Below, piece after piece: positions 1 to 64,000 of a stretch of DNA of 64,000 bases. The notes under the pieces were generated by a model. The model worked only from the letters and a program-made list of their open reading frames with translations. It was not told the DNA's origin and did no database searches. Source of the stretch: Protonemura montana. Lineage: Eukaryota > Arthropoda > Insecta > Plecoptera > Nemouridae. The DNA lies in NCBI GenBank assembly GCA_947568835.1, contig OX387608.1:8160001-8224000 (forward strand). Direction: 5' to 3'. Position numbers and translations under genes: made by a program. Position 1 is the stretch's first letter, and every line of letters begins with the position of its first letter.

Positions 1-13
1 GTGGGTGGTAGGG

Positions 14-36
14 TGGGGGGGGGGGGGGGGGGGGGG
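14..36. repeat. Poly-G run
   Basis: About 22 consecutive G at the window start. Similar homopolymer runs: C at 614-630 followed by CA repeats, G at 29410-29421 and 34631-34644, G at 55554-55572, C at 58027-58042. Such runs are prone to sequencing length error. Confidence 0.9.
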
Positions 37-118
37 TTGTTACCGATGTAGTTTTGTGCTAATATTTTAATAATAATATGTTGTATAAAGATGATTATTT
101 TGGGATTTATCCGTGTTT

Positions 119-142
119 GCTCTGCGGGCTGCGTTCAGGAGC
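119..142 (+). repeat. Dispersed GC-rich 23-27-bp motif, copy 1
   Basis: GCTCTGCGGGCTGCGTTCAG then GAGC. Other copies are at 17462-17488 (-), 21615-21637 (+), 27600-27622 (+) and 29950-29973 (-). The surrounding sequence is not alignable by eye. The motif may be the conserved end of an unrecognised mobile element. Confidence 0.7.
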
Positions 143-3100
143 ACATTTTTTTGGCACTGTACACTTCCAGAAATGTATAGAAATTAAAAGAAAACCGAAC
201 AAAAAAGCTTTCACTGCATAAATTGATGCTAGAAAAGCCCTGAGTATCGAATTTTTTTATTTTGATTGGTTTAAGTTGACCGACAAGCTGGCATATATGT
301 TCTATTTAAATAACTGGCAACATTTTCTGAATGTAGCTGTCGAAATTGACGAGAAATCTTAGTAGCACAGAACTGGTTAAGTATTTCTATTCGCTAAATT
401 GATCCAATTTCTGGTATCGTCAGCGTCTTATTCTCACGGGTAGGTAATAACAAAAGTAATTGTAAATACGTGTTTGTACCGCCAATTACCGTTTTATTTT
501 CTTTCCATTCTCCTCGTTTCTACTACTCTAGGTGCACATCGACAATTACGCAGCTCTACAGTTTAACTCAATCCTAGAATATCAACTAATTACCCTGGTT
601 CTCTGCAAACACGCCCCCCCCCCCCCCCCCTTCACCAACACACACACACATATCTAACGCCCTCACGTATTCGTCGATGCATCATGCCGTTGCACATAAC
701 TGCATAGCACCAGCCACCGCACATGGTGCAACTGTAAACTGCATCTCTGCCGCGAATGCAATTAAAACAAGTGCATGTTACTGTAGTCCTTAGAATCGGG
801 TTCGCATAATACGTGAGCATACAGCTTGCAGTGGATTACAACCACGGCCAATTGAATGCTAGACACCACCCAGCGTGTTTCAGGATGTTTCAATATTGAA
901 TCCAGGTAGCTCATTATATAGATATGTGCACCTTTGTTTTTTGTACCATCCTTAGGTGCTTTAACTACGGAATGTGATTTATTTGAAATAAGCGTAACTC
1001 GTATTCCGCATTAGTCAAGCTTTACCGCCGTTATGAGTATACGTGTTTTCATTACTCACTCTTTAATGATAAGTAATTACGGTAATATGAAGCTTAATTG
1101 CTGTGTGCAATTATTTAGAACCGAGTTACGAATGGAGATGGTGTTTGCGTATAGGTTTTTGACGTTGGTATTCGTTAATGATGTACGTCTAATGCGTGTG
1201 TGACAGTGGTGAACATGTTTCTTGTGTTTCCGCTACCTTTGAGAGCGAGCTCATGTGAAATACTCGAGTTTTCTTTGAAAATGTGCACGGTGAACATTTT
1301 GAAATTTTATTAAAATTTTTTTTTTTTTTTTTTTCGGAGTGCGTTTTGTGGTCCTGTGCCGTCGAGTGTTTTTGACTGAATCCAAATCTAGTCGGCTGTG
1401 CAACGAGAGCTTGCAATTATTTTGTTTTTAATTGAAGTGGCGTACATCATGTTTGTATATACATATATATATTTATATATGTTAAGAAACGAGTTGTCTC
1501 GTGAAATATTTTGCAGAATTTTTTCTTGCTTCTCTATATATTCAAACGAATGGCGCCGATCTGAAATGAGCTGTCAGTTACAAAAACAGTTGAGTGTGCG
1601 CTGCTCCCAACGTCTATAGATGAGCGAAACACGGTGCTCTTGATGACATGCCATTTTGACGCACACGGGACATTTTTTTTTTTTTTTTTTTTTTTTTCGG
1701 TACTCTTCAGAAATGTATATGGGAATGTTTTTTTGAAATATCTGTTGCGGTCGATTTGAGGTACCGCCGCATTTTTTTTAGGGGACAGAGTGCACTGTAA
1801 ACACTGTGCTCTCTGTTATCTCTGAACGCCCACCCCTAGGACCCCGACGACCGACATATATGAAGTCACGGGAGGTGGCCGTTTATGCGATGCCGCGAAA
1901 CGTCAATTGCTCAGTGTCAAACGGAGAAATAACTCAAAAAAATACACTCATCTATCAAGATATGCGCCATCTATAGTTGTTTGGCTGGAAATGTTGTTTT
2001 TTCTGTTATGTTTGTTGGTTGTGTCTTCTTTGCAGTGTTGCCAACGGTTTATTGAGGGAGCTGTCACAATAGTGAACGCTATTTCTCTTGTTTTATCAGT
2101 GCCAACTGGACACCGTGTACCGCCAGGCACGAGATTTTTTGTTTTATGATAAATTCAGCGTTTTTTTTTGTATGTTTTTTAAATCACTGATTTTTGTTAT
2201 GTTAGCTCATAAATTAGTTTGTGTACTTTTTCCGTGTCAAGAGTACGCGCAGTGTAATCGTTCATGACTGGATTTCAATTACAATTTGAGTCATACCCCG
2301 GGAAACTTTACAAAAAGGTCTACAGGCTGTCTAGAATCTAGATAATGTATACAATTTAAATATTTATGTTTGGTACCATCACTGAAAATACACTACTAAC
2401 GGTTTTCTTCAGCTTGTGACTTTTTAAGGACATCATTGACAATCCTGGAGAAAATTTTGAAAATCTCATTTTCATTTTATAGCCGCCCCAAAACACTTGC
2501 GTATGCAAAATGCATATGCAGTTTTCTTCCTTCGTTCGAGCTGAGAATATCATTTGTCGTCACTGGTCTCTACCATAAGGACTCAACAGATTCTAGTAAC
2601 GGCTGTTTAAACGCCTAAAATCACCTTCACAGTTTCATTAAAAATAAATATAAACACCTACTCTTGTTTTACTATGGATGCAAAGGTCTCACAGATCTTA
2701 AATGCAATAATCTTTAAGCAATCAATGATTCTAAATTCGATTGAGCGTAGCTTCATTTTTTTCTTGTTTAACAAGTGCCCAAAAAAATATTTTTGGATTC
2801 TCAGAAATCATCCTTTGTACCCGAACGCGTCCCGCAAGCTTAACCCGAAGAAAATAAAGATTTTTAAGAGTAATTACACTTATTTTCTCACCCCCCCGCA
2901 TGAGTGAGCATTTCCATGAGTCACTGTCGGTACATTTTACTGTAAGTCTCGCATTTGCAGCGGATCAAATTCGCTTTACTGCGTACCTGACCGAATTATT
3001 TACAGCAATAAAACCTCTATTAAATTCAACACGGTCTCGCACTGTCTTTTAACTGAACACACAACAAGAAAACGGAAACACATTTAAACGCTTTACCAAT

Positions 3101-4110
3101 CGAGGAAGAAGAAAAACACTGTAATGGCAATTTTCCAGACGGTTTATTATTAGATTTTCATCTTGTGTATCTTGAAGGCACTTAGCTTTAGTTTTCCAAT
3201 GCCTTTAACGCTTGGATGGCATCGTGAAATCTGTATGCAGTACCTGGCATGTGTACGTACCTGTGTATTTGAACGAGTGCAATTTAGTTTACGTTATTTG
3301 CTGGGAAATTGGTGGAAGTAATGGTTGTTAAACGGTAATAGCGGCTTGGCATTGCATCTGCGAGTGCCCGTGTGTGTGTGTTGGTGTTCTTTTTTTGCGA
3401 ATTGGAGTGCGCACTTAAGGGATGTAAAGTGATTGCGTCGTCAAGGGTACATAAGAGACGGTAGACTTGATTGGATAGGTAAAAGAGTAAATACAATTGA
3501 AGGGTTTGCATGTCGTGGAGAATTTGCAAAGAGTTGTTTTTAAGATGTTTGGTGTTTTTATTTTGTTGTTTTCTAGTTTGCGCTGTTGCAGCTTTCATTG
3601 CGTATGGCTTTGAAGGGAAATGGAAAACTTGTTATGGATTCGAGACTAAATTTAAATTTATTCCTGGAATTCTTAAATTATTGGCATGGCTTTCTGGATG
3701 CAATTTTTGTGAGGTTATTATCTTTGCTGAATGCCAGACTTTTGTGACTGTTATCTGCCATTTTTTTTTTGGTGAAAACGGGGGACGCTTTTCTTTTGGT
3801 AACTACCCTTTAAAAACTTATTTGATGATTTGGAAAAATCACTGCTGAGTGACGGTCGTTGGGTGCATTTATGAATTCTGATGTAGTTTTTCTCTGCAGT
3901 TTGTTAATATAAGATAGAATTGCTTTCATTAACTTTTTATTTTGTCATGCATTTGATATCACAGTGGATTTACTTTTAAAATCGTTGACATTTAGAAAAT
4001 GATTTGAAAAATACCAGTAGGTAGTTGAGAACCAGTAGAAAAATACTAGCACATGTGAAGGTCCAGTGTTCAAATTTGTTTAACTCTTACATAAAGTGAG
4101 AGTTAAGTCA

Positions 4111-4124
4111 ATTGCCATGGCAAC
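4111..4124. promoter_or_regulatory. RFX X-box-like palindrome
   Basis: ATTGCCATGGCAAC differs by one base from the palindromic RFX-family consensus GTTGCCATGGCAAC. RFX factors control ciliary and neuronal genes in animals. No adjacent promoter is identified. Confidence 0.4.
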
Positions 4125-5655
4125 AACTAATCACATGCGGGGAAAATCAGCTGTTTCTGTGAGTTAGGAGCTTATCTAAGAGTTAAAAAATATTGAACTA
4201 CCGGGCCTTAGATTAACACGACAATAAACTTCAAATACACCGAAAAATATATGAACCACAGTTGCAAAACTTATGGAGCAGATTTATTGAACACCTAAAG
4301 CACGGGATTTTAAATGTTCTTCCGGAATAAATGTAGAAATTGTAAAAACTAACACTACACCGATTAACAGAATCAAAACGAGACTAATTAGAAAGCCGCC
4401 AAGAAAATTTGCAAAACCCACATGCAAGACTGCTTTGAGCAAACTCAACTCCTTCAAATTTCAACTTACCCCAAAACCACGACCTGCACCGACGTGATCC
4501 TCTCGGATATTATTTCCACCCTCTCCACCCCATCGCCCAACGTTTGGCGCTATCATTTATTGCCTCCCACCCTCGTCGACGGGCACCTGAAGCCGGCTAG
4601 CTCGACGCTAGAAGGAGGGCGTTAAGCCAGGCTGCCGGCGCGCAGAGTTGCTGTCCCTAATCCCAGCCGACGCCGACGCCGACGCCGCGGTTGGAGGTGG
4701 CGTGGTGGAAGAGTTATGGGTAATGGAGGTGGACCACGGCCGACTGTCTGATAGCGGTTTTAGAAGGTCGGGAAAAGGCAGTGGCGTGAGGGCGTGACGA
4801 CGTACATGCTTGTTAAATATTATTGGCCTGATTACGCAATAACCTTTTTAAATTCTGACCATTTTTTCCACAAAGTACTGGCCACGGGTTGGCCGTTGAA
4901 AATACAAGTTTTACATAATATTTGTTTACCAAATTTGCCGTATAATGTTCAAAACTGTTGTGAATCGTAGAAACTCAATATTGTGAAATCCCACATCGGA
5001 ATATGTGTACGTTTCCCGTTTAAGTAAGCCCAATTGAGGTTTAAATATCTGGCCGTATACCAAAAATTTAATGTGAAGTTATTAAATTGAATGTATGTGT
5101 CCTCTACGCTTCAAAATTACAGCGTTTTCCACGATCACTTTAATCTGGATAGCGACAAGAAACCTGACTGCTCCTCCACTGGCACTTACCTCGGCTTTCA
5201 CACACGGCAACGACGCTCCTCCACCTTCCTCGCCAAGGAGTCGACGAAGAGACCCGAGCCGCTGATATTTATTGACTCTCTTTTATATTAACCCGTGCTA
5301 AAACCAGACCACGCCGGTGGTTGGTATATATATCTATAGGGTATGCACGGGGGTGTATGGTGCGGCCCTCATAATATTGCGGGGATTCCGACTTGGCCGC
5401 CGCGACGTGGGAAGGAAAAGTGTGCAGCGGTGTCGGGAAATGCAAAGCGGTCGCCGCATTTTCGGTGATAAAATGTTTAAATTATTGTGTGTGTGTGTGG
5501 GTTGGAAACGGGGCCGGTACGCACGGGATGCGTTCTCGGTTTAGTTCACTTGGGGGCTGAGATTGTAAAGAGTTGGTGGTATATTTTTTTTTTATATGGC
5601 TGTTGTTGAACACTTTGGATAAACATAATAAACTGTGTGTTTACTTTGGAATAAA

Positions 5656-5729
5656 ATGAATTTACGAATTATTACCAGAAAGATGGCGCAGCGTCTATTT
5701 GCTTTCTTTACTGCTTTTGTAAAAGTTAA
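5656..5729 (+). CDS. Weak candidate first coding exon, basic/hydrophobic N terminus
   Basis: Two in-frame ATGs (5656 and 5683) lead into about 24 codons. They read MNLRIITRK and then MAQRLFAFFTAFVKV, after which GTAAGT follows at 5730 (phase 2). The Arg/Lys-rich, hydroxylated and hydrophobic composition would suit a mitochondrial targeting or secretory leader, and the second ATG has a good context (AAAGATGG). GTAAGT is expected by chance about every 4 kb per strand, and no partner exon was found, so support is thin. Confidence 0.15.
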
Positions 5730-5731
5730 GT

Positions 5732-7520
5732 AAGTTATATACACGTATTTCATTTTCACCACAAAAGCTTTAAAGGAAATTGAAATTGCTATAAGTAAGT
5801 AAAGAAATTTAAGACAAAGTCAAAGAAACATCTGGTCATAACCAAAAATACACTTTTTTTTATCTGTACGTCTGGATTCTTATTAAACTGGCATTGCAAA
5901 ACTGGTCGTGTACCCTAATCATAACAAAACTGATTAATGAAGCTCTTTCAAGCGATCTCAGTATCACCATTACTACCAACAGTTAAATCTACATTGAAAT
6001 CTCACGTGCTTGATAGTATTTTTTGTTTGTATTTGAAGAAAGCAACAAAACTGACTATCTTATAAAAATGTGAGTCTTCACCAAAATGTTAGGTGAGTAG
6101 TTACTCATTTTCAAACTACCTGACATTATTTCCAACTGCTCAAACCTTTTTGCCAAGACGTATCATTGAAATCCGTAGCGTTTGCAATCGGAAGTAAAAT
6201 CACCTTACCTCAAACCAAAACAACTTCTAACATCCATCAAGATTCCCTCCCGAGCCAACAACGCGTCTAGACCCTTGCGACCACTAATACGTTATTAGAT
6301 CCCTGCCCCATATTGGTGCAAGGGATATGAAATATCATGTCCCGGGACGCCAATAAGTCGTCCCGGTCGCCGTCATTCAATAACGGGCGACGGGGGGTAG
6401 CTAGAATCGAGCAATATCACCATTGGCGCCGAGGGTATAGCGCCGAGGGGCCGCAATGCCGATTTAATAACGCATCTCGCCGTGGGGGCGGCAATGTCTA
6501 ATCGCGAGCGGGGGTGGTGAATTATGCCCCCGTGTTTTCCTAGCCCGTTACTTTGGTGTAATTGTGAATGTGTTTAAGTTATGACCTAGGTGATGTCGTT
6601 GTGGTAGAAGACGGGGTTCTGTGGTAGTTTACAGGTGATATTTAGCGTTATACCATTTTTGATGCTTGTCATAATTTCAAATTTTTGCGCAATCACTTCT
6701 GATCGTACCAAATTTCTTTCTTTATTATGTATTCATTCATAAGTGCATTTCAAAAAATATGTATTTACTAGATAAGAGAAGGAACAGTCATCCTAGTTTT
6801 GAATTTGTCAAAATTGCAACAAAAAAAACACTCATCTTCGTTGTAGAAGTCAATCGCCTTTTTACGGATTTTCAAATTCTATACAGATGCAACAAAGCGT
6901 ACTTAGATATAAAATGAAGAGATTTGGCCCCTAAAGTACTGCACACTTTTTAATGACGATTTTGTGGTAAAAGCTGGGGAAAATCCACACGAAGTGGTTC
7001 TTTTTACTCTTAAAGCTTTAATTTTTTTCTGAAGTTGTCTTCCTCTGAAGCTCACGCAACTGTATGAATTTATCCGATGGTAGGCCTAGCCATCCCTGAC
7101 CAACCAAAAGCAAATAGCGATCTGCAATGTTACCATTAAATCTCTATAACCGACGACCCTAAACACACTACTCCAAATCCCCACTACGACGCCACCCTAG
7201 TACCACACGAAACACTACTGTTGACTCAGTCTACTGTCGGCTTCGTGGCTTGCCAAACATGGCACCGACGCCGACGTCGCGGTCGCAGCTTCGCGGTGAT
7301 TACATCCTTGATCCCGGCGTCCAGTTATTACCGGCGTCGGGGTACGTGTCCTGGAAGCGTCGTGCGACCTCCCCGGCGCACGGCGTCCCGTGGCGGGTGA
7401 TTTATTTGCGGCGGATTACGGGTTCACCCTCTCTGCCGTCGCCGTCGACGACTTCATAGCCGGCGTCGTTTAATAAACAGCGTCGGTCTGGGTTTAATTA
7501 CTTGGGGTTTTGGTGGCTGG

Positions 7521-7553
<33 letters not shown>

Positions 7554-8787
7554 GGGCGTCCCTGTGATTCGGTCATCGAGCTCGGTTTTGTGGACAGAGA
7601 TTGGGGAGAATTCTAGTTTTGCTTCGGATTTGATTTCGCGAGCGCGACGATGTTTTGCTTTGTTTCTTGCGCGGTAGTGAATTTTGATTATTTTAAGAGC
7701 TCGCATTCGGTTTCTGGGTGTAATTACGTTGTGTGAATCGTTACTGTGTGGGGGGTTGGAAACGTTAGACGGCTTAATTTCATTAGTCAAAGCTCTAGCA
7801 ATAAAACATATATACCCAAGGTATTATAACAGCTATGTTTGTAACCGATTCTGCAAACCGTGCAGGTATATCTGCCCGAGAAGTGTACACCTTGTACCTA
7901 AAACGCTTTGAGATCAAATTTTATCAGACATAGCGATGTGTTGGTGTGGTTTACACGATTCACACACCACATACACATGTGATAAATCTGTTTACCAAAT
8001 TCCTGGAATGGCAAATACTGCGCCGCTCCAGATCTGTAGCGTTAGCTATGGTACGCAACCAGTCGTACACATTGCACCCTAATTCTGCTGTCAAATGACA
8101 CTATGCCTCTGTTTGGCACCGTCGTTGATGCCACACGCATATTGTCTGTCGCGCGTGGAATTCGGCACGCATGTCGTGCTCGACGCATAACGCACTTGAT
8201 TACGTGGTGACACATTACTCGTTGTGTCACGTTACGTTGGTGTTACGAACACACAGGCGTTCTCGGTTTGGTTAGAATACCTAAGTAGAACTGCAGGAAT
8301 TTTGGGCGAAGAGTGCGTAATTTACACGCGTGAGTCGTGCGTGGAAACTATTCGTGGTATTGTTTGGGTTGATGACGTGATTAAATGGTAGGGATTTGGT
8401 TTAGACATGTGATTGGGTGGTTGGTTTTTGGGCAATGGTCTTTTGGTGTCTGTGTCTTTCTGGGAGAATCAAGTTCGCCGAGCGCGGTAGGGATTTAAAC
8501 CAGTTGACGCAGGCAGCCCCTGAACGCTACTCGCAGTTCAAAATGTTTTAGAAGTATACATTTTTCTTAAAAAAAAAAGACAGCGCAGAGCTTTGTTTTC
8601 GGAAAATACATGTTTAAAACTAGATTTTTTTATTGTTTAGTATAAATAAATTGGCTTTTTCGACATGTCGTTCTTTATGACGTGGTAACTTATTTTTATT
8701 TCTCTACATACATATATATTATTGATGATTTAATTGATGTGCCACTTTGTCAAATGCTCAAATAAATAGCCTAGATCTGATAATAAA
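5732..8787. other. Non-coding stretch with two CpG islands
   Basis: AT-rich apart from islands at 6280-6540 (GCGCCGAGG repeated twice, TCCCGGGACG) and 7230-7480 (CCGACGCCGACGTCGCGG). A 66-codon frame from an ATG at 7259 lies in the second island but shows no family motif. These may be promoters or enhancers. Confidence 0.5.
7521..7553. repeat. TA dinucleotide repeats
   Basis: TA tract with one interruption. Comparable TA tracts lie at 19678-19696 and 58815-58846. Confidence 0.9.
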
Positions 8788-9060
8788 ACAACAACTTCAT
8801 TCGCCTTGCTTATCAACCTCTCGACAGCATGGCTTTGTAAAGGAATCCTGCTGTTTGAGTTGTACCGTCCTTCTGAAGGGACGTTAAGTCGGTTGTCACC
8901 TTGGTAATCTCCTTGGAGTAGGCTAGCGCCGACACCGGGTTTCCCCTCCTCCCTTTTAGGCTAGGTTAGGTTCATCATCATCCTCATCTTCATTCACCAA
9001 CGCCATTAAATCAGTGCCACATGGCCAGATGTCAGAACAGTGCGTCGTTAAACACTGCAA
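8788..9060 (+). mobile_element. 5S-headed SINE, 5'-truncated copy
   Basis: The copy begins in the mid body (CAACTTCATTCGCCTTGC) and lacks the 5S head. The central domain (TACCGTCCTTCTGAAGGGAC), the CATCATCATCCTCATC stretch and the terminal GTGCGTCGTTAAACACTGC are well kept. It reads in the same sense as 18756-19201 with moderate divergence. Confidence 0.88.
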
Positions 9061-9199
9061 TTGAATCGTAAAAATCTCATATAATTCTTAAATATATTTA
9101 GGTAAATTTGTTTAAACTCGACGATGATTACACCTATAACATGCAGAACACATTTATTTTTTTGCTGTGCGGTCATTTACTAAAAAACTCAACCCGTCT

Positions 9200-9262
9200 C
9201 TGTGTTGCTTAACTTTGAAGATAGCATCAGGCTTGTTTCCAACACGCCCATTACCACTCTAC
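9200..9262 (-). mobile_element. 5S-headed SINE, diverged head fragment
   Basis: The reverse strand shows GGCGTGTTGGAAAC followed by CTTCAAAGTTAAGCAACAC, matching the first 60 bases of the SINE head. The body is absent; the next bases are unrelated and then a GTT microsatellite. Confidence 0.5.
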
Positions 9263-9278
9263 AGTGTAATAGCACGCC

Positions 9279-9307
9279 GTTGTTGTTGTTGTTGTTGTTG
9301 TTGTTGT
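9279..9307. repeat. GTT trinucleotide repeat
   Basis: About nine pure GTT/TTG units between two SINE head fragments. Confidence 0.9.
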
Positions 9308-9779
9308 AGTCGCTGCCTCTCAGATATCGCTGCGTAAAATCTGTAGATAAGTTCAAAAGGGTGAAATTCACTTTTTAAGTTTCGGTCGTTTCTATTGCTT
9401 CGTTAAGATCTGGTCGAGTGATATGGGTAAATGCGAAAAGGTAAACATCGCTCTGACCTTTTTTTTTTTGGTACGGTGGCAGCCGGTGAACGTGTAGACC
9501 AGGGGACTTAGACAATGGCCGAGTCGAATTTACCCGGTGCAATCTCGGCGCCCTATCTAAGCTGCGGGTTGTTTCTTTATTTTTTTCAAAGTCTTTCTTA
9601 ATTCAGCGGTTCAAGATAAGGGTTGTGTTTGTGTGGTGAAATTTATTTCGTTAAGATGGGGTTGTTTTGGTGGGGAAAAAGAGAAGGGTTGGGGAGTGGT
9701 GAAATATATCCAGCTACCTTATTTTGCACGAATAAACTTGCGTGAACTTGCTTTTATATACCGGTCCTAAACTAGCGCT

Positions 9780-9878
9780 GTACTGATATGGTCACCCATC
9801 GAATACCTGAGCCAGCGTAGTGTTGCTTAACTTAAATGATCTCACGAGAGCCGGTGTTTGCAACACGCCAAACCGTGC
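9780..9878 (-). mobile_element. 5S-headed SINE, head-only copy
   Basis: On the minus strand this reads the SINE start (ACGGTTTGGCGTGTTGC), GAGATCA, TTAAGTTAAGCAACACTACG and GGTATTCGATGGGTGACC. All promoter blocks of the 5S-like region are present. The copy stops after the head. Confidence 0.8.
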
Positions 9879-12230
9879 GATTTTCTACTCAAAGTATCCA
9901 CAATTAAGTTTACAACAAAGAAAACTTACAAAATGTTACCATAAGCATTTACAGAATCTATTTCTATTTCATGCCGTTTCCAGTGTCTTAGGTGATATAT
10001 TTTGTGATTTTCTTCGTGGAACTGAGTGTAAAACAATACATGCCCAGCCGATGGCTTATTTTCCGGACGGTACTATCGACAACTCGCCTTTATTTCGTTA
10101 CATATATTTCTAGGTACAATTTCCTACCGTGTTTAGATACGCAGGCCAGAGGCAAGTTTTTCCACAAAATCAATCTGCAATGTTGTAGGTAAATGAAAAT
10201 GTCGGATCGGCCAGGTTACATTTAGAAAAGAGCTTTTGAAAAGTATTTTCATTTTAACAAACTTTTAAAACAAAGACTCGACGCCTGCAGGTATAGGGAC
10301 TGCGACAAAGGTTCTCGAAAATAAACAACTCATTAATACCTTATTTTACGTTCACATAAACATTTCTAACAAAAATTAACTGTCTCTCAAATTAGTTATA
10401 CAAATTCTAACAGTATCGTGCTTTCCTCTGGTACAATTGGCGACCTGTAGTGCGAAGCTGGTAAAAATCACTAGACGTCTCTATATTATTTTAAAAATGT
10501 GAAAAACTAACTCGTTTTTTAGCGATTTTCTTAGCATTCCTGGGAATTTGACGTATTTTGCATTGTTTACTCGTTGACAAAATTAAATAATGAGGCAAAT
10601 TTAGGAAAAAAATACCCCTTCTGACGATTCAAATCGGTTTAATATTAAAAAAAAAAAACTATGATTGAACAAAAAATTTTTTTTTTATTGCTTTTTACTC
10701 TTTTGATTTAATGAGATCAATGTAAATTACACGGGCGCGGAAGTCAGATCATAAAAATCCCGGTTTTTTGTTTACACAGAAGAAATTGGACAAAAGTCTA
10801 ACACCTGACAGCTAAACTGTTAAACCAGAAAAACCAGATTATAGTAATATTTAGGTCGTCAGTATTTAGAGTAATGTACCTTTACATAGAAGTTCAAACT
10901 CTAGAAATACCTTGATGTACTTGCTTTCATAGATTGTAGCGTAGACATGTTAAATTGCTTGTTGTATTTTTTTTTTTTTAATTGTAGAAGAAACAGTTGG
11001 CACTTAACTAAACTTATCTTCAAATTATTGCATTTTTCAATTGGTATTTGGCACTTTGTTACCAAGTCTCGTTCAAGGTCATTACCGTCATTGAGTCAGA
11101 CCAACCATTTGAGATTCTTTACAGACATTTCGTTGGACTGCTGCATGTTGCACCGACCTTTACCATGGCACAATGATTTGTGAAACGGCGTTCTGTTCGG
11201 ATTTATGTACGGAATTCAAACCACAAGGAAATAGTTCCATTGTGATTCGCCGGAATGTTTGGCCAAAAGTTTTGCCGAAAGTCTAGCTCGCGTTGCAGCC
11301 AGCTATTTTCTTTGTTCAAAAGGAAACTGGCTAAGAAAATGGGGGCGTATTGATTGGCTTGCACACTGAATAGGGGTTTTGAATTCCGGAACAGTTAAGT
11401 TCACTCGACTCAAAATATATAGCTTTAACACAAGAGAATATCATGGATTTGAACAAGAATTGTAATTACTTATCGCCATTTTGTTGCTAAAATAATTTAG
11501 CCCGTCTAACGAGCAAATGCGTTTTTGTTTTTTTATGTGTACCAGCTCGTTCCTTCTTTATTTTATTTTTTTTGTAAATATTTAATGCTTCCTGCGCTAC
11601 AAAATTAAGTATTCCCTCAATTAGAATTTTTTTTAAATGGACTACACTAGCTATATCAGGTGTGAATGTTTATTTTGTCCCTACCCGTGAACATGATACC
11701 CACCCTTTGCACACACAGTACAAAACAGTACCTACACTTTAATACAACATGAATATTACATATTCATTTCGTTCCATTTGAAATTTAAATCCTTCGAATC
11801 CCTTTTTTGTGTCCCACCATCTATGCGAAAGAAATGTTATTTACATTTATTTTTCTATATATATTTGTGTATACATATAAACACATTTTTCACTGAGCTC
11901 GCATATAATTTTTATCCATTGCCGAGTGCATCTCACTGAGTGTTGTTTTACATTTTTCCCTATATATTTATTCATCTCTCTTAGGAAGCATTAGCGATGA
12001 AAGAAAAACGTCTTGAAAGAACGAACGCGATTCGGCCTTTGCATCTTTTATGTGCCATCCATTGAGGAAGGATGTGATTCATTCGTTCAACGCTGAATCT
12101 CTTTATTTCCACTTATTTGTGCCTAGAATTACAGGATTTTTACCTTTGGAGAGATAATTACAGAGTTACGCTCTTATGAGAGACTCGCTATAGAGAGGTA
12201 AACTCGAAATATTTTCCTTTAATTAATACA
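9879..12230. other. AT-rich non-coding stretch
   Basis: No coding or repeat structure recognised beyond poly-A/T tracts. A TCAAGGTCA nuclear-receptor-like site is at 11073. Confidence 0.6.
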
Positions 12231-12578
12231 GAACTGCGTGATCTCGCGAGAATAGTGAAGTTTAGCAACACTGCCCCGTGTCAGGTATTGGATGAGTGAC
12301 GTTTATAACCAGTTATATTCGGTAGAAACTTTATAAAGGTATAAAAGTTAGTACAGTGACTTCACTAGCTTTGATTATCAAATTCTCCACAGCATGGTTT
12401 TGTAGATAAGTTGTACCGTCCGTCAGAAGAGACCTTAAACCGGGGGATCATTTGGTGCTTTTCGATAAGAGTACGCGATGTACCGGTACAAGGTTTTTCA
12501 TCCTCCCTTCTAGGCGTTCATCAATATCAACATTATCAGTCATTTTTTTCGCCTAACTGTTTCGCGCTTTAATAAAGT
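12231..12578 (+). mobile_element. 5S-headed SINE, old near full-length copy
   Basis: The head at about 12238-12300 (AGTTTAGCAACACTG, GGTATTGGATGAGTGAC) is followed by GTTAGTACAGTGACTTCACT, a diverged central domain (TACCGTCCGTCAGAAGAGAC) and CCTCCCTTCTAGGC. The terminal region is degraded. It is more diverged than 16875 or 18756, so it is probably an older insertion. Confidence 0.82.
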
Positions 12579-14384
12579 TCAATATTTCTTCAAATAATGT
12601 TGTGTTTCTTGTACCGTATAAAAAGCTAAAAAATTTGAAACACAAAATGTCATTTTTTTTTCACCGCTGGCAGCACTTTACTGATTTCTCCTCTCAAAAA
12701 CACAAGTGTCGGTGCCTCTACGACAAGGTCTCAAAGAAATGAAGTCCGCTGCAAAAGAAAAATAAAGATAACCCAGTGTAATTTAATCGGGACTGAAAGT
12801 AAAAAAAAAGAAAAAGCCCTTTGAAAAGTTGAAAGTGATTTTAACAAAATTTTAACTTTCCCCGTTTCGCCCTCTCGCCCCGGCGGCTATTATTAACCAA
12901 CACATTTCAAGCGAAGTGGACTAAAAAAAAAAAAACAAAAAAAAACTCACCGTTAACCCATTTTCTAACACCGCCCCCTCTATCTCAAGTTCTTCATTTT
13001 CTTCATCTTTTAACGCAATGAAGCGCTGCGTGAAACTTACAAATCCCCACGCGCCGAACAACACACGGTCTCTACCCACGACCATCTTTGTACAAAATGT
13101 TTCTAAATCCCCGGCCGGCTTTAGCCTCGCTCCCATGCGTTGCCAAGGTAGTTCGTTTCGCGAAGGCCGTGAACGCTATTCGCACGCATCGCCGATATTG
13201 GTGTGCACGACGCCGTGAAGCGAACTTCGAGAAGCAATTGAGAAAATGATCCATATTGGCGTGAGACGCGAGTCTTCTAGTGTTAATGCAGACGCTCTGT
13301 GCTGTCTAGAAAGCTGTGTTGTGTTCGGGAATGGCGAGAGATATTACAGGCTAATACAGCAAAATAACGATCTGTTTCTGTTTGTTAAGGCTGATTTTAG
13401 AGCTGAAAAAGCTGCTTGTGTAATTTTTAAATAAACAGGATAAAAACCCTCTGGCCAAAGGTCTTTGAAGTCTTTATTTGCTTCTTTTAATTGGTAAAAT
13501 TATCGTTTTATAGGTTAAGTTAAAGTCCCTTAACGCTTTGCTGAGCAAAAGAGCTGCCACCCGAAAGCACCTACGGCCGTCCTATTGAACATTTTAAGAA
13601 TAACGAATCAAAATCTTGAAAAATGTATATCAATAATTGATATTAGCATTAATGATGATTATTTTAACGTAAATCGGTATCCGTTAGAAAAAACAACATG
13701 ACAGTCCGTGTAAGTACTCTTGATTCCATCAAATAGCAACTACCATTTTCGTCGGTAAAGTTGTTGATCGATCTGTATTTTTTAAAAGAAATTTAACATC
13801 TTGAATAATTCATATGAATCATACAGAATAAAGAAGTCGTTACCAAGAGCTACCGCCTATAAAAAGTTAGCATGTGGCTAGCACATTTTTTTTCTTCACT
13901 TGTGCCATTTTTTGACCCGTACCTGAAATGCGAAGACAACTTTGGTCACGTGTCTCATATCGCCACCTGTCATGGCGGCCAAAACTCGGCACACTCTCTC
14001 GCCTGACCGTGGCTCTCTATTCACACCCAACTCCTACCACGCGAAGGTAACGCGGCACCGTGTAGAAGCCGACAAAGACACTTCTATATGCTGTACCTGT
14101 CGTGCGACGATCTTCGAGACGAACCTTTCGGCGAATCTTCGTAAGCCTCTCGTGTTGATATTTACGCTGGATCCGAGAATCAATCTCACGATGAATGGTG
14201 TGTACGCGAATTGTAAAACAAAAATGGCGAATATATATTTTAATAGTATTAATTGTATTCATACCTATATCATATATGTACTAGACGTATTCTCATACAT
14301 ATATATTAAATTGTACTGTAATGAATAAAAGGTACGTCTGCACATTTCTCTTATCCATAGCATAGAAATTAAAATACTTAAATT
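12579..14384. other. Non-coding stretch with a moderately CpG-rich segment
   Basis: The segment 12970-13220 is richer in CpG and opens short frames on both strands, none recognised. A 128-codon frame at 13942-14328 contains ATGGCGGCC (13972) and AAG/GTAACG (14045), a possible weak first exon, but nothing confirms it. Confidence 0.5.
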
Positions 14385-14402
14385 ATAAAAAAAATATATA
14401 TA

Positions 14403-14575
14403 TGTGGCTGAGTGGATGTTTTCAGAGCCATGGTTTGATTTTATGATGTGTTTTCTGGTTTTACTCTCTTGGGACGAGTTTTGTGGCCCTAGAGACCCTT
14501 TCTAGGGCCACAAACCTCGTACCAACAGAGCAAAACCGGAAAACACATCATAAAAAAAAAAATATATATATAAAC
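14403..14575 (+). mobile_element. SINE-like foldback element: A-box-like leader plus 55-bp hairpin
   Basis: The leader starts with TGGCTGAGTGG (14405-14415), an exact match to the tRNA Ser/Leu-type A box. Arms of 55 nt (14439-14493 and 14501-14555) then pair at 51 positions around a 7-nt loop. The right end is an A-rich tail. AT-rich direct repeats (ATAAAAAAAATATATATAT-like) flank both sides and may be target-site duplications or coincident microsatellite. No B box is clear. An alternative reading is a small-RNA hairpin precursor. Confidence 0.5.
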
Positions 14576-14624
14576 ACAACATTCCGAATTTGAACTGAAA
14601 GCGATCCAAATAAATGTCTGACGT

Positions 14625-14793
14625 TGGTTTTTAGACTCATGTCTACTTGATTTATCCTAAGCACAAGTTTTTAGAAAAGCTATTTGGACTGCTCAAACCT
14701 CTGAAGAAGTAACTAGTATATGTTACGAAACGTCGGGAAATTTAGTTGTCCTTTACTTAGCATTCAAAACCCAGTTCAAATAGTTTTTCTAAA
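14625..14793 (+). mobile_element. Small insertion with 13-bp target-site duplication and hammerhead-ribozyme-like core (Penelope-type)
   Basis: The 169-bp insert lies between perfect 13-bp direct repeats AAATGTCTGACGT (14612-14624 and 14794-14806). Inside, CTGAAGA (14701-14707; hammerhead core CUGANGA) is followed by a 5-bp helix GTAAC/GTTAC (14709-14713, 14722-14726) and then GAAACGTC (14727-14734). That order (CUGANGA, helix II, GAAA, self-complementary ACGU, UC) matches the minimal hammerhead variants known from Penelope-like retroelements, which have almost no helix III and work as dimers. A 21-bp stem with two G-U pairs (14670-14690 with 14773-14793) encloses the core. Only about 3 bp of helix I next to the core can be drawn, so activity is uncertain. 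Confidence 0.65.
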
Positions 14794-14806
14794 AAATGTC
14801 TGACGT

Positions 14807-16822
14807 GTTAAAATATCGGCATCTGTCGGGCACTGCCCCCATGAAACCTAACTTTTAAATCGTCATCTCTTCATTTCGCTATCTCGTTGCTAAGCAACAT
14901 GATGGAGTGCTGTTCAACAATTAAACCAAGTTCCGTTTGCTGCTTGTTTCGCCGGTCATTGCTAAAGTCACCGTCGCCATTATGCACTTGCATTCAAAGT
15001 GCAATAGGTGCATAGGTGCACTTCAGTGCATCCACGCACATGCACTCCCCGACGACTTGCGTTTGCTTGCATTGCTTGCGAGAAGGTTTACAACGTTGCA
15101 TTTGGAATTTCTGTGTTCATTTGTGGGGGAGGTTGCAGCGGGTGAAACATAAAGTGGATCGTGGCCGTTATTTTGTGTTTGCATTGTGTTTTTTCTGAAA
15201 TTTTTGAAATTCACAGCATAATTCGAGGTTGTTTTTTTCAACTGAAAGCGTAACCAATAGGTAGGTAATGGTTACATTAACAAAAAATGGTCGGCCAAAC
15301 AAACGGCTTTTTTGGTGGCTTTAACAAGTGAATTTTTGTTCTTATTGTTATTAAAACAAATGAAGAGTAATCTTTTGTGGTTCGACTTGTGTCAGTTGAT
15401 TGAAGAAACACTTGTTGCTCGTTTCAGTTCGATGCTAATTTTGGCGTCAATGACGTGGATCCTCTCATTTGAAAAAATTTAGCAAACGTTGGGAATTGTT
15501 AAGTCGCGAGGACTTTAGTGCTTGGTCACAAATTAAGCGGGTTGTCTTAAATTTTTATTTAAATTATTAGAAATTTAAACATAAGTAATAATTAATGAAA
15601 TCGAACTGTCGAGTTTGGAAATATTCACTGGTTAAACTAGTTGAAAGACGAACATCATGCCAGCATTTAAAAGTAAAATAACAAAACGAAAAATAAAAAT
15701 CCCTGACAACAATTCCGCACAAAAGCAGCTGTAATAAGTAAAAGAAATGAATATACTGAAAAACCAAACGCGTTCCAGATTTCGGTCGCTGCCTTCGTAC
15801 TAATTCCCGTCGTCAATCTCGGTAGCAAAGCCCGCAGGCTCTTACCAGTCGAACAAGCTTGCCTAATTACCACCACCGCACACATGATGCCACATACTCG
15901 TCGTCAGAACACACACATAGATGAAAATCTTGCTAAGCACCGCACCGTGGATTCTTTTTGTTCGCATTATTATTTTTAAATCGCGCAAATGACGTCGCCA
16001 TTGTTTGTCGCTAGTCGTTTATCAGCTAACATGTTCCACGAATCGTAACCATGACAACGGTGGGGCCGTTGTTTCGCGATTACTTGCTTGGGCTCATTGA
16101 GGTTTTGCTTATTAGTACTGCCACCAGGCGCGCTGGCAGACATATTAAAATGTGTATGTAGATATAGAACGTGGGAAGCGGTGGAATGGGGGTTTTTCAT
16201 TCTTTTGCATTTTTTTTTGGTTTTGGGTTAGAAATTACAGAACAGTTTTATAAATTGTACGTTTTCATGTTGACGTTGCGTGGAAAACTATTATTGATAT
16301 TAAATTAAACTATGTTTTGTTTAAACTTAATCAAATATAGCGAAAGCTACTTCAAAAATAACAGTTTTTGTCTTTCCAAATAATTGCGTGGGAAAAGAAA
16401 TGAGCAGACATTATGATTTTTTTTTTTTTTTAACATATTCTCTGTTGTGATTATAATGATTTTGAGCAGTATTTTAAATATTGAGTATTCCCGATTTATT
16501 GTCTGGTTTTACCAAAATGTTCAACATTAAGTTGGTTCTTTAACTCACAGAAACATCTGAATTTCACTGCATGTGATTGGAATTCACAACGGCAATAGTT
16601 TCAACTAAAACTTCAAGTTGGAGGCAAGATTTTCGTTAAACCTTACCTTAGTAAAACTGTACAAGTACACTAAAAAGTGATACACTTTCAACGAATCTTT
16701 AATTTTGCAAAACGGGAAAAAGTCGCCTTCGTTCACATGCATATAGCTCGCTATTTATATAGCCGGCCATCACAACTAGTTCACTTAAATGCAAAAATAC
16801 ACTTCTTGCACTACATTTACAC
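14807..16822. other. AT-rich non-coding stretch
   Basis: Contains the RFX-like palindrome at 14886 and a run of TGCA-rich words (14980-15050, AGTGCA and TGCAC repeated). Nothing else supported. Confidence 0.5.
14886..14898. promoter_or_regulatory. RFX-like palindrome
   Basis: GTTGCTAAGCAAC is a perfect inverted repeat with one central base, close to the classic RFX half-sites. It lies outside the nearby repeats. Confidence 0.3.
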
Positions 16823-16874
16823 GGTATTTTGTTCACGTGGTATTTTGTTCACGTGGTATTTTGTTCACGCGGTA
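16823..16874. repeat. 16-bp minisatellite, left part
   Basis: Three tandem copies of GGTATTTTGTTCACGT, the last ending CACGC, run into the SINE target site. The array resumes at 17341 (GGTATTTTGTTCACGT then GGTATTTTTTATCGG), so it predates the SINE insertion. It directly abuts the decayed hammerhead-type element at 17384. Confidence 0.85.
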
Positions 16875-17335
16875 CTGCACTGGGTCAGGTATTGGATGGG
16901 TGATCATCATACACATGACCAGTTCTGTTCGGGAGAGATGTTGGAGGGATGAAAGTTCAGCAACACTGCGCTGAGTCAGGTATTAGATGGGTGACCATTA
17001 TACACATGTCCAGTTCTGTTCGGAAGAGAGGTTGGAGGGATGAATGTTAGTACAGCAACTTCATTCGCCTTGCTTATCAACCTCTCGACAGCATGGATTT
17101 GTGAAGTAATCCTGCTGTTCCCGTTGTACCGTCCTTCGGAAGGGACGTTAAGCCGGTGGCCCCCTTGGTGCTCTTCGACAGGAGTAGGCTACGTGCCGGC
17201 ACCGGGTTTTCCCTCCTCCCTTCTAGGCTAGGTTCGATTCATCATCATCCACTCATTTACCGACGTCATTAGACCAGTGCCGCATGGCCAGATGTGAAAA
17301 CAGTGCGTCGTTAAACATCACAAATAAATATAAAC
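16875..17335 (+). mobile_element. 5S-headed SINE with duplicated head, inserted in a 16-bp minisatellite
   Basis: The flanks carry an exact 10-bp duplication TCACGCGGTA (16865-16874 and 17336-17345). The element is 5'-truncated and has two tandem partial heads: 16875-16955, then again from 16956, each with TATTrGATGGGTGAyC and CCAGTTCTGTTCGG. A normal body, CATCATCATCC stretch, GTGCGTCGTTAAAC terminal domain and AAATAAATA tail follow. The insertion split a minisatellite of unit GGTATTTTGTTCACGT, which continues on the far side. Confidence 0.92.
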
Positions 17336-17383
17336 TCACGCGGTATTTTGTTCACGTGGTATTTTTTATCGGAAAATTGTCAC

Positions 17384-17446
17384 GACTGCTTTCACCATTA
17401 ATAAAGTAACAGGTACAAGTTACGGAACGTTGGGAAATTCAGTGTC
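17384..17446 (+). mobile_element. Decayed relative of the hammerhead-type element
   Basis: ACTGCT, then AAGTAAC/GTTAC with an 8-nt loop, then GGAACGTTGGGAAATT align base for base to 14688-14741 of the intact insert. The CUGANGA core has become TTAATAA and GAAA has become GGAA, so the helix survives but the ribozyme core does not. It abuts the 16-bp minisatellite on the left. Confidence 0.55.
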
Positions 17447-17461
17447 AAAGTGAAAATTCGT

Positions 17462-17488
17462 GCCCCTGAACGCAGCCCGCCGAGCAGA
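17462..17488 (-). repeat. Dispersed GC-rich motif, copy 2
   Basis: The minus strand reads TCTGCTCGGCGGGCTGCGTT then CAGGGGC, with two bases inserted relative to copy 1. It lies 16 bp after the decayed hammerhead-type element. Confidence 0.7.
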
Positions 17489-18744
17489 GTAATAGACTTG
17501 GCACCTCCATGCAGTGTCAAGGAGGAGTTCTGGCTCCAGTAGGCTGTGAAAATGCTGGAATAAACTTTTTATTAAGCGATATTTTCTCGTTTTTGAAACT
17601 GTCCCAAATTGTTTTGGATTTTTTTCATCCCGTTTAATTGCTGTTTACGTTGGTTCGCATCCCGGCTCGGTAATATTTACGCAATCAGCATGAGCGAAGG
17701 TATAAAAATACAATTAAACTGTTTTTAAAAAACGGCTTTTTACTGAGTGCTCGCACGAATGGCTAAACTGCAATCTGCAATTCTGGCATATTATGATAAC
17801 GTATTATTTGTGTATGTGTGTTTTATTTTCGCCCGGCTAATGTGTTTGCTTTGCCAATTTAGTTCGGTAAATGTAGACATTTGACATTTAAATTGAAGTC
17901 GCTGCAAATTGTGTAGCAAAATAGACAGCGGAGAGATAAACCGTCCGTGCTCAAATCGATTGAAAAAAAAAAACGATATAGACCTTTTTTTTATTGTGTA
18001 TTGATATTGTTGCTGGGTTTTTTTTTCCAAACGGGCAATTGCCGAAAAAGGGAAAAAAAAACTATTTGTAATTGCTCTCCTCCCTCCCATGCCTCTTTAC
18101 ATGACAATTCATTTTTAAAAGCCTTAGCGTGAAGGTGTCCAGGAGTGAACATTTATCGCGTCCCATATTACATTTTCCGAGAGCGCTTTTCCTCATTTTC
18201 CGCTATGGTGGACACGTTGACATTTGTTTTGTCTTTGGCTATGTTTGTTTTTTGCTATCGTTCTTCCAGCTTGCAGTGAAATGCGACACACACTGACCGT
18301 TCGTTGTACGGCTACTGCCCTTCGAATGACTTTATTCCATTTTGTTTTTCGAAGGGTATGTGCGGTCAGAAGGCTGTGGACGTGACGGTTGTTAGCGAAC
18401 TAGAAGACGGACTTGGCAGCGGTCCATCTTAATTTGTCATCTTCGCTTGTTTTTGTTGCTTTACTCGAGGTTTCTCAAGAAACATTGCAACACAAAATAG
18501 TTGCGGTCGTGATGTTCATATTTCGAACAAGTGTATTGTATTTGTATCAAATTTAAGTCACATGAAAGATTGATTGAATCTTCAGTGACACGTAAAATTA
18601 AGATTTTCAGTAAAAATTAACGATTTTAATGCAGAAAAAAAAATGCAGATTTTATTTTTAGTTGTAACATCAAATCCTAACATCAGTTTTTATCAAAATT
18701 TTCAACTATAAGTTGAATCTCTAACTCAAATAAACATCGAAATT
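17489..18744. other. Non-coding stretch
   Basis: T-rich tracts open spurious Phe-rich frames at 17790-18130. No gene or repeat recognised. Confidence 0.6.
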
Positions 18745-18755
18745 TCACTAGATAT

Positions 18756-19201
18756 AGACCGAACGGTTTGGCGTGATGGAAACACCGGTTCTCGTTAGAT
18801 CACCGAAGTTAAGCAACACTGCGCTGAGTCAGGTATTGAATGGGTGACCATTATGCACATGACCAGTTCTGTTCGGGAGAGAGGTTGGAGGGATGAAAGT
18901 TAGTACAGCAACTTCATTCGCCTCGCTTATCAACCTCTCGACAGCATGGATTTGTGGAGGAATCCTGTTGTTCGAGTTGCACCGTCCTTCGGAAGGAACG
19001 TTAAGCCGGTGGTCCCCTTGGTGCTCTTCGACAGGAGTAGGCTACGTGCCGGCACCGGGTTTCCCCTCCTCCCTTCTAGGCTATGTTAGGTTTATCATCA
19101 TCCTCATCATCATCCACTCATTCACCGACGCCATTAGACCAGTGCCGCAGGGCCAGTTGTCAAAACAGTGCGTCGTTAAAAACCACAAATAATAATAATA
19201 G
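18756..19201 (+). mobile_element. 5S rRNA-headed SINE, full-length copy with target-site duplication
   Basis: This is the reference copy of the family. It is bounded by an exact 11-bp duplication TCACTAGATAT (18745-18755 and 19202-19212). The head at about 18798-18849 keeps the internal Pol III control region of 5S rRNA (GAAGTTAAGCAACACTG and TATTGAATGGGTGACC), as in SINE3-type elements. A central conserved stretch at about 18980-19075 contains CCGTCCTTCGGAAGG and the GTGCTCTTCGACAGGAG region. A CATCAT-rich stretch and a terminal domain (GTGCGTCGTTAAA) follow, and the tail is (AAT)n. The short open frame inside the body is a shadow. It needs a LINE partner for mobility; none was identified. 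Confidence 0.93.
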
Positions 19202-19212
19202 TCACTAGATAT

Positions 19213-22200
19213 GATCGGATGTCGTCATAGCAATAGTTTCTACTAATTTTTCAACTACGAGGCGAGATTTTGGTAAAACAGGACCTAAATCATAATTCGA
19301 ACAGTGAAACTTATTCTTAATAAGTGTCATAACAACTGTAGTCAACCCTCGGAGCAATTCTAGATTTAAATTAACTCAAATGGCAACAGTTTAACAGAGT
19401 TCCATCGCATTAGTTGATTTTGTCGATAGAATTCGCCAAACATTTGTGGCAATTATTTCGCAAAACCCACTCGGAACGCCGTCGAGTGCGTTTCAATTTG
19501 GCAATTTCGACTGAATTATAACGCCGAGTGATATTCATTCACGCAGTCCGGGCTAAAACAAAATTAGTCGGCTGAGTTGACTTGATCCTGTTTATCAATA
19601 CACACTATATATATCGGTTTTTGGAGCTAGTGGTATAGTGGTCAATACATGGCTATACGCTTATATACATATACATACATATATATATATATATATTAAC
19701 TAAATGTTTAATCTCGTTATCCTCGCTAAGTGAATGTGTATAGCACACTTGCTAATCAACTTAATGTGTTCTCGCACAGATCGATATTATTATTTCTGGT
19801 CTTTTCTATCAAATAAACTCGACGCACGCGCGCGGCATTGTGTGCTTTTTTCTTATTTTTTTTAAATTTTTTTGTTAATCATTTTAATGTGTTGCAAATA
19901 CAAGCAACTGAATTTGAATTAAAACAACGTTTTTTACCTTTTAGCCTCGGTGATGTGTTCATCATTCTGATTGCGCTAGAGTTTTGCTTGTTTTTCAATT
20001 TTTCTATATATTTTTTTAAACTAATTCAAATGAAATACCCGCACTATAGACTGATTGTCTTTACGTTATTTAATCCGACGCCCTCGTTCCTCTAACCCTA
20101 CTTCAAACATCATGTTTAAATTAATCTTGAAAACCAGAGGCATTCAATATTTTAATTCGCGTATAATCCACTGAGCTCGCACCAAAGCCCGACCAGAAAG
20201 CGCCACCGTCGCCTTGGTAAAGTTCACTTGTTTCCCGTGTGCTTCGTCGTTACCACGGCCTCATGAATATGCACATTAGTTGGCAAACTTGACACCGGGG
20301 CGCTGGTTTCCGCGCGTGGCGGCATCATCGCATTGGTTTTGTCTCGACCTGGCCGTGGCTGTCAACACCATAGTCGAGGGGTGTGTAGGGTATGTTTCTT
20401 TAAGGTTGTTCCCGAGAGAAGTTATGTCGGAGTCGTCCTGTCTTGTGGTCTATAACAGGATATATTTGCAACGAAAGACAAAATGGCGGTTGCTTATTGA
20501 CCAAATATCTAATCATTTTTTGGTTGTATCGTACATAAAAACAGTGTCTGGTGGCTATTATTGGTGCTGATAGATAGGTCTAGGCACAGGTGTTGACGCC
20601 TTTTTAAAATCAAACGATTCTCTAAATCAAATTAAATAAAACATCCTTCTAATTGACAATAACTTTTGAAGCAAACCTGTATCAGTAGCCTTGTCTTAAC
20701 CACTAGGTCAGGATCAAAACAGTAAACCAATTCGACCCAGCTATAAGTGGCGACCAGCACTTGAAGCTGTTGGATAGGAACAGGCTCTTTGCCAACTCTG
20801 GCCTATTGTCCTTCAAAAGGATCAGGATATGTGACATAGCACTTGTAATAATCGAACCTTTTGTTGGTGACGTCGCGTAGGAAACAGACTATAGTAGGCG
20901 GTGATAACAATGGCTCGAGATATATAGGTGGCAGTGATTATCACGGCTCGCCAGATCTGGTAATTGACAATCGCCGTGCAAAGCGGTTCTGTCGGATGCC
21001 ATGCGCGCTGCTGGCGGTAGGGGCTGTGACTTGTGAACTATAGAGACGGTGATTGGACGACTATGTTTCTTGGTCAAGTTTAGTTTGGATCTTCTGTTGT
21101 TGGGGCCTGGTTATGACGGGGGAAATTATTGAATATTTCTATTCCAGTAGTAATATTCATATTCGTTAGCTTTAAACAAATTTTTCTCCTAAACGCTATT
21201 TTTCGAGTTACAATTTTTTACTCGTGTTGAAGTGAAAATATATTTATATTTTGGAAATTAAAAATTCCGTTCAATTTTTTTTTTCTGCATCTTAAGCGAA
21301 TTTTTGGTTCTTGGCCGTCCAGTTTTTGCTATACAGCTAAATGTCGCTTACAATTAAAACTTGATGGATGGGGCTTCCTTTTTAAACTTTGTTTAAAGTT
21401 TAAAGAAAGCTAGTTCGTATTTATCTGCTTACAAATATATCCTGATAAAGAAAACTAATTGCTAAAAACATTTTTTTCTGTTAATTGTGTGTAAGTTGTC
21501 TCACATTTAAGTTTTGCATTTATAAGAATATCCTTGTTTTAAAGAAAATAACTTAACCTGTTAAAATCCCATCTATTCACCGCGTGAGGTGACTGAAGTG
21601 GAGGAGCCGGATTTGCTCTGTGGGCTGCGTTCAGGGGTAAAAATAAAAACAAGTTTAAAAAGCTTGTATCTCACCACCAGATAGCTTTTTCAACCCTTAT
21701 TTATCAAATTTCATATCTTGTTGCACCATACTGCACACAATTCGAATAGATATCGCATTGCATTACCCATTGCTCCATCAATTGTCACCAAGCCGGCTTA
21801 GCAGTTGATTGAACATTTTAATACCTCGCTTTTCCGACGCCGAGCACGTCACACAAACACACTCCCACCCTTTGCATGTCAACTCGCGCGTGAAATCCAC
21901 TTGGCTGTTTGCTTTTTAATACACTCTCGCGTAGTCATGAAATCAATTTGCGAATCGCAGGCTGGCTATCGAGAGTGTGGGTGAACGGGAGGTTGCGGAT
22001 GGCTTGGGCCATGTGGCTCGATTACAGAATTTGCGAGTCCAACCACTAGGCACGGTATGCGTAGGATATCAATAGCAGAAGGCGTTGATTTCTCTGCCGA
22101 ACCCTTAACTGGAATCACTTAAAACTTGTAAATACTCGGTATAACAAGTGAATCGAGGCGGTAGAATTTACCTTTCAGGCATTTCGGTAATGTTTGATAA

Positions 22201-22648
22201 AGCATATACTATTTTATGCTCTGCGTATAAACTACGCCCGCGCTTACGCCTACCGCGTGTGTTTTGTTAAAATGAACAACATTTTACTGTAATACAATTT
22301 CATTTGTTGCCATCGCAATTGTTTAACCTACCACTTAAACCAGACTTTTAAAGGCCAGCTTTACAATGTCCAGCTTAAAACATAGCTGTCATTTAAGACT
22401 CACAGCCAATCAATTAATTGTATTTTCATCTGAACGTTCTGTCATCTTTTTAACTAACATTGTTACCGTATCAAGTACTTACGACGCTGGAGTCTTGCTG
22501 GTAACATATCTGTAAAACCGATACTGTGACCATTTAAATTTTAGGTATCAGTAATTCTGAATTTCTCACTGTTCATCTGTTTTGCGATATTAAGGATGAA
22601 GTTTTTACAACAAAACACTAACACAAAGATCACAGTTTCGTGTCAACC
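19213..22648. other. Non-coding stretch with tRNA-like fragments
   Basis: TAGTGGTATAGTGGTCAATA (19631-19650) and, on the minus strand, CCTAGTGGTTAAGACAAGG (20690-20708) resemble tRNA 5' halves with A boxes. No B box follows, so they are not tRNA genes. The rest shows no feature. Confidence 0.4.
21615..21637 (+). repeat. Dispersed GC-rich motif, copy 3
   Basis: GCTCTGTGGGCTGCGTTCAG then GGG; one transition relative to copy 1. It sits in AT-rich DNA. Confidence 0.7.
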
Positions 22649-22662
22649 TGATGACGTCATCA
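22649..22662. promoter_or_regulatory. 14-bp CRE-type palindrome
   Basis: TGATGACGTCATCA is a perfect palindrome around the full CRE TGACGTCA, the class of site bound by CREB/ATF and related bZIP dimers. No promoter is recognised next to it. Confidence 0.4.
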
Positions 22663-24403
22663 ACCTAGTCTGGAAACGTGACGGAAAACTTCTCACGCCG
22701 TCGACTTCACGCCAATGTTTCTCGCACTTCCCGCGAGAGTGACGTTTTAATAATTAATCTACTAATTATAAAAAATACTCGGCCGTACTTTTTTTTTCTC
22801 TCTGCCGCTCGCGCGTAAGACATTTTTCTTAACAACTTGCTGGCGCGAAACAACTTTTCTCAAGAAAAACTTTTTTTTTTTTTTTTTTAGTCTCGTTCTA
22901 AATCGCCAAGTCGACTCTGCGAGTGCTATTTGCCTTTGATATCATTTAATTACTGTTTTATGCTGAACCTGAGTCGGGCACGGCGCCCTGGACGGGCCAA
23001 CTTTTCACTGTCCCTGCGTGATTATAAACCAAGGTTTCCACGTGGCATTACGACCGGCTCACGGCAAGCTGTATTATTTGGAGACGTATTTTTTTTCAGG
23101 TCACCAAAGAAGTGCCTTTTATGCCAGATTTCACGAACGCGATCTTTCTAAATAACTTTTATTAACATTTAAATTTATCCAGGTAACGTTCGTTATCTTT
23201 AACGAGAAAGAAACATGATCCGATTGATGAGGTGTACGCTTCATAGACGGTAAATTGATTAATGTTTTTAGGTAAATTAAGAAGTGTCGTCGTTTTAGTC
23301 GTATACGAAATAATACCTAAAAGTTGATTGTTTTCTGTTTTTATTTCTCATTCTAAATAAATTGAGATCTTTCGCGTTTCAAAGGAGTATTTTTTTTTGT
23401 ACTCTTACATTTAAAAGTGTACTGATTGTAAGACTACAGTCAAGTTATTATAGTTACATTATTTATATTTTTAAAACTGTACTCGAGTGTATGAAATCTG
23501 GTTTAAATTGTAAATGCTTGCAATGCGTGAGTAATTTTATTATTAGGAACACTACTACAGTCTCAAAAATTGTTGCCCAAACGGGGACTCGAACACCAAA
23601 CTCCACTTATTGCGTGCTCTCTGGAAATGTTATGCTCACACATTTTTTTGTATCTTCACAAGAAATAACGCGACTCAAATAAAAAAAAAAACCCGTTTTC
23701 TATAATTTTCCGAGAATATTTCGATGCTAAATCATTAATTTCTTGGCCAAATAACATCTACCTATTATCAAATCACTTAGCCGCTCTCTACCATACGACG
23801 ACTCTCTAATCCACGTGCTCAATAAAACAACACTTGGCTAAAGTCGCTCATCTCTCGGATTACAATCATAGAAGGCTGTGGCCACCGCGTCATCGCTCAT
23901 CTCGGCGTGGGATCCAGTTGGCTAAGAACGGACCGCCTTGCTCGGTGACCTTGTCATCCAGTAAGCCGTGCTAGCAGCTCGCTTGAGCTGTCAGATCGGA
24001 TATGAGAGTATCATTTCGTGTGTCGGCCATTCTGGTATTCTAGACGCCGTTCTGTTGTTTGTGAAAATGAGCCATCGGGCTACTGACAATTCGTAGCAAA
24101 ACTTTAAATGGGAAACCAGCATTTTCCTAGATTTCAACATTAGTTATTACTTTTAAACGTTTAAACAACTTATGATTAATCGTGGCCATAGTATAATGTT
24201 AGTTCGGAAAATATAACGGTGTTTTTAACAATATATCACTTTTTTTCGCTTTATGTTTGAAATGTACTCGTTATTGTTTAGGCAAATCAATATTTGGGTC
24301 TTCAATAAATGTCTGAATCTGTTAAGGTACTAACATTTATCCTAGAGTAGCCTTTTTTTGTCGCCAAATAAAAAAATAAAAAACTCAAGTATATAAGTAT
24401 CAT
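22663..24403. other. Non-coding stretch
   Basis: Apart from the tRNA-related fragment at 23560-23640, nothing is recognised. CG-containing sequence at 23800-24010 is unassigned. Confidence 0.5.
23560..23640 (-). mobile_element. tRNA-related fragment (old tRNA-type SINE or tRNA pseudogene)
   Basis: The minus strand carries AGAGCACGCAATAAGTGGAG then GTGTTCGAGTCCCCGTTTGG and GCAACA. This is a good tRNA B box / T-arm (GTTCGAGTCC) followed by an acceptor-like strand. The matching 5' acceptor (GCCCAAA) is not found upstream, so it is not an intact tRNA gene. The overlapping 106-codon frame on the plus strand is a shadow. Confidence 0.5.
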
Positions 24404-24481
24404 TGGTAGTTATGGAGGATGCTGATATCGCCCGGTAGCTTTTCGGTTCTGCTTTCTTAGTTAAGTTACCGGCCACCGGGG
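24404..24481 (+). repeat. Isolated diverged unit of the 114-bp satellite
   Basis: GGTAGTTATGGAGGATGCTG, ATATCGCCC, GGTTCTGCTTTCTTAG and GTTACCGGCCACCGGG align through most of the second half of the 36936 satellite unit with small indels. It is a single copy, 12.5 kb from the array and just upstream of the CpG island. Confidence 0.7.
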
Positions 24482-24589
24482 GTACATTTCGATCTTTGTC
24501 AATTGGACACTTACCAGATAGCTGCTTATCTCTCCTCGCGATCTTTCCAAATCGTCTTCGTCCTCGCTAAACGCCTCCCACCCACTCCC

Positions 24590-25370
24590 AATCACAAGCC
24601 GATCCTCGCGTCCTCGACGCCGACGCGCATCCGACGTCGACGTCGACGTCGTTCACACAATTGTTGCTCCCGACGCCGCGCGCCGCGCGTTCTGACCACC
24701 TGTGCACACGGACGCCGGCGACGCCGACGCCGACGATGCCGAGTTTGCGTCGGCGTCGCGGCTTCGGTTGGCGTCGCGAAGTCGTCAGTTGGCCGCGACG
24801 CATGGACAAGCGAGGGTCGACGTCGTTGCGCGAGACCGACGCCCTCTAGAGACGCGCGACGCTGGCCCCAGAAAAAGATTTAAAATTATAAAAGTCTTCG
24901 TGCTTTGCTGAGAAACGTTGATATTCTATGGTATTTTCAGACCAATTTGAGCGGGAAAAGTGATTTTTTTTTCTAAATATATTTCAAATCTTAAAAAAGC
25001 AACGTTTTTAACCTAAAGTTGAACGCTTAAAAGCGTACTTGCGGCCAGCATTGTTGTAAAATAATTCTAAAAGTCTTTATAACACAAGATTGTTGTGTTA
25101 TTTTGCCCCGAGTGTGTTCAAAATCTCCGTGTTCCGGGTCTGGTTTGCCGGCCTTCCGACTTCTAAATGCAGGATCGTCGAGGACGGGTCTGCCGCTCGA
25201 CTGCGGCCTTCGTGCCGATGTCGGCGTCGACCGCCGGCGGCCGGTAATGCCTCGGTCTAACCGGCGCTGTCCACGATACCGGATCGCCAACAAGATAAAC
25301 GCCTCCGCCGTAGCCCTGGCGATGCATCACTTAGAGTGCGACCACTTGCCGATGGCGACGTTATGAGATC
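24590..25370. promoter_or_regulatory. CpG island, possible promoter region of the 26213 exon
   Basis: Two very CpG-dense blocks (about 24600-24865 and 25130-25370) are full of CGACGC, GTCGAC and GCGCGC words. They are flanked by ordinary AT-rich DNA. Several frames stay open here only because the sequence lacks A/T-rich stop codons; the predicted peptides are Arg/Pro low-complexity and unconvincing. The island is followed by AT/purine-rich sequence that could be 5' UTR (25400-26200) and then by the signal-peptide exon. Promoter status is inferred from position and composition. No TATA box or clear initiator/DPE pair could be fixed. Confidence 0.35.
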
Positions 25371-26212
25371 GGCCTAAATAGGAAAATTTTTACAAGTGTT
25401 GATAGCGTTTTTTTGGCGGTCCTAAAAATTAGCGTGTCAGTGTTTTTGTTTGTTAAGTGCGACATGTCTGTTGGTTATACATAGTTGTAGTCAAGTGTTG
25501 GAAAAGCGCGGAAATTTATGTATTTATTGAAAAATAGATAAATTTAAAGCGTCTTTCGGAATTTTGCCCGTGAGGCAGTTGTTCAAAGTGGAAAGCAGTG
25601 AAGTTTTCGTGGAGAGAGAAGAAAAAAAAAACCCGGAGAGCAAAAAGGAGAGAAGAAAAATAAAACTTCCAATTTGTGTATTTATACGGGTTGAATTATT
25701 CAAGTGTGCATTCGCGGGGTTTTTTCCTCCTGTCCGTTCTTTACCTGGCCGTGTTTAGCAGTGAATTCACGGACCACGTCATGCCCTGACCTAGGTCAAA
25801 ATTTCACTCGGAGGTCTTCGGGCGGCCAAGTCTGTCTGTGTAAGCGCAAGCAAATAAAAACCAGAAGCCCTGGGAAGAAATGAAAATATGAGTCAACAAA
25901 AACCCACTACCAAGTCTCGACGTATTTATGTAAATATAACGGATATATAAGTGGTTGCTTGCTCGTCGACGACGAGGGGAGAACTTTCCTAAAGAAAGAA
26001 AGTAAAGAAAATTACAACGACGCTAGACGGAGAAAGAAAAATAATCAAGTGCATCTCTTTTTTTTTCGTCCGAGAGGCGAAAAACATGAGAGAGTGTTTG
26101 ACGACGGCGTGCCTATGAGAATGCCAGATATGTATACCCCATGTCTAGTTGGTGGTTTAAAGGTGGATGTCGCTTGAATAGTGTGCATTTTTTACATCCA
26201 GGTCGCAGCGCG
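25371..26212 (+). other. Probable 5' UTR or upstream region of the signal-peptide exon
   Basis: A-rich and purine-rich sequence with upstream stop codons, between the CpG island and the ATG at 26213. A TTTTTTACATCCAG acceptor-like stretch ends at 26201. The transcription start is not determined. Confidence 0.3.
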
Positions 26213-26291
26213 ATGAAGGGCGATTGTCGAGAAGGATGGTCAATCTTTCTTGTCGCCTTGATTGTTTCTACTGGCATATGCAGCGCAGATG
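26213..26291 (+). CDS. Candidate signal-peptide coding exon of a secreted or cell-surface protein (partial)
   Basis: The ATG opens 26 codons. They hold a short polar start (MKGDCREGW), a hydrophobic core (SIFLVALIVSTGICSA) and a good signal-peptidase site (C at -3, A at -1) before Asp. One base into codon 27 the frame meets GTAAGT (26292-26297), a consensus splice donor, so the intron is phase 1. A phase-1 intron just after the signal peptide is typical of secreted and Ig-type surface proteins. The sequence before the ATG ends in a pyrimidine-rich tract and CAG at 26201, so this could be a second exon behind a 5' UTR intron. A CpG island lies 0.9-1.6 kb upstream. I do not recognise the protein and found no certain next exon. 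The start was chosen because it places the hydrophobic core correctly. Confidence 0.5.
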
Positions 26292-27599
26292 GTAAGTCCT
26301 CAAGTTTCTATTACTAATTTTTGGTGAGGGTATGTTGACCGTGATATGGACCAATTTGTTTGCTAAAGTTGTCAGAAATTATTTTCAGTAAATCTTTGTT
26401 GGGTTTTACAGATGTAATTCGTCGAACAAAATTCTGGTTTAGTTTTTGTCAACTTTAAATCAATTGGTCTGTAAAAGTATGTGCGTTGAACAAAGTTTCC
26501 CGTTTTCAAGACTGCGGCAGGATCGACAAAACACGACGCAAACCCAATTCAAACACGTGTATTTCCTTAAACTTCAGCATCGAATGGCATAAGAAAAAAT
26601 ATTTTGTTAGTTTATATATTACAAAGGTAGGGTCTCAGAAAAATAATGGTGAGTTCTGGTTTTAAAACCTCATTAAGAAATCGCAAATGTTATTTAAGGC
26701 ATAAGAAATCTGAACCCGAGACGTCTCAATTGGAACTTTGGTGCTCTGCCCTAACAGCGAATGTTGAAGTTACGGTGCTAAAATTTTTTTTGAAAGTTAT
26801 CCATAAGAAAGTCGAACGCAGTAACAAGTTTTGTGGTAGGTGACAAATTCACTTTTGTGTGAAGAATTTAGTTGGCACAGCGTGAGTTATCATATCAACG
26901 TTATTATTCGGTCAACTGTGACCTTATATCTGTCTTTTAAAACAGAAGAGCCTAACAACAAAAACATGTAATAACTTAAATATCACCCTCCCAATGCAGT
27001 ACTAGATTTTAGCTATCTTTATTCTAATCACATTATCAATTGTCAATGCCACTTAAACGACGTCGTCCACTGTCAGTTCCAAGCGAACCATTTAATCGAG
27101 GTTATAATTTAACTAATTATATATCAAACTCGACAATGTTTGTGTTTAATTAGCGATCGCATACACCGGGGTTACCATGACTACGTATAATCAAGTTAAC
27201 CAGCCAATTACGCGAATTGGGGTTGTGCGGATGGTATGCTTAATTGGCGACCAGTGTGCACGCGCTGTCGTCAACGTCAGCGTGAGCAAAATATTGTCAC
27301 TAAAATATTGTCTATGCGTTCAACTGTTGCTCGTTATATGCGCTGCGGTTAGGGGCTGCGGCGAAGGTTTAGCACGAAGTCTGTGACAACTAAATGGTTA
27401 GTAGAGTCGTGAATTGTTCGCTAGAATGTCTGGTTTGCTATGGGTCGTTTGTAGGTCGAATTACGTTGCGTTGATGCGAAACTAAGCCTTGTTGAATTAG
27501 AGGAATAACTGCATGTTGATGGTTAAAATAGTTGGGTACTTCCAATTCTAATTGGTTGGGCACAGTGTTAGTTGCTCGATCGGTGGTAGTGCCCGGTTT

Positions 27600-27622
27600 G
27601 TTCTGCGGGCTGCATCTAGGGG
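27600..27622 (+). repeat. Dispersed GC-rich motif, copy 4
   Basis: GTTCTGCGGGCTGCATCTAG then GGG; three transitions. It lies in the putative intron after the signal-peptide exon. Confidence 0.6.
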
Positions 27623-29593
27623 CTAGGATATGGCCATGCAACCCTATGTTGGTATGAACCCTTCCAAGAGCACGTAAATGTTTCTCAATGTTCCTTCGAA
27701 GTTAACATTATTTGTATCTTGTAATTTCAACGGAATTTTCAGTAATTTTTTTATTTCAGTAAGCTATTTCTGACTTGGTAGATGCTTGAGGTGTAAAATA
27801 CTAAAATGGCCATTACAAAACTACTTAAATTGGCAACCATTAATGGTTTCAATCGCTGGTCATCAATGTTTCTAACGCTTGTGGCCGTTAGCAGAGTAAC
27901 ATTTTGGATGGATTTCTTTATAAATGCTTCTCAGAAAATTTGCTATCACCAATTTTATGACGAGAATAACCACAGATTTGGGAATAACAACACCGTATAT
28001 GCAATACATTAAACAACTTCTTGCAAATATGACATCGGTCAAACATATAGCGAGAGTTTCAAAGATATATCCACTTTTTTTATAGTAATTGAATGCCCAA
28101 CTATCTACCCTCTATCAAAAACCCTGTCGTTTACACGGGTGCCTTGACCCGTGTGCCTCGGCCATGCTCTGGCGTGTTTCGAGTGTCGGTATCTTCCGAT
28201 CTCCCGACGGTCGGCCGTACTGTGTTCCACACGGCTGTCCGGCCGGCATCGATCCGAAAAACCCCGCGCGTTCGATGGCACACTGGCCCAAAACCCTCAC
28301 GGTGTTGTCAAGTGAGGTGGGAGGAGTAGAAGTGCGATTAGTTCCTTCCGCGCTCTCTGCATTTTTTTTTGTGTGCTTTTGGTTACGCCATATAATACGA
28401 TTTTACTTATCTTGTGCCATAGTCTTTCGTTTCAAGGTCACACATTTTTTACAATTACACTAATCGCAAAACCGTATCGAACTGAAGATAAAAATCCGCA
28501 AAACGTTAGAGTTTAAGATAGTTAAGACCAATGGACATGCCATTTCAAACTCGACTCCACACCAATCTACTGTCTTTAGCACCAATTCCACTGCCACATG
28601 CAGTTAAGAGTAGGATTCCTGAACTGAGCCAATTGTGTTCGACTCCAGTATAACGGCGTCTTAAGAGCAGCCTTTAGGTAGTCTTCATATGGCAATACCA
28701 GATATCATTATAATCAGACCTTATAGGAATCGTCCAAATGCTAAGTCGGGTGCGCAATGCGACACCGTGCATGTTATGATGATACCTATAAGAAGTCATT
28801 CCAGCTTTTGTCTTCACGATTTGGATTCGGAATCACAATTACCTTTATGAAAATGCTTGATCAGGAGGGCGATTGCGTAAGCATTTTTGAAAAATGGCCG
28901 CGCTCTTACTTGTCCTTGGTTAACATTGGAATTTCGATTGGGCTGTGGCAGAGAGAACTCTTATTTTCGATATTCATTCGATACCTTAACACAACCGAAC
29001 GTCAGGTGTCAAATAGGGACACTTGGACGCCATAAAATTGGAAACTGACCACTTTTATTTACGGATAATGTTAGAGTTAATCTTTCACTGAATTTCATAT
29101 GATTGTTGAAGCTTGCAGACGGTTCCATACATTTCGTTATCAGGGAAAACGTAATTCTGTGATTATATTTTGGTGCATAAAGAGATCAAAATTATTTTTT
29201 ATTTCAGTCATTTGTTTTAGATAACGATAGATCTGTTGTTTATCAATTTACCCCAGGTCATTTCCCAGGCCAACAACATTTAGCCCTAAAGTTTAGGTCT
29301 TCCACCCCAAACGTCAAACTACCTTGGCACATTCCCGTGCGAAAAGGGTCATACCCTCAGCTCTCTAGTGATTGACTTCCGATGGGCGACTACTAGGTCG
29401 ACGGGAAAAGGGGGGGGGGGGCGTTGATTAACGAGCACCGGCCACGATTAATGATTTACTTCGAGTGAATTGGTTCCTCTTACCGCCGCCGCTTAGCGCT
29501 GCGTGTCATCCTTCAGTCTCACGGCCCAACCGATCGGCAATAGCATGTTGTTTCTCGCTCTCGCCGCCCCCAGGCTAGTTGCCGTCTCGCTCG

Positions 29594-29607
29594 GTTGCCG
29601 GGGAAAC
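29594..29607. promoter_or_regulatory. RFX X-box-like site in a CpG island
   Basis: GTTGCCGGGGAAAC keeps both half-sites of the X-box with a 2-bp spacer. It sits in a CpG-rich stretch (29440-29720) that also has homeodomain-like sites (GATTAACG, CGATTAATGATTTA), so the stretch may be an enhancer or promoter. Confidence 0.4.
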
Positions 29608-29949
29608 GCAGCGTCAGCCTAATGGACGGCTCGTTAAACACCGATCTGTTAGATTCGTTAAACAACGGATTTTCCGAGTTTACGTCTGTTATTTATTTAA
29701 TTCCGCGGTCGTCGCACGCGATCGTCATTGAATATTGCATGATGGCTTTTTGCGTTGATGCCATTCTTTGAAGACTACGAGACTCGGCCTTTAGGAACAT
29801 TTTTTTGATATTAGGTCCTCCAATTGACCAGTAAAATCGGGCAACATATTTTAATTGATTTGTGTGTCTTTATGAAATGGCTTAAAGTACTTTTATCAGC
29901 TTTGTTTTAGTTAAGTCAAAGGTCCTAAAATAAATCTTCAGCTATTTTT

Positions 29950-29973
29950 CCCCTGGACGCAGCCCGCAGAGCA
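29950..29973 (-). repeat. Dispersed GC-rich motif, copy 5
   Basis: The minus strand reads TGCTCTGCGGGCTGCGTCCA then GGGG; one transition. It lies in the same putative intron, opposite in strand to copy 4. Confidence 0.7.
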
Positions 29974-32034
29974 ATCATGGCACTTTCACTAACAACATGA
30001 TAAAACGTTATTTTTTTCTTTGAATTTAAATTCGGATCTCTAGACTTTTCACAGGAAGTGTGAACGGAGGTTGGTAGAGTTGACCAAACTTCGTTAATCA
30101 AATCAAAGATTCGGCAAGTGAACTTCCGTGTCTGGATAGTAATCACATCTTTGATTAGCATCTGCACAACTGAAATAATTCCATCGAGCTCGCAAGAGCG
30201 TTGTGTTGATTAATTTTCGCAGACTTCGAGTATTGTGCTTCATTATTCTAATTGCTAAGTTCCGTAATTGGAATCAAAACTTGGCTCGCAAGAGCAAAGT
30301 TCCGCGATTCGCCGGGCGTCTTGTGCATGTCACCAGAGAGCGCGCGCTGTACAGAAGTCGCCGCCGATCGTCTTGTTTGTACATTTGCCTGCACCGGTTT
30401 CAAAAGCCAGTGGCTAGATTCCGACCCCGGTCTTCTATATTTCCCAGGAGGCTCGACCTTTTGGAGCCACCCTTCGGGCGCGCTCAGCCAATTAGACAAT
30501 TGTCTGTTCTTGACTTGCGATTGTCTTAACTCATGTCGCTTTGACGGTCAAAGATGTGTTGGTGTCGCCCTCTCGCGGCTTCGTCGTGAGTGAGTTAGTG
30601 TGGCCGGGAAATGGTTGGGGAATGGCTGCAAGCTATACGTAACTCTGTGCCGATCTTTGTAGATGTTTAGTGGAATGGTGACCTCTTTGGTATATGGAGG
30701 CTTAAAATATGGATGATTATAATGCTATTTAGTGATTATATTCACTGTTGGGTATAATCTAATTAACAGTAGTTAGCATGCACGCAATTAGTATGCGGAG
30801 CCAATTTATTAGCAATGGAATGCGGTTTGGAATTTTGTTGTCTCTATTTTATCTTTGATCGTATGCCGACAATGCCACTTTACCAATTATTTTGACCATG
30901 TTGAAATACTGAGCACGCCAAAATTAGCTCGCAACAAAGCAATCCCTTTGCGTTTTGTAAAGCAAGAAATGTTGTCATTTTCTGTGTACCTACTTGTGTA
31001 GCTTAACGTGCACTAGCAAGAAGCAAATTATTTCTGCATTCTATCCTGGCTTTGTTGAGCTTGAACAAGGAGGATCGTCAAACAATAACCCGCTTAGCAA
31101 ACTTGATCTTGGTATCACATTTGTTTTACGTGATTTCTTTAGCAACCACAAATTTGCCAGATAATCAAGGGGAAAGACCCCTTGTGATTTTAAGACCAAT
31201 TTTCCCAGAGATTTTCTGTTGATCTTCCTGAGAATTACGTAGCCGATCAGCATGTTAAATGGGCCAAGTTATAAACGATAAAAGCCATCTTAGGGCTGTA
31301 CGATGTTTGAGTCAAATGAAATAAACAAAAAACTGCAGCCTGTGTGCAACAAAAAAAATAAAAAAGTCTGACTTTTGGGGGGACGTTTATTGCTTGACAG
31401 TAGATAATTAATACCACACCAGTACCTCTGAAAGTAGTTGCAAATGGTCAAAAACTCTGCTGGACTTTGAGTCGCTCTCGTGCCTGTATTGTGGCTTCCA
31501 CTTAGATGCAAATGCATCTTTCACCAAGGAACTTCGGTCCACTCAGAGGATAAGAGCCATGCAAAGACATGCAAACCACATTCTAGGTCACTACATATTG
31601 CAATGTACGGACGCCACCGACATGCAATTCTATCATTTTCTTGAAATTTTTTTTTTTTGTGTGTTGTTCCAACTCTCAGGGGTATGTCAACTCGAATTCC
31701 CTACCTTATCTATCAAGCTTGATTCTATGTTACCCGGCATGTGCGTTTTTTTTTTCTGTTTTTCAAACATGCAATTATTTCTCTATCTCTCTTCAGCTAG
31801 TTACGATGAAAATTAGTTTCCTGAAATTTTAATTCCTTGTTAAAAACGTATTTCACCAATTCAATTTTTTAACAATAGGCATAGCAAAAAAAAAAAATGA
31901 TAAAGCTGTCAATCTTCAAGTCTGAACTAGTAATCTAAATAAATTTACTCTGTTGTGCAAACGAAGACAGCGAATCGACCCCCTACCAATGCTGATATAA
32001 TATTCCAGATCCCAACTCGCAAACTCGAAGAAAA

Positions 32035-32098
32035 ATGAATACACACACCCTCTTTCTTCAAATCGTCCTACACTTCCTCCTGGGAAGATGTTTCGCCA
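32035..32098 (+). CDS. Weak candidate exon with a signal-peptide-like start
   Basis: ATG followed by 20 codons including a hydrophobic run (LFLQIVLHFLLG) and a possible cleavage site after RCFA. It ends at GTAAAC (32099), a tolerable splice donor, in phase 1. A branch-point-like CTGAT and a TTCCAG acceptor lie just upstream, giving an exon start at 32009. Read as 32009-32098 the segment is 90 nt, open, and phase 1 at both ends, so it could be spliced from the exon ending at 26291. A second hydrophobic run directly after a signal peptide would be odd, so alternative first exons or chance are also possible. No family is recognised. Confidence 0.2.
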
Positions 32099-33020
32099 GT
32101 AAACACGATTATTATTATAACTAGTATGTCAACGTTTCAAATTTTAAACAGCTCACTTCTCAACTATTCATAACCTTTTTACGGAAATTTTCTATAGCAC
32201 ACAGTACGGGCTGGAGATAGAGCCCCCTTTGCTGACTTATTGCTCTAGAAAAGTGGAGCACACATGGTACTACAGTTTTGCATGGAGCCATATCAATCTA
32301 CCGTGTTACGGGGCACACTATACGTCTTACCGGTCCAAGTCTCAAGACACTCAAGTATCATGTTTCTTTCGACTCGTCTTCATAAAGATAAGACAAGGGC
32401 CCATGTGTCATGCTACACGGACACATATGGGTCCATATGAGTGGCCTGAAAGTCTATACTTTGATGACTCTTGAAATGCGTAGAGATGAAAAGCGTCTCT
32501 TTAATTTAAAACCGTGTTTTCAAAGCGCTGTTTAACTGTCTTCGCGTAAAGTGACTGCCAAATGTCTGCTTTACCAACAAAAATGGAAGATGCTTCTAAT
32601 TGGAGTCACTGTCGTTTTGAGTCTTAAGACATTCAATTTCGTTATTTCTCGCAGATTGAGACTTGTTTACGCTTCTTTAATCTTGATTACTATTAACCGC
32701 ACTAGTTAAACACATGCATCGATATGTTGAATCGTAATTATTGAATCAAAGAGGTCAGTTAAAAAATATGTCTTTAAGCGCAATCGGATAGCACCTTTCT
32801 TTACCACATGTTGCCGGCTCGTTAGCTCCGCAAAAATTTGAAGATGTATGTCGGCCCTTTGAACGTAACGATAAAATGAATATAAAATTATACTCTGGCC
32901 ATGAAGAGAAATAGCCTGTTGCATGTAAATATTTTTTTCTTTACCTGCCACCGTCTTCGCCTCATAGAAGGATTTTTGCGACAAATAAATATACTGCTTT
33001 TTGAATTCTCAACACTTCTG

Positions 33021-33066
33021 TGGTCACCCACCCAAAGACGTTAATCAACGAAGTGTTGCTTAACCC
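33021..33066 (-). mobile_element. 5S-headed SINE, short head remnant
   Basis: GGTCACCCACCCAAAGAC followed 16 bases later by GTGTTGCTTAAC is the reverse complement of the 5S-like promoter blocks with the right order and close spacing. No body is recognisable beside it. Confidence 0.4.
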
Positions 33067-35761
33067 GCGGCCACTAGTGCTCACCTTGTCGTATCTCAAT
33101 CTTGTACGCGTCGTAGGGGTGGTCACGCAAAGGGGGTTGGGAGGAGGCTTGCCCGGAGACGTTCCAGTCTACTTGTCTCGGCGTCGACGGCGAACCTCTT
33201 GGGGGACGGTGACGACGGCAACACGTTCGGACGGTTGTGTCTGTCGGCCGGACGAACGCCTGGAACAATTTGGTCCCGCGGGATGCTGTGCGAGGGGCGG
33301 AGGGGGCAGACTTTTGCGTTTCACGCCGATCGCGCAGCGGCGTTGGGTTTTTGAGTTGGCTACTTTTTGATATCTGCGTGACATGCGACGAAATTGTTTG
33401 AGCCATTTTTTATACTTTTTTTCTGAAACCATGAGACCATATTTGTATTTTTTTTTTATGGAACTCCCTAAGGAACGCACCAGAATCCACCATCCGTTAA
33501 TAAGTCCGGCACTTGAGCACAGTACGATCAAAATCTTCTCTCAAAGCAGAATACTAAGTAAACTTAAATTAAGACAAACGAACACAAACGATATCATAAC
33601 CCTATGTATGACAAAAAAAATGTTACCCTTTAAACGCAACGCTACTTAACGCCCCCCAACAAATCGGCGTATGTGTAACCCGTAAACACGCCGCACCATC
33701 GTCACACCATAACACGCACCATACGCACACCATACATACCATACACATTAACGGGCTGACAAATTAGTGCACGATTCGGCGCACTCATCCCCTATTAGTC
33801 TTAACCCACCCCTGCCCCGAAAACCCACCCCAAAACACCGTTCCTAGTTAGCGCGTATATACGTAATATATTCTGCACCGAGGGAGTTGCTTAAGATGCT
33901 TGTCGTAGACACTTCCTCAATAATTCATGGCCCCCCTCCTGCGTGGTAGACAGTACATGGCGTGGGGTACGTATAGTACCGGATCGGACCGGTGGGGGAG
34001 GCGACCGTATCGCACGCCAGAACATACGGTCACGGCCGAGTGAAGACATGGGTGTTGGCACACAGCTCTACTCTCAGTCGTATAACGATAAGACCGGAAG
34101 TCATCTTTTTGCGGTTACTTTTTTTAGCACCAGATTACTTGACTTTTTTGGCTCAGATTTAGATTGTACTCTTTCTTACCTGACTTAGAGGTTCCTAAAA
34201 CGAGAATCTCTGACATTCGGACAATTTTAAGAACTATATTTACAATACTAAGGCTCTGTCCCTGCACCATTCGAGCAAATAGATTTACATTATCAAATAC
34301 CCTGTTAGATTGATCGGCATTTTCTGAAATTCGACAAAAATAAACGTGGACGCATGCTTTTTTCGTCAATATGGCGTCTATTGCGCGGAGTCAGCCACTC
34401 TTCTAGCACTCTAAAACTCTCTGCATGGGTGCCGGTACTTAGGTAGCCCTATAGGGTATGGGGGCATGCACAATGGTCTCAGGGGGGTCGAGACGCGCCG
34501 GGGTTCATTTGTCTTCGCAGCGGAAACACACGACTGATTGATGAAGCCCGAGCCGGCGCTGGAAGGGGTGAAAATGGCGTCCAGTCACGTTGAACACCCT
34601 GTCTTTAGGTCTACGTGCGCACAGCTATGAGGGGGGGGGGGGGGATATGCAGATTATGATTGGTTGTGTAAGGTGGGGTTTTTTTTTTTCACGTTGGGTT
34701 TTCGTAGCTCGCTTTGAGCGGGAAAATCGTCTCGAGTCGCGCGCGTTGTTGGATTTGTTTAATAAATGATTAACTCAACGTCGTCTAGCATCAAACGCCC
34801 GTTTTGTTTGCTGATGGTGACTTTTCACTGAGCCGTGATATAAAGGGGTGGGCAAAGTGATTGGATTTTGAATTGGTGACTTTTCTAGTTGTGTTCCATC
34901 AATTTGCGCTTTCGATTAGAGTGCAGTTATTCGATGTCGGTTTAATCTTACCAATTACTTGTATGACTTGCGAAATGAGTTTGCAAGAACTGCAAGAAAA
35001 AGTCGTGAAAATTCTTACAGTTTTTTACTGAATTGTTTATTTATTTTATTTAGGGTGTACTTTGTTCATCCCTAAGAGGTCCCCCCCGGCAAGACAGGCT
35101 GTATCTTATACTCTATCTAGGTATTTGCGATTCTCAGGGGCACCAAAGTCACGATTTAAGAATAAAAAGCCAGGAAAATACTGAACTTACCAAAGATATT
35201 ATAGCTGTACCTGTAATGTAAGAATATTAATAATCGTGCATTTTGTAGATTTATTTTCGGCACACCAGTTGTTATTTTTATTTTTTTTAATGAATTAACT
35301 TTGTCGTATACATTGTCAAGAACTTGGGTAAAAATTACATTTTTCAGTGTTTTTTATTAAGAGAAAATAGTATTTCCAAAACGAGCCCTGTTCCTAGTTG
35401 ATTCCATTATCTAAAACGTATTTTAAATCCTTGCATTCCAGATGGCCATGGCCAGAAAATCTCTGCAAAAATGTATATGAACTCACTGGGGGTATTTTCC
35501 CTTGAAGTACAATCCGGCCATGTGGATCACCGTATACGGCCAACCCAATGACGTTTGACATGTAGTTTCTAAACCATCTCGATTCCATTCACTGCCTCCA
35601 CAATCTATAGCAAGTACCTGTCTAGCGTATGATTTCTTTTTTGCTCCAATCGGGCAGTGGCTTCACGACCCCTGCGATCTCATGCAGAGGTGTTTGACGC
35701 TTAAATCGATTCGATCGCACGCTACAAGGGATTTTGGGTTGTCGAGGGTAGCCCCGCAGGT

Positions 35762-35794
35762 AGGAGGGTGGTAAGGGGGAGGGGAGGGCGGGAC
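35762..35794 (+). other. G-quadruplex-prone G-rich tract
   Basis: At least four G-runs of three or more (GGGTGG, GGGGGAGGGG, AGGGCGGG) lie within about 30 bases on the plus strand, in a CpG-rich context. The sequence fits the usual quadruplex pattern. Confidence 0.5.
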
Positions 35795-36087
35795 ATAAAT
35801 CGGTGTTGCCAACACGAGATCGATAGGTCGCACGAGCCGAGCCGGCGAAAGAAAAAAAAAGAAAAACAACAACGATTCTCTTTAATTTACCTCACCACGT
35901 TCTAAGGCGCCGTGAAAATTTCCACGCTGTTAACACACAATTGAAAATCGCGTTGCGTATTCGAGTAACGCGTGTCGACCCAGTTCACGGCATGCGTCCT
36001 GATTTCCTGAAGGCGGTGCAATTGACAGCGTCGAAGGAAATTTCGTGCGTTTTTTTTTTATTGTGACGTCTTCGTGTTTGTGTTATG

Positions 36088-36112
36088 GTGTGTGTGTGTG
36101 TGTGTGTGTGTG
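36088..36112. repeat. TG dinucleotide repeat
   Basis: About twelve pure TG units, in a CpG-rich neighbourhood (35680-36010). Confidence 0.9.
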
Positions 36113-36935
36113 AAAAGTGCAAAGTTCTCGGAAAATTGGCCGGAAAATGGCATCGTTTTTAACGGAAAGAGCGTTGCTGGTATAAAGTACCTACCGTGAT
36201 GTTGCTTACGTGATAGACTGGACTTTCTTTTCTTCCCGGGAATGTCATTCGTTGAGGCGGGATGGGAAATTACGTCATGCCCGCACGGAAGAAGCGATTC
36301 TGAGACTTAACAAAGATATTTGCAGGAGAACGTAATTTTTTAAAACAATTTTTTTTTGTTATCTTTTTAGTAAATATTTCTGCGAATTCCATAATCAAAG
36401 AAAGTACCAAGTAATCTCTGTGGAAATCTTGTATGGTATACAACGACTACATTGGGATAGTTCCAGGAACTCTATGAAATAGCGACCCTTAAACATTTTT
36501 TTGCATATTTTATTATTAGATTGTAGATATTTAACTTTTTAGAGCGTAAACATATTTTGATATTGTAAATAAACCTGTCATAGTTTAGAGAAATTCAAAA
36601 GAAAGCTGGGGTTTCTAGTGTTAGTCTTGTGAGAGGGGCCAATTGGATTTTCTTCAAATTTGAGTAAAAATCTCACAACTTTTATTCCTCGTAGCCAGTG
36701 AAAAAAAGGTACACAATCTAAGCCCTCGAGAGCTTTTATTTGCCATCAGCTAATAGAAAAAAAATCACCGAGGGCGCACTCAAAACTATAACCAATCTCA
36801 ATTAGAAAAGTTGTGCCTAGCAGTAAAATAAAATAACAAAAACTTCAGTTTATGATTATACTAAAATATTTCTGAGATATTAATTTCGTTGCCAACTTTG
36901 CAGACAAACAATACTTTGAATCACATGAAATGCTA

Positions 36936-37475
36936 TGGTAGATTCAACGTTTGGTAGCCATGGAGATGCTGAGATCGCCTGACAGAGCTTCTCAATTCAG
37001 CTATCTTATGTTACCATGGGTTTATCATGGCCTAGCATAGGAGGTTCAATGGTAGATTCAACGTTTGGTAGCCATGGAGATGCTGAGATCGCCTGACAGA
37101 GCTTCTCAATTCTGCTATCTTATGTTACCACGGGTATATCATGGCCTAGCATAGGAGGTTCAATGGTAGATTCAACGTTTGGTAGCCGTGGAGATGCTGA
37201 GATCGCCTGACAGAGCTTCTCAATTCTGCTATCTTATGTTACCACGGGTATATCACGGCCTAGCATAGGAGGTTCAATGGTAGATTCAACGTTGGGCAGC
37301 CATGGAGATGCTGAGATCGCCTGACAGAGCCTCTCAATTCTGCTATCTTATGTTACCACGGGTATATCATGGCCTAGCATAGGAGGTTCAATGGTAGATT
37401 CAACGTTGGGCAGCCATGGAGATGCTGAGATCGCCTGACAGAGCTTCTCAATTCTGTTTCCTTATGGATTACGAC
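36936..37475 (+). repeat. Tandem satellite, 114-bp unit, 4.7 copies
   Basis: Units start at 36936, 37050, 37164, 37278 and 37392 with an exact 114-bp period; the fifth decays after about 65-83 bp. Each begins TGGTAGATTCAACG and carries GGAGATGCTGAGATCGCC, CAGAGCTTCTCAATTC and CATAGGAGGTTCAA. Shared variants trace the expansion: unit 1 alone has TTCAGC and CATGGGTTTATC, while units 4 and 5 share GTTGGGCAGCC. No long frame runs through the array. A lone diverged unit lies at 24404-24481. Confidence 0.95.
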
Positions 37476-38214
37476 GGTTGTAACGTAATTTTCTTTAAAA
37501 AAAAAAGTCTAGGGTCGTAATGAATCAACTAATGCTTATATGTGTACACGTGCTTTCATCGTGTTAGTCTTATCAAAACACACACCCAATTTTTAAAATG
37601 AATAAATTTGTCCTATTGATTCAAGGATATAATCACCCCGAAAGCAACACCAGCAAACATACATACAACATACACACAAATATTCATCAATTCAGTTTAC
37701 AGTTTACATTAATTACACTCTTTTTTTTCACGCGCCCTTTCGACGGAGATAATCTAGCAATTATCACGTGCGGTAAACATACACGCTCGTGTGCACTTTA
37801 TTGGCCATCTACTGTGACGTGTGGTACGTAGACACTGCGCATGGACACGGGCCTCCGTCGAGCGTTCTGACGCCACGCACGCGGTCGCAGCGGTCGGACT
37901 ACGAACTACTTAGGCTCAGTCAAACTTTTTTGATTTTACATTTATTGGGCAATATTCAATGAATTCCCTTTTTTTTTGCAGTAGAATAAACGAACTATTA
38001 TAATTATTACTGGTTATAATTCAGTTTTATATCAGTTTGTTGCTTATTCAGGCAATAAGATGAAATTAGATGACAAACCTTCATTTGGCGCAAAATGACC
38101 TTGCTGTTGACGCGCCTCAAAACCCCAATATAATAATAAACCTTCATTTCTTCGCTAGCAATAGAAAAAAATTGCTTTATCATTTCACATTACAGTATGT
38201 GATTTCACATGTTC
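37476..38214. other. Non-coding stretch
   Basis: Nothing recognised between the satellite and the SINE; AT-rich with short ACATACA-type runs. Confidence 0.6.
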
Positions 38215-38512
38215 ACATGAAATGCCGGTTCTCATGAAATCAGCAAAGTTAAGCAACACTGCGCTGGATCAGATAATTAATTGGTGACCATCATACACAT
38301 GACCAGTTTTGTTCGGTAGAGATACTTGCCTTGCTTATCAACCTCTTTTCAACATGGATTTGTGGAGGAATTCAGTTCGAGTTATACCGTCTTTTGGAAG
38401 AGATGTTAAGCGGGTGGCCCCCTTGGTGCTCTTCAACGAAATTAGGCTACGACTCGTTACCCGATTTCTCCTCCACTCATTGTTAACTAGGTTCGAGTTA
38501 TGACAATAACAA
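38215..38512 (+). mobile_element. 5S-headed SINE, diverged copy with internal deletion
   Basis: The copy has a head (GCCGGTTCTC, AAAGTTAAGCAACACTGCGC) and TTGGTGACCATCATACACAT. It lacks the segment between the head and the CTTGCTTATCAACCTC block. The central domain (TACCGTCTTTTGGAAGAGAT, GGTGCTCTTCAAC) is present, while the CATCAT stretch and terminal domain are missing. Confidence 0.85.
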
Positions 38513-39103
38513 AGCTTACAGAATAGGTGTTTGCTTGCCTGGAGTCAAAACAGCGTTTATAAGCTACGTACCAATTTGACCTTTAAATTTCTTTAAAAAC
38601 CTGCTTAGTGGACATGAATTGATACGTTCATTCATTAAAATTACACCGCATACGTAAAGTGTTTCAGTTTAATACAATCCTGAATGCATTGGTTTTCTTT
38701 AGACACCTATAAACATCCATTTACAGCTCGGCCGACTTCTTCGAATTCTCCTGAACAAACCTATCAAATTGCCTATCTCCTATCGCAAATCGGGTCAAAC
38801 GCACCTTCATTCTTGTTAGTTATCTCGCCGATGAATGGTTTTCTTTGGATTTTCCTTTATGATTGCCGGCCAGGTGACCCCTTCCTGCACCAGTATGTGA
38901 GGGGTAGGGGTAAAGGTTAAGGCTGCCCTAGTTCTAGATTGTTGAACTAGATAGCTAGCGTTATGTATACGTTCTGGCTTGTTTGCTAGGAACGTACACG
39001 TGGGAGTATGGGGTATTTGATTGTATGGTCCCGTGTAAAACTCTTGTAGCGTGATTTGACACGGTGACTTTTTATTTTGTTTGTTGATAATTTGATGAAC
39101 ATT
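38513..39103. other. Non-coding stretch between SINE pieces
   Basis: No gene or repeat recognised. Confidence 0.6.
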
Positions 39104-39175
39104 AGAGGCATCCACCATTAGACAGTGGTACACGTCCGGTTATCAAAAAAAGGCGTCGTTCAACACCACATATCA
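39104..39175 (+). mobile_element. 5S-headed SINE, 3' end fragment
   Basis: ACCATTAGACAGTGG, GTTATCAAAA and GGCGTCGTTCAACACCAC match the last 70 bases of the SINE (CCATTAGACCAGTGCC to GTGCGTCGTTAAACACCAC). This is a 5'-truncated copy or a remnant. Confidence 0.7.
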
Positions 39176-40078
39176 AAATGTTGTCACTATGTCTTAATTT
39201 TGGTGCATTACCTATAAATTAGCATGTTTCAATTTAGATCTGAAGAAAATGTTCTTGTGATCTTCGAAGCTTTCGCGTGTCTTCACAAACGCGGTCCCAG
39301 TGTTTCCCGCTATACCTTACATCTAAGGGGTCGTGCCGAGTCTTTTTCTAATGGGCCGTTCGCCATAAATCTAGCCGCAAGCACGGCCCGGGTTAGTTAT
39401 TTGTGTCGGGCACAACCCCCTGCGATTTCCAGGGACCTCCCCACCCAAACCGCCCAACACACCACGCACCGCCTTGTGGCAGAGTTCGGACTTTATTAGC
39501 CGCGCACGGCTTTCTTGGTGGTTTCATGTAATAATTGTGAGATATTATTCGTTCTTAGCTTGTGTTAAAGTGTGGTTATTGGAGCTATGACTCTAGTTCC
39601 GGTGTAAGGGGGTCCCATTTTTCCCCTAGTTCTTGTTTAAGGTCAGGTTATAGCAGTCAAAACATAGTTTTATTTTGTAAATCGGCTTGTACCGTGGATT
39701 TCGATATTTTTGGAGCGTACTGCACGCACAAATGTGCTTAAAATGCAATCATGTATGTGGACATCAACGAATTATTTATTCATATAAATGTTGCCAACAG
39801 ACAGGAAGCTGTACAGCCTACTATCACAATTGTTTTAGTGAACTGAGTACTTTTCGAAATTGACTTCCCAACAAAACTTTGATAATTTTGTGCACTCTTT
39901 TTGTTGTTGAGGCCATAACCAATAAAAGTCACCAAACGTATGATTGCAGTTGCACTGTACCTTTTGACGTAAAAATACAAATTAGTTCTGAAACACGACA
40001 CACTTTAAATTTAATCAAATAGTTCCCAAAAGAACATGGGACATTGATTGGGTGCTGATAAGCATGATGTTATCACAA
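39176..40078. other. Non-coding stretch
   Basis: A modestly GC-rich patch at 39290-39500 opens a 91-codon frame without recognisable motifs. Nothing else supported. Confidence 0.5.
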
Positions 40079-40368
40079 AACCTAGCCTAAAATGGAGAAG
40101 GAAAAAACTTGGCCTTTCTTGTCGAATAGCACCAAGGGGGTCACGGACTTAACGTCACTTCCGAAGGACGGTACAACGCGAACAACAGAATTGCTACAAA
40201 AATTCATGCTGTTGAGAGGTTGATTAGTAGAGTGAAGGTATAACTCAAATTTCTTTAACCCGTTAGTCTATAGTATGATGGTTATCAATCCAACATTTAA
40301 AAAGAGTAGTATTGCTTAACTTCGGCGAACTCACGAGAACCGGTGTTTCCAACACTTCAAACCGTTGG
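40079..40368 (-). mobile_element. 5S-headed SINE, minus-strand copy
   Basis: The reverse strand begins AACGGTTTGAAGTGTTGG, continues with CCGGTTCTCGTGAG and GAAGTTAAGCAATACT, and then a diverged middle. The central CCGTCCTTCGGAAGTGAC and GGTGCTATTCGACAAG stretches follow, and it ends at the AGGCTAGG block. The CATCAT stretch and terminal domain are lost. Confidence 0.85.
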
Positions 40369-43149
40369 TATTGTTATCATCATTTCTCATTATATTCTTC
40401 CACAACACAAAGCACTCACTATCTGAACAGCTGAACCGAAATTACCAAGGAAATAGTGCACGTTAAAGGTATCAGCAAGCCTGGATAATAATGATGAAAA
40501 CACATCTTCCTTCTTTGGCTTATCCAATCATGGTTGAAGAACCCTGTGACAGAATTTTTGAAACATTTCGATTTTAAGACAGAATCATACTAAAATGCTG
40601 CCTTGTAATTGTTACCGAAACCTTGCAATGGTTACCTAGGAAGAAGGTTCGAAAATATCTGGGATAGAATAAAAAATGAAAAAATTATATTACATCAGAA
40701 TTTATATTTTTTAAATTGTGTTGTTTCATTAAATAACTATAAATTATCCCGTCCGAACTGCCTGTAACCCAGGATTCTAGTCGTGGTTTCCACCGCGTAA
40801 TGACATGCAGTGGAAATCACGCGCCGGTCGCGTGCCGTGTTAACTAACGGGCCACAGAATCGATCGCCGCCTCCAAGATACCGGCGTTTCTCAACGAGAA
40901 CCCTGTGAGGCGCCGTTGCCAATGCACCAGTCAAATTTGGATCGAAATTATTTTTAAGATTAAACAAAGAGTCGCATCACCAATGTGAGCTTTTTGATGA
41001 GTAAAAGAGCTGGGTACTTGGTAATAATCGGTGCCACCGGATGGCGCTTGCGGCCATTGTTTTAAGCCAACCTCTACAACTAAATAAAAGTTACTCCAAA
41101 TATCGAGAAATGTTTAACTTGCTAATACCAAACAATCACTACCCTCCGCCCACTCTTTCCCTACCTAAACTCTCTCCCATAGCGTTCCTTGTCGAAATCT
41201 CGACCAACATTTCCACGGTCCCGTCTACATATCTTGTTTAAACAGCGTCCCATTGCTATTTGAGCTCAAACAAAGCCGTGGTGATATTCGGCACCGATAT
41301 CAACCTCACGGTGGAGACACATATACACTTACAAGTACGAATTCCGTCCGCCCATGCGACTCTGCCTTACAGCGACTCTGCCTTGCAGCGAGTCTTAAAC
41401 AAGACGGTCACATTTTAAATAATTGAACGTCGTTTGATTCGACGCCAATTGTTAACGGTTTTAATATCAGCAATTCGGACGCGCGAAATTCTTGCCCGAC
41501 GAAAATTTCAACCTTTGCACGAAACGTAATAAAACGTATGTACGTAGGTAAAAGCATTGTTAGTAATTTTAATAATGCACGTAGCGATAACGCGGCACGT
41601 ATATAGTCATTGAAATGGTGAAAATGTTTTGTGTCAAATTTAATTGCCTTATTACTGAAGTCGCGCACGTTTTATAAATAGTGTTTTTCACGGCTATTCG
41701 CCCGTTAGGTCTGTATTGGTTTGCTCCATCGCTTTTCACAACGTCGTTTATCAGTTTTAATAACTTTAGCCGATAATAGACTGTAATTTCTATGACACAC
41801 GTAATGTCAAGCAGCGAGTTTGTAGTGTGTAAACAATTACATCGGTTTTTTTTTTCTATTTGTTCAAAGTCTGCTTTTTTGTCTTCTCTGGCCACTTGTT
41901 CGCTTGACGAGTCAATGTAATGCTACTTCGACCGACTGGTGGAAAGACAAAAGAGTGTCACCCGTGACGGTTGAGTCAATGGCAGAATGGAATGCCGATC
42001 AAGTTTCAAGTGGGTGGATTTCTGTCGTGGTTGGGTTGACAGAGTGGACGGGGTAGGGTGAAGTGGTCGCTTTGAGGGTTGTTTTTGTAATTTTCTCGAT
42101 TTAGCGCGGAATTTTGTTGGTTGTTTTGGACAAAGGCAACGCCGAATTACGGTGACGTAAAAGGTTAATGTAGGGAAATTTAGTTTTTTTTTTTGTTTCT
42201 GAATATACTAATTTGACAGCTGATGGTTACTTTGTATGAAATTTGCAAAATTTGGGTGCCCTTCTTTGAAAATACATAGGCAACAGATCAATTTTAAGTA
42301 GTAAGCGGTCGTTTGCGACACACATTTGGTAAATGCAACAAGGCAGATATTGGGCGCGCTACAATTTTGAAAGGAAAGCAAGGTAAATGCTCCAACTCTT
42401 GAGTGTGAAAACTGCTGACACCCTGCTTTTCCGTCGTTTTCTCGATCTTCATGCTGATCGCGATCATTTTCCGATTAGATACTAAAAATCGCACACCGTG
42501 TGCACCTTGAAACCAATTTCCTGAAACCTTCAACTGTTCCCGAGCAAAACCACGCGACATTCGCGTGTGCCGTGCTAAAATTCCGTCCAGCTCGCCGTAA
42601 AGATTTTCGGTCGCTCAATTATGTACTCAACGGCCTCCTCGATTCTTCTAACCCGTTCAAAGTTTTAAAGTATTACCTCGCGCTCTTCGGCTAGCAAAGC
42701 CTCTTAGAGATATTTCCTACTCAAGGCGGAAGCCGCAAAAATTCCTTTTCATGTTCTAGCTGACTTGTAAATTTTAATAATGTGAAAATATTTTCAATTT
42801 AGTTTAACATATTTTGTTCAGAGTTTTTTTTTTTTATGCGATGCAATTCACTTTACTCCTTAAGTGAGTTATTTCACGTCGGCACTAGAGTGTATGTAGA
42901 GGCGTAGATGGTCTAATTACGTCCGATGGTGCAAGTACGATAATAATTACTAGTGAGTTATAAGTACGTGTAGTTGGGAACATCAAATGACCTCATTAAC
43001 GTTATTAGTTTTCTCTGAGAGCTATGTTTAGCATCTCTCTGAATCTAAACGTGGTTCATCACAAGCTTTTCACATTCGAAACTGTAAGCCATCAAGACAT
43101 TTAGTGAATAATTAAACTCTAAAATCTGTGTATTATGCTTATTTTAACT
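40369..43149. other. Non-coding stretch
   Basis: No gene recognised. A short tandem echo GCGACTCTGCCTTrCA occurs twice at 41357-41390. The 108-codon frame at 41569-41895 (-) has no motif. Confidence 0.5.
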
Positions 43150-43795
43150 CGATTGCAATTTGCAACACTGGGGAAAACTGTATGGTGATGCTCCAATAAG
43201 GCCCAACATAGAATATTGGTGCTCCAGAACCGGGCCATAAGAACGCTTACCAAGGCTCGTGAGGGGTGTAAATGCAAACAAATATGTTTGTGAAAGAAAA
43301 AATGTTGAAAATTCCATGCACTTTTATATAAGAGACTGCATGTCTCTAAATATTTGCATGTCTAAATATGATTTTTTTTTTAAGAAAACTGTACAATTTT
43401 TATAAAACAAGGCATGGCAATACATATTTATTCTCTAAACACAAATTGTCAACTTATGAACGCAGTGGGTTTTATTTAGGAAGTAAGCTTTTCAATCATT
43501 TACCCCTTGGTTGGGCAACAAGAACCAATTGAAAAAAAAAATAGGACACATAAAACAGGTTTCATTTGACAATCCTCTCTATAGAGTGGAGACATTCTTT
43601 GAGATATCTTTAAAACATTGCTTAGTATGTGTTACCTGATTATTTATTATTTTTGTTATTGTATTATACATTATTAATTATTGCAATATGTATTTTAGTA
43701 TGTTATTTTATTCAGTAACATTTTACCAGAACTGACGAGCCCATTAGCCAGTACCAGTTTGTGATGTACACGGGCAATAAGTAAATAAACGTGAA
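43150..43795 (+). mobile_element. Decayed non-LTR retrotransposon (Jockey/CR1-like), C-terminal ORF and 3' UTR
   Basis: After frameshifts this reads as the region behind the reverse-transcriptase core of a Jockey/CR1-type LINE. VLQNRAIRTLTKA (43219-43257) matches the usual LQxRAIRxIT block. YKTRHGNTY (43400-43426) is the Y-TR block. YERSGFYLGSKLFNHLP (43455-43505) is the terminal Y-G-K-x-N-x-LP block, and a PLYRVETFFE-like end follows at 43577-43606. The 3' UTR ends in GGGCAATAAGTAAATAAA. At least two frame changes and stop codons are present, the catalytic domain is missing (5' truncation), and there is no clear poly-A or duplication. It is a dead copy. A link to SINE mobilisation cannot be shown. 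Confidence 0.85.
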
Positions 43796-45601
43796 AGTCT
43801 TTGCAGACATAGGCCTAAAAAGGCGTTGCTTGCCAAAAGGCTATATTCCTGAAAGTACCACCACAGCGCTCCGTATCTGTCACTAGCGTCACTTTATTAG
43901 CATGCATTAGCCTAACACAACATGAAGAACAGGGGGTCCATTAGACCGTGACATGCGCCACCTATTATGTCAACCCGATAATAGCACCATAATGCACCAT
44001 ATTCCACTTTATCCTAACGCCCGATGCGCATCACATGGGCCGTGATAATATATTTATGTTAATTATAATGATCACTAGATAATGGTGATTATCGTGTTTG
44101 ACGCGTGTGTATATATTTGGTTGTCTTGGCGGGGTAGTGATGGATTGCTCCCTTCTGAAACGTTGCTAATGCTCGCGATGTCCCCGTTGTAGAAGGTTTG
44201 GGGGGTACTTAGATGGGTCATTGTTTGTAAACGGCCTTCGATTTGTGATAGAAACAAGATTCAAGTTACAGAATTGAGAGTTATTGTTTAAAAATTGTCC
44301 TACTCGCTGTACCATTTGAATGGTAGCTGCGAGATGTAAAGGTGATTTTAAGTAAAGGTATTACCGTCGCTGGCGGTGACAAACCCTGCCTCAATACGAA
44401 TCTGAAGACGCACTCCTTCACGTCCGACAGTTGAATTCGCGCCATAAATTCCACGCATTCCTTGCGCTCGAAGGTTCGGATAGCACGCACGTGAGTTGGC
44501 AACTTCCCGCCGGGAGCGCTTCATTGTCTGCTAATACAGTATTTGTCCGCTGGAATTGCGGTTCCATGTTTGCTTAGCGCTAGTTGCGAATTTCAAGGCC
44601 ACTTCACGTCGAGGTCATCTGATTTCAAGGTCATTAGGGTATATTTTATACTCGGCGGTCTTGGTTTTTTATTAGTATGTGGTAAAACCATGTCGTGGGG
44701 AACGAAATGTTCGTCAGAAATGTGGCATTCGATAGAGCGTTCTTAGATTTCGAAACTTTTTTCTTTGCAAAGATGCCAAATCCTGTTGGTTTTTATATAT
44801 AAAAAAAAAAAACATGTTTAAATGTAAATAGTACCTACATCCTGTAACACTCTGCACAACTATGTCCCATATTGTCACAGTATAGCATAATCGATGAGGC
44901 CGTGAGTGTGACTGCGAGTGTGCGAGTGTAGAACAATAGAGAGTGCTAGCATAAACACGGTCCGATTGAAACGCAATCCGGCGGCATATACTCGGTGTCA
45001 AGGGACAGTGAAAGCTTTTGCGAAAACCTTTTTGCGTTGCTTTCGAATGAAGTTCTATATAGCTGCTGGGAGAATGTGCGGTCGGCAAAAGGTCGAACGG
45101 TACAATTGTATAATTTTGTTTAGACTCGCCCATTTTGGGCATAAGGTGCGATTGTGTTTGAATTGATCTGATTGTTATGTAGACGGTCATTGTTGCCATT
45201 TGTGGATTTACCTCCGAAGGGTGTGTGCTCACGCGCGGCACGGTTTCCGATTTCGACAACTGGCTTCTGTGTCGCGGCAGATATAATCAAATTAGTTAGC
45301 GACGGCGAGCGCTTTTTGGGTTATTGCTCTACCTGTAAGCCATGGGTTTAACACAGTTGCTGGCTGCATATCGTAATGGTGGATGCGAATTATATGAGGC
45401 AGTCGTAATTGCTGAAGAGCTCTATGGATGTGTTTACTAGAAGAACCAACTAGTTACATTTTATTTATAGCTTTCAGCAACGTTAATTGCATTTCCTATC
45501 TATAATTATGTTATTTAGGGATATTTTGTCAGTTATTTTGTGCAAATTGTGATTATAACTATTCTGAATTACCTACTATTTGCTGTTTCTCTAATTTTGG
45601 C
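43796..45601. other. Non-coding stretch holding the longest open frame
   Basis: A 181-codon minus-strand frame (44714-45259) is the longest in the window. Its first ATG is some 20 codons in, and it has no recognisable domain and no supporting splice context. It overlaps an 82-codon frame on the plus strand. I do not call it a gene. Confidence 0.4.
44593..44633 (+). promoter_or_regulatory. Paired nuclear-receptor half-sites
   Basis: TCAAGGCCA (44593) and TCAAGGTCA (44625), with a further AGGTCA between them, are extended half-sites of the type bound by FTZ-F1/ERR-like monomers. Single TCAAGGTCA sites also occur at 11073 and 28432. Chance is possible. Confidence 0.25.
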
Positions 45602-45650
45602 TAGGTTAAGCAACACTGCGTTGAGTATGGTATCGGGCCGGTGACCGTTA
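45602..45650 (+). mobile_element. 5S-headed SINE, short head fragment
   Basis: GGTTAAGCAACACTGCGTTG followed by GGTATCGGGCCGGTGACC keeps both 5S-like promoter blocks with correct spacing. Nothing of the body follows. Confidence 0.6.
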
Positions 45651-46895
45651 CATTTCTATATGAGATAAACAATTGCCTAACCTTTCGTCAATGAATAGGA
45701 TGTTGAACCGACCCGTAATAATCGTTCACTAACATTATGTGGTCCACGTGGTCCATGACGCAATAAAATAGTAAATATCCAGATCTATAGCAAGCATTCA
45801 GACGTGGTTTTTCCCAAAAGACCACTACTTTCTGGTGATTATCGGTCCCCGCTGAACGCCGTGCCATAAAGTCAACCGGGACGCGGTCTCGGCCGGGGTG
45901 TGAGGCACACCGGGAAATTGCATCAATTTTCCACCTTTATTTTATTACGCATAAAACACGTATAGAACTCATTTTATTTCATCGTACGCCATACACGCAC
46001 ATGAATAGAAACATACGCCGTCCATGTTGATATATAACGGTATACATATAAAATAACCGAAACTGAAAATGGAAAATCGATTTTAATTTTATTTCCCATG
46101 GTCTGGTCCGGTCTGGCCCGGTCCGGTCCGGTCCGGTCCTAACTCTCTTGATAGTAATTAAAATAATAAATTAATCCGGTTCGTGTTAAACGTGTGTTGG
46201 TTCCTAGATCCTGATTGGTCTATACGGGGGTACAATGTCGACTGGTTTATCGCGGGCGATCATTTTCAATAGTTAGAAAGCCTAACATGGTCGCCGCGGA
46301 CTAGACCCTACATTAGCTAGAGAGAGAGAGAGGGTGGTGGGCGATTTCGGAGCGCCAAGGACTGTGGCTTACGGCTGTCGGTAGGAATACATCTGTCTCG
46401 TTCTCGGGTACAATGGTCGTCCTTTGTTCTTACTGATTAGGAGTTGTTTTAACTGCCGCCCCCCCCTCCCCCCCAGCCTCTTGCGCGCTTATTGGGGTAC
46501 GTTAGTTTGGTGGCTTGGTTACCATAGCTGTTCGTGTTATCAGATCCAGAGCGTCATTACCATTTAGATGTTTTGATTGGTTCTTGGCGGACTTAAGTGC
46601 GAGCGCCGGTTGTATTCTCTCAGGAACCGGCAACGTTTTTAGTTTGGATAATTATATTTTTGATTATTTTCTTGTGTGAGTTTTTGATGACAGCATGATA
46701 ACGCAAAATGTTTTCGAATACATGATGTGCCGTCAGTATTACCACTCTTGTCGCTTTGTAAATTGGACATTTTAAATCTAGCCAAAATGCCAGAGAATTT
46801 CATGACTCAGTGTAGTTGAGGCTAAATAGCTATTATTAGAACATTCCGGTCAACATAGTTGATATAGTCTAGCCTGGAAGATTGATTGATAAGTG
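45651..46895. other. Non-coding stretch
   Basis: Holds the GGTCC repeat (46101-46139), an AG run (46319-46332) and C-rich sequence at 46457-46474. No gene recognised. Confidence 0.5.
46101..46139 (+). repeat. GGTCC/GGTCT pentanucleotide repeat
   Basis: Eight or so tandem GGTCY units (GGTCTGGTCCGGTCTGG and so on) immediately after an ATTTCCCAT stretch. Imperfect first units and pure last units. Confidence 0.85.
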
Positions 46896-47101
46896 GGGTG
46901 TAACGACGTACGTGTTTTGACAACGGGCCATATGCGAATGGTCTTTGTAAACTATTGAACGATGAGAATGAAAATGAACCTTACGTAGCCTAAAATAGAG
47001 GAAAAAGAAACTCGGTGCCAGCACAATGCCTTATTACCTTGTTCCCTTATCAAGGTTACCACTGGCCTGACGGCCCTTCCGAAGGACGGTACAACGCGTA
47101 C
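46896..47101 (-). mobile_element. 5S-headed SINE, 3' half, minus strand
   Basis: On the minus strand this runs from the central domain (ACCGTCCTTCGGAAGGGCCG) through the GGCACCGAG and AGGCTACG blocks. A degraded CATCAT stretch and the terminal region (GTTGTCAAAACACG, CGTCGTTACACC) follow. The head is absent. Confidence 0.78.
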
Positions 47102-49368
47102 CTACCATATATCAGAGCCCTCTTTATGAGCTTGATGCCACTGTCTGCATGTCAAAAATAGCTTCAGAAGACCTCTAGAAAAAACGTGGTATCATTATTA
47201 AACGATAAATAGGTGCAGTAAATAAATTAAATTGTCTTAATGTTGTGAGGGAAATCGTAGAAATTAAATATTCAAGTTAGCCTGTTTTGGGGTTTCTGCA
47301 TGCCAAGACGCGAAGCTTTCGCTAAACTTTCGGCACTTGTGCACTCCATTATCGTAGCACGAGCGACACAAGTTTGCCAACTCGTCGACGGCGGCGTCCT
47401 CCTTGCGAGAGGCGCCGAGTCCCACTCGAGGGCGGCCGGAAAAGCTGGTAATTGGATCCGAGGATGCACCCTCGAGATGCCGATCTTGGGCAACGTGGGC
47501 GAAGAAAGTGTACAGCGAAGTTCGTCTGGGCTGCACCTTCTTGGAAATCCGACGGCATCTTTGCAGCTCTCGATGGCGTGGGTAGAAAGTCTTTCACCGC
47601 TTCAGATGGGGGCGTTAAGAGGAATTAAAACGTGGCGTAGGAGCGTTTAATTTCCTGTGTGACGGTGTCTTCGGATTTTTTTTTAATATCCGTGCAATAT
47701 CAATTTGGCTTAAGTCATATTCTTCGGTTATCTTCGGGAAATTTTGGCTACAGATATGTAATTCGGAATAGTTTACGCTGCGTTAGGTTTCGCGGCGTCA
47801 ATTGGCAGCAATTTCCTTTTCACGCTTTCTCACGGCAGGCTCTTATTTGATCGGGTGTCGCAAAGCGCGCGTGTGTGCACGCGTTCTTCAGAGCGCCGTG
47901 GATATTGTACAACAAAGAGCAAAAAAAAACTGGAAAAATGAAAAACCACTTTTCATGGTGCCATGCCGCGTTTTTTTTGCGCTGTAAAATTATGAAACTG
48001 GCAACGGTTTTAGCGTATTGTCCTTTCAGAAATCCGCGGCCTAGTAACGATCGTTGCCGCCATTGTTGTAATTTACATTTGCACGGTGATAATCCCCCTT
48101 CCCCCACCCTCTATAACAGTCCTCGCCGCGAAAATGGAATATAATGTGGACCAGCAATTCACTAAAGCTCATCAGACGGTGTTGCTGAATGAGATTCACA
48201 CCCTTATCGACATCGCCGTTGATAGCTGCCACGGTGCTTAACAATAATGCCGTAGCGCCCTCCTGTGGAGGCGTCGATGAATATGCAGGGGGGCATGGGG
48301 AGGCGTTCAGTTGACTTGGATGCATTACGGGCTCTTGTAGCGGAATGTAAACGGGGTGGGGGGGTGTTAGTCAGGGTGTCAGAAGACATAGTAAGGGGGA
48401 TGAAAAACATGGGGGTGAGGTACTTTTTGGGTCGTCTTATAGGCTCATTAATTCAGATTTTCGTCTGATATTTACTCGGAAATGGTGTCATTTCTTGAAG
48501 CTGTGAAGTTGATTGTTGTAAGGGATTTAAGAGAATTTCATGCCTTTCAAATTCTTCGAGTGTCACTTTGCCAGACTGAAAGGAACTCTCTTTCCCAGTT
48601 GTTTTATTTTTTTAGTTATTTCACTGACAGCCTTAAATTGCAGAAAAAAATCTCTAAAATAAGTTAAATAATTAAATTTGATTTTGATCACTATATTAGA
48701 TCTACTTTATATCTTTTATCATAGTATTGTTAAAAAATGTCTGTTCTATAAACATATTTGCCTCCCTTTTAAATGTCCCTGACCTCAACTCTAGCCTTGT
48801 AGATTTTATTTAAATACTCCCATGAAAAGCGTTACAATGTGTTTTTGTAACGACACCGAATCAATTACCCGACGTACACGAGAGACTTAACGCCTCACTC
48901 GTTAAACCCGGGTGTTCAGCTTGACCCAAAGCGGCAACCCGTCGAAAAAAAAAAATATATCCCCACTCGGCGTCGACACCCGCTCCAGAGCTCGGCAATG
49001 TAGCAAACAGAGAGTAATTCCATTCCACGTGCACACCCTAAATGTACAAATAACAAAGCCCCTTCTCGCCTCTTTGTAATGTAATGCTGCTAGTTGCGAA
49101 CCAATAATGAGTCTCTCTATTTAGCTACCCTTCGCGTATATACCTGTCTAAAGTACATACAACTTTTAGAAACATTATCATTTGTCTGTGCTGCAAAATG
49201 CTTTTCAAGTTATTCCTGTACCAAAAGGACTTGTGTGGTTTTTATTTACCTGACCCATATCCCTAGATGTCTAGCAAGGGCGAGGTTAAACGGCACTGAG
49301 CTAGAATCACAAAAATATATGTATTTATAGTTTTAATCATAGCCAATTTATTGAGTAATTGACTTATT
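47102..49368. other. Non-coding stretch with a CpG island
   Basis: At 47290-47610 five of six frames are open at once, which points to GC-rich composition, not to selection on one frame. No family motif is visible in any of them. The remainder is AT-rich with nothing recognised. Confidence 0.45.
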
Positions 49369-49768
49369 GTGTTTGACGGCGCACTGTTTTGACAACTGGC
49401 CTTATGGCACTGATCTTATGGTGTCGGCACATAAGCGGGTGCTGATGAAGATGATAGATGATGAAGATGGCACCGGGAAACCCGGTGCCAAAACGAAGCC
49501 TTATTTAGCAGAGCACCAAAGGGTTTACCGGCTTAACGTCTCTGGCGAAGGTTGTTACAACGTAAACACAATGATTCATAAACAAAATCTTGTGGTCTAG
49601 AGGTTGAGAAGGATGGCGAATGAAGTTTCTGTACTTATTTGCATTCCTCTAACATTTATCTCGAACGGAACTGGTCAACCATCCAATATCTGACCCAGCG
49701 CTGTGTTTCTTCACTTTGGTGATCTCACGAGAACCGTTGTTACCAACTTGCGCCTTTACCGTTTGGTT
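49369..49768 (-). mobile_element. 5S-headed SINE, near full-length minus-strand copy
   Basis: On the minus strand it has the SINE start (AAACGGT), the head with GGTTCTCGTGAGATCACC and GGTATTGGATGGTTGACC, and AACTTCATTCGCCATCC. The central domain is diverged, and the CATCATC stretch and terminal GTCAAAACAGTGCGCCGTC are kept. At 49469-49489 mutation has made a perfect 9-bp inverted repeat around AAA (GGCACCGGG). Confidence 0.88.
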
Positions 49769-51290
49769 TGAAAGTGAAAGTTACTGTATTTTCATAATGA
49801 AAAGTAGCACATAGATTAAGGGTCCCTTTATTTGATTTAGGGCTCTTATAGGTGTGGAGAGAAAAGGACATCTAAGAACAAGTTTTCTGTGTACCTACTT
49901 TGGGCAAGGTAACATATGTAATACGTTAGACTTTGCTTCACCAATAAAACTGGACTATTAAGAATGCTTTAAGAAAAAAAAGATAGTGGCATGGTCTGGC
50001 GCACTTTTTCCTCTTCTAAAGACTTATTCGAAGCTCCGTGTGAAATACAAGAAGCTTCATCGACGACGTCCTACCAAACCCCGCCGAATGGAGCGCACAG
50101 TGCATGTTTTGTGCCTGCTTCAACTCGATCCTCTATGTGAATCAATTTCCCAGCTAGGTGTGCCTTTTTCTCTCCCTCTCCGTCGACGTCTTTGGCAGCT
50201 TGCGATATCATCTCGTCGCGCTCAATGCCGACGATTATCCTCCCATTGACGACGATGACGACGGCGTCCTTGTGTGTGAAGGGCTTCAGGGTTTCGACAG
50301 TGGCGTCGCTGGAGTATGAACTTCGGGGCCATTTCCACTTAAGACAAAGTTACTTGTCTTTTTATTTACAATTTTATTGGAATTTACTGGAATTCAGTCA
50401 AATTTTGAACCATATACCGCTGCAAAATCATAGAATAAGTTTGAATAGTTTAATATCCTCCAATATTTACGGTCACGGACGGCTTTCTATGAGACCTTGA
50501 TGCAAAATACTTTTTTTTTTTTTGCTTTGAGCCACCTTTCAACCTTACAAAAAGAAAGTTAAAGAAAGTTAAACAATATATCTATATTCCGTTCATATCA
50601 TAAAATTTAGAAACATATATCGCAGCTCCAAGTAAATTTAATCAATGCTGCCCTCCCTCCAATCTTTCCGCCACTGGGACGCTGGCCAACGTCATCGCCA
50701 AGAAAAAAAAAACAGCGGCGCTGGCAGATTAATGCGCTGCCATGACACCTAGCAAGGCAGCGCCCGTTGGAGCGTGCGACACCCCACATAACCCGGCCCC
50801 GTAGACGGCGGGCGCGCCATTCGAATTTGACGCGGCATGAAATGGAGCCTTCTTTCCATCACCTCTTCCCGCCGCGCTGCGTCTTTGTCCCACCACAGCC
50901 TCCCTGTTTTGACACACGTATCTTATCTCATCATCGCTCATTCTTTCCTCGAGATTATCAGATGTGTTGGCGCCGTCTCTCTTCGCCGCATGGCGGCGGT
51001 CGTCGGGTATCTCTCTCTTTTGAGCGTGTCACGCTGGAGAAATGGGATCTCGCGAGGAATTGATGGGAATTGCGCTTTTTGTCGAGTAGAAAGAGGTTTT
51101 CTTAGGTCGGTGTGTGTGTTTTTTGTCTGTTATGGTTTTGGAAACGAGGCTGCGTTTTGTAATTTTTAAAACGGGTGTAAAAGAGATTGAATACGTCGTG
51201 GTGATGGCGTGAGAGTTGCTTTTGTGTGGGTTGTGAAGAGGTATGTGCATCTGATGATGAAACGGTGAGGTTGCTAAAAGTGCTTGATGC
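49769..51290. other. Non-coding stretch with a CpG-rich patch
   Basis: The patch at 50750-51020 (GCGGGCGCGCC, CGCCGCATGGCGGCGG) opens frames on both strands without motifs. Possible promoter or enhancer. Confidence 0.45.
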
Positions 51291-51693
51291 ACGGAATTGT
51301 TTGGCGTGTTAGAAACGCTGGTCGAAGTGAGATCACTGATGTTAAGCAACTCTGCGCTGGTTCAGGTATTGGATGGGTGACCATTTTACACATAGCTAGT
51401 TCAGTTCGGGAGATGATTTGAAGGGACGAAATTCATTAACTTTACACGCCTTGCCTCTCAAACGCTCGACAGCATAAATATGTGAAGGAATCCTGTTTTT
51501 CGCGTTGTTCCGTCCTTCGAAAGAGACGTTAAGCCGGTGGTCCCCTTGGTGCTCTTCTACTGGAGAAGGCTACGTGACGGCACCAGGTTTTATCTCCAAA
51601 CTTTAAGGTCAAGTATATCATTGACCTCAAAATCGCATACTCGTTCGACGACACTATTTAACCAGTGCCAGTTGTCAAAAAATCAATCAATAA
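51291..51693 (+). mobile_element. 5S-headed SINE, near full-length copy
   Basis: It has a start GTTTGGCGTGTTAGAAACGC, a head with GAGATCACTGATGTTAAGCA and GGTATTGGATGGGTGACC, and a body with CGTTAAGCCGGTGGTCCCCT. The terminal part is partly rearranged (CCAGTGCCAGTTGTCAAAAA). The tail is AATCAATCAATAAAT. Confidence 0.88.
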
Positions 51694-54600
51694 ATCCGAT
51701 TTTGAATCTAAATAAGAAGAGTTATTAAAACGTACTTTTTTGTATTAAAAAAACACGCATTTCATTCACGCACGTTCCTGACCTGCAAACACCACGCATG
51801 TCCACGTTCGTTGCCTAATCTACGTGGAATGCATTTTCTTTCTGCACCATACAGTTGCCCGTACAGGTTGTCCCATGCCCGCAAAAGCCCCGCTTCAAAT
51901 CGCAGTCCCGCAATCGCCTCATCGCCTCAAACGGGTCGAAGTCTTATAAACCTTAACACAAAATCACAATGGAACGCGATAGAAAACTTGGCGCTTGCGA
52001 GAGATGGAAAAAAAAAGACTGGGTGCTGAGATATTTTCGCAAAAGTTTGATCGCGTCTCCGTTGTTGGGTGTTGATGAAAAAGTTGACAAATTCTATCAG
52101 TGTGCACACACACTCACACACACACACATACACTCAGGGAGGCGTTGACGGATTCGCTATCCTTTCTGAAAAGAAAACATGCCACGGCAAACTTTCTGCG
52201 CTTTGAAAGAATTTTTATTCCGTGCTTAAACATTCATAGCGGCTGAAGCTGCCTCGCCCGATATATAAAAGAACTGTGATATAAAACCTATCCTAGCATT
52301 TTATTATGATATCCGCATTCGAGTTTTAATAGCCTGTGTTTTTTTTTTTTTTTTATTATTTCGACTGCAGAGCTCGCTGCTTTTTTCGCTTTGGTACATT
52401 TCGTTTCGCCAGGGTCGAATGTTGTAGGACCGCAGTCGTAATGGCCTAGTCTATAGGTTCCATCGACCCTGGCCCTGCGGCGGCTGGCCGAGGAGAATTT
52501 AGCAGGCCGTGCTTTTAGGGGGGGGTGAGGGGGGAATCTGTGCACATTGTTTTCCCACTTACCGCCACTTTTTCCCGCGAGTGAAACGTGTATACTTCGA
52601 AGACTTGTCATTTTCTTGAAGTGTTTTACCGTGCTCAGCCATTTTGTATTTACTTTAGTGTGTTTAGCTGCTTCTGTTCGCGATCATTAGGTAATTAATA
52701 TAAATATCGATAACGCACATCACGGATCTGATTACGACGTAGCGGATCTGGAAGTCCGCAAAACACACAAATAATGGAAAATGAATGTCGAGTAAAATCA
52801 GTTTCTTTAAAACATGTCCGTTTCACACAATGTGCAACCATGTAGCAATTTAAATCACATTCCTATGAAAAAACGACCCTAAGCAATAAAGGTAATGGAG
52901 GGTATTGGACCGTTGAAGGTTTGCTATTTATTCAGTTCATCATTGTGTGATCCATTCATTTGATTCACACCCAACTGTATACCCTATTCGCAAGCTGTAA
53001 AGCGTTTTCTACCCAGTTCTCCGGTACAGATACTGTTATATTCATATAATGTATATTTTTATACGAAGAATTTTGAAACTCTTTTTGCCGGCTCATTCCA
53101 AATGCTCCCGTCGGGCCGTATCACAAGACGTACCAATCACAACTCGATCGCGTTTTGCATTACAAACCGGGGACGATATTCAAAATTTCACATCCTCTCT
53201 GCGTCGTCGCGTCCATGTATGCCCGTGTAGTGCTACACAGGGGCTAATCACGTAGCCGCTAGCTGGCTTGCGACTCTGACGACGACCCCCCTGACCCCGA
53301 TGCGACCATGGTGCGCCATCGGTCTTCTACCCTTACTCCCCGCCACCCCAGGTTTGGGCTAGGACGTGATCCTGTTTGGGACACGTTGGACGGGGGGCAG
53401 GAGATGGATACAGGGTGTTACTCGTGCCAGGGTAAGATTGCCAGGCAGCTGAAATGATCAGGAATCTTGTTAAAAATTTTCGGGTCACTACATTTAATTG
53501 GCTTTTTTGGTGTCGTATGCAGCGTTTAAATTTTGGGTCTTTGACGCCTCGCCTCGAAATATTTCTGGAAACAAAAACTTTCTACAACGAAATATTTGGA
53601 GAATTGGCCCCAAAGTAGTTCATTTTTGGTTCGTTATGTTTATCGATTTTCCTCCTATTCATCTCTTATTTGTATTTTTTCGCTTTTTTCATGATTGCAT
53701 TGTAGTTCTTCCATACCCGTTCTATCTCGTAGAGAACAACTTAACTGGACTAAACTGTTCTGGTGGCATCACTTAAATTTATCTTATTGTAGAAAAACCC
53801 AGAAAACGGGAACCACACATAATTATCCCTTTATCTATTTTAGCCCCCAATTAAACAGACCTGCACCTCACACAATTCCTAAAGTAATTGGTATCTCAAG
53901 TACACTCAAAATCACGGCCATCCATGCTTCTCATTTATCACTTGTTCGTCCACCGACAGTTTGATGTCTCACAATCTTTGTTTACGACACGTTGATTGTC
54001 ACGTGTCCGTGTCATGACAGCTTTAACGTCATGGCTATGAAATGCACTTGTTGGATTTTCAACCCCTAGCAATACCCGACTATGGTGGCAGCGAGAGGGG
54101 ATAAGTGGGGTATGGGGCGACTTAATCATCGCCACCACTAGCTTTCATTGGATGCGGACCATGTTTTTATGCGCCTCGTCCTCGTAAAGCGCTTGCGTGC
54201 GGAGTTGCATTTTAATTCTGCGTATTGCATGTGGAGTAATGTTTACGCTATTCGTTATAAATGTGTCGTTAAACATGGCGAGTTGAAATGGCGGGCCAGG
54301 TGTCCGGTCCGCGGGCGCGCGCGCGCGTAAAAGAAGGGTGTTTTTTTTTATGACCGAACACGCGTGGAAATTGCTTGGCTATTTCGGCGGGGTTAAGTGT
54401 GCGAAAATTTGTTTGCTGGCATTTTGAAGGAAATGACAGTAAAAAAGTGTACGTGCGTTCGTTGTCTGGAAGATTGTTTTTACGGTGTAATTTCAAGAGA
54501 AAAATATTTGTTTCATGGTCTAGGAATTTTGTGCTCTGTTGATATATACTCTTAAACTGTTTAGTAATTTAATTTTTAGGTTCGAAATGGTATGATTGAC

Positions 54601-56927
54601 TAATAAAATAACTCTTTCCTAAGTCAGTGATATTGACCAGGGTTTTGTTAACGCTATTCTAGTTTCATTGTAGATAAGCCTATTTTCTTTTGTCCTTTAT
54701 TTTCTTTTTTTTTTTTCGTTGAAAGGGGTAAACCCCTTATTTGACTGTCGGCGCATTCGGTTCACCAAAGGGTTTTTTTTTTTTCAAATTCGCACTCTAC
54801 ACAATTCTGCAATGACACTTTCTTTGCGAAACATGAACGAAAGCGAAAAATTTATCTGAAAATGTGTCTGGATTTTTTGACGAATTTGACACAAATCGTC
54901 GTGCCGTTGAATTCAAATATGTATCTGATTCAAGTTCAAAGATTTCGAACGTGTCATTCAAATTGATTCAACCTTTTGGCCGTAAAGACACACAAAAAAT
55001 AACTGTCCACATTTTTTCCTGTGTAGATAAATTAAGCCCTCTCTTGACTCGCTTCGCTAATCTAATATGATCAATCCATGGAGTTTGCACTTACGTGACG
55101 GCCAATCAATTTTATTTACTTCTCTACTCATTAAGTCAGTAGCCTCTTTCGCAGTCATTGTCGTAGACCTACATCCAAATCTGCGCCCCTCAAATAAACT
55201 TTCCACCTTAACATGTCTGGATTTTAAAGGTTTTGCTTCTCGACCAGACAGAACTGGGCTCTTTATCACAAGGCATTCTCGCGATAAGCGAGTCCCAAAG
55301 TTTTTGCTGCGTTTCCGCAAGGTCCACGATACGCTTGTTCCAACGTCTCGCCCCCCCCTCATCCTTAACCAAGCTTCCAACCACCGTACCGAGTACTTCT
55401 TATCGCGACCGTAGCGCGCACCGCGGCTTGTTTGCAGACTACATTTTGTAGTAGTAATTTAATTTGCCGCTGTACGGAAAGTTTTGCGTAAATACGATCT
55501 TCTTTGCTGCGAGTTTAGAGTTTAAACTGTGTTCTGAGTGGGGTGGATGTGGTGGGGGGGGGGGGGGGGGGGCAGCTTGTGTGTGGTTGCAAGAGGGAAA
55601 TTGTGGTTTAGGTCGCGACGTATTTCATTTTCCTCCGGTGGGCGACTTGTTTTGATATGGTGAGAAAAATATGGCGCTCTTCTAGTTGACACATTTTGTT
55701 GCAAGTCTACCTAGACCTTGTGGGCTAGCTGGAAAGTCATTTGGTATACACACAGCTGTTTAAGTTAAGGTATTAGGATTTTTTTTTTAGATTTTAAACA
55801 CTCTTCGCGGCCTTTCAAAAGGCTTGTCATGTTTGTAGATTAGGTTCCCTCTCTACTTCACGTGTTACACTACTTACTTCCCAACTCTTACGTTGACTCG
55901 TTAATGTTTTGGTGTGTTTAACGACAACGGCCCCTTTGACACAGTCGTGTGGCGTCAGTCGTGTGGTATTAAAAGTAACTTATTGTACGGAAAAAATGCT
56001 GTAATTTTTGTAGCAAATATTCCATTTGGAAGCTCGTATATGTGGACTAAAATAAATGTTGGTAATATTCGGCAAAATTCCCATTTTTGTTTCTATGATT
56101 CAACTTAAGCCCCATTAGGTGTGACAACCCTAATTTCCCTCTGGGATAACTTTGAAAGACAAGGTACTACATATACCTTCCTGCATACATATGTAAATAT
56201 GTACATTTGTCCTCGTATTGCCCTAAGAAAACTGGTAAGGCTTATAAATGTAGCATTATAATTGTGTATTTTTCTTAGCTCTATCCAAGACATGTTTCTA
56301 TTCAACACAGCTGCCCCGAATTACTAGAGAACATCTGCGTTATAATTGTAAAGTAACTCCGTTCTTGTACACAAACCAGACGCGGTAAGAACAAGCTTAC
56401 AAAGCGCTGCACTCGAGAACAAAAGTGTCGAAACCGACGACCTCGACCAACCTAAAGTCGTCGCGGTTCATACACTCAAGACGTTGCATCTAATGGACGC
56501 ATAACTCCTCGCGTAACTGCCAGATGACCGTTTCTTGCCCGTCGTGCGTCTTGCTGTCATCTCCTTCAGTGCGTTTTGCAGACGCGCTGATACTAGCAAC
56601 ATGGAGCTGGCGGTGGCAAGAAAATGTAAGGCGTTTGTCTTGGAGTTGGGATGCTAGGTCACTTCGAAATTCGCTCGGCTTGCGTTATTTATTAAGCGAA
56701 ATAATCTGTATTCATTAAATCGTCGACGATTAACATACAGGTATCGATATTTTGATTCGTAATTACTTAATTGTTGATCGTAATTGCGCAATCGGGTGGC
56801 GCTTTACGTTACCTCGCGTTACCGGCTCGTTTTCTTAGCACAAATCTTAACATTTACGTTTTCCCTCTGGCTATACCCATCAGCTCAATGGTATAACGGC
56901 AAAGTGAGAGTACCGATCCTTAATGGT
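51694..56927. other. Non-coding stretch
   Basis: No gene recognised. Overlapping frames at 55057-55414 on both strands (107 and 115 codons) lack motifs. ATGGAGCTGGCGGTGGCAAG then AAAAT/GTAAGG at 56601-56631 has a good start context and donor, but codes only eight residues. Confidence 0.45.
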
Positions 56928-56985
56928 AGGGTAACCTATCCAAAACCTAGCTGCGCGCTGTATTACTTAACTTCGACGACCTATG
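56928..56985 (-). mobile_element. 5S-headed SINE, old head fragment
   Basis: On the minus strand GGTCGTCGAAGTTAAGTAAT is followed by GCGCGCAGC and GTTTTGGATAGGTTACC, which aligns to the 5S-like region of the SINE with several substitutions. No body is seen. Confidence 0.55.
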
Positions 56986-58813
56986 ATCTTAATTAAGAAA
57001 GAATCTTTCTGTATTTGACCAAGTATACAACATGAATGTAACAGCATCCTCTATCCAAGAGCCTATACGTACGTTTTTCTCTGTGAGCGACTTTCGAATA
57101 CCAATACCGACTTCTGTTTTACAAAGTTGATAGAACTCTGTGCGGTGCACATAATTTGGCACGGCACAGAGAATCACATCTGACTCTCCAAGGATTAATT
57201 ATCTGCTAGATGAAGCCGGCTAAATGTCGCCGTGTTTAATTATATTCCGACGGTAGATTTTGTACCGGTGGGTTGCGGTGTAGGTTGTGCTCTCGAAAAG
57301 GCCAAATTGGCTTCCCATTCTGTCTCGAGTCTTGAATGCAGGTCGATTTTCTGTGTGCTGGTATTATGGATCACAATCGCTCATATTCCTGGGGTCTCAC
57401 TCGGTATTGTAAGTTACTTGCTAATATGGTGTAGTATAAATTGATGATTAAGTCATTTATTTGGTTTCGCCGGCATTGTTCTCAGGGTTCTAGTTTGAAA
57501 TTAAGGTTATATTGAAATTATAGTACGTTCAATTAATGTTAATCTTCATTTCTCTAACATAGATCGAGTATTTTATTTTGGTTATGAGATTTCTACCATA
57601 TGAACAAAGAGAGCCCATTGAGCAAAGTGAGACGTGTTAAACAAGCTCAAAAATCATATCTCATGAAATACAAAGATGTTATACAAATTCATAAAGAGCT
57701 TCCCTTTATTATGTTATTCGATTTCATTTAGATTTCTCTCTTGAGCTACTCCAAACTTTCTTATTACGATAATAGACCAATATTTTAGCTACTATATCAT
57801 ACGGGAACATAAATTCATAAAACAAGTTCCAGACTAGAAAAACATCTTTTAGACGCCATTTGGTTAACTTTCTAGTTTAAAACAGCCATTTTGTTATTTC
57901 AGTAACGCCATTTCATTCCATATACACACTGATTCAACTTCCAACGGGTGGTGCTGCTGTAAGACCAACCCTCTGCCAAATTGCCGCGCGTCCTCAGGGT
58001 TAAAATTCAAGACATTTTCCGTTTTACCCCCCCCCCCCCCCCACCAATGTCTTCCCATCCCTATATCTTCTTTTTTTTTTTGCTTGCAAAGGGGCCTCGG
58101 TGTATATAAAATAAAACATTCCGGTTCCGTGCGCACACCGCTCGGTGAATGGCTTTATAAGGAGGAGAGTGTGATGATGGTTTTATAACGAATATAAGAG
58201 AGCTCGGGGATTATTTGAAAGCGAAACGGATGAAAGGCACAGAGCGGGCGCTAGATAAAGATGAGCGGGCCGCCCGCTCGGTCTCGGCGGCCTAATATCG
58301 CGATGACAGCGCCGCATGCGGCAGGACTTGGCATTGCTCGCGCGTGCGCGTTTGTCCCGCTAGGAATTCTCAGAGAGGGACCGTGACTAGCGCGACTTGC
58401 ATACCTGATTCGAAATCCGGCCGCTGAGCGGCGCTCTCGTAGCAGTAAAATGTGTTTAAAACTTAGTTTGAATTTTCTATGATGGTCTGGGCTGGGGGCA
58501 GGGATGGGAAGCTTGGTTATTGTATTTATTACCGGCGGTAGGGGAGAAGGATTTATATATTTGCGTTCTACTTTCCGTGATAACATAAACGTATATTCGG
58601 AGAGTCGTTTATTTTCTCTTTCTCTGTCTAAACCTATATTTGTGTGTGAGTAATTTCTACGAATGTCTTGAGTGGAAGCCAGCGCTTCAAGCGGTTGTTT
58701 TCTTGACTTAAACTTGGCCAGCTAAAACGTAAGAAAGTTACAAAGCAATAAATTTAATTGTGTATTTCGTGGATTAAATGGTACTGAACAATTGCAAATT
58801 TTCTTTACTCGAG

Positions 58814-58850
<37 letters not shown>

Positions 58851-60983
58851 TACATATTCTTCTTTAAGAAGCAAACAATATGATTATCGTTTCTCAACAA
58901 ATAAGAAGGTACAATTCCAACGTTACTTTAAAGTAATGTACATTATCAGCGAGGTCACTCTTTATTATAAACTTGATACGCGATAAAAGAAGAGAATTGA
59001 CTCGTCCTACCCTTCACGGACAACCAATCAAATCAAGCCACCACTGAGTTTAACCAAAAATAAAAGAAAATCGCAGCCCATTGAAAGCGTTCCACCCAAA
59101 GCCGACTTAATGCATTTCTAATAAGCGTCGCGTGTACTGCGAGATAAAAAAAATCACTTTTCCAATATCTTTCAGTCGCCATGCCAGGCAAAACTACCGC
59201 GAGACCATCGCTAGTCACTGCTAACTGAAACCTCGCCGTTCACCACTTTTCTCGGTAATTTCCACCCCCCAGCGCCTAGTGGTGCCGGCGAGGCGCCTGA
59301 ACCGATTCTTGTTTCTTTATTATTAAACTAGCATACACTCGCCTTGCCTCCAGCTGTGATGAACATTCCGCCACAGGGTGTTTTTTTAGCAAGTGGACAC
59401 TCGCCGTCGCCAATTTGCTGGATATTCTATGACAGGGTGCTTGTTTTACACCTCGCCAAAAAATTTAGCTCTTACGAGAAGCATTTTTCCTCAAAATGCA
59501 CTTACTTCGGGCGACCGCTCGCTGTGATTCCAATACCGTGATTGGTGGATTTCAAGTAACCTGACCAAAAGAAGACTTAACTGTCCCTACCCCAATACTG
59601 GGCGCAGGTGAAATATCATTTTCCGTTGCAAGACCCCGGACAGATATTAAAATGGGGTGGACAAGGAGGGCCGTTGCCCGTTGCAAGTGACAGCCGCCGC
59701 GAAGACAACGATGGTGAGAGGGATAGAGCGACGGTTGGAGGTTGGCGAGACTCGGTCTCCTTTTACGCGACGCTACTTTAGCGGAGGCGGATTGACCCTT
59801 AGTGTAGGGAAGGAATCCCGTACCGGACCTATAGCAAACTTAAGTACAATCTTGACCATGTAGGCAATTATTGTGTTGCAATGTTTATATTGTTGGAATT
59901 TATGCAGATTTTAATAAGTTTCCTTTCTGGAGCCCAATTTTTTCGCATGCGCCTCGATAATAAAATCCGCGTTCTAGTTCTAACGAACAATCAAATCTTT
60001 CAACTGCAGCTCTGTAAGCCACCATTGAATCAATCGACGCGTTTTGGTATACTGACATTAATTTATAAATCTGAAACAACGCAGCACAACTTTTAATAAA
60101 GCGTGCAGGTTTGCTTGGAAATATTACTGTAATTCAAAAGAAAGTCTAAATATTTTTCTGGATTTAAGAAAACATCCCTCAAAAACATATTGTATTTATT
60201 TTTTCCGTCTCCGTTTTGCTAGACTGCATTTCTTTGTTTTTAGGTTGAAATGAGCCACAAGTAGCACTGAAAAGATACTTTACGTTTTTTTTTCTCTCAC
60301 AAAACGTAGGACCTATTAACCCTTAACCCCTGAATGACCCCGAACCCTCACGGCCCGCCACTGCACATCGACTCTGTGCAGTGGCGGGAGTAAAGTATCA
60401 ACAGTCCCGTTATTATTTTCTCTCGGTGGCGACCAGAGTTTTCGCACCAGCACGGGGAATCAATGACAAGGCGAGGAAGAAATGGAGTCGTTTCTCTCCA
60501 CCCAGTAGAAAATTGTGTTTTGAGATATAGGTATACATTTATACGTCATGACTCGATATGAGATTGGAATCTTTATGGTTGGACATCAATTACTTCTTTG
60601 GAAATCTTGAGGGGCTCTCGGCCGTCACCTCTTCAACTTTATACGGAATTCGCAGAAGTTTTTGTGAACTATATTCCATTTGCGTTGCCCTATTTTGTTC
60701 TTTTTCTTTTTTCAAGCTTTCCATCTTCATTAACTACTTATGTACGTATATTTTCACCGAATGTTTCCGCCCGCATGGCAATTTTCCTCGCGTTTATTGT
60801 GACAGTTGACAAAGAACGGGAAATTGCGAGCAAAATTTGAGACAATTCGTTTTCCTTTTCGATTTTTTACCGTCGAGTAAACTAAATAAGTGAATTTAAA
60901 GACTGAATGTAAATTGAAGGCTAGCAAAAACCTTAGTCAGCTTATTACTTTAGACAGAATCGTCGATAAGTTCACATGAAATA
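56986..60983. other. Non-coding stretch with a CpG island
   Basis: The island at 58230-58450 contains GCGGGCCGCCCGC and GCGCGTGCGCG. Two CGCCATTT-type words (57854 and 57905) are unassigned. No gene recognised. Confidence 0.45.
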
Positions 60984-61075
60984 GCATTGCGTGGTGGAAG
61001 TACCATGTTCTTTTCTAAAGTTGACGTTCAGCAACAATGCTTGAGGCAAGTTTTTGGTTCGGTGACCGCGCCAGT
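60984..61075 (+). mobile_element. 5S-headed SINE, old head fragment
   Basis: TGCGTGGTGGAAGTACCATG aligns to the SINE start. It is followed by AAAGTTGACGTTCAGCAACA and GGTTCGGTGACC, a diverged promoter region with correct order and spacing. It ends at the head. Confidence 0.5.
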
Positions 61076-64000
61076 CTCACGGCCAGGTGAAGGTACGGAG
61101 TTTTTTGTTTTGTATTAATTGGTCACCTTTGTATATGAATTTTCCAGATACTATAGTTTAGGAATTCGCTTTCTAGATATACCGACCTGTGAAACGTCAA
61201 CCAAGTGATCCCCGTAGGGAAATGGAATCTTAGTGGAATTTTGTATTCCCAGAATTAAAAATTAAATAGAAATGAAAATAATAAAGATGAAATTCAGAAA
61301 TAAAATCTGCACATTCTCAGTAGCTTTGTACATAGAAATATTCCAGTGTGTCGTCGAACATGTTACTGGGGGTCTCGTTCAGAACACAACTTCGTTAAAC
61401 ACCAAAAAAAAAAGAGCTGCGTGTCTCCTCCAACATCGCTACCATGAAATCCACCCCAGCAAATCACAAAACACCAGCCAACCATTTGTTCGCGTTTTTT
61501 CTAGCCACACTTCTCTGACTTTTCCCGTGACACGCGTGCGTGCCAGACACGAATAAATAACCCTCGCGCTTGCTGGAAACTCTGGCAACGCTTTTCCACG
61601 AAATGTGAACCCGGCTAGGTTTCGTCGTCGTTTGATATTCTCAAATTGGCGACCGCGAGGCGAGTTTTTCGCGCACGGCCTTGTTTGTCGAGGTGAGAGA
61701 AAGAGAGAGGAAAAAAAAAACGGTGCACCACCTTTCAATTAGTGGGGGCTGTGGGTGCTGTGTTTTTGTTTTATATTAAAATGTCACCTGTATATGCGTA
61801 TGGGCAGTGTACGCTGTCGAGTGTTTCGCTTTTGTAGAAACAATAAGCGGTGTTTTTCCACCGCTGCACAGCGGAATCGTGCGAGTTAAGTGGGGAAAAA
61901 AATATTAATTTTCGGACAACTTGATTTCGAAACGTTTTATGCATAAAAACACATTCGTATCAACAACGTTACAAAAAGAAAAAGATAACGTTGTACAATA
62001 CTCGCGGCGAAAATATCATGGACTGTTTACTTTTCCAAAACAACAGCTTTCCCAGCAGTTTCCTGTATGTTTTTGCAATTTTTGAACCTAAAAAACAACT
62101 TTTGTCTCGTGGTCGCCGTATTTTTCTCGCATCGCTATCCCCGTTTCAATTTTTTTTCTGGACTCGGCCACCTCGATTCAAAGCCGCGCTACGAAATCGA
62201 ATCCTGCGGCAATAAAAAGCGCGTGCCGACGTCCGCCGACCACGGTCCGTTCGGATAAAGCAAACTTTGTTTGGTTGTTAAACCATACGACCACGCGTCC
62301 ATTGGATCGTAGGGCGAGCGGGCCTTCGTGCAATTCCATCGTCGTTTGGAAACTAGCTTCGTATAGCTCAGCAAGAACAGAAGACGTGTCGTCAGCGAGC
62401 CGATGCATCACCGTATAGGGAATAATCGAATCACTTTTTTTTTAGGATCCAATTTTATTTAATTTTCCCATTTAATTTGATATCTTTCCTGGCATCCCTC
62501 CCGTTCCTTCAACTGGTACAAGCGGGGCACAACAATCTGTAACCTTTTGATGGCACGCACCGGCTATAAGTTATGTGCTCTCTTTTTATTTCACGCCGTG
62601 CAGAGCGTGGTGATCGCTCGACGTCGCCCAAAGTGAAACATTTCACCCGCGACTAAAAGAAAAGAATTGCAATTAAAAGGTTTTAATTACAGTCTTAATT
62701 AAACTTTGTTTTAAAAACCTACGCGAGCGCCGAAATTCCAGCTGGCGGGCGATGCGCTTAACTAAACTCTCGGCATAATTTGACAAACAACTTTTTTTTT
62801 TCTCCACTCTTAGATAAGCTCCGTAGACTCTCGACAGCAGCCATCGTCGCTATAGTAATTATCATTATTTTATTTTAATTGGATTTCCCGCCGTACACCC
62901 GATGCGTTTGTCATCTTTCGCGATCAACCGCAAGTCGACCAGACATGCGACGTCTCGACTCGGTCGTTCAATTTGGCGTCGCGACGGCCGTGAGCCATGC
63001 TGACCGACGCTCTGACGTCATTAATCTTGTTGCCATGTTGAGCCCTCTGATCTCGTGGCGTCCCTTAAGACTTTGCTCGGTGGGAGCCGGGATATGTCTT
63101 AGCAGGTTTCGCCGAGAAACTCGTGACTTGCTATGATTCTGTTGTTTAATTTCGTTGGTCTACAACATTTTCCATTCGCAGTCTTTTTACAGGAAATGTT
63201 GTGTTTTTTTTTCTTTCTACATTTCAACCCAATTTCGGAAATATCAGAGGTTTACTTCGCTTATCTCTTTTGCACCTTTAGTAAATAGTTAGTATCAAGT
63301 AAATGTAGTTACATTCATTAACATTTTAAATACTTATAAAGTACTTTTAATAAGTTTTTTTTTCGCATTTTAAGCATCTATTTTTTAGCACTAGCTGGCA
63401 AACAACTTCTTTCTACGGCTCTAAATCGTTTTATTTATTTATTTATTTCTTTTTTTTGTCTTTTTTATTCATTTTCTGCCCGATTAGCGACGAGTGATTT
63501 CAATTTGTTTCCCGCGCCGCTCGAGGAATGTGTGTCTGGCTGCTCGAGGAGCTAAAATATCTTCCGCCGAACGTGGCCGCTTCTGGATTCCAATTTGCGA
63601 TTTAATTTCAACCAATCGACTCGACTTTTGACGAGATTACACGCGGCTACGCGCGGTGGCATTTATAGGTTTGGTGGAAAGTTATTTGTTTGTGAATTGC
63701 AGTTTTTCTCGCGGTTCTTTTTTTAGGATTTGAGTCTGAAAAAGCGTTGGTTAGGATGCTTATTGGAAGTAAATGCTGTGTGGTTCTTGGTTCGCTGCTT
63801 TAGGCATGTCAAGACAGTTGTCCTTCTATCATTTTTTATATTAAGTGGAAAATGTCGCGGCACTTTAGGAAAACTGAATTAAATTTAATAAAAAAAGAAA
63901 ACTTCGAAGCGTTTTTTTACTTTTTTTTTTGGAAAAAAGGTCCCGGAAATTTGTAAAATATACTTGTACTTTAATTGTAGCTTCTGGCTCATGACGAATA
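61076..64000. other. Non-coding stretch
   Basis: CpG-richer segments at 61590-61680, 62160-62410 and 62870-63140 carry short unconvincing frames. A TTTA run lies at 63431-63448. No gene recognised. Confidence 0.45.

Follow-up and report, generated by a model that had tools for sequence, protein, structure and literature searches.

A 169-bp insert with a hammerhead-like motif in Protonemura montana as a highly probable two-ended, 5'-truncated insertion of an abundant Penelope-like element

Minimal type I hammerhead ribozymes of Penelope-like elements (PLEs) were reportedly first described by Cervera and De la Pena. Their core letters are CUGANGA and GAAA on the two sides of helix II, and an ACGU sequence would allow dimers to form. 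Passages of PMC6155905 and PMC7229834 described these ribozymes as lacking helix III and tertiary contacts. With respect to the insertion of PLEs, it was stated in parts of PMC11167929 that two adjacent start sites of reverse transcription (RT) bound the tail, that both target strands are cut and extended, and that the hammerhead is protein-assisted, its mutation being without effect on insertion in vitro. The same parts reported that no Anolis RNA-seq reads started or ended at the cut. For rotifer elements, portions of PMC3846280 described pLTRs in inverted orientation, of which one carries a tail, together with target site duplications (TSDs) of 8, 9 and 10 bp, and proposed self-priming. The two-ended layout with a tailed and a tailless end is already described for PLEs. 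Another group of hammerhead-bearing inserts, the metazoan retrozymes, was presented in part of PMC7229834 as small and AT-rich, any TSDs exceeding 4 bp. Excerpts of PMC6155905, PMC7229834 and PMC8969392 provided the background. The question on which the insertions described here bear is the role of the hammerhead in PLE replication.

The window was a stretch of 64,000 nucleotides from P. montana (assembly GCA_947568835.1, contig OX387608.1, positions 8,160,001 to 8,224,000 of the forward strand). A sequence-only reading had pointed to an insert inside a perfect 13-bp duplication, and both were present: the insert occupied 14625-14793 (169 bp), between duplication copies at 14612-14624 and 14794-14806. 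In an alignment of the window copy with 12 similar copies, the insert edges were the places where homology ended, within a few bases, and the inner block and its junction varied among the 13 copies. The order CTGAAGA, 5-bp helix and GAAACGTC that had been read from the letters was found at its place, as was the long stem around this core, with arms of 24 nt that were 92% complementary. The RNA fold had an energy of -38.6 kcal/mol (z -2.56). In the features given below, positions preceded by r are those of the parent element, and the core letter numbers as well as the predicted cut follow hammerhead numbering.

14612..14624, no strand: target site duplication, left copy, 13 bp, exact repeat AAATGTCTGACGT
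14625..14691, minus: left arm, inverted cDNA, parent r588 down to r522 (blastn of the parent against the window, 92.5% over 67 nt)
14625..14667, minus: inverted PLE tail of 43 nt; in the parent, the coding frame starts within it (ATGAGTCTAAAAACC)
14668..14691, plus: long stem, 5' strand; the right arm copied this template segment too
14686..14795, plus: right arm, cDNA in direct orientation, parent r436-r545 (97.3% over 110 nt)
14701..14707, plus: hammerhead core box 1, CTGAAGA (C3 U4 G5 A6 N7 G8 A9)
14709..14726, plus: helix II, GTAAC/GTTAC with an 8-nt loop, from the fold; paired 14709-14713/14722-14726
14727..14734, plus: core box 2, GAAACGTC, with a palindromic ACGT where a closed helix III would stand
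between 14734 and 14735, plus: predicted scissile bond, placed by hammerhead numbering
14772..14795, plus: long stem, 3' strand, from the complementary-arm search and the parent alignment
14794..14806, no strand: target site duplication, right copy, exact repeat AAATGTCTGACGT

In the alignments, the two arms came from overlapping template and lay in opposite orientation. One began at start site B, that of the tail, the other at the tailless start site A about 45 nt upstream, and both were 5'-truncated. The left arm was the one with the tail (a type B end); its end at r588 lay a few bases before r591-598, the usual range. The right arm corresponded to a segment of the pLTR that stopped at the tailless site (a type A end), and it began within a cluster of truncation points at r433-438. 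Positions 14686-14691 were common to both arm alignments and positions 14794-14795 to the right arm and the duplication. The window copy consisted of two short arms and contained no open reading frame (ORF). We considered it highly probable (roughly 0.93) that the insert represented one two-ended, 5'-truncated retrotransposition event of a PLE abundant in this genome and not a separate tiny element. In the proposed mechanism, the PLE enzyme would cut the two target strands at points staggered by about 12-13 nt, and reverse transcription would be primed on each strand, on one at start site B of the PLE RNA and on the other at A. The two short cDNAs would then be joined in the middle of the insert, and gap filling would yield the duplication. 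The hammerhead motif belonged to the parent pLTR and would in this case have been carried along as a passenger sequence.

The inverted repeat with its long stem was present because both arms copied r522-545. This stem, which the earlier reading could not match to any described element, is the inverted-pLTR and tail layout that portions of PMC3846280 gave for PLEs. The window insert is an ordinary PLE insertion product, and its odd stem is clearly explained. The notion of a recent, whole insertion was right in that the duplication marked a single whole insertion event, but the copy itself was 5'-truncated. Two other features were observed in the window. A second, more diverged PLE pLTR fragment was located at 17362-17443 (r415-496, 78% identity) and had a decayed hammerhead region. 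Just upstream of the insert, at 14434-14560, there was a long hairpin with 60-nt arms that were 88% complementary and separated by 7 nt; several microRNA models scored on it, far below their gathering scores, and it could be a foldback element or a hairpin RNA.

The suspected Penelope origin was borne out, since the right arm was a PLE pLTR and the genome contained a pLTR-ORF-pLTR copy with a reverse transcriptase. A genome-wide check for copies and full-length parents had been suggested, and it yielded many copies and a coding parent of 2.9 kb. The 195-base query gave at least 60 matches in the whole genome, taken from the 40 that were scored among 2220 first-look candidates. With one base left free, a 35-base core pattern occurred 417 times, far beyond chance (0 for the reversed control), and a 28-base word downstream of the motif had 1342 exact matches in the genome, both arms of one insertion being counted separately (control 0). 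From 32 core occurrences in 30 loci, the natural order was an upstream pLTR, the hammerhead region, and then either the tailless type A end, after about GTTTTTCTAAA, or the tailed type B end, some 45 nt beyond A at about CCATCAT. Longer copies extending beyond the tail were retrieved by genome search.

The parent (locus L090) was a pLTR-ORF unit in the same genome, with pLTRs in direct repeat (349-701 and 3289-3640, 98.6% identical) and an open frame of 856 aa that started in the tail, about 90 nt downstream of the hammerhead motif. A coding frame starting in loop II had been considered and was dropped because the parent frame began in the tail. In parent coordinates, the hammerhead core spanned r451-484 and was followed by the predicted cut (after r484); type A ends lay close to r545 and type B ends close to r592. 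The 3' ends were discrete, with 115 of 122 falling within r540-554 or r586-605. The parent protein matched RVT_1 at 50.5 bits (cut-off 29.6), and YVDD as well as GVYE...KVYIGETG (the GIY-YIG motif) were visible by eye. The Pfam search did not report PF01541 (GIY-YIG) for this protein, and the assignment of the endonuclease therefore relied on the visible motif and on homologues, of which P0033 carried PF01541 and P0032 was GIY-YIG by name. A PF01541 search of the genome gave one match, located elsewhere. Nearly all of the 120 homologues among the matches listed carried PF00078, and one from Anolis carolinensis was 37% identical to the parent protein. Two loci (L044 and L056) had copies that continued past the tail into the beginning of the coding frame before switching to another pLTR, apparently internal deletions. 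Downstream of another PLE copy, a tandem array with a 90-base period and repeats about 97-99% alike was observed (L091:4265-6107).

The insertions were further characterized in a sample of 70 loci on contig C1, of which the core pattern supplied 30 (L029-L058) and the downstream word the other 40 (L095-L134). The sample covered every listed C1 place of the downstream word up to position 29,430,717; L043 was the same place as L042, and L056 was left unclassed. Using tail and body probes and classing by eye, we found 46 two-ended insertions in 45 of the 70 loci, and all 46 had one tailed and one tailless end. This tail/no-tail rule sharpens what is known of PLEs. Another 23 loci were first classed as one-ended (18 tailed, 5 tailless). 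A short tailless arm was then found in two of them (L110 and L121), and L113 had an odd end at r509 that was neither A nor B. Apparently one-ended loci included L096 and L100 (tailless) and L054, L102 and L128 (tailed). A TSD candidate of at least 12 nt was present in only 6 of the 23 loci first classed as one-ended. A TSD of at least 8 nt flanked 36 of the 42 two-ended insertions checked, 12-13 nt long in 20 of them, compared to 1.6% of shuffled flank pairs; this check omitted L052 (two insertions), L058 and L103 and included L118, which ran off its stretch. Lengths of 12-13 nt were thus the commonest among these sister insertions.

For the hammerhead motif, a covariance-model check, which had been proposed earlier, gave no match to the Rfam hammerhead models in 14590-14830 at E up to 10 or in 14000-15500 at E up to 5. 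One extra A (14708) separated CTGAAGA from helix II, and this A between A9 and helix II was invariant in 70 of 70 arms. These were 70 distinct arms from loci that had not been picked by the core pattern, with 20 of the loci picked by likeness to the window insert. The C3 position was C in 39 of the arms and T in 25, G8 was G in 60, and H17 was C in 56 and T in 13, while A9, A14 and U16.1 were invariant. Both C3 and G8 were kept in only 36 arms. Each pair of helix II held in 64-67 arms, and the changes were to G-U or absent, with no two-sided change in the 70 arms. The sequence-only reading had named a lack of other copies, or a freely varying core around a helix without covariation, as evidence against its proposal; copies were many and the core was mostly conserved, but C3 was often replaced by T and helix II lacked two-sided changes. 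The mean variability of the core in the 70 arms was 8.8%, mostly from C3, compared to 5.4% downstream, so that per-position variation did not show a protected core. There was also a subfamily with CCCTTGAAGAAG at parent r450-451 where others had CCTCTGAAGAAG; in this subfamily C3 was changed to U while helix I gained a C-G pair. The pile-up of cDNA ends described below would bear on self-cleavage by the motif in an indirect way.

Truncation points were collected from 89 arms in which the downstream word was exact (87 when L042/L043 is counted once), a set that included three arms of one insertion (L115). The ungapped ends of L044, L056 and L106 were indel artefacts, and none of them lay within r485-490. 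Only the core pattern had led to L041, L046, L049 and the seven loci beyond 29.4 Mb (L052-L058), a choice that makes ends at r485-490 less likely to be found. The best 6-nt window was r485-490, which held the 5' ends of 22 of the 89 arms (3 at r485, 6 at r487, 7 at r488, 4 at r489 and 2 at r490) and abutted the predicted cut exactly. The second separate window was r433-438 with 15 of the 89 arms, located at GTCAGGA, which may resemble an arthropod initiator; a transcription start inside the pLTR is possible at this place. At the level of loci, 17 of the 30 with an end in r440-495 had one in r485-490 (binomial p about 1e-9). Of the 43 pairs of arms from one insertion, 8 had both ends in the hammerhead class (r476-492), versus 3.6 expected (permutation p 0.003), and 5 had both ends in r428-440, versus 2.6 expected (p 0.058); these paired ends were taken from gapped alignments, where single values can err by some bases. 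The pile-up of ends at the hammerhead is real in this sample.

Exact-word counts in the whole genome decreased from 1342 for words starting at r496 to 1211 at r491, 820 at r485, 633 at r484 and 531 at r477. This corresponded to a loss of 10% over the 5 bases r495-491, 32% over the 6 bases r490-485, 23% over the single base r484, and 16% over the 7 bases r483-477, and the drop over r490-484 was steeper than on either side. A T at r484 accounted for 124 genome occurrences of the 187 lost there, and C484/G485 formed a CpG, suggesting that point changes contributed to the drop. The one-base decrease at r484 (from 820 to 633) was therefore not taken as run-off alone, since the C-to-T variant explained two thirds of it.

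The very short non-autonomous derivative imagined in the sequence-only reading would be a self-propagating 169-bp unit, similar to a MITE or SINE, with its own fixed termini and mobilised in trans by the PLE. In favour of such a unit were the shared layout of 29 of the 60 matches among those listed, besides the window itself (covering query 19-177 or more, with identities of 83-95%), and the 12 aligned copies, which had nearly identical start and stop termini and, in several cases, flanking duplications recognizable by eye. However, the inner junction changed from copy to copy among the 13 aligned sequences, the arms of other copies ranged from about 9 nt to more than 300 nt, and there were also one-ended copies, as well as arms that extended a long way up the pLTR. 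The varied junctions and arm lengths therefore indicated truncation of a long parent and not amplification of one unit, and we regarded a self-propagating unit as very improbable. Self-priming of a hairpin as the source of the two arms was not favoured either, since symmetric arm ends (at most 5 nt apart) outside the two preferred sites were observed once in 43 pairs. The two-ended insertion of a long PLE is compatible with either of the following views of the hammerhead, which concern its role alone.

It may be that the hammerhead is active in vivo and that the self-cleaved RNA serves as the insertion template, in which case the cDNA would run off after r484 and the ends would pile up just inside; we gave this a chance somewhat short of even. 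The position of the best end window next to the predicted cut, its recurrence at 17 of 30 loci, the excess of insertions with both arms in the hammerhead class, and the steep fall of word counts from 1211 to 820 over r490-485 were all consistent with such cleavage. On the other hand, 19 of the 22 ends were 2-5 nt inside the cut and 3 exactly at it, the C-to-T variant (124) took up its share of the r484 drop, C3 and G8 were jointly intact in about half of the arms (36/70), the Rfam models did not recognize the motif, and the Anolis RNA-seq reads neither began nor ended at the cut according to parts of PMC11167929. Additionally, the drop was not weaker in the C3U-linked subfamily, counted at r491 and r485 with the marker CCCATTTC: the marked words fell from 209 to 132 (63% left, a drop of 37%) and the rest from 1002 to 688 (69% left, a drop of 31%). 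The marker was imperfect, as the T-marked arms with a readable core had U3 in 11 cases and C3 in 3. As a natural mutant control, this subfamily showed no difference in the expected direction, which speaks against the need for an intact core, or else carries no information, should the cleaved RNA come from marked C3 copies or the marked copies be of greater age. The common drop would be understandable if RT stalled on the folded motif at the base of helix I without RNA cleavage (an alternative transcription start belongs to the same possibility), and the centre of the pile-up at r487-489 indeed adjoined the GGG strand of helix I, which pairs as CCC/GGG in the C3U-linked subfamily. However, helix I has only three pairs, a stop at the longer helix II would fall at r477, and independent stalling does not predict one end class in both arms of an insertion; we considered stalling or an alternative start rather doubtful. 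Returning to cleavage, we tentatively propose, as something less probable than its opposite, that the genome records the ends of PLE templates. There would be one RT start site per strand, a quarter of the arms would end at the cut through self-cleaved RNA integrated in vivo, with both strands using the same processed class, and r433-438 (GTCAGGA) would be the transcription start.

New here is the observation that 22 of 89 arm ends fell within 6 nt adjoining the predicted cut; a title- and abstract-level literature search with partial journal coverage found no earlier report of PLE insertion ends at a hammerhead cut. With more than a thousand short arms of this family in one genome, the 5' ends of templates and the use of start sites can be read from DNA, and the family also holds natural core variants as controls.

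In comparison to the endonuclease-containing PLEs of the Penelope/Poseidon type (Poseidon of Anolis carolinensis and Pen2a of Adineta vaga), as presented in parts of the published descriptions, the P. montana family was alike in having an RT ORF between direct pLTRs, a hammerhead motif in the pLTR near the frame start, the presence or absence of a tail, inverted pLTRs, 5' truncation and short TSDs. The window copy differed in being two short arms without the ORF. The TSDs were mostly 12-13 nt here, whereas those given for rotifer PLEs in portions of their description were 8, 9 and 10 bp. In addition to the 37% protein identity, a difference from Anolis was that the ORF there is said, in part of the source, to start at helix II, whereas here it started about 90 nt past the motif, in the tail. 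The motif resembled the minimal type I hammerheads of PLEs in its CUGANGA, helix II, GAAA and the absence of a closed helix III. A possible difference was the additional A after A9, ahead of helix II. In the 70 sampled loci, which had mostly head-to-head or single arms, no tandem arrays with hammerhead monomers of 150-450 bp were seen, and L115 held a short partial tandem. Metazoan retrozymes, as far as part of their description goes, were alike in being small AT-rich hammerhead inserts with a TSD, whereas the coding parent here was a PLE.
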